Positions 1 through 57,887 of a DNA stretch of 57,887 bases are shown here, piece after piece. The notes under the pieces were generated by a model. It was not told where the DNA came from, made no database searches, and was given only the letters and a program-made list of their open reading frames with translations. Source of the stretch: a bacterium (GTDB lineage: Bacteria > Desulfobacterota > Deferrisomatia > Deferrisomatales > Deferrisomataceae); assembly GCA_027021615.1 (NCBI GenBank), contig JALUTY010000026.1, positions 1 to 57,887 on the forward strand, written 5' to 3'. The first letter of the stretch is position 1, and every line of letters begins with the position of its first letter. The position numbers and the translations under genes were made by a program.

Positions 1-205
1 AGGCCTCCACGGAGCGCAGAACGTGGCTGGAGAGGGTTCTGGAGACCTGGAGGCCGTTCGGGTCTTGGAGTCCCACCCAGGCCGGATGAGCTGACCACGG
101 CCCGATTTGGAATTCTTCAGGGACGACGACATCGAGATCCACCTTCTCCACAGTCCAGGGGTGCTCCAGGCCCAACAGGTGCTGGTACAGAGTCGTATCG
201 CGCAT
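1..205 (-). CDS. ISL3-type transposase, N-terminal part (runs off the window, possibly decayed)
   Basis: The minus-strand reading frame opens at an ATG at 205 behind a strong ribosome site (AAAGGAGG) and leaves the window after 68 codons. The first about 25 residues (MRDTTLYQHLLGLEHPWTVE, then KVDLDV) match the conserved start of ISL3-family transposases. After that, the Cys-x2-Cys zinc-binding segment expected next in this family is not visible in this frame. The copy may therefore be broken or fused to unrelated sequence. The family moves DNA by a DDE-type reaction; the catalytic domain would lie outside the window. Identification rests on the short N-terminal match only. Confidence 0.5.
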   Translation of the reverse strand, partial: MRDTTLYQHLLGLEHPWTVEKVDLDVVVPEEFQIGPWSAHPAWVGLQDPNGLQVSRTLSSHVLRSVEA

Positions 206-336
206 GGTCCGCCTCCTTTCGGCGAACCAAGCTACCGCGATCTCTACCCACTAGAAACCCGGAAGAACCTGAAGAAATAGGCCCGGTTCATCGGTGGGGA
301 GGCGGCCATCGCTCCTGTTTTGCGCCGGGTTATAGG
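206..336. other. Gap between IS-like gene and hydrolase fusion
   Basis: 131 bases without a gene. The stretch around 245-280 (CCCACTAGAAACCCGGAAG and following) resembles sequence I associate with ISL3 element ends, so the left terminus of the element may be here. No second inverted end can be seen because the rest of the element is outside the window. Confidence 0.25.
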
Positions 337-2301
337 TTACACGGCGGGCCGGCGGTCCCGGAGGCCCCCGGCGCTGCGGCGGAACGTGGGCCCTGCGCCG
401 GTGCGAGGGGCGTCGAGGATGCGGGCCAGGGTGGCCCGGACCGTGGCCGGGTCGTCGTCGAAGTCCCCGTGGTGCCGGGAGCGGGAGGCGTCGGCCGAGC
501 CCACGGGCTCGGTGTTGGGGGCGAGGACCCAGCTCTCGCCCCGGACGAGCACCTGGCCCAGGTCCGGGTCGTCGGCCACGAACCGCTCCATGCCCAGGAT
601 CGGTTCCCCGTCCCGGACCCCGGGAATGCGCGGCCGGGCCTCGAACGCGTTCGACACCAGGTACAGCAGGGACTTGTGATAGATGTTGGCGCAGTGGTCG
701 TCCTGCTCGGCCTCGTCGGTCAGGGTGAACAGGGTGAACCGGCCGATGCCCCCGTCCCTTACGGCCGGGAGGTAGCAGGCCTTGAACAGCTCCACGGTGC
801 ACGCCGGCGCCCACAGGGTGCACGAGGCCACCCGGATCCCCAGCCCCATGCGGCCCGCCATGGGCCCCGAGGGGATCCTCCCCCGGGCGGTGAGCCACTG
901 GACCAGCGGGGCCAGGAAGATGCTCCCGGCGCTGTGACCCGCCAGATGGATCTCCAGGTCCGGGTCGGCCCGGGCCAGGTCGGCCACGAGTTCCCCCACC
1001 CACCGGGCCGCGCCGTCCCTGCGCGTGGTGGAGCGCAGCGCGTTCTCCTTCATCTCGTCCCACACCGCCTTGCCGCCCAGGCCCCGGGCCAGGGGCTCCA
1101 GGGCGTCGTCCAGCCGGTCCAGCAGGAAGTCCTTGGCCTCGTCCCAGAACCCCTCGGGCCGCCGCCGGCCCAGGGCGTCGTCCAGGATGTTCCGGACCGT
1201 GGTCCAGAAATCCGTCTTCCACACGAAGGCCAGGGGGTAGACCTCGGCCCCGAGCAAGGTCGCCCGGTACTCGGCCACCCGCTGGATCGCGGCCTTCTCG
1301 TCCACCAGCCCGCCGTGGGCGTAGAGGAGCACGCGTTTCCGGCCCCACCCGGCCACGGCCCGAGGGATCTCGGTGCGCACGATCTCGGCCACCTCGGCCC
1401 GGGAGGTGCCGTAGGTGCCGCCCTGGCGCAGCCGGCCGTCGTTGCCCACGCTCACCACGTGGGGTCGCAGATCGGCATAGGCGTAGCCGCCGGCCAGGTT
1501 GCCCCGGGCCGACAGCCCGGCGGCCACGGTCTGGCGGGCCAGCGCCACCGGGGCCCCGAGCCGGGTCACCCACACGTCCATGGCGTTCTCGAACCAGTCG
1601 TCGTAGGTAACGAGCGCGAGCCCCCGCTGCCCCCACCCCGGCCCCCAGGAGTTCTGGATCCAGAACCCCCTCTCGTCGTAGGCCACGATGACGAAGGCGT
1701 GGCCGCCCACCCGGTCGGGCCGGTGGGGGATCACCCCGTCGGCCTCGGGCTCGTACCACCCCGTGTGGATCCAGGAGGTGGCGAACAGCACCCCCACCTC
1801 GGCCAGGGCCGTGTGGAGCGCGGCCAGGTCGTGGTGGTTCACCCGGTAGTAGGCGCCCAGGGGCCGGCGGCCGGCGTCCTGGGCGATCGCGGCCGTGAGC
1901 CGGGCTCGGTTCCGGCGCCGGGGCCAGAGCCGCGCCGCGCACACCCCGTGCTTGTGCCAGCCCTTCACCGCGCCCCGGGCGCTGGAGCCCTCGTAGTCCT
2001 CGCCGGGCCACTCGTCGTACCGCCGGGCCAGATCGTAGAGCATCCAGGGGCTCACCCGGGTTCGGTCGGGCTCCACGCTGCGGGTGCGCAGCAGGAAGTG
2101 GACCACCGTGGCCAGCCCGAACCCGGTGCATGCGCCGTCCGGCCCCTGGTCCAGCACCGGCACCCGGGCTCGCCGGAACCGCTCCACCGGCAGCCGGGGG
2201 GGCACCTCGATCAGGGTGGGCTCGAACAGCCGGTCGCGGAAGTCGGCCGTGTCGGGCCGGGCGTCGAACCGGTACCGAGAGAGGCGGGCTCCTGCTGCCA
2301 T
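337..2301 (-). CDS. Papain-like (C1) cysteine peptidase fused to an alpha/beta-hydrolase-like domain
   Basis: 654 residues. The start was placed at the ATG at 2301 because AAAGGAGGTG sits 5 bases upstream; an ATG 60 bases earlier lacks this. Residues 1-250 look like a bacterial C1 peptidase: Gln52 and Cys58 in DQGPDGACTGFG, His201 in GGHAF and Asn217 in QNSWGPGW give the full oxyanion Gln and Cys-His-Asn set. Residues about 330-640 look like a separate alpha/beta hydrolase: HGG near the start, the nucleophile motif GHSAGS near residue 458 and a late His in RHHGDF. There is no signal peptide or membrane segment, so it is probably cytoplasmic. Substrate unknown. It sits 85 bases downstream of the cysteine synthase gene, which could make them co-transcribed, and next to an IS-like gene. 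Confidence 0.75.
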   Translation of the reverse strand: MAAGARLSRYRFDARPDTADFRDRLFEPTLIEVPPRLPVERFRRARVPVLDQGPDGACTGFGLATVVHFLLRTRSVEPDRTRVSPWMLYDLARRYDEWPGEDYEGSSARGAVKGWHKHGVCAARLWPRRRNRARLTAAIAQDAGRRPLGAYYRVNHHDLAALHTALAEVGVLFATSWIHTGWYEPEADGVIPHRPDRVGGHAFVIVAYDERGFWIQNSWGPGWGQRGLALVTYDDWFENAMDVWVTRLGAPVALARQTVAAGLSARGNLAGGYAYADLRPHVVSVGNDGRLRQGGTYGTSRAEVAEIVRTEIPRAVAGWGRKRVLLYAHGGLVDEKAAIQRVAEYRATLLGAEVYPLAFVWKTDFWTTVRNILDDALGRRRPEGFWDEAKDFLLDRLDDALEPLARGLGGKAVWDEMKENALRSTTRRDGAARWVGELVADLARADPDLEIHLAGHSAGSIFLAPLVQWLTARGRIPSGPMAGRMGLGIRVASCTLWAPACTVELFKACYLPAVRDGGIGRFTLFTLTDEAEQDDHCANIYHKSLLYLVSNAFEARPRIPGVRDGEPILGMERFVADDPDLGQVLVRGESWVLAPNTEPVGSADASRSRHHGDFDDDPATVRATLARILDAPRTGAGPTFRRSAGGLRDRRPAV

Positions 2302-2386
2302 GGGGGCACCTCCTTTGCGGGTGGAACCCTGGCATCTTGTCCCAGAAGCGCCTCCTGTCAAGCGGGCCCGCTGCTCTGTCGGGTCA

Positions 2387-3352
2387 TCAGACCGTGGGCT
2401 TTCCCTCGGCTCCGAGCCACTCCGCGTAGAAGCTCATGTACTTGAACGCCCCGTCGGGCACGATGGCCACGCCCACGCCGCCTTCGGTGCGGGCCTTCTC
2501 CCGGGCCGCCCACAGGACCGCCCCGGACGAGGGGCCCACGAGCAGGCTCTCGGTCCGCGCCACCTCGATGGCGGTGCGGTAGGCGGGCTCGTCGGGCACG
2601 GTGATCGTCTCGTCCACCACCGACGGGTCCAGGATCTCGGGCTGCTTCGACTCCTCGAAGTTCTTGAGCCCGGGCAGCCTGTGGCCCCGCTGAGGCTGGA
2701 TCGCCACGATCCGGACGTCCGGGTTCTGTTCCTTGAGGTACCGGCCCACTCCCGTGATCGTGCCGCAGGTGCCGTACCCGGCGAAAAAGTGGGTGATCCG
2801 GCCCTCGGTCTGCTCCCAGATCTCGGGGCCGGTGGTCTCGTAGTGGGCGCGGACGTTGTCCGGGTTCTCGTACTGGTTGGGCATCACGTACTCGTCCCGG
2901 GTCCTCGGCCCCTCGGCGATGCTCTTGGCGAGCGCGATGGCCCCGTCTTTGGGGTGGTTGATGGGGCACAGGTCGTCCGGGGTGGGCCACACCTCCGCGC
3001 CCAGAAGCCGGAGCACGATGAGCTTCTCCTCGGGCAGGGCGCTGGGCACGGTGATGGTCGCCTGCACCCCGAGGAGGTTCGCCAGCGCCACCAGGGCGAT
3101 GCCGGTGTTCCCCGAGGTGGGCTCCACGATCTTCTTGCCCTGGGGCAGCTCCCCCCGCTCCCGAAGGCCCTTCAGCAGGTAGGCCGCAGTGCGGTCCTTG
3201 ACCGAGCCGAACGGGTTGAAGCTCTCGAGCTTGCCGTACAGCTCCATGGGCCCCTCGGGGGCGAACCGGGTTAGGCGCACAAGGGGGGTGGGATTGTCCG
3301 GGTTGGCCACCAGGTCCGCGATGCTCTCGTACACACGGCAGGAAGCAGGCAT
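2387..3352 (-). CDS. Cysteine synthase (O-acetylserine sulfhydrylase family, PLP-dependent)
   Basis: 321 residues. The start at 3352 has AGGAGA 7 bases upstream. It makes L-cysteine from O-acetylserine and sulfide, or uses a related activated serine. Visible family marks are the PLP lysine in SFNPFGSVKDR, the TSGNTG loop that binds the substrate carboxylate, the glycine-rich GTCGTITG loop for the cofactor phosphate and GPSSGA near the C terminus. Length fits the CysK/CysM family. I cannot decide between CysK- and CysM-type from motifs alone. It has its own predicted promoter and is the first gene of a possible two-gene unit with the peptidase-hydrolase fusion. Confidence 0.88.
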   Translation of the reverse strand: MPASCRVYESIADLVANPDNPTPLVRLTRFAPEGPMELYGKLESFNPFGSVKDRTAAYLLKGLRERGELPQGKKIVEPTSGNTGIALVALANLLGVQATITVPSALPEEKLIVLRLLGAEVWPTPDDLCPINHPKDGAIALAKSIAEGPRTRDEYVMPNQYENPDNVRAHYETTGPEIWEQTEGRITHFFAGYGTCGTITGVGRYLKEQNPDVRIVAIQPQRGHRLPGLKNFEESKQPEILDPSVVDETITVPDEPAYRTAIEVARTESLLVGPSSGAVLWAAREKARTEGGVGVAIVPDGAFKYMSFYAEWLGAEGKPTV

Positions 3353-3395
3353 GCTAATCTCCTGTTGCTTGGCGGAAAAATACTGAGCATCAAAA

Positions 3396-3424
3396 ATTAT
3401 TTCACAGCTATATAGTAGGGTCAA
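3396..3424 (-). promoter_or_regulatory. Sigma-70-like promoter for the cysteine synthase gene
   Basis: On the minus strand TTGACC (3424-3419) is followed after exactly 17 bases by AATAAT (3401-3396), in a locally AT-rich stretch. Transcription would start near 3390, giving a leader of about 37 bases before the start at 3352. Confidence 0.65.
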
Positions 3425-3525
3425 GAGATGCGGGTAGCTGATTGTGGTGGTGTATTTTTGTCCTGACCGCTTTGGACCGTCCACCGGAAACCGCTCGGAT
3501 TCATTGGTGACTTCCCCGGGCCCTC

Positions 3526-3553
3526 TTGACACGGCGGCCGGTCCCACTACACT
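3526..3553 (+). promoter_or_regulatory. Sigma-70-like promoter for the HAD-fold gene
   Basis: TTGACA at 3526-3531, 16-base spacer, TACACT at 3548-3553. It points toward the gene starting at 3640 and is divergent from the cysteine synthase promoter. Confidence 0.5.
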
Positions 3554-3601
3554 GCGCGGGGCCAGAGGGAGGAGGGCTGCAAACGATCGACGGAGGCGAA
3601 C

Positions 3602-3643
3602 GTGAACGGTTTCGTGTGCGTGGCGCAGGAGGGGAGGCCGTGA
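3602..3643 (+). CDS. Possible 13-residue leader peptide
   Basis: A GTG at 3602 follows CGGAGGCGAAC, a good ribosome site. The frame runs 13 codons and stops at a TGA whose first two bases overlap the GTG start of the HAD-fold gene (GTGA). This could couple translation of the two, or be chance. No regulatory residue run (for example repeated Cys or Leu) is present. Confidence 0.25.
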   Translation: MNGFVCVAQEGRP

Positions 3644-4110
3644 TTCGGGTGGAGATCCCGGGGGCCGGAGCCTTGGAGGTCCGCACAGTGCTCGCGGACT
3701 TCAACGGGACCCTGGCGGTGGACGGCCGGGTGGACCCGGAGGTGCGGGAGCGGCTGGCCGCCCTGGCGGCCCGGGTGCGGGTGGTGGTGGCCACGGCCGA
3801 CACCTTCGGCACGGTGGGCGAGGAGATCTCCGTGCCGGGGGTGGAGGTGCGGCGCCTGACCCCGGGGTTCCAGTCGGCCCAGAAGGAGAAGATCCTCGAG
3901 CGGTTGGGCCCCCAGACCGCGGCAGCCCTGGGCAACGGGGTCAACGATCACCGGATGGTCGCCCGCGCGGCGTTGGGCATCGTGGTGATGGGGCCGGAAG
4001 GGGCGGCATGGGAGACGCTGAGGCGGGCCCGGATCGTGGTGCCCAGCCCCCGGGACGCCCTGGACCTGCTGCTCCAACCCAAGCGCGTGGTGGCCACGTT
4101 GCGGGACTGA
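3640..4110 (+). CDS. HAD-fold protein of the soluble P-type-ATPase-like family
   Basis: 156 residues from a GTG at 3640 preceded by GGAGGGGAGG. An upstream in-frame ATG at 3526 would lie on the promoter and add unrelated sequence. HAD motif I is DFNGTL, with the nucleophile Asp kept but the second acid replaced by Asn, as is common in this small family (COG4087). Motif II Thr lies in ATADTFG and motif IV is GNGVNDHRM. Length and sequence resemble the isolated P domain of P-type ATPases without membrane or ATP-binding parts. Substrate unknown. It stands alone, about 180 bases before the radical SAM gene. Confidence 0.7.
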   Translation: MIRVEIPGAGALEVRTVLADFNGTLAVDGRVDPEVRERLAALAARVRVVVATADTFGTVGEEISVPGVEVRRLTPGFQSAQKEKILERLGPQTAAALGNGVNDHRMVARAALGIVVMGPEGAAWETLRRARIVVPSPRDALDLLLQPKRVVATLRD

Positions 4111-4191
4111 CAGCTCCCCTGGCCCCCGGACCGTGAGGTGAAGGCGAAGAGGGGTGGTGTTTCCCAGAGCGTGTGGGACTGCGGAAGGTTT

Positions 4192-4290
4192 TCAAGCCTT
4201 CTAGCATCCTAGCCTTCCAGCCTTCTAGCTTTCTAACCTCTGAGCCTTCAAGCGGGCCGAAGGCCCCGACCGACGACCAACGACCGAACT
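4192..4290. repeat. Intergenic word-repeat tract before the radical SAM gene
   Basis: 4192-4252 repeats near-8-base words (CCTTCTAG, CATCCTAG, CCTTCCAG, CCTTCTAG, CTTTCTAA). A small hairpin GGGCCGAAGGCCC (4254-4266) follows, then three 7-base words GACCGAC-GACCAAC-GACCGAA up to the next start codon. The last words are the reverse complement of the GTCGGTC words at 21072-21127. Confidence 0.7.
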
Positions 4291-4291
4291 T

Positions 4292-5338
4292 ATGGACACC
4301 GTGAAATCGGCAGACCTGTGGGAAGCCGTGGAGGGGGCACGCGAACCGGGCACGGTTCGGTGCCGGTTGTGTCACCACCGGTGCCGGATCGCCCCGGCGC
4401 GCCGGGGCCTGTGTGGGGTGCGGGAGAACCGGGACGGCAGCCTGGTTAGCCTGGTGTACGGCCGCCTGGTGGCCCAAAGTGCGGATCCCATCGAGAAGAA
4501 GCCCTTGTTCCACGTGGCGCCTGGCAGCCTGTCGTACTCCATTGCCACGGCGGGGTGCAACTTTCGCTGCAGGCACTGCCAGAATTACCAGATCAGCCAG
4601 GCGGTGACCGAGCTCGGAATGCTGCCGGGCCGGTTCGTGTCCGCCCGGGCGGTGGTGGAGGCGGCCGTGGCTGGGGGATGCCGGTCGGTGGCGTACACCT
4701 ACACCGAGCCCACCGTGTTCTTCGAGTACGCCCGCGACTGCATGGTCCTGGCTCGCCGAGCCGGGCTTTTGAACGTGTTCGTGACCAACGGGTACATGAC
4801 CCCCGAGTGTCTGGACGCGATGGAAGGGCTCCTGGACGCGGCCAACGTGGACCTGAAGGCCATGACCGACGAGTTCTATCGCTCGGTGTGCGGGGCCCGC
4901 CTCCAACCGGTGCTCGACACCATTGCGGATCTGGTGCGCAGGGGGGTGTGGGTGGAGGTCACCACCCTGTTGATCCCGGGGCGGAACGACTCGGAGGAGG
5001 AGCTTCGGGAGGGGGCCCGGTTCCTGGTTGGGTTGAGCCCAGACATCCCCTGGCATGTGACCGGGTTCTTCCCCACCTACCGCCTCACGGACGCTCCTCC
5101 CACTCCGGCTGCCGCCCTCGTTCGGGCTCGGGAGATCGGCATGGAGGAGGGGCTGCGGTTCGTGTACACCGGCAACCGGCCGGGGCGCGGGGGGGAGGAC
5201 ACCGTGTGTGGGTCGTGCGGCGCCGTGGTGGTGGGCCGCCTCGGGTACGCGGTGACCGTGCGCAACCTCGACCCGGAGGGCCGGTGCCGACACTGCGGCG
5301 CCGCGGTCCCCGGACTGGAGATGGGAGGACGGCCATGA
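4292..5338 (+). CDS. amrS: AmmeMemoRadiSam-system radical SAM enzyme
   Basis: 348 residues. The radical SAM cluster motif is CNFRCRHC (CxxxCxxC), preceded by TAGC as in pyruvate-formate-lyase-activase-like enzymes. A Cys-rich N terminus (CRLCHHRCRIAPARRGLCG) and a C-terminal CGSCG...CRHCG pair are typical of AmrS proteins. The family is defined by genomic pairing with AMMECR1- and Memo-like proteins; neither is in this window, and the reaction is unknown. The ATG at 4292 has no clear ribosome site because the preceding bases are word repeats. The start fits family alignment but could be wrong. The stop overlaps the next start (ATGA). Confidence 0.8.
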   Translation: MDTVKSADLWEAVEGAREPGTVRCRLCHHRCRIAPARRGLCGVRENRDGSLVSLVYGRLVAQSADPIEKKPLFHVAPGSLSYSIATAGCNFRCRHCQNYQISQAVTELGMLPGRFVSARAVVEAAVAGGCRSVAYTYTEPTVFFEYARDCMVLARRAGLLNVFVTNGYMTPECLDAMEGLLDAANVDLKAMTDEFYRSVCGARLQPVLDTIADLVRRGVWVEVTTLLIPGRNDSEEELREGARFLVGLSPDIPWHVTGFFPTYRLTDAPPTPAAALVRAREIGMEEGLRFVYTGNRPGRGGEDTVCGSCGAVVVGRLGYAVTVRNLDPEGRCRHCGAAVPGLEMGGRP

Positions 5339-5796
5339 GATACAAGCGCATCGTGGTGGCCCTGGACGGAAGCGAGCTGGCGGAGAGGGCGTTGGACGAG
5401 GCGGTCCCCTTGGCTCGGGAGGCAGGGGGGGAGGTGGTGCTCGTGGGAGTGCTTGACCTGACCGCGGGGATGTACGACGTGTACGCCGAGGCGTTCAACC
5501 CGGCGGACCTGCGGGCCCAGCTCGAGCGGTTCCTGGAGGCGGCCCTCGACCGGGCCAAGGAGCGCGTGGATGCCGCGGGTGTGCCGGCGCGCCGGTTCCT
5601 GCGGGTGGGGGTGCCCCACGAGGAGATCGCCGCCCTGGCTCGGGAGGAGAACGCGGATCTTCTGGTCATGACCACCCACGGCCGCAAGGGGATCAGCCAC
5701 CTCCTGCTGGGCAGTGTGACGGAACGGGTGATCCGCACCGCCCCTTGCCCGGTACTGGTGGTTCGGCCGGCCGCGCAACCGAAGGAAGCCCCTTGA
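5335..5796 (+). CDS. Universal stress protein (UspA family)
   Basis: 153 residues, one Usp domain. It begins with KRIVVALDGS and keeps the ATP-binding signature near the C terminus (THGRKGISHLLLGSV), so it is predicted to be an ATP-binding type, probably a dimer in the cytoplasm. It overlaps the radical SAM gene by four bases (ATGA), which implies joint translation. A ribosome site (GGGAGGAC) lies within the upstream gene. Confidence 0.88.
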   Translation: MRYKRIVVALDGSELAERALDEAVPLAREAGGEVVLVGVLDLTAGMYDVYAEAFNPADLRAQLERFLEAALDRAKERVDAAGVPARRFLRVGVPHEEIAALAREENADLLVMTTHGRKGISHLLLGSVTERVIRTAPCPVLVVRPAAQPKEAP

Positions 5797-5812
5797 TGCC
5801 CCGGGTCCCATA

Positions 5813-5843
5813 TGTGGGAGCCACCTCCTGGTCGCGATCCCGG
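5813..5843. repeat. REP-like short hairpin repeat
   Basis: TGTGGGAGCCACCTCCTGG followed by TCGCGATCCCGG. A close copy is at 23534-23563 (TGTAGGAGCCACCTCCCGG, GGCGACCCGG), and a partial copy is at 26184. The GTAGGAGC...GCGA layout resembles REP sequences of pseudomonads, which are linked to RAYT (Y1 transposase-like) proteins; none is in this window. Confidence 0.55.
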
Positions 5844-5869
5844 ATCTTGTGTCGGGCCGGGTCGTTCCG

Positions 5870-5945
5870 CCAAGGGACATGGGGCCTGCTTCCGGCCGGG
5901 CGCGAAGCCGCGCGTTGAGATTCGCCGCGCAGGCACGAGACACCA
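5870..5945. repeat. Dispersed repeat, copy A (partner at 57810-57880)
   Basis: The core CCGGCCGGGCGCGAAGCCG and then GAGATTCGCCGCGCAGGCAC match 57824-57869 with only a few differences. Just downstream, at 5944-5958, is CAGACCCCATGCCCCC, which is also found at the 3' edge of the repeat at 55462-55620. The rest of the gap (5946-6052) shows no gene. Confidence 0.65.
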
Positions 5946-6052
5946 GACCCCATGCCCCCTGACCGTGGTGCTGTGACGCGAAGCTGCTTGAAACGCCAGG
6001 CGAGGAAAGAGGTTTCCGAGCCTCCCAGCGGACCGAAGGCCGGAAGTGGGGC

Positions 6053-6081
6053 TTGACATCGGCGTATTGGTACAGTAAAAG
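6053..6081 (+). promoter_or_regulatory. Sigma-70-like promoter for the Rrf2-type regulator
   Basis: TTGACA at 6053-6058, 17-base spacer, TAAAAG at 6076-6081, about 19 bases before the start codon, in an AT-rich dip. Genes of this regulator family often control themselves by binding over such a promoter, but I see no clear palindrome here. Confidence 0.55.
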
Positions 6082-6099
6082 ATTCGAAAGGTCATCAAT

Positions 6100-6540
6100 A
6101 TGGTCATTACAAGAGCTACCGAGTACTCGATTCGTGCGGCCCTGTACCTGGCCGAGAGGTACCCGGCTCCGGTGGTTTCCAAGCAGGAGATCTGCGAGGC
6201 CGAGGGGATCACCCCGGCGTTCCTGACCAAGATTCTCCAACCCCTGATCCACGAGGGGCTCGTGCGGTCCAAGCGGGGCGTGTCCGGCGGGTTCGCCCTG
6301 GCCCGGGATCCGACCCGGTTGACCCTTTTGGACATCATGGAGGCGGCCGAGGAGCCCATGCTCCTCAATGTGTGCCTGCTGGAGAACCACCCGTGCGAGC
6401 GGGAGTGCACCTGCCCGGTGCACGAGCTGTGGGTCGAGGCTCGGGCCCGGCTGGCCGAGATCTTTTCCCGCCGGTCCTTGGCCGAGTTGGTCGAGGAAAG
6501 GCGCCGCCTCCGGACGAGGTCGTGTCGGAAGGGGTCATGA
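6100..6540 (+). CDS. Rrf2-family transcriptional regulator, probably iron-sulfur
   Basis: 146 residues. An N-terminal winged helix-turn-helix (residues about 1-75, with SGGFALARDP at the wing) is followed by a Cys cluster: Cys92, Cys99, Cys103 and Cys105. The spacing Cys92-x6-Cys99-x5-Cys105 fits the [2Fe-2S] ligands of IscR/NsrR-type sensors. Such proteins sense cluster status, nitric oxide or redox stress. No isc or suf genes follow; the next gene is a pentaheme cytochrome, 130 bases on. Control of that cytochrome, with an NsrR-like role, is a reasonable inference. GAAAGG lies 8 bases before the ATG. Confidence 0.85.
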   Translation: MVITRATEYSIRAALYLAERYPAPVVSKQEICEAEGITPAFLTKILQPLIHEGLVRSKRGVSGGFALARDPTRLTLLDIMEAAEEPMLLNVCLLENHPCERECTCPVHELWVEARARLAEIFSRRSLAELVEERRRLRTRSCRKGS

Positions 6541-6670
6541 TCCGACGGACCCGCCGGTCCGGAGGCGTCGAGTGAGCCGGTCCGGCGCATCCCCTGGGGC
6601 CCCGGGACGCGGAGAGGGCCGGCTCGCGACCCCAAACCATCACCGACACCGGTCTTTGAGGAGGAGACCC

Positions 6671-8047
6671 ATGCGAAAGGTGGGGTATGTCTTGACCGTG
6701 CTCGTTGCAGTGGCGGCCGCGGCCCGCGCCGGGGACCCGGCCGAGTCTCACCCGTTCTTCCCGAGCCTGTTGAACACGGCCACGGGCAAGCCGGTGAAGT
6801 CCACCGCGTTCTACCCTCCGTCCAAGTGTAAGGGGTGTCACGCCGAGATCTTCGACCAGTGGAAGGGCTCGATGCACTCCAACGCCTACCGGGACCCCGT
6901 GTTCCAGGCCCTGTGGAAGCTGGCGAACAAGGAGACCAACGGTTTGACCGACAAGCTTTGTGCCGGCTGTCACACGGCCGTGGGCACGGTGAGCGAAGAG
7001 GTGCGCATGGGCGACGACGGCGAGTTTCATGTGAGCGAGATCGCCGAGGAGGGGGTCCAGTGCCACGTCTGCCATAGCGTGGTGGGAACCCGTATGCTGG
7101 AGACCCCGACCACCATGCCCCAGAACGCGAGCATCGTGGTGGACCCCAGCCTGGTTATGCGGGGCCCTTACGACGACGCCAAGCCCATGTGGCACAAGGC
7201 CGCCTACTCCGAGCTCCACACCAAGGCCGAGTTCTGCGGCAACTGCCACAACGTGTTTCACCCGCTCAACAACTTCCATATCGAGAACACTTACAACGAG
7301 TGGAAGTTCTCGGTATACGCCCAGAAGGGGATCGTGTGCCAGGACTGCCACATGATGCCGGTGGAGAAGGCCATCGAGGTGGCCCGCACCCTCCAGAAGC
7401 CCAAGAACCCCGGGAAGGCCTCACCCATGGGCCCGGACAGGGACAACGTGTTCACCCACGAGTTCGTGGGCGGCAACTTCACGGTGACCGCACTGCTGGG
7501 CGCGGACAAGCACGCCGAGATCGCCAAGAAGCGCCTGAAGAGCGCGGCCGGGCTGGAGCTTCTGCTCCCCGGGGAGGCCGACGAGGGCGACATCGCCCGG
7601 TTCACGGTGCGGGTCCACAACGTGGGCGCCGGGCACAACCTGCCCACCAGCCTCACCGAGGTGCGGCAGATGTGGCTCGACGTGAAGGTGACCGACGCGA
7701 GCGGCCAAGCGCTGTACCGGTCGGGCGCTCTGGACGAGGACTACAACCTCCAGGAGGGCACGGTGCTGTTTCGGGCCGAGTCCGTGGACGCCCAGGGGCG
7801 CCACACCATCAAACCCTGGGAGATCGTGCGGTTCGCCTACAACACCACGATTCCACCCAAAGGGTACGCGGACCGGGAGTTCGCCTTCCTGGTGCCGGAT
7901 GACGCCAAGGGGCCGGTGAGGGTGGAGGTGAAGCTGCGCTACCGGTCCTATCCCCAGGCCGTGGCGAACCTGCTGCTGGGCGACGAGGCCCCGGTCCTGC
8001 CGATCGTGGACATGGCCCAGGCCGAGGGCACGATTCCGTTGGACTGA
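6671..8047 (+). CDS. Periplasmic pentaheme c-type cytochrome with C-terminal beta-rich domain
   Basis: 458 residues. The start at 6671 has GAGGAGAC upstream and gives a clean signal peptide (cleavage likely after ARA, residue 20). Five CXXCH haem sites are seen: CKGCH (53), CAGCH (97), CHVCH (131), CGNCH (189) and CQDCH (223), plus extra His residues for ligation. The layout resembles the cytochrome c554-like multihaem superfamily. Residues about 290-458 have no haem sites and look like an all-beta domain. Predicted to act in periplasmic or outer-surface electron transfer; partner and substrate unknown. It is 130 bases after the Rrf2 regulator and is followed by a strong terminator, so it is probably the last gene of that unit. 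Confidence 0.85.
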   Translation: MRKVGYVLTVLVAVAAAARAGDPAESHPFFPSLLNTATGKPVKSTAFYPPSKCKGCHAEIFDQWKGSMHSNAYRDPVFQALWKLANKETNGLTDKLCAGCHTAVGTVSEEVRMGDDGEFHVSEIAEEGVQCHVCHSVVGTRMLETPTTMPQNASIVVDPSLVMRGPYDDAKPMWHKAAYSELHTKAEFCGNCHNVFHPLNNFHIENTYNEWKFSVYAQKGIVCQDCHMMPVEKAIEVARTLQKPKNPGKASPMGPDRDNVFTHEFVGGNFTVTALLGADKHAEIAKKRLKSAAGLELLLPGEADEGDIARFTVRVHNVGAGHNLPTSLTEVRQMWLDVKVTDASGQALYRSGALDEDYNLQEGTVLFRAESVDAQGRHTIKPWEIVRFAYNTTIPPKGYADREFAFLVPDDAKGPVRVEVKLRYRSYPQAVANLLLGDEAPVLPIVDMAQAEGTIPLD

Positions 8048-8077
8048 GCCGACCTGACCAAGCCGAGGGAAGCCGCC

Positions 8078-8119
8078 GGGGCGGACGGGCCAAAGCGGGC
8101 CTGTCCGCCCCCTTGTTTC
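8078..8119 (+). terminator. Intrinsic terminator after the pentaheme cytochrome gene
   Basis: GGGGCGGACGGGCC, a short loop, then GGGCCTGTCCGCCCC form a stem of about 14 pairs, followed by TTGTTT. It lies 30 bases after the cytochrome stop codon. Confidence 0.75.
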
Positions 8120-8167
8120 TGCTTCCGGCTTCAAGCACTCCCCCGTTTCTGCTACCCTGCAGCCGCC

Positions 8168-8818
8168 ATGCCCACGCCAAGCCCCGAAGCCGAACGCCTG
8201 GATCGGGTCCTCCGAGCCCTTGAGGCGACCTACCCGGATGTCGCCCCCAGCCTGAACCATCGTTCGCCGTGGGAGCTGTTGGTGGCCACGATTCTGTCGG
8301 CCCAGTGCTCCGACGCTCAGGTGAACCGGGTGACGCCGGAGCTGTTCCGGCGGTTCCCCACCCCGAACGCGCTGGCTCGGGCCGAGCCCCACGAGGTGGA
8401 GGTGCTGATCCGATCGATCGGGCTGTTTCGGGGAAAGGCCCGCAACCTGGTGGCCACGGCCCGCATCGTGTGCGGGCGGCACGGGGGGCGGGTGCCGGCC
8501 GATCGGGAGGCCCTGGAGGCTCTGCCCGGCGTCGGCCGGAAGACCGCCTCGGTGGTCCTGGGCCAGGCGTTCGGCATCCCGGCGTTTCCGGTGGACACTC
8601 ACGTGGCCCGGGTGTCCCACCGCCTGGGGTTCTCGCCCCGGCCCGAGCCCAGGGAGGTGGAGCGGAGGATGACCCGGCTCATGGCGCCGGAACGCTGGAA
8701 CCTGGCCCATCTCCTCCTGATCCGTCATGGCCGCGCGGCCTGCCACGCCCGCCGGCCTGCCTGTGCCCGTTGCCCAGTGGAAAGGTCGTGCCCATGGCCG
8801 CACAAGCCCATAGCCTGA
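8168..8818 (+). CDS. nth: Endonuclease III (DNA glycosylase/AP lyase)
   Basis: 216 residues, the usual length. It removes oxidised pyrimidines and cleaves at abasic sites. The helix-hairpin-helix LPGVGRKTA carries the catalytic Lys, and VDTHV carries the catalytic Asp. The [4Fe-4S] loop near the C terminus is C-x6-C-x2-C-x5-C (from CHARRPAC through CARCPVERSC), complete. The ribosome site before the ATG is weak. The 3' end overlaps mgtE by 25 bases. Confidence 0.93.
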   Translation: MPTPSPEAERLDRVLRALEATYPDVAPSLNHRSPWELLVATILSAQCSDAQVNRVTPELFRRFPTPNALARAEPHEVEVLIRSIGLFRGKARNLVATARIVCGRHGGRVPADREALEALPGVGRKTASVVLGQAFGIPAFPVDTHVARVSHRLGFSPRPEPREVERRMTRLMAPERWNLAHLLLIRHGRAACHARRPACARCPVERSCPWPHKPIA

Positions 8819-10188
8819 CCCCGATGGACCGCCGGGTCCAGCTGCGGCTCGAGGCGATCCGCCGGCTCATGCGCAAAGGGGCGGTGGTGAACCTGCGCCG
8901 GATCGTGGAGAAGACCCACCCGGCCGACCTGGCGGCCATCTTCCAGGCGCTCAACGACCTCGAGCAGGGCCGGATGTTCCAGATCCTGGTCCAGGCCGGT
9001 TTGGCCGGGGACGTGCTCAGCGAGCTCGATCCCGACGTGCTGCAGGGCCTCGTCGAGAGCCTGAGCGACGAAGAGCTGGCCGAGATCCTCTCCAGCATGG
9101 ACGCGGACGACGCCGCCGACCTGCTGGCGCTGCTGCCCGAGGACCGGCGCTCGGGAATCCTTGCGGCCATGAACCTGGAGGACAGCGAGGACATCGGCAA
9201 GCTCCTGGGCTACCCGGAGGACTCGGCCGGCGGCATCATGACCTCGTCGTTCTTCGCCCTGGGCGAGGGGGTCGCGGTCGAGGAGGCGGTCCGGGCGATC
9301 CAGGGGGCCGAGGAGGCCGAGACGGTCTTCTACGTGTACGTGGTGGACGATGAGGGGCGGCTGGTGGGGGTGGTGAGCCTGCGCCAGCTGATCACCTCGC
9401 CCCCCACGGCCACGTTGCGGCAGATTATGGCCACCGACGTGATCAAAGTGGACGTGCACACCGACCAGGAGCAGGTGGCCCGGCTGGTGGCCAAGTACGA
9501 CCTGCTGGCCATCCCGGTGGTGGACGAGGCCGAGCACCTGGTTGGAATCATCACGGTGGACGACGTGATCGACGTGCTCCGTGAGGAGGCCACGGAGGAC
9601 GTGTTCAAGATGGCCGGCACGAGCCAGGAGGAGCTGGTGTATGGCAACCAGGTGCTTCCGATCGTGCGGATTCGGATGCCCTGGCTGGTGATCAACCTGT
9701 TCGGCGGCATTCTCACCGGCACGATCCTGTGGTGGTTCCGGGCGACGGTGGAGGAGATCATCGCGCTGGTGTCCTTCGTGCCGGTTATCACGGCCATGGG
9801 CGGCAACGTGGGCACCCAGAGCTCATCCATCCTGGTCCGGGCCTTCGCCACCGGTCGGGTGGACTTCCAGAACCTCCGGGCCCACCTGTGGAAGGAAGTG
9901 CGGGTAGGGCTGCTGCTGGGCTTGGTGTGCGGTCTGCTGGTGGGGGGGGTAGCCCTGGTATGGCACCGCAATGTGTTTTTGGGGGTCGTGGTTGCGGTGT
10001 CCATGGTGTCCGCCATGACCGTGGCGGCCACCATGGGCACCCTGGCCCCGGCCCTGTTCCGGAAGCTGGAGATCGATCCGGCCGTGGCCTCGGGGCCGTT
10101 CGTGACCACGGCCAACGACATCACGGGCATTCTGATCTACCTGGGCACGGCCACGGCCCTCCTCCGCTTTCTGCCCCACGTGCGATGA
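8794..10188 (+). CDS. mgtE: Magnesium transporter MgtE
   Basis: 464 residues. Three parts are visible: an N-terminal helical MgtE domain (to about residue 140, with repeated L-P-E-D and DAADLLALLPEDRR patterns), two CBS domains (about 150-270; YVVDDEGRLVGVVS and DEAEHLVGIITVDD) and a membrane domain with about five helices (from about 285; GGNVGTQSS is the conserved pore segment). The acidic cytoplasmic half binds Mg2+ and gates the channel. The start at 8794 (AAAGG upstream) lies within nth. An ATG at 8824 is possible but has no ribosome site. The stop overlaps recO (ATGA). Confidence 0.93.
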   Translation: MAAQAHSLTPMDRRVQLRLEAIRRLMRKGAVVNLRRIVEKTHPADLAAIFQALNDLEQGRMFQILVQAGLAGDVLSELDPDVLQGLVESLSDEELAEILSSMDADDAADLLALLPEDRRSGILAAMNLEDSEDIGKLLGYPEDSAGGIMTSSFFALGEGVAVEEAVRAIQGAEEAETVFYVYVVDDEGRLVGVVSLRQLITSPPTATLRQIMATDVIKVDVHTDQEQVARLVAKYDLLAIPVVDEAEHLVGIITVDDVIDVLREEATEDVFKMAGTSQEELVYGNQVLPIVRIRMPWLVINLFGGILTGTILWWFRATVEEIIALVSFVPVITAMGGNVGTQSSSILVRAFATGRVDFQNLRAHLWKEVRVGLLLGLVCGLLVGGVALVWHRNVFLGVVVAVSMVSAMTVAATMGTLAPALFRKLEIDPAVASGPFVTTANDITGILIYLGTATALLRFLPHVR

Positions 10189-10898
10189 CCCCCCGCCGGA
10201 GCGAGGCGTTCGTGTTGCGGGTGCGGGCGTTCGGTGAGGCCGATCGGGTGGCCGATCTGCTCACGCCCGAGCTGGGCCGGGTGCCGGCCCTGGCCCGGAG
10301 CGCCCGGCGCTCCCGCCGGCGATTCGGCGGCGTGCTGGACTACTTCGTCCGGGTGCGGGCCACCGTGCGACCGGGCCGGGGGGAGCTGTGGCGGCTGGAC
10401 GACGTGGAGCTGGTCCGGGATTACGGGGCCGTGGCCCGGGATCTGGACACCCATGCCGCGGCCTCCCACGTGCTCGAGGTGGCCTGGTTGGGATCCCGAG
10501 AGGGGGCACCGGCCCAGGCCTTGTTCGATCTGGTGGACGCCGCCCTCTCCGCCCTGGCTGCCGGTGCGGACCCGAAGAGCCTGCGCCGGGTGTTCCAGGC
10601 GCGGGTCCTGTGGGTGCTGGGGGTGGCGGGTGCGTTCGACCGGTGCCCGCAGTGCGGGGCCGGACTGGGGGGGGGGGCGGCCGTGACCGCGGGGGCGGTG
10701 GTGTGTCCGGCCTGTGCCGGGCCGGCCGATCTTCCGATGCCGGCCGGCGCCGTACGCACCCTGGCTGCCAGCGTGGGGGTCCCCTTGGACAAGCTCAGGT
10801 CGGTTCGGGTGACCCGTGCGGCCGAGGAGCATATCGGCCCGTTCCTGTGCCAGGCCCTGTGCCAAACCCTGGGCCGGAAACCCCGCACCCTCGATTGA
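10185..10898 (+). CDS. recO: DNA repair protein RecO
   Basis: 237 residues. An OB-fold N terminus (SEAFVLRVRAFGEADRV) is followed by a helical domain and a zinc-binding pair CPQC...CPAC near residues 150-175, as in many RecO proteins. It loads RecA on single-stranded DNA together with RecR and RecF. It is translationally coupled to mgtE through ATGA overlap. The sequence is very Arg/Ala/Gly-rich, in line with local base composition. Confidence 0.85.
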   Translation: MTPRRSEAFVLRVRAFGEADRVADLLTPELGRVPALARSARRSRRRFGGVLDYFVRVRATVRPGRGELWRLDDVELVRDYGAVARDLDTHAAASHVLEVAWLGSREGAPAQALFDLVDAALSALAAGADPKSLRRVFQARVLWVLGVAGAFDRCPQCGAGLGGGAAVTAGAVVCPACAGPADLPMPAGAVRTLAASVGVPLDKLRSVRVTRAAEEHIGPFLCQALCQTLGRKPRTLD

Positions 10899-10924
10899 CC
10901 GGATTTCGTTCGGTCTGCTAACGT
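10895..10924 (+). promoter_or_regulatory. Possible promoter for the enoyl reductase gene
   Basis: TTGACC (10895-10900), overlapping the recO stop, is followed after 18 bases by TAACGT (10919-10924). The leader after it contains a small hairpin (ACAGAGG, loop, CCCCTGT at about 10949-10965) of unknown role. Confidence 0.35.
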
Positions 10925-11014
10925 AGTGACCCCTTTCCGCCAAAGAAAACAGAGGTTTCCCCTGTCAAAACACAGAGCCGCATCGTCGGCAACATTCTTG
11001 AGGAGGCGTTCCGC

Positions 11015-11812
11015 GTGAGCGACACCGGTCTGAACGGCAGTTGGGCCCTCATCCTGGGGGCTTCGAGCGGGTTCGGGGCTGCCACGGCCCGGGCCCTGGC
11101 CCACAAGGGAGTGAACATCTTCGGCGTGCACCTGGACCGGAAGGCCACCCTGCCCCAGGTGGAGGCTCTGGTTGAGGAGCTCCGGGGCACGGGGGTCCGG
11201 GTGCGTTACTTCAACGTCAACGCGGCCGACGAGGCGAAGCGCCGGGAGGTGCTGGACGCGGTGGCCGCTGAGTGTGGAGAGGGGCCCAAGGTGCGGGTGC
11301 TGATGCACAGCCTGGCCTTCGGCGCCCTGCGGCCGTTCGTGGGGGACCCGTCCGAGACCCTGACCAAGGCCCAGATGGAGATGACCCTGGACGTCATGGC
11401 CCACAGCCTGGTGTACTGGACCCAGGACCTCGTGGCTAGGGACCTGTTCGACCGCAACGGCCGGGTGTTTGCCATGACCAGCTCCGGGGGGCAGCGGGTG
11501 TGGGCTTACTACGGCGCGGTGTCCGCCGCCAAGGCCGCTCTGGAGAGCCACATCCGACAGCTGGCCTTGGAGCTGGCGCCTCGGGGCATCACGGCCAACG
11601 CCATCCGGGCCGGGGTCACCGACACCCCTGCCCTGCGGAAGATCCCGGGCCACGAGCAGATGGTCGAGGTGGCCCGCTCCCGCAACCCCATGGGCCGCCT
11701 GACCACCCCCGAGGACGTGGCCAAGGCCATCGCGCTCCTCTCGGAGCCCGCCAGCCACTGGATCACCGGCAACGTGATCGGTGTGGACGGCGGTGAGGAT
11801 ATTACGGGCTAG
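11015..11812 (+). CDS. fabL: FabL-type enoyl-[acyl-carrier-protein] reductase (SDR fold)
   Basis: 265 residues from a GTG at 11015 behind GAGGAGG. The Rossmann start is GASSGFGAA. The active site is Tyr-x6-Lys (YGAVSAAK), which separates enoyl-ACP reductases from ordinary SDRs with Tyr-x3-Lys. The C-terminal stretch TDTPALRKIPG to VDGGEDI closely resembles Bacillus FabL. It would reduce trans-2-enoyl-ACP in the last step of fatty-acid elongation. No other fab gene is nearby. A FabI/FabG-like SDR of other function is the alternative. Confidence 0.75.
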   Translation: MSDTGLNGSWALILGASSGFGAATARALAHKGVNIFGVHLDRKATLPQVEALVEELRGTGVRVRYFNVNAADEAKRREVLDAVAAECGEGPKVRVLMHSLAFGALRPFVGDPSETLTKAQMEMTLDVMAHSLVYWTQDLVARDLFDRNGRVFAMTSSGGQRVWAYYGAVSAAKAALESHIRQLALELAPRGITANAIRAGVTDTPALRKIPGHEQMVEVARSRNPMGRLTTPEDVAKAIALLSEPASHWITGNVIGVDGGEDITG

Positions 11813-11972
11813 AAGGCTGGGAGGCTGGAAAGCTAGGAGGCTGGAAGGCCGGAAGGCAACAGGCCAGGGCGGATATCGCCGGGTTCCGTGGACCCGGCAG
11901 GGGCTCATCGTCGAGCGCCGTGGCCGGGGGGCTCCGGGCTTCCCGCCTCCTCGCGTCCCGGCCTTCCCGCCC
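11811..11972. repeat. Word-repeat element with inverted arms between fabL and glyQ
   Basis: The left arm 11811-11858 repeats words of the type AGGCTGG/AGCTAGG/AGGCCGG. The right arm 11937-11972 carries the reverse-complement type (CCCGCCTCC, CCGGCCTTCCCGCC). A small hairpin (CCGGGTTCC, GGACCCGG at 11879-11897) lies in the middle. No gene is seen in this 178-base gap. Confidence 0.55.
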
Positions 11973-11990
11973 AGCTGAGGAGAACTCCCC

Positions 11991-12893
11991 ATGACCTTTC
12001 AAGAGGTGATCCTCCGGTTGGAGCGGTACTGGGCGTCCCAGGGGTGCCTGATCGCCCAGCCCTGCGACATCGAGGTGGGCGCGGGCACCATGAACCCCCA
12101 CACCTTCCTCCGCTGCCTCGGGCCCGAGCCGTGGTTCGTGGCGTACGTGGAGCCGAGCCGCCGGCCCACCGACGGCCGGTACGGCGAGAACCCCAACCGG
12201 CTCCAGCACTACTACCAGTACCAGGTCATCCTCAAACCCTCTCCCCACGACGTGCTCGAGCGCTACATCGGCAGCCTCAAGGCCCTGGGCATCGATCCCC
12301 TGGAGCACGACATCCGGTTCGTGGAGGACGACTGGGAGAGCCCCACCCTGGGGGCCTGGGGCCTGGGGTGGGAGGTGTGGCTCGACGGCATGGAGATCAC
12401 CCAGTTCACGTACTTCCAGCAGGCCGGAGGGATCGACTGCCGGCCCGTCTCGGCCGAGATTACCTATGGCCTGGAGCGGATCGCCATGTACCTGCAAGGG
12501 GTGGACAGCGTGTTCGACCTGATATGGGTCGACGGGGTGACCTACGGCGACGTCCACCACCGGGGCGAGGTGGAGGGGAGCGTGTACAACTTCGAGGAGG
12601 CCGACGTGGCCATGCTGTTCGATCTGTTCGACCGGTACGAGGCCGAGGCCCGGCGAGTGATTGAGAAGGGGCTCGTGCTGCCCGCCTACGACTACACTCT
12701 CAAGTGCTCCCATACCTTCAACCTGCTGGACGCCCGGGGGGCCATCAGCGTGACCGAGCGTACCCGGTTCATCGGCCGGGTACGGGACCTGGCCCGAAGG
12801 GTGGCCGAGGCTTACACCGCCCAGCGCGAGGCCCTGGGCTGGCCCCTGCGGGGCAAGCTTGATCTGCGGCCGGCCGGGGAGGTGACCCCATGA
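11991..12893 (+). CDS. glyQ: Glycyl-tRNA synthetase alpha subunit
   Basis: 300 residues, the normal size. It is the catalytic subunit of the bacterial alpha2beta2 enzyme that charges tRNA-Gly. It opens with [18 protein letters not shown] and contains the class II motif region around [19 protein letters not shown], highly conserved in GlyQ. The start has GAGGAG upstream. It overlaps glyS by ATGA, so the two subunits are made together. No T-box leader is visible upstream; that gap is filled by word repeats. Confidence 0.97.
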
Positions 12894-14959
12894 GCGGCGG
12901 CCGAGAGTTCTTGCTGGAGGTGGGCACCGAGGAGATTCCGGCGGGGTTCTTGCCGCCGGCCCGGACCCAGCTGGCCGAGGTGGCTTCCAAGGGCCTGGAG
13001 GCCCAGCGGATCGGGTTCGGGACCGTGCGGGCCTTGGGGACCCCGCGGCGGCTGGTGCTCCACGTGACCGGCGTGGCCGAGCGGCAGGCCGACGCGGTGG
13101 AGGAGAGGATCGGGCCGCCGGTGTCCGCGGCGTTCGACGCCCAGGGTCGGCCGACCCGGGCCGCGGAGGGGTTCGCCCGGTCCAACGGGGTGGCCGTGGA
13201 GGACCTGCTGCGGGTGGAGACCAAGCGGGGCCTGTACGTGGCGGTGCGCCGGGAGCTCAGGGGCCGGCCCACGACCGACGTGCTGGCCGAGGCGATCCCC
13301 CAGTGGCTCTCGGGGCTCCACTTTCCCAAGATCATGCGGTGGGGCGAGGGAGAGTTCGCGTTCGCCCGGCCGGTGCACTGGGTGGTGGCACTCCTGGGCG
13401 ACGACGTGATCCCGTTCTGCTTCGGCGGGGTGAGGTCCGGGCGCCAGAGCCGGGGGCATCGGTTCCATCACCCGGGCGCGGTGGACATCATGGACCCGTC
13501 GGACTACTTCCGGAAGATGAAGGAAGCCTGGGTGGTCGTCGATCCCGACGAGCGCCGGGCCCTGATCCGCGAAGGGGTGGAGGCAGCCGCCCGCAAGGTG
13601 GGGGGCGAGCCCCTGGCCGACGAGGACCTGCTCACGACCGTGGTGGACCTGGTGGAGTACCCGGTGCCCGTGGCCGGGAGCTTCGAGGAGCGTTACCTGG
13701 AGCTGCCCCGGGAGCTCCTGATCCTAACCATGAAGCACCATCAGAAGTACTTTGCCGTGGTGGACGGTGGTGGCCGTCTGCTCGACCACTTCGTGGCCGT
13801 GTCCAACACCCGCGCCCGGGACCTCACCGTGGTGGCCCGGGGCAACGAGCGGGTGCTCCGGGCTCGGCTGGCGGATGCGCGGTTCTTCTTCGACGAAGAC
13901 CAGAAGCGCTCCCTGGAGGAGCATCTCGAGGGTTTGAAGGACGTGGTGTTCCAGTCGAAGCTGGGCACCAGCTACGAGAAGGTAGAGCGGTTCCGGGCCC
14001 TGGCGGCCGAGATCGCCGAGCGGGTGTGCCCCGACCGGAAGGCCGTGGTGGACCGGATCGCGCGGCTCGCCAAGGCCGACCTGGTGACCCAGATGGTCTA
14101 CGAGTTCCCGGAGCTCCAGGGCGTCATGGGTCGGGAGTACGCCCTGCGGGCGGGCGAGGACCCGGTGGTGGCCCAGGGGATCGAGGAGCACTACCGGCCC
14201 GCCCAGGCCGGCGGACCCGTGCCGTCCACGGACGAGGCAGCCTGTGTGAGCCTGGCCGACAAGATCGATACGATCGTGGGATGCTTCGGGGTGGGGCTGA
14301 TCCCCACCGGGGCGGCCGACCCTTATGCGCTTCGGCGGCAGACCCTGGGCATCCTTCGGATCCTCCTGGAGCGGGGGCTTCGGCTGCCCCTGGGCTGGCT
14401 GGTGGACCGGGCCCTGGCCGGCCTGGCCGACAGGCTGACCCGGCCTGCGGCGGAGGTGCGCTCGGACGTGCTCCAGTTCTTTCGGGGGCGCCTGGAGGGG
14501 CTCCTGGCCCAGCAGGATCTGGACGCCGACCTGGTGGCCGGGGTGCTGGACCGGGGGTTCGACGACGTGCTCGACGCGGCGGGCCGGGCCCAGGCGCTGC
14601 AGCAGGCCCGCTCCGACGGCCGGCTCGACCCCCTGGCCGAGACCTTCAAGCGGGTGGGGAACATTCTGAAGGGTCAGGAACCCGGCGAGGTCCGACCGGA
14701 ACGGCTCGGGGCCCAGGCCGAGCAGGCCCTGTGGGACGCCTACCGGTCGGTGGCCCGGACCATGGAGGAGGCGGCCGGCCGGGGGGACTACGACGCGTTC
14801 CTGGACGCGGCGAGGCCGCTGAAGACGGCTGTGGACCGGTTTTTCGACGAGGTGCTGGTGATGGACCCGGACCCCGAGGTCCGGGCCAACCGCCTGGCGT
14901 TGCTGGGTGCGGTGGCCCGGCTGCTGGGCCGGGTAGCGGAGTTTTCGAGAATCGGCTGA
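12890..14959 (+). CDS. glyS: Glycyl-tRNA synthetase beta subunit
   Basis: 689 residues, full length. It starts with [14 protein letters not shown], the classic GlyS N terminus, carries an HD-like region ([21 protein letters not shown]), and ends in a DALR-type anticodon-binding domain (last 100 residues, ending near [12 protein letters not shown]). It binds the tRNA and partners GlyQ. The stop is followed at once by a region rich in repeats. Confidence 0.97.
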
Positions 14960-14995
14960 GAGGGGAGGAGGCTGGGAGGCCTGCTGTTCAGGAGC

Positions 14996-15160
14996 CAGGG
15001 TCCAGAGGACAGGGGACAGAAAACAGCAGCGTAGGGTGCCTCCCACGATGCGCGAAGCTCTACGGAAAGTGAGGTGGGAAGCTTTCCCCTGTCTACCGTC
15101 CTCTGGACTCTGACAGCTGACATGGCCGCACGCGGCGCTCCAGCAAGCCCCATGCCCGGG
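14996..15160. repeat. MITE-like dispersed element, copy 1 (partner at 55462-55620)
   Basis: Terminal inverted repeats CAGGGTCCAGAGGAC (14996-15010) and GTCCTCTGGACTCTG (15098-15112) differ at one of 15 positions. The similarity extends inward to about 24 bases. The left arm itself is built of 7-base words AGAGGAC-AGGGGAC-AGAAAAC. The core contains TGCCTCCCACGATG and GCGAAGCTCT, and the 3' flank contains ATGGCCGCACGC; all three are conserved in the copy at 55462. The gap 14960-15340 holds no gene that I can support. Confidence 0.75.
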
Positions 15161-15233
15161 CGGTTCAGGGGTGGTGCGACAGCCTTAAACGCAACCTGAT
15201 ATCAGCCGTGTGAATCTGCGGGTCCCGTAAGGC

Positions 15234-15307
15234 GGTGACGAGTGACGGGGAGGGCGGTGACGGGCCACACTCGTCACCGATCACCCGTCACGGGTCACCC
15301 ATCACCG
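15234..15307. repeat. Inverted GTGAC/GTCAC heptamer hairpin before ppdK
   Basis: The left arm 15234-15264 has GTGAC-type words. The right arm 15272-15307 has CGTCACC-GATCACC-CGTCACG-GGTCACC-CATCACC, a clear 7-base period. The arms can pair. The tract ends about 33 bases before the ppdK start and would lie in its leader. Confidence 0.75.
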
Positions 15308-15340
15308 ATCCAAAACGTTTTCATCCCACAGGAGGACGCC

Positions 15341-18048
<2,708 letters not shown>

Positions 18049-18052
<4 letters not shown>

Positions 18053-19227
18053 ACGTGTGGAGGCTGCGAGCGGCGGTGGGTGCCGCGGCCCTGGCCTGGA
18101 CCGCGGCTGCCGGGGCCACCCCGGGCGGGGTGGCCCACGTGACCCTGACGTCGGGCCTGGCCCAAACCCCGTCGCGTACCTGCGGAACCTGCCACAACCC
18201 CGAGTTCTCCCTGTGGATCCGCCACCCCCACAGTCACTTTCTCATCGATCCCCATCGGGACCCGCGGCTGGTCAAGGCCCGATGGGGGAAGCGGGTCGGG
18301 GGGTGGCCCCAGTACGTGGAGGGCCGGTTCGAGCGGGACCAGGTGGCCCTGGCCTACGGCATCATCCAGACGCAGGTGTACTTCCGGCGTGACCCGGACG
18401 GGTACCGGCTGCTTCCGGCGCAGTGGGATCTGACCCGGCGCCGGTGGGAGCCGCTGCCCGCCAGCCTCGAGGCGGTGTTCCGAAAGGGGGTCACATGGGA
18501 GGAGGGGTGTGCCGGGTGTCACACCACGCGGTACGACCCGACCACCCGCACGTTTCTGGAGGCGAACGCCGGATGCTCCGCCTGCCACGGCGACGGCAAG
18601 GCACACGCCGGCTCCGGGGGCCGGGAGCCGATCCTCCGGCCCACCGCCTTGCCCCCCCTGACCCGGGCCGCGCTGTGCGGGGCGTGCCACAGCCGAGGTC
18701 GGAGCCTCGACGGCAAGTACCCCTATCCCGTGGGGTTCCGGCCAGGAGATCGGCTGGAGTCCCGGTTCGAGCTCATCCGGCCCGACCCCGCGCGGACCAC
18801 CTCCCATTTCTGGCGGGGGGGTGCCGAACGGCTCCCCTTTATGGAGTACCAGGGGTTTGTGGAGAGCCGGCATGCCGGGGTGGGGCTGTCGTGTACCACC
18901 TGCCACCTTCCCCACGGATCCGAGTACCCCCACAGCCTGCGACGCCGGAGTGAGGAGATCTGCTCGGGGTGCCACGAGGAGCCCGAGCTGACCCTCGTGC
19001 CCGCCCATGAGCGCCACCCCGAGGACGAGGCCGGGTGCATCGACTGCCACATGGCCGTCACCAACCCGGGTCAGGGGGGCTATCGGGTACGGACTCACAC
19101 ACTGCGGGTGTGGGTGGCGGAGGACCCCGAGGGTGATCGGGTGTACTCGGCATGCACCAGTGTGTGTCACGCGGACCGGGACGGAACGTGGGCACGAAAG
19201 CGGATGGAGGCTTGGAGAACCCAATGA
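18049..19227 (+). CDS. Multiheme c-type cytochrome, seven CXXCH plus one CX3CH site
   Basis: 392 residues from a GTG at 18049 overlapping the ppdK stop; a second GTG at 18055 is also possible. The N terminus is a short signal peptide (hydrophobic AAVGAAALAWTAAAGA). Haem sites: CGTCH (45), CAGCH (154), CSACH (176), CGACH (210), CTTCH (282), CSGCH (305) and CIDCH (330), then CTSVCH (369), which has three residues between the cysteines. Many His residues could be distal ligands. The long spacer 50-153 has no haem. Predicted periplasmic electron carrier; it resembles octaheme-type cytochromes only loosely and I do not assign an enzyme activity. It is followed by ATGA overlap with a response regulator, which suggests a functional link. 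Confidence 0.82.
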
Positions 19228-19928
19228 GCGAGCTGGGGGGCGAAGCGATCTTGGTGGTGGACGACGACCCGGCCGTGTTGCCCCTGCTCGAGGCAGCCCT
19301 GGATGGTGAGGCTGCCTCGTTCCATGGAGCGGCGGACGGGGCCGAGGCCCTGGCACTGTTGGACCAGGGGCTGGAGCCGGACCTGGTCGTGCTCGACTGG
19401 GTGATGCCGGGCATGGACGGGCTCGGGTTTCTGGCCCGGTTTCGGGAGAGACCGGGTGCCGAGAGGGTGCCGGTGCTCCTTCTCACCGGCCGTAGGGACG
19501 CGGACCACGTGGCAAAGGGCCTGGAGGCCGGCGCGAACGACTACCTGGTGAAGCCCTTCGACCTCATGGAGCTGAGGGCCCGGGTGCGGGCCGCCCTGCG
19601 GCTGAGAGGAGTGTTCCGGGAGCTTGACGTGGCTCGGGCGGCCCAGCTGGAGCGGGAACGGCTGCGGGTGGTGCTGGAGACGGCCGGGGCGGTGGCCCAT
19701 GCCCTCAATCAGCCGCTGACCGCGGTGGGGCTGAAGACCGAGACCCTGCTGGAGCGGTTGGGGCCCGACAGCCCCTGGCGGGATGACCTGGAGTTTGTAC
19801 ATCGGGGGATTCGGCGGGTCTCCATGGCCGTGGCGAAGATCCGCCGTTTGGCGGTGTATCGCACGGCCCGCTACCTGGAAGGGTTCGACATCGTGGACCT
19901 GGAGGAGAGCGAGGGGGAAAGGGAGTGA
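19224..19928 (+). CDS. Response regulator with a DHp-like domain but no kinase domain
   Basis: 234 residues. A receiver domain (1-125) has the acidic pair in VVDDD, phospho-acceptor Asp58, Thr88 and Lys110, all intact. It is followed by a helical segment with HALNQPLTAV (His159), which matches the H-box of HisKA domains of the HELNQPL type except that the acid after the His is Ala160. The protein ends about 70 residues later without N, G1 or G2 boxes, so there is no ATP-binding domain. It may be a phosphotransfer or dimerisation domain served by the kinase encoded next (GTGA overlap). It overlaps the cytochrome gene upstream. Confidence 0.78.
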   Translation: MSELGGEAILVVDDDPAVLPLLEAALDGEAASFHGAADGAEALALLDQGLEPDLVVLDWVMPGMDGLGFLARFRERPGAERVPVLLLTGRRDADHVAKGLEAGANDYLVKPFDLMELRARVRAALRLRGVFRELDVARAAQLERERLRVVLETAGAVAHALNQPLTAVGLKTETLLERLGPDSPWRDDLEFVHRGIRRVSMAVAKIRRLAVYRTARYLEGFDIVDLEESEGERE

Positions 19929-21070
19929 GCCGAACGGACACGGCTCCGGTTTCCTGGGAAGAGCTTCTCGACCGGCTGAGCCACGAGTTCAAGACCCCTC
20001 TGGTGTCCATCAAGGGCCATGCGGAGCTCCTGCTGGACCGGGCCCCCCAGAGGCTCGACCCCACCGCCCGGGAGTGGGTACGCCGGATCGCTGCGGCCGC
20101 CAACCGCCTGAACGCCCTGCTGCGAAAGGTTGCGGCCGAGGCCCACACCCGTGAGGCCTGGACTTACCTGGCCCGGCCCGTGGATCCGGGGCAGTGGGTG
20201 GAGGCGTGCCTGGCCGAGGCCCGCACCCTTGGGGCGAGCCGTCGGATTTCCTGGGGGGCCAGGGTGCCCAAGGGGTTGCCCGCCGTGGCCCTGGACCCTG
20301 AGGCCGGCCGGGACGCGCTGCTGGAACTTTTGCAAAACGCTGCCCGGGCCACGCCGGACGGAGGAACCGTCAGGGTGGGGGCAGTGGCGACCGAGCGGGC
20401 CGGGAGAGCCGGGGTACGCGTCACGGTGGAGGACTCCGGCGTCGGGCTGCCCCAGGGTGACGAGGCCGAGCGGTGCTTCGAGCGGTTTGTCACCTTGACC
20501 CCGCTCCACGCCCACCACAGCGGGGACTTCGAGTTCGGGGCGGTGGGGCTGGGGCTCGGTCTCCCCATGGTTCGGGGGATCGCCCGGGCCCACGGGGGTG
20601 AGGCGTGGGCCGAGGGAAAGGGGCGGGATCCGGACCGGGTGCCCGGGGCCCGGGTCCATCTGTGGCTGCCGGCAGCCTCGGCCGAGGAGAACCATGCGGC
20701 CGAGGCCGGAGGGCGGGTGCTCCTCGTCGAGCCCGATCCCCAGACCCGGCAGGTGGTGGCCAAGGGGCTGGCCCCGCGGTTCGAGATGGTGGCGCCCGAC
20801 GATCCCCAGGAGGCCCTGAAGTTGTGGGCCTGGTCGGGCCCATGGGCTGGGGTCGTGGTGGAGCCCCGGGGAATTGGGGGACCGGGGTTCGTGGCGCGCC
20901 TCACCTCGGTGGACGGAAGGGCTCCCGTGGTCGTGTACACGGCCGGCCCGGCTTCGGACGCCGCGTTCTGGCGGCGCCTGGGGGCCGACGCCTGGGTGCC
21001 CAAACCGGCCCGCGCCCGGACCCTGCGCCAGCACCTGGAACGCCTGGCCGAGGGGCGGAGACAGAGGTAA
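19925..21070 (+). CDS. Sensor-less histidine kinase with degenerate C-terminal receiver
   Basis: 381 residues from a GTG at 19925. HisKA H-box LSHEFKTPL (His20) lies almost at the N terminus, so there is no sensor or membrane domain. HATPase boxes are seen: N-box ELLQNAARATPDGG, G1 VEDSGVGLP and G2 GLGLPMVRGIARAHGG. The last about 115 residues fold like a receiver (GRVLLVEPDPQ...), but the acceptor Asp position reads VVVEPRG, a Glu. The Lys before Pro (VPKPAR) is kept. The fixed Glu suggests a locked or phospho-independent output. It forms a translationally coupled pair with the upstream receiver-DHp protein. Confidence 0.8.
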   Translation: MSRTDTAPVSWEELLDRLSHEFKTPLVSIKGHAELLLDRAPQRLDPTAREWVRRIAAAANRLNALLRKVAAEAHTREAWTYLARPVDPGQWVEACLAEARTLGASRRISWGARVPKGLPAVALDPEAGRDALLELLQNAARATPDGGTVRVGAVATERAGRAGVRVTVEDSGVGLPQGDEAERCFERFVTLTPLHAHHSGDFEFGAVGLGLGLPMVRGIARAHGGEAWAEGKGRDPDRVPGARVHLWLPAASAEENHAAEAGGRVLLVEPDPQTRQVVAKGLAPRFEMVAPDDPQEALKLWAWSGPWAGVVVEPRGIGGPGFVARLTSVDGRAPVVVYTAGPASDAAFWRRLGADAWVPKPARARTLRQHLERLAEGRRQR

Positions 21071-21071
21071 G

Positions 21072-21155
21072 TTCGGTCGTCGGTCGTCGGTCGTCGGTCG
21101 TCGGTCGTCGGTCGTCGGTCGTCGGTCACCCGTCACCGATCACCGATCACCTGAT
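21072..21155. repeat. Perfect (GTCGGTC)7 tandem array plus GTCACC words
   Basis: Seven identical GTCGGTC units at 21079-21127, preceded by one variant (TTCGGTC). They are followed by ACCCGTCACCGATCACC-type words to about 21155. The array fills the gap between the kinase stop and the thiolase ribosome site. Confidence 0.9.
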
Positions 21156-21177
21156 CCCCGACACGGAGACGTTTCCC

Positions 21178-22386
21178 ATGGGTTTTGCCAAGACCGAGCG
21201 CGACGCCGTGATCGTGAGCGCCGTGCGCACCCCCATCGGAAAGTTCGGGGGGAGTCTGAAGGGCCTGAGGGCTCACCGGCTGGCCGCCGTCGTGATGGAT
21301 GAGGCCCTGAAACGGGCGGGGCTTGCCGGGGCCGACCTGGACGAGGTGATCGCGGGCGAGTGCATCCAGTGCCCTGACGAGGCCAACACGGCCCGCACCG
21401 CCGCCCTGGCCGCCGGCATCCCGGTGGAGGTGCCGGCCTTCACGGTGCAGAAGCAGTGCTCCTCATCCATGCAGGCCCTGGGTTCGGCCCGGTTGTTAGT
21501 GATCGCGGGCGAGGCCAGGGCCGTGCTGGTGGTGGGGGTGGAGAGCATGTCTAACGCCCCCTACGTGCTGAAGACCGCCCGGTGGGGCCAGCGCCTGACC
21601 CATGGAGAGATGACCGACAGCCTGTGGGAGCTCCTGAACTCCGGGAGCCGGATCCTGGGCCACGAGATGATCATGGGGCTCACCGCCGAGAACCTGGCCG
21701 AGCGCCACGGCATCTCCCGGGCCGACCAGGACGAGGTGGCCCTGCGGAGCCACCGCAACGCCGAGGCCGCGATCCGGGCCGGCCGGTTCGACGACGAGAT
21801 CGTGCCGGTGCGGGTGCCGGGCCGGAAGGGGGAGACCGTGGTCGAGACGGACGAGCACCCCCGGTTCGGCCTCACCCTGGAGGACCTGGCGAAGCTTCCG
21901 CCCGCCTTCAAGGAGGGGGGTACGGTCACGGCCGGAAACAGCTCGGGCCTGAACGACGGGGCGGCCGCGGTCGTGGTCACCAGCCGGCACCGAGCCCGGT
22001 CGCTGGGGCTGCCCATTCTCGGCCGGGTGCTGGCCCAGACCAGCGCGGGGGTTCCCCCCGAGATCATGGGCTACGGCCCCGTGCCCGCCACCCGGAGGTT
22101 GCTGGAGCGCACCGGCATCGGTCTGGGGGACATCGGGCTGGTGGAGCTGAACGAGGCGTTCGCGGCCCAGTACCTGGCTTGCGAGCGGGACCTGGGGCTC
22201 GACCGGGAGCGGGTCAACGTGAACGGAAGCGGCATCGGCCTGGGGCACCCGGTGGGGGCCACGGGCCTCAGACTGGTCGTGAGCCTGGTCCACGAGATGC
22301 GGCGGCGGGGTGTGGGGCTGGGCCTCGCCACCCTGTGCGTGGGCGGTGGCATGGGCATGGCCACCCTGGTGGAGGCGGAGGGCTGA
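21178..22386 (+). CDS. Thiolase (acetyl-CoA C-acyltransferase family)
   Basis: 402 residues; the start has GGAG upstream. The nucleophilic Cys is in QKQCSSSMQAL, the His in GHPVGATG and the second Cys in CVGGGMG, so the active site is complete. The N-terminal SAVRTPIGKFGG and internal NEAFAAQ are standard. It condenses two acetyl-CoA or cleaves 3-ketoacyl-CoA in butanoate or fatty-acid metabolism; direction and chain length cannot be told from the sequence. No partner beta-oxidation genes are adjacent. It ends tail-to-tail with the flagellar cluster, 19 bases apart. Confidence 0.93.
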   Translation: MGFAKTERDAVIVSAVRTPIGKFGGSLKGLRAHRLAAVVMDEALKRAGLAGADLDEVIAGECIQCPDEANTARTAALAAGIPVEVPAFTVQKQCSSSMQALGSARLLVIAGEARAVLVVGVESMSNAPYVLKTARWGQRLTHGEMTDSLWELLNSGSRILGHEMIMGLTAENLAERHGISRADQDEVALRSHRNAEAAIRAGRFDDEIVPVRVPGRKGETVVETDEHPRFGLTLEDLAKLPPAFKEGGTVTAGNSSGLNDGAAAVVVTSRHRARSLGLPILGRVLAQTSAGVPPEIMGYGPVPATRRLLERTGIGLGDIGLVELNEAFAAQYLACERDLGLDRERVNVNGSGIGLGHPVGATGLRLVVSLVHEMRRRGVGLGLATLCVGGGMGMATLVEAEG

Positions 22387-22405
22387 GACGCCCCTTCTCC
22401 CGGCG

Positions 22406-22852
22406 CTACCCTCTCCGGTCCGCGAACCGGGGAGTGGGGTCGGTGGGGCCCCGGTAGCCCCGGAGCCCCTGCTGACCCCGCTGCAGGGCTCGGACCCGGT
22501 TGCGCAGCTCGTCCCGGGCCCGCTCGGCAGCCCTGCGGGCCTCGGCGTCGGCGTGGCGGATGCGCACGGTCAGGTCCGTGAGCGCGGCCAGGAGCTCGGC
22601 CAGGAGGGGAGGGGGGGCGAAGACCTGGCCGCGAAGGTCCTCGGCCTCGGCCTCGAGCCCGGCCAACTCTTCCAAGGCCCGGCCCCGGCGCTCCATGGCC
22701 GCCTCGATTCCCGGAATGTCAATCTCGTCGGCCGCCTCGGCCGCGGCTCGGGTCGCATCGAGGATCTCCCGGCAGATCCCCACCTGGGCCACCAGGATGG
22801 CCTTGAGCGTCTGGGTCCGGGAATCCCCGGTGTCGGGCTCGGCACGTGCCAT
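22406..22852 (-). CDS. FlgN/FliT-like flagellar chaperone
   Basis: 148 residues, start at 22852 with AAGGAG upstream. The protein is mostly long amphipathic helices (Ala/Glu/Arg-rich coiled coil), with a C-terminal tail GYRGPTDPTPRFADRRG like that of FlgN-type proteins of this group. Position directly after fliS supports a chaperone role for hook-associated proteins or FliD. Similarity is weak, so FliT or FlgN cannot be told apart. It is the last gene of the filament cluster. Confidence 0.6.
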   Translation of the reverse strand: MARAEPDTGDSRTQTLKAILVAQVGICREILDATRAAAEAADEIDIPGIEAAMERRGRALEELAGLEAEAEDLRGQVFAPPPLLAELLAALTDLTVRIRHADAEARRAAERARDELRNRVRALQRGQQGLRGYRGPTDPTPRFADRRG

Positions 22853-22868
22853 GGGTTCTCCTTGAATC

Positions 22869-22979
22869 AGTGACGAGTGACGGGTGATCTGTGACATCGG
22901 ATCAGTGACGCGTGATGCGTCACCCGTCCCCACAGTTCCCCGGTCACCCGTCACCTGTCACTGCTCCTCACCCCGTCAC
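22869..22979. repeat. Heptamer hairpin element between fliS and the FlgN-like gene
   Basis: Left arm 22869-22918 has GTGACGA-GTGACGG-GTGATCT-GTGAC type words. Right arm 22918-22979 has CGTCACC/GGTCACC/CTGTCAC words. The last four codons of fliS lie within the right arm. Confidence 0.75.
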
Positions 22980-23420
22980 ACTCAATCTCACCCCCCCCTC
23001 ACCCTGGGGGACCCGGCGGTCCAAGGCCTTCACGGTCTCGTCGGCCTCGTCGATCTTCAGCTCGGCCCAGGCGTCCCGCAGCTCCCGGATCGCCGGCAGG
23101 ATGCCGCGCACCGGCTCCGGATCGTTGGTCAGGTTCGCCTCGGTGATTTTCTGCATGAAGAACACGTACAGGTTCCACAGGTTCCGGGCGATCTCGCCCC
23201 CTTCCTCCATGTTCAGCGTGCTGGCCAGCTCCTGGATCAGGGCTCGGGCCTTGGTGAGCCTCTCGTGCTTGGCCTCGACCTCGTTCCTCTCCATGTGGTC
23301 GAGGGCCTGGTTCAGGAACCTCAGGATGCCGTCGTAGGCCATCACGATGAGCTTCTGCTGACTCGCCGTGGTGGCCACCTGTGTCTGGGTGTAGGCGGCA
23401 GCGCCCGGTCCATATGTCAT
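22968..23420 (-). CDS. fliS: Flagellin export chaperone FliS
   Basis: 150 residues, start at 23420 behind AAGGAGGTGG. It has the FliS fold signature: an N-terminal Y-x-Q-x2-V-like segment, LIVMAYDGILRFLNQAL, then a helical bundle with NLYVFFMQKITEANLTND. It binds the C-terminal D0 region of flagellin and delivers it to the export gate. The final residues SVTG are encoded by repeat sequence, so the true C terminus may have been altered by insertion of the repeat. It lies downstream of fliD, the usual order. Confidence 0.93.
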   Translation of the reverse strand: MTYGPGAAAYTQTQVATTASQQKLIVMAYDGILRFLNQALDHMERNEVEAKHERLTKARALIQELASTLNMEEGGEIARNLWNLYVFFMQKITEANLTNDPEPVRGILPAIRELRDAWAELKIDEADETVKALDRRVPQGEGGVRLSVTG

Positions 23421-23452
23421 GAACTCCACCTCCTTGTGGGTCCTGTCAACTG

Positions 23453-23608
23453 CCGTGAATCGTGAATGGTGAATCGTGAATCGTGGGGCGTTTCGCGCCC
23501 CGTGACGAGCGATTCGTGACCCGTCACCGCCCTGTAGGAGCCACCTCCCGGTGGCGACCCGGCCCGAAAGGCCGCAAACCATTCACGATTTACGATTCAC
23601 GATTTACG
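23453..23608. repeat. Heptamer-armed inverted element with REP-like core between fliD and fliS
   Basis: The left arm 23453-23484 (CGTGAATC-GTGAATG-GTGAATC words) and the right arm 23578-23608 (ATTCACG-ATTTACG-ATTCACG-ATTTACG) are reverse complements at about 28 of 32 positions. Between them are a small hairpin (GGGGCG/CGCCCC, 23485-23500), one GTGAC-type stretch and a REP-like unit with CGGCCCGAAAGGCCG (23534-23575). Confidence 0.85.
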
Positions 23609-23612
23609 GCCC

Positions 23613-25559
23613 CTAACCGTTCCACTTCCAGTTCGCGCTGAGGCCCGAGAGCGCGTTGGCCAGGTAGTTGCCCTGGCTGTTGAACTCGTTGACCGCTTTC
23701 TCCATGCGGTAGAACTGCTCCAGCAGGCTCTCGCGCCGCTGATCCAGGCGGTCCTCCAGCTCCTTGATGTAGTCAGCCATGGAGTCGATGGAGCTCTCCA
23801 GGGCCGTCTCCTTCACCCCGATCGTGCCGATCAGCGGCTGGGTGAGGCCCTGGAGGTACTCGTCGAACTTGTTCCCCACGCCCTTGGCGAAGTGGAGGGT
23901 GGTCGTGACCGAACCGCCGGCATCCACCAGGTCCTGGGCGGTGAGCTCCACCTTCAGCGTCACCCCGTCGGTGTTGGCGTTCCCGTCGTCGCCGGTCAGT
24001 GTCTGACCCACGCCGGTGGCGCTCTCCCCGTTGATCGTGCCGGTCACGTCCACGCCGGTGTCCTCGTCGCCCGCCGTGAACCCCAGGTTGGAGAGGGCGT
24101 TTCCGCTGATGATCTGGACCTTGGAAGCCGAGCCGTACTTTTGAGAGGTGATCGTAAGCGTCCCGGAGCTCTCGGAGACGCTCACCTCTGATCCGGTGGG
24201 AGCGGCGGCGTTGACCTTGGCCTGAATCTCGGAGGCGAGATCCGATGTGGACGCGTAGGTCTTCTGCTCCAATGTCACCGTGAGCGAGGTGCCGCCGTCC
24301 AACGCCAGGGTCAAGGTGTCGTTGGTGGAGTCGATGGTGAGGGACCCCACTGCCGAGCTTCCGGTGACCGCGGCTCGCTCCGCGGCCTGCGTAATCACCA
24401 CCTCGTACCCAGAGGACGAGGGCTCCACTGCATCCTTCCCGGCATACACGAACGAGATCTTGGCGTGCTCGGTGCGCCCGGCCGTGCGGAACAGGTTCTT
24501 CACCGCATCCGGGTCCTGGGCCACGGCCTCCTGGAACTTGGCCGTGTCGAACGACAGGACCCCGTCGTCGTCCAGCTCCAGCCCGACCGAGCGTAGGGAT
24601 GTGAAGTCCCCATCGGTGGCCACCGGGCTTGCGATCATGGACTGGATTCGGGTCTGGATGCTCAGGAGGGTGCGGTCCCCCATCAGGATCCCGCCGGTGT
24701 TCGTCTGAGCGTCGAACTCGAACTGCTCCCCGATGAACTCCATGGCGGTGTTGTAGGCGTCCACGAAGGCCTGGATCTTCTCCTCCACTCCCGACGTGTC
24801 CCGGCTCATCGATACCGTGACTTGGGTGCCCGGGCTCGCGCTCACCAGGTTCAAGGTCACCCCGGGGATCACGTCCTCGACCTCGTTGGAGGACGAGGTG
24901 ATGGTGATCGCGCCCGTGCCGGACCCGAAGTTGATGGACGCGTCCTGTGCGTCCTGCACGGTGGAGGTCGTGAGCGTGAACCCCGTTGCCGTCAGGCTGA
25001 CGGTGTTGGCCGTGCCGGTCTCGTCCGAGATCACCAGCAGCCGGTACTGGGAGCCGTCGTAGATCACCGACGCCGTGGCGCCCAGGTCGGCCTGGTTGAT
25101 GGCGTCGGCCAGACCCCGCAGGGTGTTGTTCGACGAGTCCACCGTGATGTCCTCGGACTTGGCGCCCACGGTCACGGTGAGGGTGCCGGTGCCCACGGTG
25201 TCCAGGTCTGAAGAGTATCCCCCGGTCGAGATCTGGTGGGCTTGGGCGAGCTGGGTCACCTCAATGGTGTAGGTGCCTCGCTGGGCATCGGACGAGGCCG
25301 TGGCCGTGAGGATGCTCTCGTCGGAGCTCGTGGCCGTCAGCGTGGTCCAGGTGGATGATTTCCAGATCTCCTGGGCCTGGGTGCGTAGGTCCAGGAGCTT
25401 GGAGTTCACCTCCTGCCAGGCCGAAAGCTGGTTCTCCAGCCGGGCCTTCTCGGCTTCCTTGAGGAGCTTGGGCCGGCTCTCTACCTCGATCAGCTTGTCC
25501 ACCGTCTCGGTGGTGTTGATCCCGGTCGCTAGCCCGTCGAAACTGATCGTTCCCGGCAT
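23613..25559 (-). CDS. fliD: Flagellar filament cap protein FliD
   Basis: 648 residues with start at 25559 behind GGAGG. The N terminus GTISFDGLATGINTTETVDKLIEVE is the conserved FliD_N segment, and the C terminus carries the FliD_C coiled region (ELEDRLDQRRESLLEQFYRMEKAVNEFNSQGNYL). The Thr/Ser/Gly-rich beta middle is typical. It caps the filament and helps flagellin fold at the tip. Length is at the upper end of the family because of an extended middle domain. It lies in the cluster flagellin-flaG-fliD-fliS-flgN-like, all on the minus strand. Confidence 0.95.
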   Translation of the reverse strand: MPGTISFDGLATGINTTETVDKLIEVESRPKLLKEAEKARLENQLSAWQEVNSKLLDLRTQAQEIWKSSTWTTLTATSSDESILTATASSDAQRGTYTIEVTQLAQAHQISTGGYSSDLDTVGTGTLTVTVGAKSEDITVDSSNNTLRGLADAINQADLGATASVIYDGSQYRLLVISDETGTANTVSLTATGFTLTTSTVQDAQDASINFGSGTGAITITSSSNEVEDVIPGVTLNLVSASPGTQVTVSMSRDTSGVEEKIQAFVDAYNTAMEFIGEQFEFDAQTNTGGILMGDRTLLSIQTRIQSMIASPVATDGDFTSLRSVGLELDDDGVLSFDTAKFQEAVAQDPDAVKNLFRTAGRTEHAKISFVYAGKDAVEPSSSGYEVVITQAAERAAVTGSSAVGSLTIDSTNDTLTLALDGGTSLTVTLEQKTYASTSDLASEIQAKVNAAAPTGSEVSVSESSGTLTITSQKYGSASKVQIISGNALSNLGFTAGDEDTGVDVTGTINGESATGVGQTLTGDDGNANTDGVTLKVELTAQDLVDAGGSVTTTLHFAKGVGNKFDEYLQGLTQPLIGTIGVKETALESSIDSMADYIKELEDRLDQRRESLLEQFYRMEKAVNEFNSQGNYLANALSGLSANWKWNG

Positions 25560-25570
25560 GGCTCGAACCT

Positions 25571-25720
25571 CCGTGATCCGTGACGGGTGGTCCGTGACAT
25601 GGAATCAGTGACGCGTGATCCGTGACGCGTGACGAGTGGCCGTCACCGCTGCCCCCCATCACCCGTCACGTGTCACTCGTCACTGTGTCACCGCAGTTCC
25701 CCCCCGTCACCCGTCACCGA
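25571..25720. repeat. Heptamer hairpin element between flaG and fliD
   Basis: Left half (25571-25638) has GTGATCC-GTGACGG-GTGGTCC-GTGAC, then GTGACGC words. Right half (25641-25720) has CGTCACC/CATCACC/CGTCACG/TGTCACT words. The two halves are inverted relative to each other, and the right one reaches the flaG stop codon. Confidence 0.75.
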
Positions 25721-25723
25721 AGG

Positions 25724-26083
25724 TCACCCTTTCCTGTCCAACAACGCCCCCACCATCTCCCCGATCTTGGCCGCCAGGTCCAGCAGCTCCTTGGGCGGGA
25801 AGGTTTTAATGACCTCTTGGGTGCGGTTGTCCACCACCTCCACCATGAGCTGCTTCAGCTTGTCGTGGAGGGCGAACTGGATGTGGCTCCCGTTGGCCTT
25901 CAGGAACCCGTTCACCGCGTCCATGGCCTGGGCCACCTCCTCGGGGGAGGGCTCGCGTTCCTCCCGCGCCGCCGCCATCCGCTGGGCCAAGGCCTCCTGG
26001 GCCTTGTGGATCGCCTCGTTCTGAGTGCCCCCGCTCTGGGGCGACCCGCGGATCGAAACCTCTGCTATCGCCTGCAAGTTCAT
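25724..26083 (-). CDS. flaG: FlaG family protein
   Basis: 119 residues. The start was chosen at 26083, since GGAGGC lies 7 bases before it; an ATG five codons earlier would contain that ribosome site. The C-terminal FlaG domain is clear: FLKANGSHIQFALHDKLKQL, then MVEVVDNRTQEVIKTFPPKELLDL. FlaG affects filament length in several bacteria. Position between flagellin and fliD is standard. Confidence 0.9.
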   Translation of the reverse strand: MNLQAIAEVSIRGSPQSGGTQNEAIHKAQEALAQRMAAAREEREPSPEEVAQAMDAVNGFLKANGSHIQFALHDKLKQLMVEVVDNRTQEVIKTFPPKELLDLAAKIGEMVGALLDRKG

Positions 26084-26109
26084 GATTGACGCCTCCATGC
26101 GTTAACTGG

Positions 26110-26285
26110 GGTGACCCGTGACAAGTGATCGGTGACGGGTTTTGGGAAACCTGTCACCCGTCACTCGTTACCCGTCACCGCCCTTGTGGCGACCCGGCCC
26201 GAAAGGCCGCTCGTCGCAGGTCGCCGGTCGTTCGTCGTTGACGCGGCCCCAAGGGCCGCCGCCTCCAGCCTCCTAGCTTCCTAGC
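26110..26285. repeat. Heptamer hairpin and REP-like/word repeats between flagellin and flaG
   Basis: Arms 26110-26143 (GTGACCC-GTGACAA-GTGATCG-GTGACGG words) and 26147-26179 (reverse-complement words) match at about 26 of 33 positions around a 3-base loop. Then a REP-like partial unit follows (TTGTGGCGACCCGGCCCG, 26184 on), a hairpin GCGGCCCCAAGGGCCGC (26243-26259), and CCTCCTAGCTTCCTAGC words up to the terminator. Confidence 0.8.
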
Positions 26286-26321
26286 GCAAACCGAGGGGGG
26301 CCAAGGCCCCCCTCGGTTTGC
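26286..26321 (-). terminator. Flagellin transcription terminator hairpin
   Basis: A perfect 17-pair stem, GCAAACCGAGGGGGGCC and its exact complement, around a 2-base AA/TT loop, starts 3 bases after the flagellin stop. The T-run is inside the stem (GGTTTGC), so termination may be partial, leaving read-through into flaG-fliD-fliS, for which I see no own promoter. Confidence 0.85.
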
Positions 26322-26324
26322 TTA

Positions 26325-27884
26325 CTACCGAAGCAGCTGGAGAATGTTGTTCGGGGCCTGGTTGGCCTGCGCGAGCATCGCCGTGCCGGCCTGCATCATG
26401 ATCTGGTACTTCGTGAAGTTGGCCATCTCCCGCGTCATGTCGGTGTCCCGGATGGTGGACTCGGCGGACTGCAGGTTCTCGTAACTCACCCTGAGGCTGT
26501 CGAGCTGAATCTGTAGGTTGTCGGACTGGATGGCTCCCAGCTCGCCCCGGATGCTCGACACCTCCTCGATCGCCTCGTCGATGACCCCGATGGCCTGGGC
26601 GATGGCGTCCGCGCTCCCGTCGACGAACACGCCGTTCGTGTACTTCCCACCGCTCTTCAGCTGGTCGAGGCTGGTGAAGAGATCCACGGTGGCCGAGTTC
26701 CCGTTCGTGTCCGTGTAGGTGGCGCTGAGCCCCAGGTTGTCTGCCTTGACGCTTTGGATGCTCACAGAAACCGTTTGGTTCTCGTTCGCGCCCACCTGGA
26801 ACTTGGCGTTGTTCACCGAAAGCGTGCCCACCTCCACGGCGGAGGTCGAGGAGGTGATCCCTCCGGAGGTGAAAGCGCCTGCCAGCTGGATCGTGTTGCC
26901 AAGGCTGTCCACCATGTTCAGGCCCTTGCCCTGATCGAAGGTGGTGGTGTTGCCGTCGGCATAGGTGACCTTGGCCTGGTAATCCGACCCGTAGTCTGTG
27001 GAGGCCGCTCCGGTGGAGCTGGAGACCTGACCGGCAGCGGTGCTGGAGTCCTGCTGGTAGGTCACGTACTTGTTGGAGCCATAGTCAGAGGAGGTCAGGG
27101 TGATCGCCTGGCTGCTGCTGCTGTAGGACGCCTTCACCCCGGTGGTGTCCGTGTACCCGTTGATCGTCTTTGCCACGGTGGACAAGGAGGTGCCGGCCGT
27201 GAACGTAAAGCTCTGGCCGTTCACGGTGAAGGCGATGCCCTTGGCCAACGTCGTGCTCGACGCTGCCGACAGCGCTCCGTAGGCGGTGCCGACTCCGACC
27301 GTCACCTGGGCTTTGGACCCGGTCTGGGTCAGCTCGATGGCCACGGCCCCGGCCTTGTCCGTGTCCGTGATTCCCTTGAAGGAGGCAGCGGAGATGTTGT
27401 CGGTCCAGAGCTTCGCGTTCCCGGTGGCGCTGGAGTCCTCCGTGAAGGTGGTGCCCAGGCTGCCGTTGAGGAGCTTCTTCGTTCCGAACTGGGTGTACTT
27501 TGCGATGCGGGTCACCGACGCGATCGCCTCGTCCAGCTCGTCCTGGTTCGCCTGGAGCATGGCCGAGTCGTTCACCCCGCTGTTGGCCGAGTCGAGGGCG
27601 AGCTGCCGCATTTTGTCCAACAGCTTCTGGACCTGATCCAGGGCAGCCTCAGCCGTCTGAATCATGTTGATGGCCTTCTCGGAGTTCTTCACGGCCGCGT
27701 CCAGACCGACGAGCTGGGCGCGCATCTTCTCACTGATGACCAACCCGGCCGGATCATCAGCCGCGCGGTTGATCCGGAGACCGCTGGAGAGCTTCTCCAT
27801 GGTCTTCGACATGCGGGAGTCGGTGGTCTTGAGGTTGCGCCAAGCGTTGAGGGCAGTGATGTTGTTGTTGATGCTGAGGCTCAT
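26325..27884 (-). CDS. fliC: Flagellin
   Basis: 519 residues, start at 27884 behind GGAGGAAC. N-terminal D0/D1 (1 to about 170: SLSINNNITALNAWRNL, SSGLRINRAADDPAGLVISEKM) and C-terminal D1/D0 (from about 430, ending MMQAGTAMLAQANQAPNNIL and then QLLR) are canonical. The middle about 260 residues are variable, Ser/Thr/Gly-rich and surface exposed, hence good O-glycosylation substrate. It has its own sigma-28-like promoter and a long leader. The neighbouring Maf and sugar genes point to a glycosylated filament. Confidence 0.97.
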   Translation of the reverse strand: MSLSINNNITALNAWRNLKTTDSRMSKTMEKLSSGLRINRAADDPAGLVISEKMRAQLVGLDAAVKNSEKAINMIQTAEAALDQVQKLLDKMRQLALDSANSGVNDSAMLQANQDELDEAIASVTRIAKYTQFGTKKLLNGSLGTTFTEDSSATGNAKLWTDNISAASFKGITDTDKAGAVAIELTQTGSKAQVTVGVGTAYGALSAASSTTLAKGIAFTVNGQSFTFTAGTSLSTVAKTINGYTDTTGVKASYSSSSQAITLTSSDYGSNKYVTYQQDSSTAAGQVSSSTGAASTDYGSDYQAKVTYADGNTTTFDQGKGLNMVDSLGNTIQLAGAFTSGGITSSTSAVEVGTLSVNNAKFQVGANENQTVSVSIQSVKADNLGLSATYTDTNGNSATVDLFTSLDQLKSGGKYTNGVFVDGSADAIAQAIGVIDEAIEEVSSIRGELGAIQSDNLQIQLDSLRVSYENLQSAESTIRDTDMTREMANFTKYQIMMQAGTAMLAQANQAPNNILQLLR

Positions 27885-28068
27885 GATGTTCCTCCATGAA
27901 TAAGGGGTGGTCTCGGCGTCCTTGCCGGTTGGGGCTGCCTTCAGGGGGGCAGCGTTCCCCGGGAGGGCCTCGGCCCCTCCCTTGCCTTGGGTTCGGAGCT
28001 CATGTTCGTCCTGAGTTGGTTCGCGGCACCTCCTTTCGGGCTGTGGGGACCAAGGGAATCCATCTCCC
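27885..28068 (-). promoter_or_regulatory. Long structured flagellin mRNA leader with an orphan ribosome-binding sequence
   Basis: From the predicted start point near 28068, the leader is about 184 bases. It carries AAAGGAGGTG at 28036-28027 with no suitable start codon after it. Two GC-rich hairpins follow (27961-27981, GGGAGGGgCC type; 27934-27953, GCTGCC/GGCAGC), then the real site GGAGGAAC next to the ATG. A 20-codon ORF starting at an ATG at 28003 is possible but has no ribosome site at the right distance. Confidence 0.5.
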
Positions 28069-28075
28069 TTTTTCT

Positions 28076-28102
28076 TTATCGACCGTTGCCGGCCGAACTT
28101 TA
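28076..28102 (-). promoter_or_regulatory. Sigma-28 (FliA) promoter for flagellin
   Basis: On the minus strand TAAAGTTC (28102-28095), an 11-base spacer, then GTCGATAA (28083-28076). The consensus is TAAAGTTT-N11-GCCGATAA; only two of 16 positions differ. It overlaps the last bases of the upstream TPR gene. Confidence 0.88.
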
Positions 28103-29473
28103 GGCGCCCTGGAGGGCCGCTTCTGCGAGCCGGACCCGATCCGTGATCTCGAGGTTCTCCGGGGCCTTCCGCATTGCCTCACGATAAGCGAAAAGGGCCG
28201 AGCGCATGGCGCCTTGGAACCGGTATGCATCCCCCATCAAAGTGAACGCCTCGGGCGATCTCTTGGGATCCGTCCGGGCCACCTCCTCTGCCAGATCGAT
28301 TGCGTCCTGAAACCGGCGCTCGTGCAGGCGGATCGCGGCCATGAGCAGCCTGCAGCCGGAGAACGCGGGCTCGGTTCGTGCGGCCTTTTCCAAGTGGCCA
28401 AAGGCCTCACCGTATCGTCCTGCCTCAAAAAGCAGCTCTCCCATGCTGCGGTGCATGTGTGGGTTTTCCGGGTGCAGCCTTAGGCCGGCCTGGAGCATCG
28501 ACGCCGCTTCCTTTGCCCTGTTGGCTGACCTCAGACAGGAAGCTGCGTTGATAAAGACGGCTGGATCGTGCTGCTGCCGCTCAAGCAGCGAGCGATAACG
28601 CAACAACGCCCGGTCCGACTGCCCCTTCTCTTCTTCCATCACGGCCGCAACAAGGTGGAGGAACAACGCGTCCTTTTCGTCCGTTTCCGCCTGGTTTGCC
28701 ATTGCATCCAGAGCCGTCTCAACGGCCCGCATCCCAAGATCCAGGTCTCCCACCTTCCAGTGGGCAACAGCCAACCGCCCCCACAATACCGGATCCTCTG
28801 GGTGAGTCTCCGTGGCTCTGTAGCCGGCCTCCCTTGCTTCCTCCCACTCCTGGGCGTAAAGCAGTGCATCCAGGAGTAAGGTCCAACCCGGCCGATACCG
28901 AGGGTGGCGGCGTGTCAGATCCCAGAGCTGTCCCATGGCATCCCGAAGCTTGCCCTCAGCCAAAGCGAGCAGTGCAGCGTAGTAAACGGATTCCGGGCGA
29001 TCCGGGTGCTGCTCGAGACAGTCGGCAACCACCTCCCTCGCTTCCAGGTATCGCCGTTCTCGGACCGCCACCCCAGCCACCATGCACAGCACCGTGCAGG
29101 TTCGGCTCCCGGCCAAGTAGGCGACCGCACAGGCCAGGTCACTCGCGGGGTGGTTTCCTAGCTTGAGATACGCCTCTGCCATGACAGCGACATCGTCGGC
29201 GAGAATCGTTTCGCTCTCCAGAAGCCTATTTTTTATAAACTCGATGGCAGCATGCGGTGTCGCTTCTATGATGTCGACTTTTCGATCTGCCGCGAATGAT
29301 GATGTGTGATACTTGGTTATTAGATTTTTGAGGTGCAAAGGAGAGAGGAGGTCTTCGAAGAAACTTTTCGCGTCCTCGTCAGAAATTGGGGACAGCTTCT
29401 CAAGAGCATCCAGGAATGATGCGGGGTCTCTGAAGTTGTACTTCTGATTGAGCCATTTCTCTGTAGCGCTCAT
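28100..29473 (-). CDS. TPR-repeat protein between maf and flagellin
   Basis: 457 residues, start at 29473 (GAGG upstream). Residues about 120-455 consist of helix pairs with TPR-like spacing (for example FQDAIDLAEEVARTDP and GDAYRFQGAMRSALFAYREAMRKAPEN). The first 110 residues are not TPR and look helical (FLDALEKLSPISDED). No signal peptide, so cytoplasmic. Such proteins near maf and flagellin are plausible scaffolds for flagellin modification or export, but function is not known. The 3' two-thirds have the high GC of the region; the 5' 300 bases are visibly AT-richer, like the maf gene upstream, hinting at a junction. Confidence 0.75.
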   Translation of the reverse strand: MSATEKWLNQKYNFRDPASFLDALEKLSPISDEDAKSFFEDLLSPLHLKNLITKYHTSSFAADRKVDIIEATPHAAIEFIKNRLLESETILADDVAVMAEAYLKLGNHPASDLACAVAYLAGSRTCTVLCMVAGVAVRERRYLEAREVVADCLEQHPDRPESVYYAALLALAEGKLRDAMGQLWDLTRRHPRYRPGWTLLLDALLYAQEWEEAREAGYRATETHPEDPVLWGRLAVAHWKVGDLDLGMRAVETALDAMANQAETDEKDALFLHLVAAVMEEEKGQSDRALLRYRSLLERQQHDPAVFINAASCLRSANRAKEAASMLQAGLRLHPENPHMHRSMGELLFEAGRYGEAFGHLEKAARTEPAFSGCRLLMAAIRLHERRFQDAIDLAEEVARTDPKRSPEAFTLMGDAYRFQGAMRSALFAYREAMRKAPENLEITDRVRLAEAALQGA

Positions 29474-29622
29474 TTTGGCCTCTATTTGCGTTGGTTGTGC
29501 GGAACGAGATCGCATTTGACGCGGTGTCGTTCTCGTGTGTTCCTTGGTCAGAATCTATATGCTAACGCCCTGAGATGTTGCGCTATGTAAACGAAAAGGA
29601 CGTTTGTTGTTTGGGGCTCTTG

Positions 29623-31533
29623 TTATTCTGCTGTCCAGTATGGCTGAAATTGGCTGTAGCTGAAGCTGCTGATGTCATAGTTTGGATCTTTGTATAGATT
29701 TAGTAGTATGTTGAGCATCTTGATGGCATCCTCTAAAAAATCAATATGTATGTTCACTCTTTTTTTGTTTATCTCTGTTACGGATTTGTACAGCTTTGGA
29801 AGGTGGTGATGGTCTGTTAGCAACCTGACAAAGGCTGGTTGTATGACATCCAATGCAGCAAGCGATACGACGCTGTCTCTCATGAAAAAACTATAGCCGA
29901 AGGATAGAGATTTGTTGAGAAAGGATATCGCATCGTCCAGCGGCATGGTGGAGGATAAACACAGCTCTCTCCCACGCTTCACGATGTCCTGGGCGGTCTT
30001 GATGCAATCCTTCAGTTCTCGAACGGTGGCGGGAATCCGCTCCTGGTGGAACCACCGGAGGTACTCCCGAGCTTCTTCTTGTGTCGGCACCCTCAAGTTC
30101 GCTCTGATTTCGTCCAGAACAGGGAACTCGGAGCCTGTGTAACGATCGATCGCTTCTCGCAAGGGCATGACGAGTGTCCCGTCGATGTAAGCACCCCCTT
30201 CGGTGGCGTTGATCACGGTACCTCCGTATCCCGCGACGTCACGCACGTACGCCAAGCGCATGGTCTCCCAGGCCGGGCGCGTGTAAACCCACTCTTTGTA
30301 GTTTCCTCGTACGCGGATTGTGGGATTTATTGCTCTTTGCTCCGGTTCATGTACTTTCCCCCAAGGAGCCGCTCTCGAATGGGTAGAGTCATCCTCTCCG
30401 TAAGATAGATCCTGCCCAACGAGTATGATCGGGTCGCATCCAAGTAGCTCTAGAAGTTTGAATGCCATGTTGGCGCACGACGTTCCTGTAAATGCTGTTC
30501 CCTTGTCGTTCTCTAGCCATTGGAAGTGCAGATAGGGTCTATACATCAGAGCTTTGGGGCCTGGGTACTCAGAGTACACCTCCGGTACGACGACGGGGAC
30601 TGCTACTTGATACGTGTCTTTGCATAGGTCCGGGTCTAGCTTTTTAAAAAAAGGAACCGTGGTCGGGGTCCTTTCCAAGGCGGTAGCAAAGTGCGGCTTG
30701 ATCCCTTCGTTGAGCAAAAAACGAAGGGATGCATCGGCGCACGCAATGACCGCCCGGTCTTGAAGCTCGTGGAGCAGATGATAATTTTTGTCCAGACTGG
30801 GGCCGGTGGCGACAACGACTCCCGGCCTTCCTGCAAACCTGCCGAAGAGGTCCTTGACCCCGGGGGTCCTGGCGATCGTGTCGATGTTGAGCAGCATGTG
30901 GCGCACGCCCCAGAACGCATCATGAGGGGCGTTGCCGGCATTGATCATAAGGTCTTCGATGGCATTGCGAAACGTGACAAGAAACGATTTGTAGTACTCC
31001 TTGTGGAGCCGGTAGCTTGAGCTACTGTTTTCTATGTTTATGGCATTCATCATGGTAAAGCGCAGGTCCACTGATAGAAAATCTCTTGACTTTAGAAATA
31101 AATTGCCATCTGATTCTCCTACTATAAAAAAGAAGTTTTTGCTCTGGGCAATGCTTGAAATGTCCAGTATGTGGAGCATGTGCCAAAAAATGTCCCAATC
31201 CTTCTCTATGAGAAGGTAGCACTGTGTGTTTGGGTTCGGTTGTTGTAGATAGGTAAAGAGTCGGTAGCCCAGGTCCAAACCCAGGAAGATCATCATGGCT
31301 GGGTTTCTCAGAGGTTTGCTTCTCCAGTAGGACACAGATTCCTCAACAGGATTCGGTACGCCGTGGAGCAGCCGTTTCTCAGGGCCGTTCTGGATGAGCA
31401 AATCCCATTGCTTTGAGGCGGATGGAACCATTTTGTATCTTGGGGATGGGATATGGTTCAATAGCCTCTCGGCTAGTTCCGGATATTGATAGTATAAGGC
31501 ATTGATGTTTTTTTTGAACACCTTTTTATCCAT
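29623..31533 (-). CDS. maf: Maf-family motility accessory glycosyltransferase (DUF115)
   Basis: 636 residues from ATG 31533; another possible start is at 31548, and both have weak ribosome sites. The central DUF115 domain (about 230-430) is clear: VVVATGPSLDKNYHLL, ALERTP, GTSCANMAFKLLELLG and DPIILVGQDLSYGEDD. Maf proteins transfer nonulosonic acids from CMP-sugars onto flagellin Ser/Thr, which fits the sugar-nucleotide genes upstream. The coding DNA is distinctly AT-richer than its surroundings, a sign of separate origin. A 149-base AT-rich gap without a recognised gene separates it from the TPR gene. Confidence 0.85.
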   Translation of the reverse strand: MDKKVFKKNINALYYQYPELAERLLNHIPSPRYKMVPSASKQWDLLIQNGPEKRLLHGVPNPVEESVSYWRSKPLRNPAMMIFLGLDLGYRLFTYLQQPNPNTQCYLLIEKDWDIFWHMLHILDISSIAQSKNFFFIVGESDGNLFLKSRDFLSVDLRFTMMNAINIENSSSSYRLHKEYYKSFLVTFRNAIEDLMINAGNAPHDAFWGVRHMLLNIDTIARTPGVKDLFGRFAGRPGVVVATGPSLDKNYHLLHELQDRAVIACADASLRFLLNEGIKPHFATALERTPTTVPFFKKLDPDLCKDTYQVAVPVVVPEVYSEYPGPKALMYRPYLHFQWLENDKGTAFTGTSCANMAFKLLELLGCDPIILVGQDLSYGEDDSTHSRAAPWGKVHEPEQRAINPTIRVRGNYKEWVYTRPAWETMRLAYVRDVAGYGGTVINATEGGAYIDGTLVMPLREAIDRYTGSEFPVLDEIRANLRVPTQEEAREYLRWFHQERIPATVRELKDCIKTAQDIVKRGRELCLSSTMPLDDAISFLNKSLSFGYSFFMRDSVVSLAALDVIQPAFVRLLTDHHHLPKLYKSVTEINKKRVNIHIDFLEDAIKMLNILLNLYKDPNYDISSFSYSQFQPYWTAE

Positions 31534-31592
31534 GGTTCGGTCTCGCATAGGAACGGGCGGCCGGAGTGGTGTCGCCTTATTTTGTTGGATGG

Positions 31593-33572
31593 CTACATTG
31601 TGTCGGCAGTGATTGTGATTCTCGATGAAAAACATCCACTGTGCGTATCCCTTGTTTCATCCATCTCGGAAGCAGAGAATGAGAGCCGGCAGAAATAAGT
31701 CTTCCCAATGGTCTCGTGCGTTATCAAGCCCACCAAGGCCGACCCCGTCTTGTCTACCGTGATCCGTAAGCACTTTGCCTTGTCGCCGACCACCACGAAA
31801 CCGTCCGTGACCCCAAGGCACTGCCCCGCGCTTACTCGGAGGTCGACCGCCTCGCCATGGTTCACCGCTTCTCCCCTCAACGGAAAGGTCTCCGGTGAAA
31901 AGCCTCCGTTGGTAGTCCGGTAGAAAAGGGTTTCCCTGTCAAAGGATTCGGGGTGCAGTAAAACGTGGCCAAGCCGCAAAGAGCCGCGTGGAATTTTCTC
32001 CCAGTCGAGATGGTGCCGGCAGGTCACGGCAGCCTGCCGGTTCGTGCGGATTTCGACGACCTTTCGGATCTCTCCGAGCGGGCTCGGCATTCTGGCGACG
32101 ATGCTGATCAGACCGGACTCTGGGTCGGTGTTCACTTCGGGGTCCACCGGCATGAGGTCTGTGAGTTGGGGGCGGCCTGGGCTTTGGAACACCAAATGTC
32201 CTGTGAAAAAGTCAGCCCCCCAGCGGATATCCTCGTAATAGCCATGGGGTAGCGTTCCGCAGAGCGGCCGATCCTTGTCGATCTGGGGGAACCAAAGGGC
32301 GTGCACCGCCAGCCCTTTTGCGCAGTTCAGACGAACGCGAACCGAGCCCGCTTCGACCTCTAAAAACCGCCCCTCCCTCCGGATCTGCGCGATGGGGTCT
32401 GTTGGCGTTGAAAGAGGAACGGAGCCGTGGGCTGCCCGCCGTCTCTCCGGCCCTGTGTGCCTCCATTTCTTTTCGGCTTTTCTCAGCCTCACCTTGAAGG
32501 AACGCCATCTTTTCGACGTGATATGGGTACGGAAATCGCTGGACCAGAGGTAGCACAGCTCCTGCCACGCCGCGTCCGATGTCTCACCCAGCCTTTTAAG
32601 CCCTTCGTACACCCGCCAGCAAAGGGTGTTGGCCCACAGATCGTCCCGTCCGGTGACTGCCCAGCGGGTCGGGTTGTACTTGGGTTGCTTTTTTACGGGA
32701 ATGGGCTGGGAGGGCGATTCCAGGCGAAGGGAAGTTCCAGCTCCTGGCTTTTCGAGAAACTCGATGGCATCGGACGGCCGGATCCACTGGACCTGTTGCT
32801 CCTGCCGCGCCGCATCGAAGAACCTTCTGATCCGGTTCCACTCGCCTTCTGCGTGGTGTGGAGGCTCGGTCTCGTAGCGGCCGGGCCGGAAGTCGAACAC
32901 CTCCGCGTCGTTTGCATACACACAGAACACCCGGGAAGATGTTCCCCCCTGAGCCTTGAGGTAGGCGAGGATCTCGGGCAGTGTGAGCTCGCCGTGTGCG
33001 TACCTCTGAAGTTTCTGAAAAGCGATGGAATGGCTCCACAGCAGAGGAACGGATTCGTCTCCCGGTCCGACGGCCCGTTGGGGAAGCCATCGTAGCGACG
33101 CGGCCCACTCCGGGTGGGCGGCCGCCGCGTTGTCCCACTCCATGACGATCGCCCGGTAGCCGGCGTCACGGTAGTGCCGGACCATTCCCGCTGAAAAGGC
33201 TTGCTCGTTCACCAGCGCTACCGTGGGCCGGACCCCGAGCAGCTCCTGGTAGATCCGGTTTCCGATCCGGAGGTTTGCCGCGTTGACCTCCGCCGGAACG
33301 AGCGGGCCGATGAGCTGAGCATAACCGCTCCCGATGAACTCGCAGAGGCCGGTCCGGCACAGCCTTCCTAGCTTGTCCACCCACAACGGATCGATCTGAT
33401 AGACCGTCTCCAATGTGTAGCCCGAGGCCTCGATCCCCACGGGGATCTGGAGGTCCCGAGCGAGATGCAGCAGGGGCCAGTAGCAGCGGCGAACAATCTC
33501 CTGCCGCTGCTCCGGCTCGATGGAGGAGTATGCCAAATTGAGATGGAAAATTGCGTAAACGTGGAGACTCAC
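31593..33572 (-). CDS. GH57-like glycoside hydrolase/transferase
   Basis: 659 residues, overlapping the ATP-grasp gene by ATGA. The N terminus (YAIFHLNLAYSSIEP), GYTLETVYQIDPLWVDKL and EFIGSGYAQLIGPLVP follow the conserved regions of GH57 enzymes. VALVNEQAFS is at the position of the catalytic Glu and CVYANDAEVFDFRPGRY at that of the acid Asp region. Residues about 400-659 look beta-rich, like a C-terminal amylase-type domain. GH57 members act on alpha-glucans or transfer sugars; a role in trimming or building the flagellar glycan is inferred only from position. There is no signal peptide. Confidence 0.6.
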   Translation of the reverse strand: MSLHVYAIFHLNLAYSSIEPEQRQEIVRRCYWPLLHLARDLQIPVGIEASGYTLETVYQIDPLWVDKLGRLCRTGLCEFIGSGYAQLIGPLVPAEVNAANLRIGNRIYQELLGVRPTVALVNEQAFSAGMVRHYRDAGYRAIVMEWDNAAAAHPEWAASLRWLPQRAVGPGDESVPLLWSHSIAFQKLQRYAHGELTLPEILAYLKAQGGTSSRVFCVYANDAEVFDFRPGRYETEPPHHAEGEWNRIRRFFDAARQEQQVQWIRPSDAIEFLEKPGAGTSLRLESPSQPIPVKKQPKYNPTRWAVTGRDDLWANTLCWRVYEGLKRLGETSDAAWQELCYLWSSDFRTHITSKRWRSFKVRLRKAEKKWRHTGPERRRAAHGSVPLSTPTDPIAQIRREGRFLEVEAGSVRVRLNCAKGLAVHALWFPQIDKDRPLCGTLPHGYYEDIRWGADFFTGHLVFQSPGRPQLTDLMPVDPEVNTDPESGLISIVARMPSPLGEIRKVVEIRTNRQAAVTCRHHLDWEKIPRGSLRLGHVLLHPESFDRETLFYRTTNGGFSPETFPLRGEAVNHGEAVDLRVSAGQCLGVTDGFVVVGDKAKCLRITVDKTGSALVGLITHETIGKTYFCRLSFSASEMDETRDTHSGCFSSRITITADTM

Positions 33573-34792
33573 GGCGGTTGTGTCCGTATGACAATAACGT
33601 TGTTCACGACGTGGACCGCGCGTTCGACCGCTTCTTCCCTGGTCTCGCCGGTGGTGATGACGAATCCGGCCCTTTGTGTATGGTTGGTCGGGTCATCCAG
33701 ACGGTCTCCCTTCCTGACAAACACCCCTACCCGGTGCACATAGGGTAGGGCCTGGGCTTTCTCGACGCCGTCAATGGTCTCGACGACTCCCGCCGGAGGG
33801 AAGAAGTAGCGGATGGCCACACCGCGCCTGGGCTCGGGCCGGAGCTCCTCTGGACTCACCGGGTCGCCCAAGGCGAGCCGGATTGCCGCACCGACCAGGT
33901 CCACCCCGGTGGCCAAGGGGATCTGATCGGTGCAGAACCACCCACCTGAAAGCCTCGTGGCGACCTCGATAACCTTCGGTCCCTCTGGTGTCAGCACCAG
34001 GTCCCCTTTCACGACCCCGGTCTGAACTCCGATCACCCGGCCGGCTTCTTCTGCAAGCCGGCTCACCCGCTCACGGTCCGCCTGAGAAAGCCGTGAGGGT
34101 TGCTCCCCCCCATTTTCGATGAAGTAGGGGAAGAATCGATCCAAGAACTCGTAGTTTCTGTCGCTAAATCCAGGTGTAACCCCCACGCCTTCAATTAGGA
34201 TGGACTCTGTGCTGATCTGGGGCCCTGACAGATACTCCTCTACCATTACCCGTCCGGCACGAGAGTGCGCCGCAGCTTGCTGGTAGGCCCACCCCGGATC
34301 CACGCTCTCGGTCAATCGGACAACCCCCCTCGCTCCCCGGCTATCCACGGGTTTTACCACCAACGGATACCCCCGCGCCCGTGCGGCCGTCCGAACCTCC
34401 GCCGGGGTTTTTACCGCCTGGAACCAGGGAATCGGGATGCCTCGGGCAGAGAAGTGCTCCTTCATCGCCAGCTTGTCGGACGCAAGCCGAGCCGACTCCA
34501 CCGGGATGCCCGGAAGAGCGAGCTCTGCGGCCACCTCGGCCACGGTGAGCGGCACGTCGGACGCGACGCACAATACCCCGTCCACGGGCCGCACCTGACG
34601 GTGGTAACGATGGGCCGCCGCCACGGTGCCCCGGACGTCATAAGTGCTGACAACCACCCGATCGTTCGCGAGGGCCAGCCCCGGCGCGTCTGGGTTCCCG
34701 TCGCTGACCACCACGTGAAGACCCATCGCCTTGGCCTTTTGGATCCCGGGGACCGCCTCCGCGCCGCCTCCGACCAGCCAAAGGGTTCTCAT
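33569..34792 (-). CDS. ATP-grasp ligase
   Basis: 407 residues. The N-terminal domain begins MRTLWLVGGGAEAVPGI, and the ATP-grasp core shows YPLVVKPVDSRGARGV (Lys for ATP), EEYLSGPQISTES, and VIEVATRLSGG near the metal-binding Glu/Asn region. It resembles the carbamoyl-phosphate-synthase/PurK-like group that joins a carboxylate to an amine or other nucleophile. The likely role is to attach an amino acid or acid group to a sugar, but this is inference. Both ends overlap neighbours by four bases (ATGA), so it is tied to the SDR and GH57-like genes. Confidence 0.75.
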   Translation of the reverse strand: MRTLWLVGGGAEAVPGIQKAKAMGLHVVVSDGNPDAPGLALANDRVVVSTYDVRGTVAAAHRYHRQVRPVDGVLCVASDVPLTVAEVAAELALPGIPVESARLASDKLAMKEHFSARGIPIPWFQAVKTPAEVRTAARARGYPLVVKPVDSRGARGVVRLTESVDPGWAYQQAAAHSRAGRVMVEEYLSGPQISTESILIEGVGVTPGFSDRNYEFLDRFFPYFIENGGEQPSRLSQADRERVSRLAEEAGRVIGVQTGVVKGDLVLTPEGPKVIEVATRLSGGWFCTDQIPLATGVDLVGAAIRLALGDPVSPEELRPEPRRGVAIRYFFPPAGVVETIDGVEKAQALPYVHRVGVFVRKGDRLDDPTNHTQRAGFVITTGETREEAVERAVHVVNNVIVIRTQPP

Positions 34793-35532
34793 CCGAAGTA
34801 CATCCCTCCGTTCACGTTGATCGTCTGACCGGTGATGTAAGACGCTCCCGCCGAGCAGAGAAAGACCACCGTACTTGCGATCTCCTCCACCGTGCCTACC
34901 CGGCCAGAGGGGATGTTTTTCACCTTTTCCCTCCCAGCTTCGGATGTGAGCTCGGCAGCGGACATGTCCGTTCGGACGAGGCCGGGGGAGACGGCGTTGC
35001 AGGTTATCCCGTACCGGGAGTAGATCTTGGCGATGGACCGGGTCAGATTGATGAGGCCCGCTTTGGCGGCAGCATAATGGACTTGGTTGAAACCGCCCCA
35101 TTGGCCTCCGATCGATGCGATGTTCACGATGCGCCCCCATCTCGCCCGCAGCATGCCGGGAAGAACCTCCTGGATAAACAGGAAGGGGCCGCGTAGGTTG
35201 ACCGCAAACATCCTGTCCCAGTCTTCTTCTGTGATCTCCCCAAGCGGTTTTTCCTGGGCGATGGCGGCGTTGTTGACCAGGATCCCAACCCCCCGGGCAA
35301 AACGACGCCGGCACGTTGCCACGGCAGCCTGTATGGACTCGCGGGAACTCACATCCACCTGCACCGGAAACGCCCTCGGGAACTCCTGCTGGAGTTCCTC
35401 GGCGAGATCCTTGCGGTCCCGGTATCCCACGGCCACATCAAACCCTTCGGACAAAAACTGCCGGGCGATCCCTCGGCCGATGCCTCGGCTCGCCCCGGTT
35501 ACGAACACGAGACCGCGTTCAATCGGTGTCAC
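34789..35532 (-). CDS. SDR-family oxidoreductase (FabG-like)
   Basis: 247 residues. NAD(P)-binding TGASRGIGRGIA, NNAAI, the catalytic Ser in NIASIGG and Tyr-x3-Lys in YAAAKAGL are all present, with a C-terminal TGQTINVNGGMYF. In this context it is more likely a sugar or keto-intermediate reductase than fatty-acid FabG. It overlaps the transketolase C subunit gene upstream and the ATP-grasp gene downstream by four bases each. Confidence 0.85.
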   Translation of the reverse strand: MTPIERGLVFVTGASRGIGRGIARQFLSEGFDVAVGYRDRKDLAEELQQEFPRAFPVQVDVSSRESIQAAVATCRRRFARGVGILVNNAAIAQEKPLGEITEEDWDRMFAVNLRGPFLFIQEVLPGMLRARWGRIVNIASIGGQWGGFNQVHYAAAKAGLINLTRSIAKIYSRYGITCNAVSPGLVRTDMSAAELTSEAGREKVKNIPSGRVGTVEEIASTVVFLCSAGASYITGQTINVNGGMYFG

Positions 35533-36512
35533 GTTTTCCCTCCCCTTTTCCGTCGGAGAACTCGTTTGGCGGCTTCAGCGATGTAGGGGGCCGTAAGACC
35601 GAACTTCTCCGCGAGTTCCTCGGGTTCGCCGGATTCGCCGAACCGGTCCCGAACCCCCACGAACTCGACGGGGCACGGAATCGTGTGAACCAGAACCTCC
35701 GACACGGCGCCCCCCAACCCACCGTATACGTTGTGATCCTCGGCGGTGACGAAGCACCCTGTCTCGCGCGCACATCGCACAAGCAGTTCCCCGTCGAGCG
35801 GTTTGATGGTCGGCATGTTGACCACCCGGGCGGAGATTCCACCGTGGTGCAAAAGTTCTGCGGCGTCGAGCGCCCGACCTACCTCCACACCACACGCGAC
35901 AATGGTGACGTCCCAGCCGTCGCGAAGGACTTTGCCCCTTCCGATCTCGAACCGGTACTCGGGACCGAGGATCCGACGCGCCGGACTTCTGCCGGTTCGC
36001 ATGTACACGGGGCCTTCGTAGTCGAGAATCGCGGCGGTGGCCTGGGTCACTTCAAGGGGGTCACAGGGGGAAATAACAACCATGCCGGGCAGCGCCCGGA
36101 ATGCTGCCAGATCCTCCAGTGCCTGCGCCGATGCCCCGTCGGGTCCTACGTCCAGACCCGGATGGCTCCCCACGATCTTCACATTACGCCGGGGATAGAC
36201 GATGGAGAGCCTGGCTTGTTCCAGGGCGCGGAGACAAAACACAGCAAAAGTAGTCACGAACGGGATCAGGCCCGTGCTTGCAATTCCACCGGCAGCCGCC
36301 ATCATGTTCTGCTCGGCGATCCCAAACTGGATGAACCGGTCCGGAAACGCCCCCCGGAAGTGGTGTGTGCCGGTTCCCCCGGCCACGTCCGCGTCCAACA
36401 CCACGAAGTCATCCCGTTTCTGGCCCAGTTCCACCAGCGCCTTCCCGAAGGCCTCCCGCAGTGAATCACCGCTGGTGCCAACAAGGGTGGGGGTGCTCCT
36501 CTCACACGTCAT
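35529..36512 (-). CDS. Transketolase-like C-terminal subunit (Pyr and C domains)
   Basis: 327 residues. The pyrimidine-binding domain has DADVAGGTG, FIQFGIAEQNMMAAAGG (catalytic Glu) and GPDGASAQALEDLA; the C-terminal domain spans about 200-320. It works with the N subunit next door as a split ThDP enzyme. The start at 36512 lies 11 bases inside the N subunit gene and has GAGGGGCG upstream. As central-carbon transketolase is normally one chain, this pair in a sugar operon probably moves a two-carbon unit in a dedicated pathway. Confidence 0.85.
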   Translation of the reverse strand: MTCERSTPTLVGTSGDSLREAFGKALVELGQKRDDFVVLDADVAGGTGTHHFRGAFPDRFIQFGIAEQNMMAAAGGIASTGLIPFVTTFAVFCLRALEQARLSIVYPRRNVKIVGSHPGLDVGPDGASAQALEDLAAFRALPGMVVISPCDPLEVTQATAAILDYEGPVYMRTGRSPARRILGPEYRFEIGRGKVLRDGWDVTIVACGVEVGRALDAAELLHHGGISARVVNMPTIKPLDGELLVRCARETGCFVTAEDHNVYGGLGGAVSEVLVHTIPCPVEFVGVRDRFGESGEPEELAEKFGLTAPYIAEAAKRVLRRKRGGKT

Positions 36513-37374
36513 CGAATCGCCCCTCTAGGTACGCATCGATCGTTTCCGGCGGTGTGTCCAGATCTCGGAGCGCTGCAACAAGCTCCTCTCTCTTCAATTT
36601 CACGCTGCCGTGCCACAGCGGAGAGCCCTCCATAAAGGAAACGCCTCTCCCTTTGATCGTGTGCGCTATGATCGCCGTAGGCCGACCTTGGTATGCCTTC
36701 GCGGAAACGAACGCCCTGGCTATGGCATCCAGATCATGTCCGTTGATCTGGAGTACGTTCCATCCGAAGGCTTTCCATTTCTCATCAAGAGGCTCGAGGT
36801 CCATGATGTTCTTGTTATACTCATCGCTTTGCATTTTGTTGTAGTCGACAACGGCGCATAGGTTGTCAAGCCCGTGGTGGGTAGCGCACATCGCTCCCTC
36901 CCACACTTCCCCTTCCTGGAGCTCACCGTCTCCCAGCATCACATACACCCGGGAGCCGTGGCCCTGCAGGCGCAGACCCAATGCCACCCCGATGGCCGCG
37001 GAGAACCCCTGGCCGAGGGAGCCGGTGCTCGTCTCCACGAAGGGTGTGGACCCCACGTGCGGGTGCCCTTGGCACGTGCAGCCGATCTTCCGGAAACCGG
37101 CCAGCGCTTCGCGTGGAAGGAGGCCGACCTCGGCAGCGATCGCGTACAGAGCCGGGCAGGCATGGCCTTTGGACAAAATGAATCGGTCTCTATCGGGTGG
37201 GCGGTCGAGCCGGGGTGGTTTTGGACGTAGCTCTCGAGCGTAGAGAACCGTCAGGATATCCGCAGCGGACAAGCTTCCCCCTGGATGTCCAGAGCCCGCG
37301 TGGTAGATCATCCCCAGGCTATGCCTGCGGACCCTTTTCGCCAAATCCATAAGAGCCGTTCTAACAGAGACCAT
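36502..37374 (-). CDS. Transketolase-like N-terminal subunit (ThDP-binding)
   Basis: 290 residues, start at 37374 overlapping the upstream methyltransferase gene by 14 bases. ThDP motif GDGELQEGEVWEGAMCATHH with the following VVDYN, and SGHPGGSLSAADIL and SKGHACPALYA, are standard for transketolase N domains. It needs the adjacent C subunit for activity. Confidence 0.87.
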   Translation of the reverse strand: MVSVRTALMDLAKRVRRHSLGMIYHAGSGHPGGSLSAADILTVLYARELRPKPPRLDRPPDRDRFILSKGHACPALYAIAAEVGLLPREALAGFRKIGCTCQGHPHVGSTPFVETSTGSLGQGFSAAIGVALGLRLQGHGSRVYVMLGDGELQEGEVWEGAMCATHHGLDNLCAVVDYNKMQSDEYNKNIMDLEPLDEKWKAFGWNVLQINGHDLDAIARAFVSAKAYQGRPTAIIAHTIKGRGVSFMEGSPLWHGSVKLKREELVAALRDLDTPPETIDAYLEGRFDDV

Positions 37375-38659
37375 GTCTTTCGCCCTTGGACTTGTTTTCT
37401 TCGTTGGTCTTTTCAACGGCAGAGCGTTCGCCTGAGAACACAAAGGAGTATCCTGAGAACAGGGGGTGGAATGTGTCCAAGACTTCGAAGTCGGCTGCTG
37501 ACCATGTCAGCCGCTGCAGTTCGTCCATTGCCGCCGAGAACGGCATCCCTCGGATTCGTGCATACAGGGAGAGCCCCTTCGTGAAGGTCGGGTACCCTAC
37601 GGATCTACTCACGAATCCGCTATGCTCCAGCAATTCCATGATCGATGCTTCGTCAAACGCCTGCACGTGCCAGGGCCAGATCCCCTCTCGTCGCAGCTCT
37701 TCCGGCGTTCCAGAAATGCGCTCGTTCACGCGGTAGGGGAACAGCCGATGGTTGGGGGTGCTTCCCAGAAACACCCCTCCTTCAACTAGCACGCGTCGTA
37801 TCTCCTGGATGAATCGTTCGGGGCGTCTGAGGTGTTCGATCACTTCGAACGCTACCACGGCGTCGAATCTGTTATCCGAGAAAGGGAGATCCTCGGCGCT
37901 TCCGGTCTGAAACTCGAGCGTCGGGTTGCCCCTCCAGAGGCGACGGGCAACGGCTATCGCTGCCGGGTCGCGGTCCACGGCAAAAATCCGGAGCCTGGGA
38001 TTCGTGGCCGCCATAAGATGGGCACCGTATCCTAGTCCACAGCCGACCTCGAGGACACGACCGCGTACGTTTTGGCTCGCGAAGACATACCGGGACAGCA
38101 CTTCGCAATCGTACGGAAAGTTGTCGCACAGCCCCTGGCCGGGCCGTTCTCCCGTGCCGCAAGGGTTAGACGACGAGATCAGCCGTCTCGCCCCGAGAAG
38201 CCTTTTCACGATCTCCTTTTGCACGCGAAGGATAAGGTCGCCCCCCCTGGTCAGATCGTGAGGTCCTCGGGTTTGAGGCACAAAATCGCCGTCTCCTTGA
38301 AGAGGCGTTGCGTGTACCCTTGCAGAATCGGACGAAGTGGCATGGACCGCGACCACCTCAGGCGCAAGGCAAGCCAACAAAAGTGTCACGTTTCCAGAAA
38401 AATCGTTCAGAGGGAAAAAAGCTTTACGATAGTTGTGGCGTTTGATCTCTTCCAGGGTCTTTCTTGTTTTTTCATTGCTTACCTGCCCGTAGAAATTTTC
38501 CGGTATTGAATATATTTTGCTGATCCCTTTGTTTTTGAGGATCGGTTTTATCTGATCCCTCTGTTTGTCTAGAATCAACGCTGCACAGTCGAACCCTTCG
38601 ACTCTGTCCAGGAAGTGTGGGACAAGATCTCTGCTGCAAGGGAATGCCATAAGTCCCAT
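37361..38659 (-). CDS. SAM-dependent methyltransferase with extra N-terminal domain
   Basis: 432 residues, start at 38659 with GGAAC upstream. A class I methyltransferase fold from about residue 190: motif I VLEVGCGLGYG, acidic end of strand 2 FAVDRD, and motif IV region FDAVVAFEVIEHLRRPERF. The first about 150 residues (FPCSRDLVPHFLDRVEGFDC...) are an unrelated domain that I do not recognise. The 5' third is AT-richer. Probable O- or N-methylation of a sugar intermediate or glycan end, inferred from location. Confidence 0.7.
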   Translation of the reverse strand: MGLMAFPCSRDLVPHFLDRVEGFDCAALILDKQRDQIKPILKNKGISKIYSIPENFYGQVSNEKTRKTLEEIKRHNYRKAFFPLNDFSGNVTLLLACLAPEVVAVHATSSDSARVHATPLQGDGDFVPQTRGPHDLTRGGDLILRVQKEIVKRLLGARRLISSSNPCGTGERPGQGLCDNFPYDCEVLSRYVFASQNVRGRVLEVGCGLGYGAHLMAATNPRLRIFAVDRDPAAIAVARRLWRGNPTLEFQTGSAEDLPFSDNRFDAVVAFEVIEHLRRPERFIQEIRRVLVEGGVFLGSTPNHRLFPYRVNERISGTPEELRREGIWPWHVQAFDEASIMELLEHSGFVSRSVGYPTFTKGLSLYARIRGMPFSAAMDELQRLTWSAADFEVLDTFHPLFSGYSFVFSGERSAVEKTNEENKSKGERHGLC

Positions 38660-38757
38660 GGTTTATATGTTCCTTCCTGTATGTAATTCCGTTCGGTCCC
38701 GCATGCTGCCTTATGGGAAGTCGTTCGTAATCTCTACGTATCCTGGAGCGTGTCGGC

Positions 38758-40281
38758 CTACGCTCCGATTGATGGTTTCGGTATTGTGGGTACAATCCTA
38801 CACGCTGCGTCGGCAATATGTTGCCCAAGGTTTTTCGCAATTTCCGTCATGGCCGTGCCGTGGTCGTACCTTCCCTCCTGAATCAGGGCAGCAGCCCGGT
38901 AGGCAGCGACCATCGCAGTGACTTCGTCAACCGAGAAATCGTCCGTTTGAATGTTGGCTATGTCGAACCAAAGACGACTCAGCTCGAAGTCGTGGGCCAG
39001 ATAACCGTTCTCGGTGCAGATCTTGTGAAACAAAGTTCCTGGAAATGGTTGTGCAAAACGAACGCCTCGGTAGTCAAGATCCAGTTGCCTAAAAAAGTCG
39101 AGTGTCGCTCGGATGTCGCCCAGCGTCTCCCCGGGACTCCCTACGATCACGTACCCATACACTCTCTCGATTCCCACCTTTCGTGCCAGTTGTATTGTCT
39201 CAGAGACCCCGTCGTTTTTGTATAGCCCCTTGTTCATAATGTTTTCTCGCACACGGTCCGAGCCTGCCTCGATCGGGAGGTCCAGTCGATACATTCCGCT
39301 TTCTCTGGCCAGTTCCAGGATCTCCTCGTCGATTTGCCACATGGCGAAGCCTGCCTCTGCCAACCAAGGAAGATCTAGGCTCGCCAGAATTATCTCTTGG
39401 AACAGCTTTTTGGCGAAAGCTGGGTCCTGAAGTAAGTTGTCGTCGTAAAAGTGAACTTCGCGTATGGCAAACTCATTTTTCATGCGACGCAAGTCATCTA
39501 TTATTTTTTCTAGGGAATGGGAACGGAATATCTTGTCGCTCACCGCCGGCAAGGAACAGAAAGTGCAGGAATGGGTGCACCCACGAGTGGGTAAATATCC
39601 CGCCACGGGGAAGGCTTTATGGTGGCCATGAAGATATCCACTGTCATAATGAGACAGATCAATAAGATCGAATGCCGGAAAAGGAACCGAATCAAGCTCG
39701 AAAAGTCCACTCTTCTGATTGCCTACCACCGCGCTTCCGTCTCTTCTGTACAACCCAGGCACCTGCGATAGGTCCCCCCCTCTGCTTAAGTACTGACACA
39801 AGAGAGGGAAAGATCGTTCTCCATAACCAGCAATGACAAAGTCGATCGCGTCCGAGGCAAGAAACACCTCCGGAGACGAGGATGGGGCGATTCCTCCCAC
39901 GACGATTACCGCGTTGGGGAGAGCCGCCCGCAGCAGGCCTGCACAGTGGAGAGCCATGGGAACCTGGTTGTGCCAAGTCACCGAGATCCCAATGAGATCT
40001 GGAGAGAACTTCGTAGCCTCCGCTAAGATCTCGCCATCCGAAAGCCCCATTCGTCGCTGTCTGCCAAACGGCGACTCTTGCCGCCATCGGGACTGGCCGT
40101 CCAGAACACGGGTCTCTACGTAATTTCGCAAGGCTGCGGCCAGAAGAAGGAGTTCCAAAGGAGGATGGGGGTCTTCGTGCCCAACATGAGAATGGTAAGC
40201 GAGGGGGGATCGAAATAGGAGGACCTTGTCGATTTTTCTGGCACCGGCCCGGAGCTTGTTCTTGTTTGTCTGTCTGCTCAT
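38758..40281 (-). CDS. B12-binding-type radical SAM protein
   Basis: 507 residues. A cobalamin-binding-like N-terminal domain (ISVTWHNQVPMAL, VVGGIAPSSSPEVFL) is followed by the radical SAM motif CTHSCTFC near residue 240 and an elongator-like barrel (YGYVIVGSPGETLGD). The layout fits class B radical SAM methylases, which methylate unreactive carbons, or related ring-forming enzymes. In this operon a C-methylation of a sugar is plausible but unproven. A 98-base gap follows it. Confidence 0.75.
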   Translation of the reverse strand: MSRQTNKNKLRAGARKIDKVLLFRSPLAYHSHVGHEDPHPPLELLLLAAALRNYVETRVLDGQSRWRQESPFGRQRRMGLSDGEILAEATKFSPDLIGISVTWHNQVPMALHCAGLLRAALPNAVIVVGGIAPSSSPEVFLASDAIDFVIAGYGERSFPLLCQYLSRGGDLSQVPGLYRRDGSAVVGNQKSGLFELDSVPFPAFDLIDLSHYDSGYLHGHHKAFPVAGYLPTRGCTHSCTFCSLPAVSDKIFRSHSLEKIIDDLRRMKNEFAIREVHFYDDNLLQDPAFAKKLFQEIILASLDLPWLAEAGFAMWQIDEEILELARESGMYRLDLPIEAGSDRVRENIMNKGLYKNDGVSETIQLARKVGIERVYGYVIVGSPGETLGDIRATLDFFRQLDLDYRGVRFAQPFPGTLFHKICTENGYLAHDFELSRLWFDIANIQTDDFSVDEVTAMVAAYRAAALIQEGRYDHGTAMTEIAKNLGQHIADAACRIVPTIPKPSIGA

Positions 40282-40308
40282 AGCGTATTACCTGCCTTAT
40301 GGATACGA

Positions 40309-41127
40309 CTACCAGTTTAGGTTTCGTTCATATCCGAGCTGTATCAGCATGTCTCCAGCGAGCTTTTTGAAAATATCTCTGTGTTTGTCATCGAATGTGT
40401 CTTTCCATCCGCCGTATTTTCCTGTCCGAACATGCTCGGGGGCATAGGCCTTCATTTTAGACAACGATGTCTGCTCAATAATATCGTATATATTGCAGTC
40501 AAGGCCCATGTGGCGGGCTATTTTGAGCACCGCATCGGTTTTGTGCTGCACCATTTCTTCAAAGCTCAGAAAATACACATGCTCTGAAAGGCTCTTGGCA
40601 GACCGGATATGTTCAACCCATTTGGAGACTTGTTGCACAAAAAGGTCATAGTCAAGCAGCAGGCTTCTTAAGGTGCTATGTTTATACTGAGGGTTCTTTT
40701 TTAATATAGTGGGTTGCGTGACGTAATAAAACCAGCTGTTGATCACGTCTCTGCCATCTCGGTAGATATAGATGATGGTTCTGTTTTGCAGCCGATTGTA
40801 TTTTTTTAGAAGGATGGCCGGTGGAGTGTGGCTAACTATTAGAGAAGATGCCTGGTCTAAAATGTTTACGTCAACCGGTATGGCTTGGAGACGAGGGTGA
40901 TGAAACGCCAGCACGGGGCCTTTCTGAGTGCTTTCCAGGTGGTCGATGTAGTATGAAAGGGGTTCGTGGACGTATGTAGAGCAAAGTGCTTGAAGGATTG
41001 CATCAATACCTACAGCTTGCTTATAAGATCGGTATACTCCGTGCTCGTCTTGAATGGCTTTGGCTATGGAGCACGCGAGCAAGGTGCCGGATTTGCCGTG
41101 GCTCAGTAGTAACACTTTGTCTCCCAT
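40309..41127 (-). CDS. Sulfotransferase-like protein
   Basis: 272 residues, start behind GAGGACAT. The PAPS 5'-phosphosulfate loop is LLSHGKSGTLL and the 3'-phosphate segment is IYIYRDGRDVINSWFYY. The C-terminal VRTGKYGGWKDTFDD matches the late PAPS-binding region of sulfotransferases. It would transfer sulfate from PAPS to a hydroxyl of a sugar or small molecule. The gene is clearly AT-richer than its neighbours, so probably acquired. No PAPS-making genes are in this window. Confidence 0.75.
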   Translation of the reverse strand: MGDKVLLLSHGKSGTLLACSIAKAIQDEHGVYRSYKQAVGIDAILQALCSTYVHEPLSYYIDHLESTQKGPVLAFHHPRLQAIPVDVNILDQASSLIVSHTPPAILLKKYNRLQNRTIIYIYRDGRDVINSWFYYVTQPTILKKNPQYKHSTLRSLLLDYDLFVQQVSKWVEHIRSAKSLSEHVYFLSFEEMVQHKTDAVLKIARHMGLDCNIYDIIEQTSLSKMKAYAPEHVRTGKYGGWKDTFDDKHRDIFKKLAGDMLIQLGYERNLNW

Positions 41128-41147
41128 GGGGGATGTCCTCGGATGTC

Positions 41148-42281
41148 TTATGAGCGTTGGCGAGTGCCTTTGGTACCGGGTTGCACGGTTGGCTGGAATG
41201 TTTTGAGTGAATAGTTTGTTCTGTTTATCTTTGTGTTGATGTGTGTATCTTTAGCTATGGCCTTCAGTATCATAGCGCTTATGTTGTGTGTCCCATTTTG
41301 AGGCCTTAGTCTTGATGAGCGATTTCTTGTTCCTGTAGGCGATGAGAGTTCATGTAGCAAGCGGTCAATAACTCCAGAAAGGTACTCTGAAGATACGAGG
41401 TCGTATCTCCCCAACGTTGTTGCTGCCCCTATGTCGGCAAGTCCCTCTGCCGAGCGAGCGTGGTCGTCGGTGAGGCATAGGAGCACCGAGGGTACGCCCA
41501 CGGCTGCGAGCTCGTATGCCGTGACCCCGAACGACGCTATGGCCAGATCGGCCCGTGCCATAAGGGCCGCCACCTCGGACACGTTTTCGACCACCTCGTA
41601 TGTGTGCGAGGCCCGGCAGGTGAGCCGTTGGAGCTCCTCGTGGGCCGTGAACCCGGGACCTAGAAGCACAACTGCGCGAAACTCATCCCGGATCCGCTCC
41701 AGGGCCTCCACTGCAAAGAGTGTGAGTCCCTTGGGATCCGAGCCCCCCATGGTGACCAGGATCACCGGCACCGGGTTCCGGGGCCGGTGAAACCGGCGCG
41801 AGAACTGCCGCCGGAGCACGACCCACTCCCATCCCACGTAGAGGTCTCCCTGAAAGTCGGCCCAGTCCATCTCTCGGACTTGGGGCACGGGGGGGTAAAA
41901 GGCCAAGTCGGCTTCCAGCCGCCGCTCCGAGGGGTCATCCAACGTGGCTACCTGTATGCCGTTTTCTTTCCAGGCCCGTACCGCGGACCGTGGAAGGTCC
42001 GTCCGAAAGTCCATGATAAGGGCGTGGGGACGCTCTTCTGCGAGCCGCTCCTCCATCCACGAGGCCTCGTCCACATCCCCAGGTTTTTCCCACACGAGAA
42101 ACCCTGCCTCACGGATCTTGTCGGCCCCAACGGGACCGGAGGCTACGGCAAACATGACGGCGCATCCATGCACGTCACGGAACTCCTCGGCCAGAGCCAA
42201 GCAGCGCACCACGTGACCCATGCCCACGAACTCGTCGCCGTCGCATCGGAAAAGGATCCTTCGTTGGCCGGCAGAGTTCAT
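41148..42281 (-). CDS. PseG/SpsG-like UDP-sugar hydrolase
   Basis: 377 residues, start at 42281 (GGAGTACC upstream), ATGA overlap with the cytidylyltransferase gene. The GT-B-like fold begins ILFRCDGDEFVGMGHVVRCLALA, the hallmark of PseG (its general-base His is in GMGHVVR). VTMGGSDPKGLT and AIASFGVTAYELAAVGVPS are the nucleotide-sugar-binding region. PseG removes UDP before the NeuB-type condensation. The last about 60 residues are AT-rich, Asn/Thr/Lys-rich and unlike the family; they may be a 3' replacement from the junction with the AT-rich sulfotransferase gene. Confidence 0.78.
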   Translation of the reverse strand: MNSAGQRRILFRCDGDEFVGMGHVVRCLALAEEFRDVHGCAVMFAVASGPVGADKIREAGFLVWEKPGDVDEASWMEERLAEERPHALIMDFRTDLPRSAVRAWKENGIQVATLDDPSERRLEADLAFYPPVPQVREMDWADFQGDLYVGWEWVVLRRQFSRRFHRPRNPVPVILVTMGGSDPKGLTLFAVEALERIRDEFRAVVLLGPGFTAHEELQRLTCRASHTYEVVENVSEVAALMARADLAIASFGVTAYELAAVGVPSVLLCLTDDHARSAEGLADIGAATTLGRYDLVSSEYLSGVIDRLLHELSSPTGTRNRSSRLRPQNGTHNISAMILKAIAKDTHINTKINRTNYSLKTFQPTVQPGTKGTRQRS

Positions 42282-43054
42282 TTCCGGTACTCCTCCGATG
42301 GGACGGCAACAACCCCCCCGGAAGGGGTTCCTTCCTTCTTCTTCCAAATCCGCCTGGAGAGTTCGGCAATCTCTGGGTTCGTCTGAAGCAGGCTGACCAG
42401 ATCGGGGAAGCGGACCGCCTCCCCGGGCCGGCCCAAGCGGTTCCATACGGCAGAGGCGAATTCAAGGTCCTCACGGTCGTCCACCGAGAAGGCAAATTCT
42501 CCCATCGCTTTGGAACACGCCAGGAGTTCCGTACGGAATCGCCCACAGTTCCTCCAAAGGTAGCTGGTCACGTGCTCGCGGTCTTCGAGCGCCTGGACTA
42601 CTTCAGTGAGCCTTCGCAACACAGCAACAGTTGCGATCTCGGTGGTGAGCCCCTCAGGGAATTCCAGGGTACCCACGGCATCCACGCCGTCGCCCCCACC
42701 GCGGAGCAAAAGGGTCACGGCTTCATCGATCAAGTCGGGGCATACGAAAGGGCAGTCTCCTGTCACCCGCACCACCACATCAGCTCCAACTGCCGCGGCA
42801 GCACAGAGGAACCGATTAAGAACGTCATCCCGACTTCCCCGAAACACTGTCACCCCGAGCCGCTTTGCAAGCTCACTCAAAGGGTCATCCTCGGGATGTT
42901 CCGTCGTAGCCAACACCACCTGATCCACCCGGCGGGCAGCCAGACTTTGGCGGATCACATGCCCCAGCAAGGGAGTGCCTCCGATGGGGAGGAGTGCCTT
43001 GCCGGGGAGCCTCGTGGAGCCGAAGCGGGCCTGAATCACCGCTGCCACTTTCAA
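42278..43054 (-). CDS. SpsF/PseF-like cytidylyltransferase
   Basis: 258 residues from a TTG at 43054 with GAGGAGAC 5 bases upstream. A longer frame to ATG 43156 would overlap the upstream gene by 77 bases. VAAVIQARFGSTRLPGKAL is the nucleotidyltransferase signature, and VRVTGDCPFVCPDLID carries the metal-binding Asp. It is of the COG1861 type and expected to activate a nonulosonic acid or related sugar as a CMP conjugate. It is ATGA-coupled to the PseG-like gene, as in spsF-spsG of Bacillus. Confidence 0.8.
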   Translation of the reverse strand: MKVAAVIQARFGSTRLPGKALLPIGGTPLLGHVIRQSLAARRVDQVVLATTEHPEDDPLSELAKRLGVTVFRGSRDDVLNRFLCAAAAVGADVVVRVTGDCPFVCPDLIDEAVTLLLRGGGDGVDAVGTLEFPEGLTTEIATVAVLRRLTEVVQALEDREHVTSYLWRNCGRFRTELLACSKAMGEFAFSVDDREDLEFASAVWNRLGRPGEAVRFPDLVSLLQTNPEIAELSRRIWKKKEGTPSGGVVAVPSEEYRK

Positions 43055-43079
43055 CGGCACGTCTCCTCGGTTTGCAACG

Positions 43080-44024
43080 CTACGGAATTGGCCACGTCGC
43101 GGGGTTGAGAAGCGTCGGGCTGCCCACGTGAACCTGCTCGACCCGAGCCCGGACATCGGAGCCCAGGGGGCCTCGATCCGTGGCCTCCAGCGCCTGGAGC
43201 AGCTCCTCCTCGGTGCGTGGACCGACGAGCACGCTTGAGACCCCCTCCACGCTGAGGCAGTACCGTACCGCGAGCTCCGGCAGGGTCTTCCACGACCTGG
43301 CCGTCTCCTGCATGAGCCTGACCGCAGCGCGCCGGAGCTCGCCCAGCTCGTCCGGGAGCCATCGGGCCTTCGGGGTGAGCGCTCCTTTTAAGAACACGGA
43401 ACGGACGACCACCCCTACGCCGGCCGCCCGGGCCTCGGGGAAGACCCGAGTGGCCATTGCTCGGTCCAAGACGTTGAAGGGCACCTGGATGAGATCGAAA
43501 GCGCCCGCTCGCACCGCTGCCAGGGCCTCGTCCTCGGTGTACACGGTCGCCCCCACGAACCGGATCCGGCCAGCGGCCCGTTCCCTATGGAGCACCTCTG
43601 CCATGTCCCCTTCCAAAATTGTGGGTGCTGTGGCGTTGTGAATCTGGACGATGTCCAGGAGGCCCCTTCGGAGCGCCCTGCGGCTGGCGTCAATCGACTT
43701 CCTAACGTGACGCTCGAGCTCGGAACGCTCCCCGGATGCTCCCACCCCTGTCCGTGGCAGGGCTACCTTGGTGGCGAACAGGCACTCCGGCCGGTTGCCC
43801 AACGCCTCTCCCAGGATCGTTTCCGCGTCGCCGTACGCCGGGGCCGTGTCGAACAGGTTGATGCCCGCGTCCGCGGCCGTGCGGAGGAGCCCCACGGCCA
43901 AGTCGCGGGGGGGCGGGCCGTGGCTGGAGCCGGTTGGGATCCCATACTCGGTTCCAAGGGAGACTGTGCCCACGCTCAGCACGGAGACGCGAAGGCCGGT
44001 CGAGCCCAACGGTCTACGGATCAC
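43080..44024 (-). CDS. Aldo/keto reductase
   Basis: 314 residues from a GTG at 44024 behind GGAGGAACC. The catalytic tetrad is Asp and Tyr in NLFDTAPAYGDAE, Lys in LFATKVALP and His in IVQIHNAT. C-terminal SSVLVGPRTEEEL is the NADPH-binding loop. Overlaps the aminotransferase stop (GTGA). AKRs of this type occur in nonulosonate and other deoxysugar clusters, but the substrate here is not known. Confidence 0.88.
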   Translation of the reverse strand: MIRRPLGSTGLRVSVLSVGTVSLGTEYGIPTGSSHGPPPRDLAVGLLRTAADAGINLFDTAPAYGDAETILGEALGNRPECLFATKVALPRTGVGASGERSELERHVRKSIDASRRALRRGLLDIVQIHNATAPTILEGDMAEVLHRERAAGRIRFVGATVYTEDEALAAVRAGAFDLIQVPFNVLDRAMATRVFPEARAAGVGVVVRSVFLKGALTPKARWLPDELGELRRAAVRLMQETARSWKTLPELAVRYCLSVEGVSSVLVGPRTEEELLQALEATDRGPLGSDVRARVEQVHVGSPTLLNPATWPIP

Positions 44025-45358
44025 CGGGGTTCCTCCTGCCTGCCCTCGGTTAGACGGAAGAAGCCGTCTCGCGCGGGGGGCCCTGAGAGCCGCTCTTGCG
44101 CGTCTCCCTTTCGGGCTGCCTCCGCCAGCTCTTCGAAAACTTCCCCCACGTCGACGAGATACCGATCCAGGTGCTCGTCGCGGTGCGCCCATGACGGCTT
44201 GAACTGGAAAAAGGCCAGGTACCCCCGCTCGAGCATGCGCTTCACGAACAGCGTGGCCAGCACCCTGCCCCCAGGGAGATCGATGTGAAACTCCGGGAGG
44301 CATGGAAGACCCTTGGTCCGGAGCGGGACGCCGGCGTGGTGCGCGGCTCTCCGCCACCCTTCCCTCACCTTGTCCCCTGCGTGCGCGATATGATCCGCGA
44401 CCCTTTCCCTCCGATGCTTACGGATGGCGGCCAAGGCGGCAGCCGGACCGATGCGCTCGGTCCAGTTCGTGCTGCTGATGAAGGTGGACTGGGCCGCGGT
44501 CATTACCGACTCCCGCCCGACGACCGCGGCCATGGCGTATCCGTTGGCCATGGCTTTTGCAAAGACCGCCATGTCCGGCTCCACACCCAGCAGGAGGTGC
44601 GCTCCGCCTGTGGTCATGCGAAAGCCGGTGGTGATCTCGTCGAAGATGAGGACCGTCCCGGTCTCGTCTGCGAGTGCACGCACCCCTTCGAGGAATCCGG
44701 GCTCGGGGGCCTCACCCCGGCGGGGCTCCATCACGATGGCCGCCAGGTCCCGGCCGTGTGTCGCCACGATCGCCTCGAGCTGGTCGAGCCGATTGTAAAA
44801 GAAGGGCAGCGACGTGTTCCGAAGAGCTCGCGGAACGCCTGCGGGGTCGAGCCCGGGCATGAGGTGTCCATCCAAGGCCCGCTCGTCCGCCAGGTTGGCC
44901 GCCAGGTACCAGTCGGACCATCCGTGATATCCGCAAAACGCAACCGTATCCCGACCCGTGTGGGCGCGGGCAATCCGCACGGCCACGGCCATGGCCTCTC
45001 CACCCGAACGCGTGTATCGCACCATGCCGGCCCACGGGTGCAGATCACACAGAAGCTCGGCCAGCTCGATCTCCTCGGGAGCGTTCAAGGTGCACATGAC
45101 CCCCCGATCTACGGCTTCGTGCACGGCCGCGTCCACGTCCGGATCCCCGTACCCCAGGACGCAGGCCCCCACCCCCATGATGCTCACGTCCACGTACCGT
45201 CGACCATCGACGTCTACCACCTCCACGCCCCGGGCCTTGCGGTAATACGTGGGCCAGCCCTCGGGGAGGAACATCTCCGGTCGCTTCGATAGCAACTGGG
45301 TGCCGCCCGGAACCAGGCGCCTTGCCCGTTCGTACAGCAAGTGCGAGAGGGGGGTCAT
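44021..45358 (-). CDS. Class III aminotransferase (glutamate-1-semialdehyde-aminomutase-like)
   Basis: 445 residues, start at 45358 behind GGAGAATT. Fold type I PLP enzyme: YTRSGGEAMAVAVRIAR, FCGYHGWSDWY, LIFDEITTGFR, and the PLP Lys in VFAKAMANGYAMAA. It resembles GSA aminomutase but sits in a sugar operon, so it probably aminates or isomerises a sugar-derived aldehyde or ketone. ATGA overlap with the NeuB-like gene and GTGA overlap with the AKR gene. Confidence 0.87.
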   Translation of the reverse strand: MTPLSHLLYERARRLVPGGTQLLSKRPEMFLPEGWPTYYRKARGVEVVDVDGRRYVDVSIMGVGACVLGYGDPDVDAAVHEAVDRGVMCTLNAPEEIELAELLCDLHPWAGMVRYTRSGGEAMAVAVRIARAHTGRDTVAFCGYHGWSDWYLAANLADERALDGHLMPGLDPAGVPRALRNTSLPFFYNRLDQLEAIVATHGRDLAAIVMEPRRGEAPEPGFLEGVRALADETGTVLIFDEITTGFRMTTGGAHLLLGVEPDMAVFAKAMANGYAMAAVVGRESVMTAAQSTFISSTNWTERIGPAAALAAIRKHRRERVADHIAHAGDKVREGWRRAAHHAGVPLRTKGLPCLPEFHIDLPGGRVLATLFVKRMLERGYLAFFQFKPSWAHRDEHLDRYLVDVGEVFEELAEAARKGDAQERLSGPPARDGFFRLTEGRQEEPR

Positions 45359-46247
45359 CCGCAATTCTCCTTCCAACAAACATTCATCGCGTCCCCGCGC
45401 CCAAGACCCTTGCGCAGCGTTTTCAGAGGCCTCAAACCGTCCAGAGGGTCGGCCCGCCACATGCGCTCGTCCCGCTCGGCCAGCGTGGGCTCCTTGCGGC
45501 CATGCCCGTCGGCCGCAAGGGCGTCGTTGACCTCGGCGATCACCCGTCCGATCGCATCGGGGGTCCAGCAGTGGCCGAAAGTCCACTCCACGCCCGTGCT
45601 GTCGAGGTCCAGATGGAACTCCACCAGGCTCGCTCCCCACCGGTGCACGGCGCGGTGGATCACGCCAGGATTCACGGTGTGGTCCGACCAGCCCGCTGCC
45701 ACCCCAAACCGCTCTCGCAACGTGGCGATGGCCGCCAGGTTGCAGTCCCGGGGCGGCGCCGGATACGCGCTGGTGCATTGGAGCAAGGTCAGGTCCCGAC
45801 AGCCCGCGCTCCGCAGGACCTCCACCGCGTGGTCGAGCTCTTTCAGGTCGGCCATACCGGTGGAAAGCACCACAGGTTTTCCGGTGGCGGCGCAGGCAGC
45901 CAGCAGGTCGTCCCACAGGAGTTCGTACGAGGCCACCTTGTAAAAGTCCACGTGGGGGCGCAGTTTCTCCACCGCGTCGAGGTCAAAGGGCGTGCAGCCA
46001 AAACGCAGCCCCCTTTCCCGACTCCGCCTGCACAGATGTGGGAGGAACTCCGAAGGCAGCTCCCACGAACGCCGGGCTTCCAGCTCCGCGTTGCGGGCCA
46101 AGGCCTCCGGCGCGAACAGCTGGTCCAAGCGGAACAGCTGAAACTTCACGGCCCAGCACCCGATCCGAGCCGCAGTGTCGATAAACCGGAGGCATCGGTC
46201 CGGATCCCGGTTGTGGTTGCTGGAGACCTCTGCGATGAACCGGACGC

Positions 46248-46251
<4 letters not shown>
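45355..46251 (-). CDS. NeuB/PseI-like sugar acid synthase without SAF domain
   Basis: 298 residues, start at 46251 (GGAGAG upstream). The NeuB barrel is clear: IAEVSSNHNRD, AVKFQLFRLDQLF, FDLDAVEKL, KVASYELLWDDLL, KPVVLSTGMAD, LLQCTSAYPAPP and GWSDHT. Standard NeuB/PseI/LegI proteins are about 340 residues with a C-terminal antifreeze-like SAF domain; here the chain ends after the barrel and the next gene starts at once by ATGA overlap, so the lack is not a frameshift. The usual EKHFTLDR is replaced by EFHLDLDSTGVEW. It would condense PEP with an aldose, but the altered site suggests another sugar. Confidence 0.8.
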
Positions 46252-49769
<3,518 letters not shown>

Positions 49770-49772
49770 CCC

Positions 49773-50921
49773 ATGTACGCCGTGTTCGAACCCGTTTCGA
49801 TCGGGCCCCTGAAGGCCCGGAACCGCATCGTGCGCTCGGCCACCTGGCTGGGGCTGGCCGATCCCGGGGGCAAGGTCACGGACGAGCAGGTGGAGCGGTA
49901 CCGGGAGCTCGGTCAAGGGGGCGCCGGGGTGGTGATCACCGGGTATGCCGCGGTGAGCCCCGAGGGCCGTCAGGCCCCCCGGATGCTGGGCGCCTGGGAC
50001 GACGGCCACGTGGAGGGACTGGCCCGTCTGGCCGGCGTGATCCGGGAGGGCGGCGCCCTGGCCGGGGCGCAGCTCGTACACGCCGGCGGCCAGACCCGGT
50101 CCGCCTGGACCGGGGGACTCGCTCCCGTCGCCCCCTCGTTCGTGGACCACCCCCAGTTCCCCGAGATGCCCCGGGAGATGTCGGCCGAGCAGATCGCCCG
50201 GGTGGTGGCCGACTTCGGCAAGGCGGCCCGCCGGGTGCGCGACGCCGGGTTCGACTTCGTCCAACTCCACGCGGCCCACGGTTACCTGATCAACCAGTTC
50301 CTGTCGCCGGGCACCAACCAGCGCGCCGACGCCTACGGGGGCACGCTGCGGAACCGGTTCCGGTTCCTGGCCGAGGTGATGGCCGCGGTGCAGGCCGCGG
50401 CAGGGCCGGACTTCCCCGTGGCCGTCAAGCTGAACGGGTGCGACTTCGTGCCCCAGGGTCTGGAGGAGGACGAGGCCGTGCAGGTGGCCGAGTGGCTGGC
50501 CCAGCGGGGCGTGGCGTTCGTCGAGGTCAGCGGCGGCACCCCGGCCTCGGGCGACCGGGGTCCGGCCCGGGCTGGCGTCAGGCCAGGGGAGGGCGAGGCG
50601 TACCTGCGCCACCTGGCCGCGGCGGTGAAGCGGCGGGTGGGATGCCCGGTGGCCCTTGTCGGCGGGCTGCGGCGCATCGAAACCCTGGAGGACCTCCTGA
50701 TCGAGGGCACGGCCGACCTGTTCAGCCTGTCTCGGCCCCTGATCTGGGAGCCGGACCTGCCCGCCCGCTGGGCCTCGGGCGACCGGGCGTCGGCTCGGTG
50801 CGTGAGCTGCAACGGGTGCTTCGGGCCGGGGTGGAAGGGCGAGGGGGTGCGGTGCGTGGTGAAGGAGGAACAGGAGACCCCTACTTCTTCTTCCGGAACA
50901 GGGCGTCGAGCTGGGCTTTGA
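49773..50921 (+). CDS. NADH:flavin oxidoreductase (Old Yellow Enzyme family)
   Basis: 382 residues. FMN barrel: LFEPVSIGPLKARNRIVRSA-like start, GAQLVHAGGQT, QLHAAHGYLINQFLSPGTNQR (His-x2-His pair binding the substrate), and CPVALVGGLRRIETLE. C-terminal CVSCNGCFGPGWKGEGVRC may bind a metal or iron-sulfur cluster, but the oxidoreductase/ferredoxin domain of the long 2,4-dienoyl-CoA type is absent. It probably reduces an activated C=C bond. The last 41 bases overlap the opposite-strand zinc-ribbon gene. Confidence 0.87.
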   Translation: MYAVFEPVSIGPLKARNRIVRSATWLGLADPGGKVTDEQVERYRELGQGGAGVVITGYAAVSPEGRQAPRMLGAWDDGHVEGLARLAGVIREGGALAGAQLVHAGGQTRSAWTGGLAPVAPSFVDHPQFPEMPREMSAEQIARVVADFGKAARRVRDAGFDFVQLHAAHGYLINQFLSPGTNQRADAYGGTLRNRFRFLAEVMAAVQAAAGPDFPVAVKLNGCDFVPQGLEEDEAVQVAEWLAQRGVAFVEVSGGTPASGDRGPARAGVRPGEGEAYLRHLAAAVKRRVGCPVALVGGLRRIETLEDLLIEGTADLFSLSRPLIWEPDLPARWASGDRASARCVSCNGCFGPGWKGEGVRCVVKEEQETPTSSSGTGRRAGL

Positions 50922-51165
50922 CCTTGGTTTTGACGTCCTCTTCCCCGGGGGTGGAATCGGTGGCCGGCTCGAACCAGTCGCAGAAGTTGGCCCGGTCCTT
51001 GTCCAACACACGCTCGGCCCGGGGTTCCCGGCAGTCGTTGTAGAGCCCGGGGGCATAGAACCGGCACTGGACGCAAGCGTGCAGATCGGCTCCGCACCGG
51101 GGGCAGGTGTCCCGGCGGCCGGGGCGGTCGAGGCCGGTGGGGGTGTTGCAGGCCCGGCAGATCAT
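50881..51165 (-). CDS. Small Cys-rich zinc-ribbon-like protein
   Basis: 94 residues, start at 51165 by ATGA overlap with the 109-residue gene. CRACNTP, then CPRCGADLHACVQCRFYAPG and NDCREP, give two or three CxxC knuckles, followed by RANFCDWFEP and a Lys-rich tail ending LFRKKK. This looks like a conserved bacterial family of unknown function found as a short zinc-binding protein. It shares an operon with ilvE. Its 3' end overlaps the OYE gene tail-to-tail. Confidence 0.7.
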   Translation of the reverse strand: MICRACNTPTGLDRPGRRDTCPRCGADLHACVQCRFYAPGLYNDCREPRAERVLDKDRANFCDWFEPATDSTPGEEDVKTKVKAQLDALFRKKK

Positions 51166-51491
51166 CGGGGAGCTCCGAAGGGGATCACCTTGGGGGCCTT
51201 CCGCTCCTGGTGGGCCCGAAATCGTTCGGGAAACTCCGGCCGGAACAGGTAGGGCAGCAGGTTCCGGCGGCACCGCTCCACCATCTGCCCCACGGCCCGA
51301 TCGGCGTCGTCCTCGGTGACCCACAGCCGGCTCAGCTCGTACCGGAAAGGAGTGGAGGCCCCTGGCACGCGGGCCAGCAGGGTCACCCGTAGCTCCAGCA
51401 GGTTCTCGAACCCGTAGGGACGGCGGGCCTCCCGGATCTCGGCCACCACCCCGTTGGGCCCCTGTACGGTCTCGACGGGCCTTTCGGTCAT
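51162..51491 (-). CDS. Conserved hypothetical protein downstream of ilvE
   Basis: 109 residues. No motif that I recognise; mixed alpha/beta composition, no signal or membrane segment. ATGA overlaps with both ilvE upstream and the zinc-ribbon gene downstream, so it is surely translated with them. The start at 51491 has GGAGGAGGG upstream, within ilvE. Confidence 0.65.
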   Translation of the reverse strand: MTERPVETVQGPNGVVAEIREARRPYGFENLLELRVTLLARVPGASTPFRYELSRLWVTEDDADRAVGQMVERCRRNLLPYLFRPEFPERFRAHQERKAPKVIPFGAPR

Positions 51492-52516
51492 CCCTCCTCC
51501 GGAATGATCTCGGTCCACCCGTAGGGGTCCTCGGCCTCCCCCCATTGGATGGCCGTGAGCCGCTTGTAGAGCTCGGTGGTCACCGGGCCGGCCTCGCCCC
51601 GGTTGCCGTACACGTGCTCCTTGCCCCGGTAGGTGATGGACTCCACCGGCGTGATCACCGCGGCGGTGCCGAGGCAGCCTGCCTCCTCGAAGGTGTCGAG
51701 CTCGTCCACCGACACCGGCCGTTGCTCCACCGTAAGCCCCATGTCCCTGGCCAGTTGCCGCACGCTCATGTTGGTGATGCTGGGCAGGATGGAGGGGCTG
51801 GAGGGAGTGATGTACGTGTTGTCGCGGATGGCGTAGAAGTTCGAGGAGCCCGACTCGTCGATGTACTTCTTCTCTCGGGCGTCCAGGTACAGCACCTCGG
51901 AGTACCCCTTGTCCTTGGCGCCCATGGTGGCCCGCAGGCCGGCGGCGTAGTTCCCGCCGCACTTGACGTCGCCCACCCCGCCGGGGGCAGCCCGGTCGAT
52001 CTCCTCCTCCACCACGAGCCGCACCGGCTCGAACCCGGCCTTGTAGTAGGGCCCCACCGGGGTCACGAACACCAGGAACAGGTACTCCCGGCTCGGCTTC
52101 ACGCCCACCTCGGCGCTGGCTCCCAGCAGGAGGGGGCGCACGTACAGGCTCGCCCCGCTCCCGTAAGGCGGCACGAACCGCCGGTTGGCCCGCACCACCC
52201 GGTGCACGGCCTCCCGGAACAGGCCCTCGGGCACCGGCTCCATCAGCAGCTTTCGGGCCGACCGTTGGAGGCGCTTGGCGTTCTCGCTGAGCCGGAACGT
52301 CTGGATCCGGCCGTCGGCCCGCTCGAACACTTTCAGGCCCTCGAAGATCTCCTGCCCGTAATGCAGACAGGTGGAAGCCATGTGGAGGGTGATGGTCTCG
52401 TCCGAGGTGAGCTCCCCTTGGGTCCACGCGCCATCCCGGAACCAGTAGCGGATGTTGGCGTCGGTCTTACGGTAAGCGAAGGGAAGGTGGGCAAAGTCCA
52501 GGTCGGCTCGTTCCAT
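51488..52516 (-). CDS. ilvE: Branched-chain amino acid aminotransferase
   Basis: 342 residues, ATG at 52516 preceded by GAGG; a GTG two codons earlier is the alternative. PLP fold type IV of the longer BCAT subgroup: FEGLKVF near the N terminus, YVRPLLLGA, VKCGGNYAAGLRA and EVLYLDAREKKYIDE around the conserved Lys/Glu/Tyr set, GTAAVITPVESI and GPVTTELYKRLTAIQWGE at the end. It transaminates Leu, Ile and Val. The 121-base gap upstream has three ACTCG boxes (52529-52560 region) of unknown meaning and no clear promoter. Confidence 0.92.
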   Translation of the reverse strand: MERADLDFAHLPFAYRKTDANIRYWFRDGAWTQGELTSDETITLHMASTCLHYGQEIFEGLKVFERADGRIQTFRLSENAKRLQRSARKLLMEPVPEGLFREAVHRVVRANRRFVPPYGSGASLYVRPLLLGASAEVGVKPSREYLFLVFVTPVGPYYKAGFEPVRLVVEEEIDRAAPGGVGDVKCGGNYAAGLRATMGAKDKGYSEVLYLDAREKKYIDESGSSNFYAIRDNTYITPSSPSILPSITNMSVRQLARDMGLTVEQRPVSVDELDTFEEAGCLGTAAVITPVESITYRGKEHVYGNRGEAGPVTTELYKRLTAIQWGEAEDPYGWTEIIPEEG

Positions 52517-52637
52517 GATCACCTCGTTGTTCGAGTTTGGTCGAGTGAAAACGAGTTTGATGTCGAATCATAGCCCCGGAGGGGGGTGGGGGGCAAGACG
52601 GGCCGCCCTCGCAAAAGCCTTTTGTCCCTACCTCCGC

Positions 52638-53738
52638 CTATCCCCCTCCTCCGGCGCCGTCCGCCGGCAGCTTCTTCAGCAGGGGCAGGGTGCGGCGCAT
52701 CTCGTCGAAGATCAGGGCCGAGCTCATGGTGGCCTTGGACACGGCGTCCACCTTGGGATCGAACGGCAGGTCGGCCATGTTCCGGCCCGTGACCCGTTTC
52801 TCGAAGAACTGCCAGTCGCGCTCGTCCCACTCCTCGTTGCCGTACTTGGTCACGTGAATCGGCTCGAACCCCAGGATCCGGCCGCCGCGGTCGAACGCAA
52901 ACAGGAAGTGGACCGCCTCGCACACCTCGCATACGGGGCGGCGGCTGGCCACCTTGGCAAACACGGGCAGGCGGTGGCCCTTGGACACAGCCTGGTACAC
53001 GGAGGTTCCGTCCCCCAGTTCCACCACGGCCACGTCCGCGGCCGGGTCGCCCGCGGCTCTCCGGATCAGGGCACGGGCCTTCGCCCGCACCCCGGCCGCG
53101 TCGAGCGGCAGCACCAGCGGCGTGGGATCCACCGGCAGCCCGGTGGCGCTGGCCAGCGCTTCCTCGGGCCTGGCCAGCAAGGTCAGGGCGTGGCCCAGGA
53201 GCTCCTGCTTCCACTGCACTCCGAAGGAGTACCGGGCCAGACGCCAGGTGCCGTCCCGCCGCACCAGGAACAAAGTGAACGGGGTGCGGCCGGGGTCGCC
53301 GATGCGGCGCCACTGGTCGAACTGGGGATCGGCCGTGATCGGGTAGGTGAGCTTTCTACGCTTTCGGTACCTGCCCAGGTACTTTGGGTTGTTGCCGGCC
53401 GCGATCGCAAGCAGCCGTATCCGTCCCAGCAGACCCCGCCGCTCCAGCTCCTGGTAGAACGCCTCCACCTCCCGCACCTGTCGCTGGCACGGCACGCATG
53501 ACTTGTTGAAGAACTCCACGACCAGAACATCCCCGGGGATCTCGGACAGTCGCACTGGGCCCTCCGACCGATCCAGCCCCAGCTTGGCGTAGTCGGTGGG
53601 GGCCAGAAGACCGTAGAACTCCAGGTCGGGAAACGCATCGGCCGGGGCCAGGTAGACCGAGCTGGCCGGCGGGGTCCCGGCCGCAGCGGGTCCGACGAGG
53701 AGCAGTGCGAGGAACAGAGCGGGGATGTGTCGTGTCAT
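52638..53738 (-). CDS. Exported thioredoxin-like (TlpA) protein with FMN-binding-like C-terminal domain
   Basis: 366 residues, signal peptide in the first 20 (FLALLLVGPAAA, cleavage likely near AAAG). A TlpA/AhpC-type thioredoxin domain (about 60-190) has FFNKSCVPCQRQVREVE, redox pair CVPC. After a linker, residues about 235-355 resemble an FMN_bind domain: YQAVSKG...VDAVSKATMSSALIFDEM, close to the D-x2-S-x-A-T pattern that ApbE flavinylates on the Thr. A second Cys pair CEVC precedes it. Predicted periplasmic redox protein joining thiol and flavin chemistry. No apbE gene is in this window. Confidence 0.68.
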   Translation of the reverse strand: MTRHIPALFLALLLVGPAAAGTPPASSVYLAPADAFPDLEFYGLLAPTDYAKLGLDRSEGPVRLSEIPGDVLVVEFFNKSCVPCQRQVREVEAFYQELERRGLLGRIRLLAIAAGNNPKYLGRYRKRRKLTYPITADPQFDQWRRIGDPGRTPFTLFLVRRDGTWRLARYSFGVQWKQELLGHALTLLARPEEALASATGLPVDPTPLVLPLDAAGVRAKARALIRRAAGDPAADVAVVELGDGTSVYQAVSKGHRLPVFAKVASRRPVCEVCEAVHFLFAFDRGGRILGFEPIHVTKYGNEEWDERDWQFFEKRVTGRNMADLPFDPKVDAVSKATMSSALIFDEMRRTLPLLKKLPADGAGGGG

Positions 53739-53910
53739 GGGTTTCCGCAAAGCCCGTGGGCCGATTGTCCGTGAAAGTGCGGCTAAACTACCTTTCGGTC
53801 GGTTGGCAAGTCAAACCGTGCCGGACATCTCGGCCGGTGTGCAGCGGTTGATCGGCCGGCGGGCCTCCGGTACACTCCGGCCGATTGCCCCCACGCGGAG
53901 ACGAAACCCC
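53739..53910. other. Divergent intergenic region between tlpA-like gene and def
   Basis: 172 bases. No convincing -35/-10 pair could be picked by eye; TTGGCA at 53802-53807 is a possible -35 for def. No gene or repeat seen. Confidence 0.4.
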
Positions 53911-54435
53911 ATGGCTGTGCTGGAAATCCTGACATTCCCCCACCCGGTGCTGCGGCAGCGGGCCCGGAAGGTGGAACGGATCGACGAGACGATCCACCGG
54001 TTGGTGAAGGACATGACCGAGACCATGTACCGCGCCCCGGGGGTCGGTCTGGCCGCGAACCAGGTGGGGGTCCCCCAACGGGTCATCGTGGTGGACCTGT
54101 CGGCTGGCGAGCGTCCGGACGAACGGCTGGTGATGATCAACCCCGAGATCGTGTGCCGGGAAGGTCGGCTGCGCATGGAGGAGGGCTGTTTGTCGGTGCC
54201 TGACCTGCGCGACCAGGTTACCCGGTGCAGCCGGGTGGTGGTGCGGGGGCTCGATCTGGAGGGCCGCGAGATCGAGATTGAGGCCGAGGATCTGCTGGCC
54301 GTGGCGTTCCAGCACGAGATCGACCACCTGGACGGTATCCTGTTCATCGATCACCTGAGCCAGCTCAAACGAAGCCGCTACGTGGCGCGGCGGAAGAAGA
54401 TGCTCCAGGAGGCCCGGGCCGGAGGGGGGGCGTGA
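53911..54435 (+). CDS. def: Peptide deformylase
   Basis: 174 residues, start behind CGGAGACG. Motif 1 GVGLAANQVG, motif 2 EEGCLSVP (metal Cys) and motif 3 QHEIDHLDG (metal His residues and catalytic Glu) are complete. It removes the N-formyl group from new proteins using Fe2+. The stop overlaps fmt (GTGA), the common def-fmt arrangement. Confidence 0.96.
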   Translation: MAVLEILTFPHPVLRQRARKVERIDETIHRLVKDMTETMYRAPGVGLAANQVGVPQRVIVVDLSAGERPDERLVMINPEIVCREGRLRMEEGCLSVPDLRDQVTRCSRVVVRGLDLEGREIEIEAEDLLAVAFQHEIDHLDGILFIDHLSQLKRSRYVARRKKMLQEARAGGGA

Positions 54436-55409
54436 GCGGCTCGCGGGGCCCCGTGGTGTTCCTGGGCACCTCGGCGTTCGCCCTGCCGTGCCTCGAGGCC
54501 CTGGTGGCGGCGGGGGAGCGGGTGGACCTGGTGGTGACCCAGCCCGACCGGCCCCGGGGCCGGGGCCGGCGTCTGGAGCCCCCTCCGGTCAAGCGCCTGG
54601 CCCGGGAACGGGGTCTCGAGGTAGCCCAGCCCGAACGGGTGAACGATGCCGAGGTGGTGGAGCGGCTCCGGGCCCTGGCTCCCGAGTTCCTGGTGGTGGT
54701 GGCCTACGGCCAGATCCTGGGGCGGCCGCTTCTGGACCTGCCGGCCCGGGGTGCGGTGAACGTGCACCCGAGCCTGCTGCCCCGCCATCGGGGGCCGTCG
54801 CCGGTGGTGTGGACGATTCTGCAGGGGGACGACCGGGCCGGGGTGTCCACCATGCTGGCGGACGAGCGCATGGACGCCGGGCCGGTGCTCCTGCAGCGGT
54901 CGTTCCCCCTGCTTCCGTCCACCACCTGCGGCGAGCTGGAGGAACACCTCGCCCAGGCTGGGGCGGACCTGCTGGTGAAGACCCTGGAGGGGCTCCGGCA
55001 TGGCCGGGTCCGGCCCGAGCCCCAGGACGAGGCCCGGGCCACCTACAGCCGCCGGATCGACCGGGGGCTCCGGGAGATCCGGTGGGCCGAGCCGGCCCGC
55101 CGGGTCCGGGCCCGAATCCACGCCTTGTCCCCCCGACCGGGCGCGGTGACCTCCCGGGCCGGGGCGCGTGTCAAGGTGCTGCGTGCCGAGGAGCGCGACG
55201 GCGAAGGCCCTGCGGGCACCGTCGTGCGGCTGGACCGGGATGGGCCGGTGGTCGCGTGTGGCCGGGGCGCCGTGGTGCTGCTGGAGGTGCAGCCGGAAGG
55301 GCGCCGGGTCATGGGAGGTGCCGACTGGGCCCGGGGCGGCGGCCCGCGGGAGGGAGAGGGGCTGGGAGGTCTCTCAGGCCCCTGCGAGGCCCTACAACGG
55401 GGAGAATAA
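54432..55409 (+). CDS. fmt: Methionyl-tRNA formyltransferase
   Basis: 325 residues from a GTG at 54432. GTSAFALPCLEALV start, AVNVHPSLLPRHRGPSPV with the catalytic Asn and His, the late Asp in DERMDAGPVL, and a C-terminal OB-like domain. It formylates initiator Met-tRNA using 10-formyl-THF. The last about 25 residues are Gly-rich and not conserved. It works with def upstream. Confidence 0.95.
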   Translation: MSGSRGPVVFLGTSAFALPCLEALVAAGERVDLVVTQPDRPRGRGRRLEPPPVKRLARERGLEVAQPERVNDAEVVERLRALAPEFLVVVAYGQILGRPLLDLPARGAVNVHPSLLPRHRGPSPVVWTILQGDDRAGVSTMLADERMDAGPVLLQRSFPLLPSTTCGELEEHLAQAGADLLVKTLEGLRHGRVRPEPQDEARATYSRRIDRGLREIRWAEPARRVRARIHALSPRPGAVTSRAGARVKVLRAEERDGEGPAGTVVRLDRDGPVVACGRGAVVLLEVQPEGRRVMGGADWARGGGPREGEGLGGLSGPCEALQRGE

Positions 55410-55461
55410 CTTTCCTTGAACGGGAAGCCGCGGTGCGGGCATGGGGTCTGCGCTTCAGGGG

Positions 55462-55620
55462 CCTGGATCCGGACGACAGAGGGCAGAATCGTCGGTTGCC
55501 TCCCACGATGTGCGAAGCTCTGCAGAAAGAGGTGGAAGGCTTTCCCCTGTCTACCCTCCTCTGAATCCTGACAACTGGTATGGCCGCACGCAGCTCTCCA
55601 ACAGACCCCATGCCCCCAAG
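55462..55620. repeat. MITE-like dispersed element, copy 2 (partner at 14996-15160)
   Basis: It shares TGCCTCCCACGATG, TGCGAAGCTCT, GCTTTCCCCTGTCTACC and ATGGCCGCACGC with copy 1, in the same order and spacing and in the same orientation. The inverted arms are more decayed here. The 3' edge carries CAGACCCCATGCCCCC, also found at 5944. The gap 55410-55706 otherwise has only a GCGGGCCGAAGGCCCG hairpin near 55659. Confidence 0.75.
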
Positions 55621-55706
55621 GGTTTGTCAGCAGCTCGGGAGCCGCCCGGCTGCCTAGCGGGCCGAAGGCCCGAAGTTTCCCGAAGTTTGGTGGGAGGGAC
55701 GCGAGC

Positions 55707-56498
55707 GTGACCCGGGGTGAGGGAAAGCGGCTGTTTCTGGGGTTGTTGCTGGCCCTGGCCCTGGTACTGGGGCTCCTGGGGGTCGGCGTGTGGCTGGGGC
55801 CCAGGTGGTTCTCGGGGGCGGAGACCGTTTTTCTGACCGGCTTCGGTGTGCTGTTCGGCACGGTGGCCTTGGTGGCCCTGGCCGGGATCGCGGTGCTGGT
55901 GTTCGCGATCGTGTTCGAGCGCGACCTGCCCGGCACCCGGAGGCTGCGGGGGCTCGTGGTGAAGGGGGCGTTCCCGATCCTCGTTGTGCTGGGCCGCCTG
56001 GTGGGGGTCTCGAAGGAGCGGCTGGAGCGATCGTTCATCGCGGTGAACAACCAGCTGGTGATCCGATCCGGCCGCCGGGCCCGGCCCGGCCGCCTGCTGA
56101 TCCTGCTACCCCACTGCCTCCAGGTGGACACCTGTGACCTGCGCATCACCAGCGACATCCACAACTGCCGGGGGTGCGGCCGCTGCCCGATCGCGGGCCT
56201 GGTGGAGATCGGCGAGCGCCACGGCGTGAGCCTGAGCGTGGCCACCGGAGGCACCATCGCCCGACGCACCATCGTGGAGAAGCGGCCCGACTTGATCGTG
56301 GCCGTGGCGTGCGAACGGGACCTGGCCAGCGGCATCCAGGACGCCTACCCATTGCCGGTGTACGGCATCTTGAACCGCCGGCCCGAGGGGCCGTGCCGGA
56401 ACACGCTCGTGGATCTGACGGAGGTGGAGCGGGCCGTGGAGTTCCTGCTCGCCTCCGGCTCCGCCGGCCGGGACCGGGCGGCAGCCGGCGCCGGATGA
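55707..56498 (+). CDS. DUF116 membrane protein
   Basis: 263 residues from a GTG at 55707 behind GGGAGGG. Two N-terminal membrane helices (about 8-30 and 45-72) are followed by the DUF116 domain: LLPHCLQVDTCDLRITSD, NCRGCGRCPIAGL, VATGGTIARR, VAVACERDLASGI, YGILNRRPEGPCRNT. The conserved Cys residues suggest metal or cluster binding on the cytoplasmic side. Function unknown. In related genomes it often sits near fmt and def, as here. Confidence 0.85.
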   Translation: MTRGEGKRLFLGLLLALALVLGLLGVGVWLGPRWFSGAETVFLTGFGVLFGTVALVALAGIAVLVFAIVFERDLPGTRRLRGLVVKGAFPILVVLGRLVGVSKERLERSFIAVNNQLVIRSGRRARPGRLLILLPHCLQVDTCDLRITSDIHNCRGCGRCPIAGLVEIGERHGVSLSVATGGTIARRTIVEKRPDLIVAVACERDLASGIQDAYPLPVYGILNRRPEGPCRNTLVDLTEVERAVEFLLASGSAGRDRAAAGAG

Positions 56499-56545
56499 AG
56501 GGGCCAGACTTCAGGCCGTGAGGCGGCCTGGTTGGAGTATCGACG

Positions 56546-56600
56546 ACCCGGTGGCGAAATAGGTGCGTTACCTCGGAAGGTGGGGCAAGGGGTCTGCCGG
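56546..56600. repeat. Dispersed repeat, left copy flanking the prenyl synthase gene
   Basis: CGACCCGGTGGCGA, then TTACCTCGGAAGGTGGGGC with following AAGGGGTCTGCC, match 57770-57825 (CACCTCGGAGGGTGGGGCAA) in direct orientation with few differences. Confidence 0.65.
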
Positions 56601-56637
56601 GGCTTTGTCACGCTTGGGCCGGAGGTCCAACAATAAG

Positions 56638-56684
56638 CGTTCTAGCTTCCTAGCTTTCTAGTTTCCCAGCCTTCCAGCGGGAAG
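56638..56684. repeat. CTAGCTTCC word-repeat tract
   Basis: Words TCTAGCTTCC-TAGCTTTC-TAGTTTCC-CAGCCTTCC, the same type as at 4192-4252 and 26265-26284, just before the ribosome site of the next gene. Confidence 0.65.
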
Positions 56685-56709
56685 TTTCCGGGATGGAGGA
56701 CACAGAGGA

Positions 56710-57735
56710 ATGACCAGACCTGCCGCGCAGACCGAGGGCTCCGCCACCCCGGCCCATGCCCTGGACATGGCGGCCGTGGTGCGGATGATGGAAGCCGAGT
56801 TGGCCGCCGTGGAGCGCCAGTTCGAGCGAAATCTGGACTCCCGGGTGCCCCTGATCCAAACCGTGGGCCGGTACGTGCTCACGAGCGGCGGCAAGCGGAT
56901 TCGGCCGCTCCTGCTCCTGCTGTCCGCGCGGCTGTGCGGGTACCGGGGGGAGCGATCCGTTCCGCTGGCATCCATCGTGGAGTTCATCCACACGGCCACC
57001 CTGCTCCACGACGATGTGGTGGACGACGCGGACCTACGGCGGGGCCAGAAGTCGGCCAACACCGTGTGGGGCAACGAGGCCACCGTGCTGGTGGGGGACT
57101 TTCTGTTCAGCAAGTCGTTCTCCCTGATGGTGGGTGACGGCGACCTGCGGGTGCTCCGGGCCATGGCCGACGCCACCACGGCCCTGGCCGAGGGGGAGAT
57201 CCTGGAGCTGTTGAAAACCTGCGATCTGGCCGTGACGGTGGAGGAGTACCTCGACGTCATCCGCAACAAGACCGCGGTGCTGATCGCCGCCGCCTGCGAG
57301 GTGGGGGCCCTGCTGGGGGCCGCGGACGAGGCGCGGGTGGCGGCCCTGAAGGACTACGGTATGGACGTGGGCATCGCGTTCCAGCTGGTGGACGACTGCC
57401 TGGACTTCGTGGGCGACCGGGAGCGGTTCGGCAAGCCGGTGGGCGCGGACCTGGAGGAGGGCAAGATCACGCTGCCCGTGATCCACGCCCTCGGCGCCGC
57501 AACGGGCGAGGAACGGGACCGGGTGGCCCGGCTGGTGGAGCAGGACGCGTTCTCCGACCACGACCGGGCCTGGGTCCGGGAGTTCGTGGTCCGGCGGGGG
57601 GGTGTCGACGCGGCCTTGGCCATGGCCCGGGACCGGGTGGAGCAGGCCAAGGCCCGCCTCGCGGCGTTCCCGGCCTGCCCCGAGCGGGAGGCCCTGGGGG
57701 TGGTGGCCGACTACGTGGTGGCCCGGGACCGGTAG
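56710..57735 (+). CDS. Polyprenyl diphosphate synthase (trans, long-chain)
   Basis: 341 residues, start behind GGAGGACACAGAGGA. First Asp-rich motif LLHDDVVDDADLRRG, second motif QLVDDCLDFVGD, GGKRIRP for IPP binding, and KTAVLIAAAC. The residues before the first motif (HTATLLHDD) have small side chains, typical of long products such as octaprenyl or similar quinone tails. Flanked by two copies of a dispersed repeat. No quinone genes are adjacent within the window. Confidence 0.92.
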   Translation: MTRPAAQTEGSATPAHALDMAAVVRMMEAELAAVERQFERNLDSRVPLIQTVGRYVLTSGGKRIRPLLLLLSARLCGYRGERSVPLASIVEFIHTATLLHDDVVDDADLRRGQKSANTVWGNEATVLVGDFLFSKSFSLMVGDGDLRVLRAMADATTALAEGEILELLKTCDLAVTVEEYLDVIRNKTAVLIAAACEVGALLGAADEARVAALKDYGMDVGIAFQLVDDCLDFVGDRERFGKPVGADLEEGKITLPVIHALGAATGEERDRVARLVEQDAFSDHDRAWVREFVVRRGGVDAALAMARDRVEQAKARLAAFPACPEREALGVVADYVVARDR

Positions 57736-57769
57736 GGGGGAGATCCGGATCCCGGGAGGGTCTTACTGT

Positions 57770-57825
57770 AACCCGGCGACGATAGAGGCGTGTCACCTCG
57801 GAGGGTGGGGCAAGGGACCTGCCTC
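57770..57825. repeat. Dispersed repeat, right copy flanking the prenyl synthase gene
   Basis: Direct-orientation partner of 56546-56600; it runs straight into the repeat at 57810-57880. Confidence 0.65.
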
Positions 57826-57880
57826 CGGCCGGGCACGAAGCCGGGCATGAGATTCGCCGCGCAGGCACGGGACCGAAGAG
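57810..57880. repeat. Dispersed repeat, copy B (partner at 5870-5945)
   Basis: CCGGCCGGGCACGAAGCCGG and GAGATTCGCCGCGCAGGCAC match copy A in the same order and orientation. It reaches the end of the window, so its right boundary is unknown. Confidence 0.65.
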
Positions 57881-57887
57881 CAGGTTT

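Follow-up and report, generated by a model that had tools for sequence, protein, structure and literature searches.

The flagellin gene in the window, as we call the whole 57,887-nucleotide stretch of Deferrisomataceae DNA that was analysed, is preceded by a real, conserved, two-part regulatory leader: near its 5' end lies an extended Shine-Dalgarno sequence that has no start codon of its own (hereafter the orphan), and close to the gene lie hairpins of the CsrA type. Comparison with related leaders suggests, with a probability that we put at about 0.55, that the orphan is a STAB-SD-like docking site for the 30S, which would stabilise an mRNA that CsrA can repress. The parts of this leader look like known kinds of element, and their combination and phylum-wide use look new; our searches of the open-access literature, with subscription papers outside their scope, turned up no paper listed as describing an orphan Shine-Dalgarno in flagellin leaders.

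The leader is headed by a sigma-28-type promoter, with boxes TAAAGTTC at 28102-28095 and GTCGATAA at 28083-28076 separated by an 11 nt spacer, whose score of 23.5 exceeds the 99th percentile of shuffled sequences (19.5). The first TAA of this promoter doubles as the stop codon with which the upstream gene (28100-29515) ends; we take that gene to be TPR-type from reading its sequence rather than from a family search. Through this overlap of TAAAG with a stop codon, promoter and coding end are fused (window 28076-28102). Read from 5' to 3', the leader carries the orphan, a hairpin that we call H1, a probable H-type pseudoknot, the CGGC[AAGGAC]GCCG hairpin and, lastly, the true Shine-Dalgarno within a small hairpin (Table 1). 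Taken as a whole, the leader has the same folding energy as its shuffles (z = 0.05). Rfam covariance models gave no match at the gathering score in this region of the window, the sole hit there, at E 0.98, being due to chance, and no family match in 20 further leaders.

Table 1. Features of the flagellin gene and its leader, in window coordinates
Feature	Position	Strand	Basis
Flagellin gene, 519 aa	26325..27884	-	PF00669 and PF00700 (Pfam flagellin N and C domains)
Flagellin mRNA leader, 184 nt	27885..28068	-	Predicted start at ~28068
Second CsrA-type hairpin, TTC[ATGGAG]GAA, over the true Shine-Dalgarno	27889..27900	-	Loop search, covariation
Upstream CsrA-type hairpin, CGGC[AAGGAC]GCCG	27914..27927	-	A-N-GGA loop search, covariation
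Probable H-type pseudoknot	27934..27960	-	6/6 order leaders tested, paired changes
20-codon frame from the first downstream ATG (28003)	27941..28003	-	Not conserved, probably untranslated
Hairpin H1, GGGAGGG/CCCTCCC	27961..27981	-	Paired changes among relatives
Orphan extended Shine-Dalgarno GAAAGGAGGTG, 11 nt complementary to the 16S tail	28027..28037	-	Sequence, sister-genome 16S tail, recurrence
Sigma-28-type promoter TAAAGTTC-N11-GTCGATAA	28076..28102	-	Sequence and promoter score

The original prediction, of a perfect Shine-Dalgarno about 32 nt after the predicted transcription start and without a usable start codon, was borne out on both counts. The motif AAAGGAGGTG lies at 28036-28027, inside GAAAGGAGGTG at 28037-28027, with 32 nt from the predicted start to its A and 35 nt to GGAGG, and no ATG, GTG or TTG occurs 4-12 nt after this GGAGG. 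We took the 16S tail, GGATCACCTCCTTTCT, from two sister genomes, G001 (same genus) and G009; the genome's own assembly lacks it. Within the window alone the orphan motif is unremarkable: AAAGGAGG occurs four times against 1.6 expected, a count reached by 8 of 100 shuffles. Its significance comes from comparison with relatives.

We compared 145 flagellin leaders, of which 11 belong to the order (including L017), 24 come from loci of a phylum search and 110 were fetched; they cover 106 genomes (order included) and 47 families, almost all of one phylum. The underlying flagellin search matched 178 of 297 genomes, and leaders were taken among the matches listed. Matches starting at a residue number of at least 3 (G097:C8, G117:C14, G171:C14 and G003:C71) were dropped, as were G169:C92, G052:C305 (near its contig start), L018 and weak FlgL-like matches; in the set retained, L042 and L072 have their start codon misplaced by 3 nt, and L043, L044, L048 and L063 are near-identical. 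Defining an orphan as an exact complement of the 16S tail of at least 9 nt at -200 to -30, we found one in 46 of the 145 leaders, where dinucleotide shuffles average 1.3; in a control stretch at -400 to -230, a complement of this length occurs in 2 of 143 leaders. According to textbooks, a Shine-Dalgarno positions a start codon; in 28 of the 47 sampled families (46 of the 106 genomes), flagellin leaders retain a near-perfect one that has none. Of the 109 leaders with a sigma-28 promoter, 41 have an orphan, compared to 5 of the 36 that lack this promoter (Fisher p = 0.0076), and from the predicted start to the orphan's GGAGG the median distance is 28 nt, with 32 of the 41 lying at 45 nt or less. 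Counting against a stabilising role, the other nine lie 53-88 nt from the predicted start, 99 of the 145 leaders have no orphan of at least 9 nt, and 19 of the 47 sampled families have none.

The bases around the orphans indicate what they might pair with. At 56 upstream AAGGAGG sites, chosen by this core, the core is mostly preceded by A and followed by T-G-A, which continues the 16S complement, and at 90 AAGGAGG sites at real starts it is mostly preceded by C and followed by A. Sites chosen by position form a first flanking pair in 19% of cases, as in shuffles, that is, no hairpin. Since its flanks continue the 16S complement and do not pair into a hairpin, the orphan looks like a 16S-pairing element, shaped neither for CsrA nor for a start codon. 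In the stretch 4-11 nt past the orphan, start codons show no enrichment (7 of 46 leaders, with an expectation of 11.7; for ATG, 5 against 5.3). The orphan's GGAGG is predicted to be no more accessible than when the sequence downstream is shuffled (Wilcoxon p = 0.89), and a search for a conserved internal partner complementary to the orphan gave an unconvincing best match, averaging 2.9 nt compared to 2.4 nt in shuffles. In the window's minimum-energy fold the orphan motif is paired, which speaks against a stabiliser.

Closer to the gene, the anatomy of the leader matches that of CsrA-repressed flagellin leaders, and for this CsrA part the comparative case is strong. An A-N-GGA loop on a stem of at least four pairs is found upstream of the Shine-Dalgarno in 87 of the 145 leaders, compared to 5.2 in shuffles, and CANGGAG stands at the Shine-Dalgarno in 114. 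With sites chosen by position, the four pairs of the upstream site form in 71-83% of the phylum leaders and, at the Shine-Dalgarno site, the three innermost pairs form in 74-86%. At both hairpins most pairs beat shuffles, and on the whole they beat slid partners, with two exceptions at the Shine-Dalgarno site: the innermost pair hardly varies (86%, with 81% in shuffles), and the fourth lies within the range of shuffles (49%, maximum 52%). The genome itself encodes csrA (G000:C83:51664-51819) and fliW (G000:C34:16229-16585), and both are found in the same 7 of the 12 order genomes, which are those with flagellin-type matches. Second FliW copies occur at G011:C303:4613-4969 and G009:C2:80370-80726, the former ~600 bases from a flagellin gene.

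This arrangement has close counterparts among characterised leaders. The hag mRNA of B. subtilis has two CsrA sites, one of them over the Shine-Dalgarno (PMC7652899), and C. jejuni flaA carries two ANGGA hexaloop hairpins with a GGA spacing of 21 nt and is CsrA-repressed (PMC4894983). The window's leader shares with both the two GGA sites, one over the Shine-Dalgarno, together with a FliW gene, and with flaA the A-N-GGA hexaloop hairpins, here with 26 nt between the two GGAs. It is unlike the 45 nt flaA leader in its ~140 nt 5' extension with orphan, H1 and pseudoknot. In the E. coli glgC leader, CsrA likewise bridges a hairpin site and the Shine-Dalgarno, but the excerpted account of glgC describes no orphan. 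By analogy with these systems, CsrA very probably represses the flagellin leader and FliW relieves this repression; for Geobacter, a paper on FliW describes direct CsrA binding to the proposed targets as still to be validated (PMC13407953). The CsrA-type control proposed earlier is well supported by the anatomy of the hairpins at 27927-27914 and 27900-27889, not by way of the orphan, nor of the two GC-rich hairpins to which the original prediction pointed. In three order leaders (L022, L027 and L028) an extra hairpin, GGGGC-TTCCCC-GCCCC, stands between the CsrA-type hairpins; it is absent from the window's genus.

Orphans are also found outside flagellin leaders. The motif GAAAGGAGGTG occurs 8 times in the window's own genome (G000), 12 times in G001, 5 times in G009 and 15 times in G010, and 38 of these 40 sites were examined, two of the 15 in G010 having no locus. 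Three of the 38 are the antisense of the 16S tail, and others are ordinary sites 3-13 nt before a start codon. Where an orphan has a recognisable downstream gene, this encodes flagellin (three cases), a LivK-type binding protein (two orthologues), a porin-like protein (two orthologues, with a Pfam match below its cut-off), a multihaem cytochrome (two), an AmiS/UreI-type membrane protein or one of three other proteins with signal-like N termini. An orthologue (L204) of the cytochrome leader L175 has a GTG at 3 nt, so it was scored as an ordinary site; two orphans lie inside upstream reading frames (L212 and L203), and for three others (L177, L187 and L207) there is no target. The two porin-like leaders, L179 and L197, are from two species; both have exactly the orphan block GAAAGGAGGTGATACGGCA, behind a sigma-70-like promoter, and their sequences differ around it. 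The non-flagellin targets appear to be abundant exported proteins. A clear CsrA hairpin pair is present in none of the non-flagellin orphan leaders examined, meaning that the orphan can do without this pair; the LivK-type leaders L178 and L191 each have a single hairpin, rich in wobble pairs, whose loop contains AGGGA, and in L193 a hairpin lies at the Shine-Dalgarno. In L178 and L191 the orphan comes a few bases after the stop codon that ends the gene upstream and 118-119 nt ahead of the binding-protein start, where it could mark the 5' terminus of a binding-protein mRNA that is processed and stable.

In the mechanism that we propose, two loops near the gene would present A-N-GGA, the second over the true Shine-Dalgarno, and a CsrA dimer would bridge both hairpins and block initiation until FliW removes CsrA, as in B. 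subtilis hag and C. jejuni flaA. Near the 5' end, the start-less extended Shine-Dalgarno would pair with the 16S tail and hold a non-initiating 30S; that a 30S docks there we consider quite probable. In this order, H1 and the probable pseudoknot lie between these two devices, perhaps as a spacer or a further block. The docked 30S would shield the mRNA from 5'-end-dependent decay, the message would thereby survive during CsrA repression, and abundant protein could be made from a long-lived mRNA. A stabiliser beside CsrA sites would be useful, since the hag transcript level falls on CsrA binding in B. subtilis (PMC6529632).

The nuclease that such a shield would act against appears to be encoded: an RNase J-like gene in the window's own genome (G000:C122) scores 388 bits, just under the curated cut-off of 400, such a gene is present in six of the seven order genomes with CsrA and FliW, and the copy in G001 has Pfam RNase J domains. 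Genome G003 has an orphan (L007) and no RNase J match, which counts against a stabiliser, and on balance we lean only slightly towards 30S docking protecting the mRNA from decay of the RNase J type. The precedent is the STAB-SD of the cry3A mRNA (PMC4113751, PMC3997798). In Bacilli, a strong Shine-Dalgarno, even a start-less one, stabilises mRNA, and protection at a distance is efficient there and much less so in E. coli, which has RNase E (PMC3997798). Like the cry3A element of Bacillus thuringiensis, the orphan is a non-initiating Shine-Dalgarno complementary to 16S, close to the 5' terminus of a long leader for an abundant protein, in a genome with an RNase J-like gene. The two differ in that the host here is not a Firmicute, that the mRNA is a sigma-28 flagellin message with CsrA-type hairpins, and that stabilisation is something we infer here.

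Other readings of the orphan have to be weighed against a stabilising dock. A 30S might instead dock at the orphan on standby and move to the structured, CsrA-guarded start once this opens, stabilisation being secondary. The stretch between the two sites is long and structured, with a probable pseudoknot, as would suit such a route, and in E. coli a standby site 100 nt before the start, together with 5' structure, serves tisB (PMC7708055). However, a pairing of 11-12 nt would presumably hold the 30S and not let it slide, the distance from orphan to start codon varies widely (82-193 nt), and the motif is also found in LivK-type and porin leaders without a clear CsrA hairpin pair. Standby of the tisB type, moreover, relies on single-stranded RNA, not on a Shine-Dalgarno; the window's leader resembles tisB in having structure and a docking region ~100 nt upstream, but the dock here is a strong Shine-Dalgarno, and there is no sign here of a sequestering RNA or of processing. 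These points make standby an unlikely primary role. Less probable still is a third CsrA site that titrates or loads CsrA. The orphan does contain AAGGA, CsrA sites contain GGA (glgC has four; PMC7652899), and the flaA mRNA of C. jejuni titrates CsrA (PMC4894983), but the first pair around the orphan forms no more often than in shuffles (19%, against 79-86% at both downstream sites), conservation runs to TGA, which extends the 16S complement beyond what CsrA needs, and orphans occur in leaders without a clear CsrA hairpin pair.

A role for the orphan in translating a short upstream frame, and in regulating flagellin by that translation, is very improbable: the 20-codon frame that begins at 28003 does have an AGGA, if a weak one, but this frame is broken in L017, the frames found after orphans are short and unrelated, and start codons are not enriched there. 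We find it hardly credible that the orphan is a functionless, purine-rich stretch that arose by chance or persists as a relic; that the motif is not unusual within the window alone would fit such an origin, yet its presence in 46 of 145 leaders, where 1.3 are expected, and across 28 of 47 families would not.

If the orphan does act as a stabilising 30S dock, this would explain how a repressed, untranslated flagellin message survives until secretion relieves CsrA control. It would also provide a rule for finding stabilised mRNAs, namely GAAAGGAGGTGA close to the 5' end and lacking a start codon, and a naturally occurring part to use in expression work. More tentatively, and at somewhat under even odds in our judgement, the recurrence of the motif hints that a non-initiating Shine-Dalgarno may be a general 5' stabiliser throughout the phylum, used in the leaders of abundant exported proteins and coupled in flagellin to CsrA hairpins, which would keep the repressed message poised. 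The STAB-SD principle would then extend beyond Firmicutes and become a widespread regulatory part.

The middle of the leader is more restricted. The two GC-rich hairpins originally placed before the true ribosome site do exist (27981-27961, and GCTGCC/GGCAGC at 27953-27934), but the second is half of a probable pseudoknot, and the CsrA-type hairpins at 27927-27914 and 27900-27889 had been missed. In this pseudoknot, stem S1 would pair GGGG (27960-27957) with CCCC (27947-27944), and stem S2 GCTGCC (27953-27948) with GGCAGC (27939-27934). The fold is possible in all six order leaders tested (window, G001, L017, L022, L027 and L028) and is reached by 0.7-3.7% of shuffles, the stems having been aligned manually on the structure, a procedure that favours it. 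Paired changes are seen in S1 (G-C to A-U in L022) and in S2 (C-G to U-A in the window, G-C to A-U in L028). H1, S1 and the upstream CsrA-type hairpin were also recovered independently by RNAalifold from a MAFFT alignment. Support for H1 across six sequences is modest, with two pairs changed on both sides, as reached by 77 of 500 shuffles, and a covariation score reached by 20 of 500. By eye, the remaining leaders of the order, L007 (G003) and the paralogues L021, L023, L024 and L026, are without this middle.

A covariance model of H1 and the pseudoknot (R1), run on 54 sources (the window and 53 loci), clearly matched only its training members L017 and the window; the next match, at window 3092-3191 (20 bits, E 0.016), is probably due to chance. 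Among the sequences compared, the H1 and pseudoknot domain is seen only in this order. One short match in G010 (L016) was considered as a related leader and rejected, the sequence around it being unrelated. The contig that carries L017 (JAJRTN010000168.1) is labelled Candidatus Hydrogenedentota, yet its flagellin and leader closely match those of the window's genus, and it is probably a mis-binned contig or part of a mislabelled genome.
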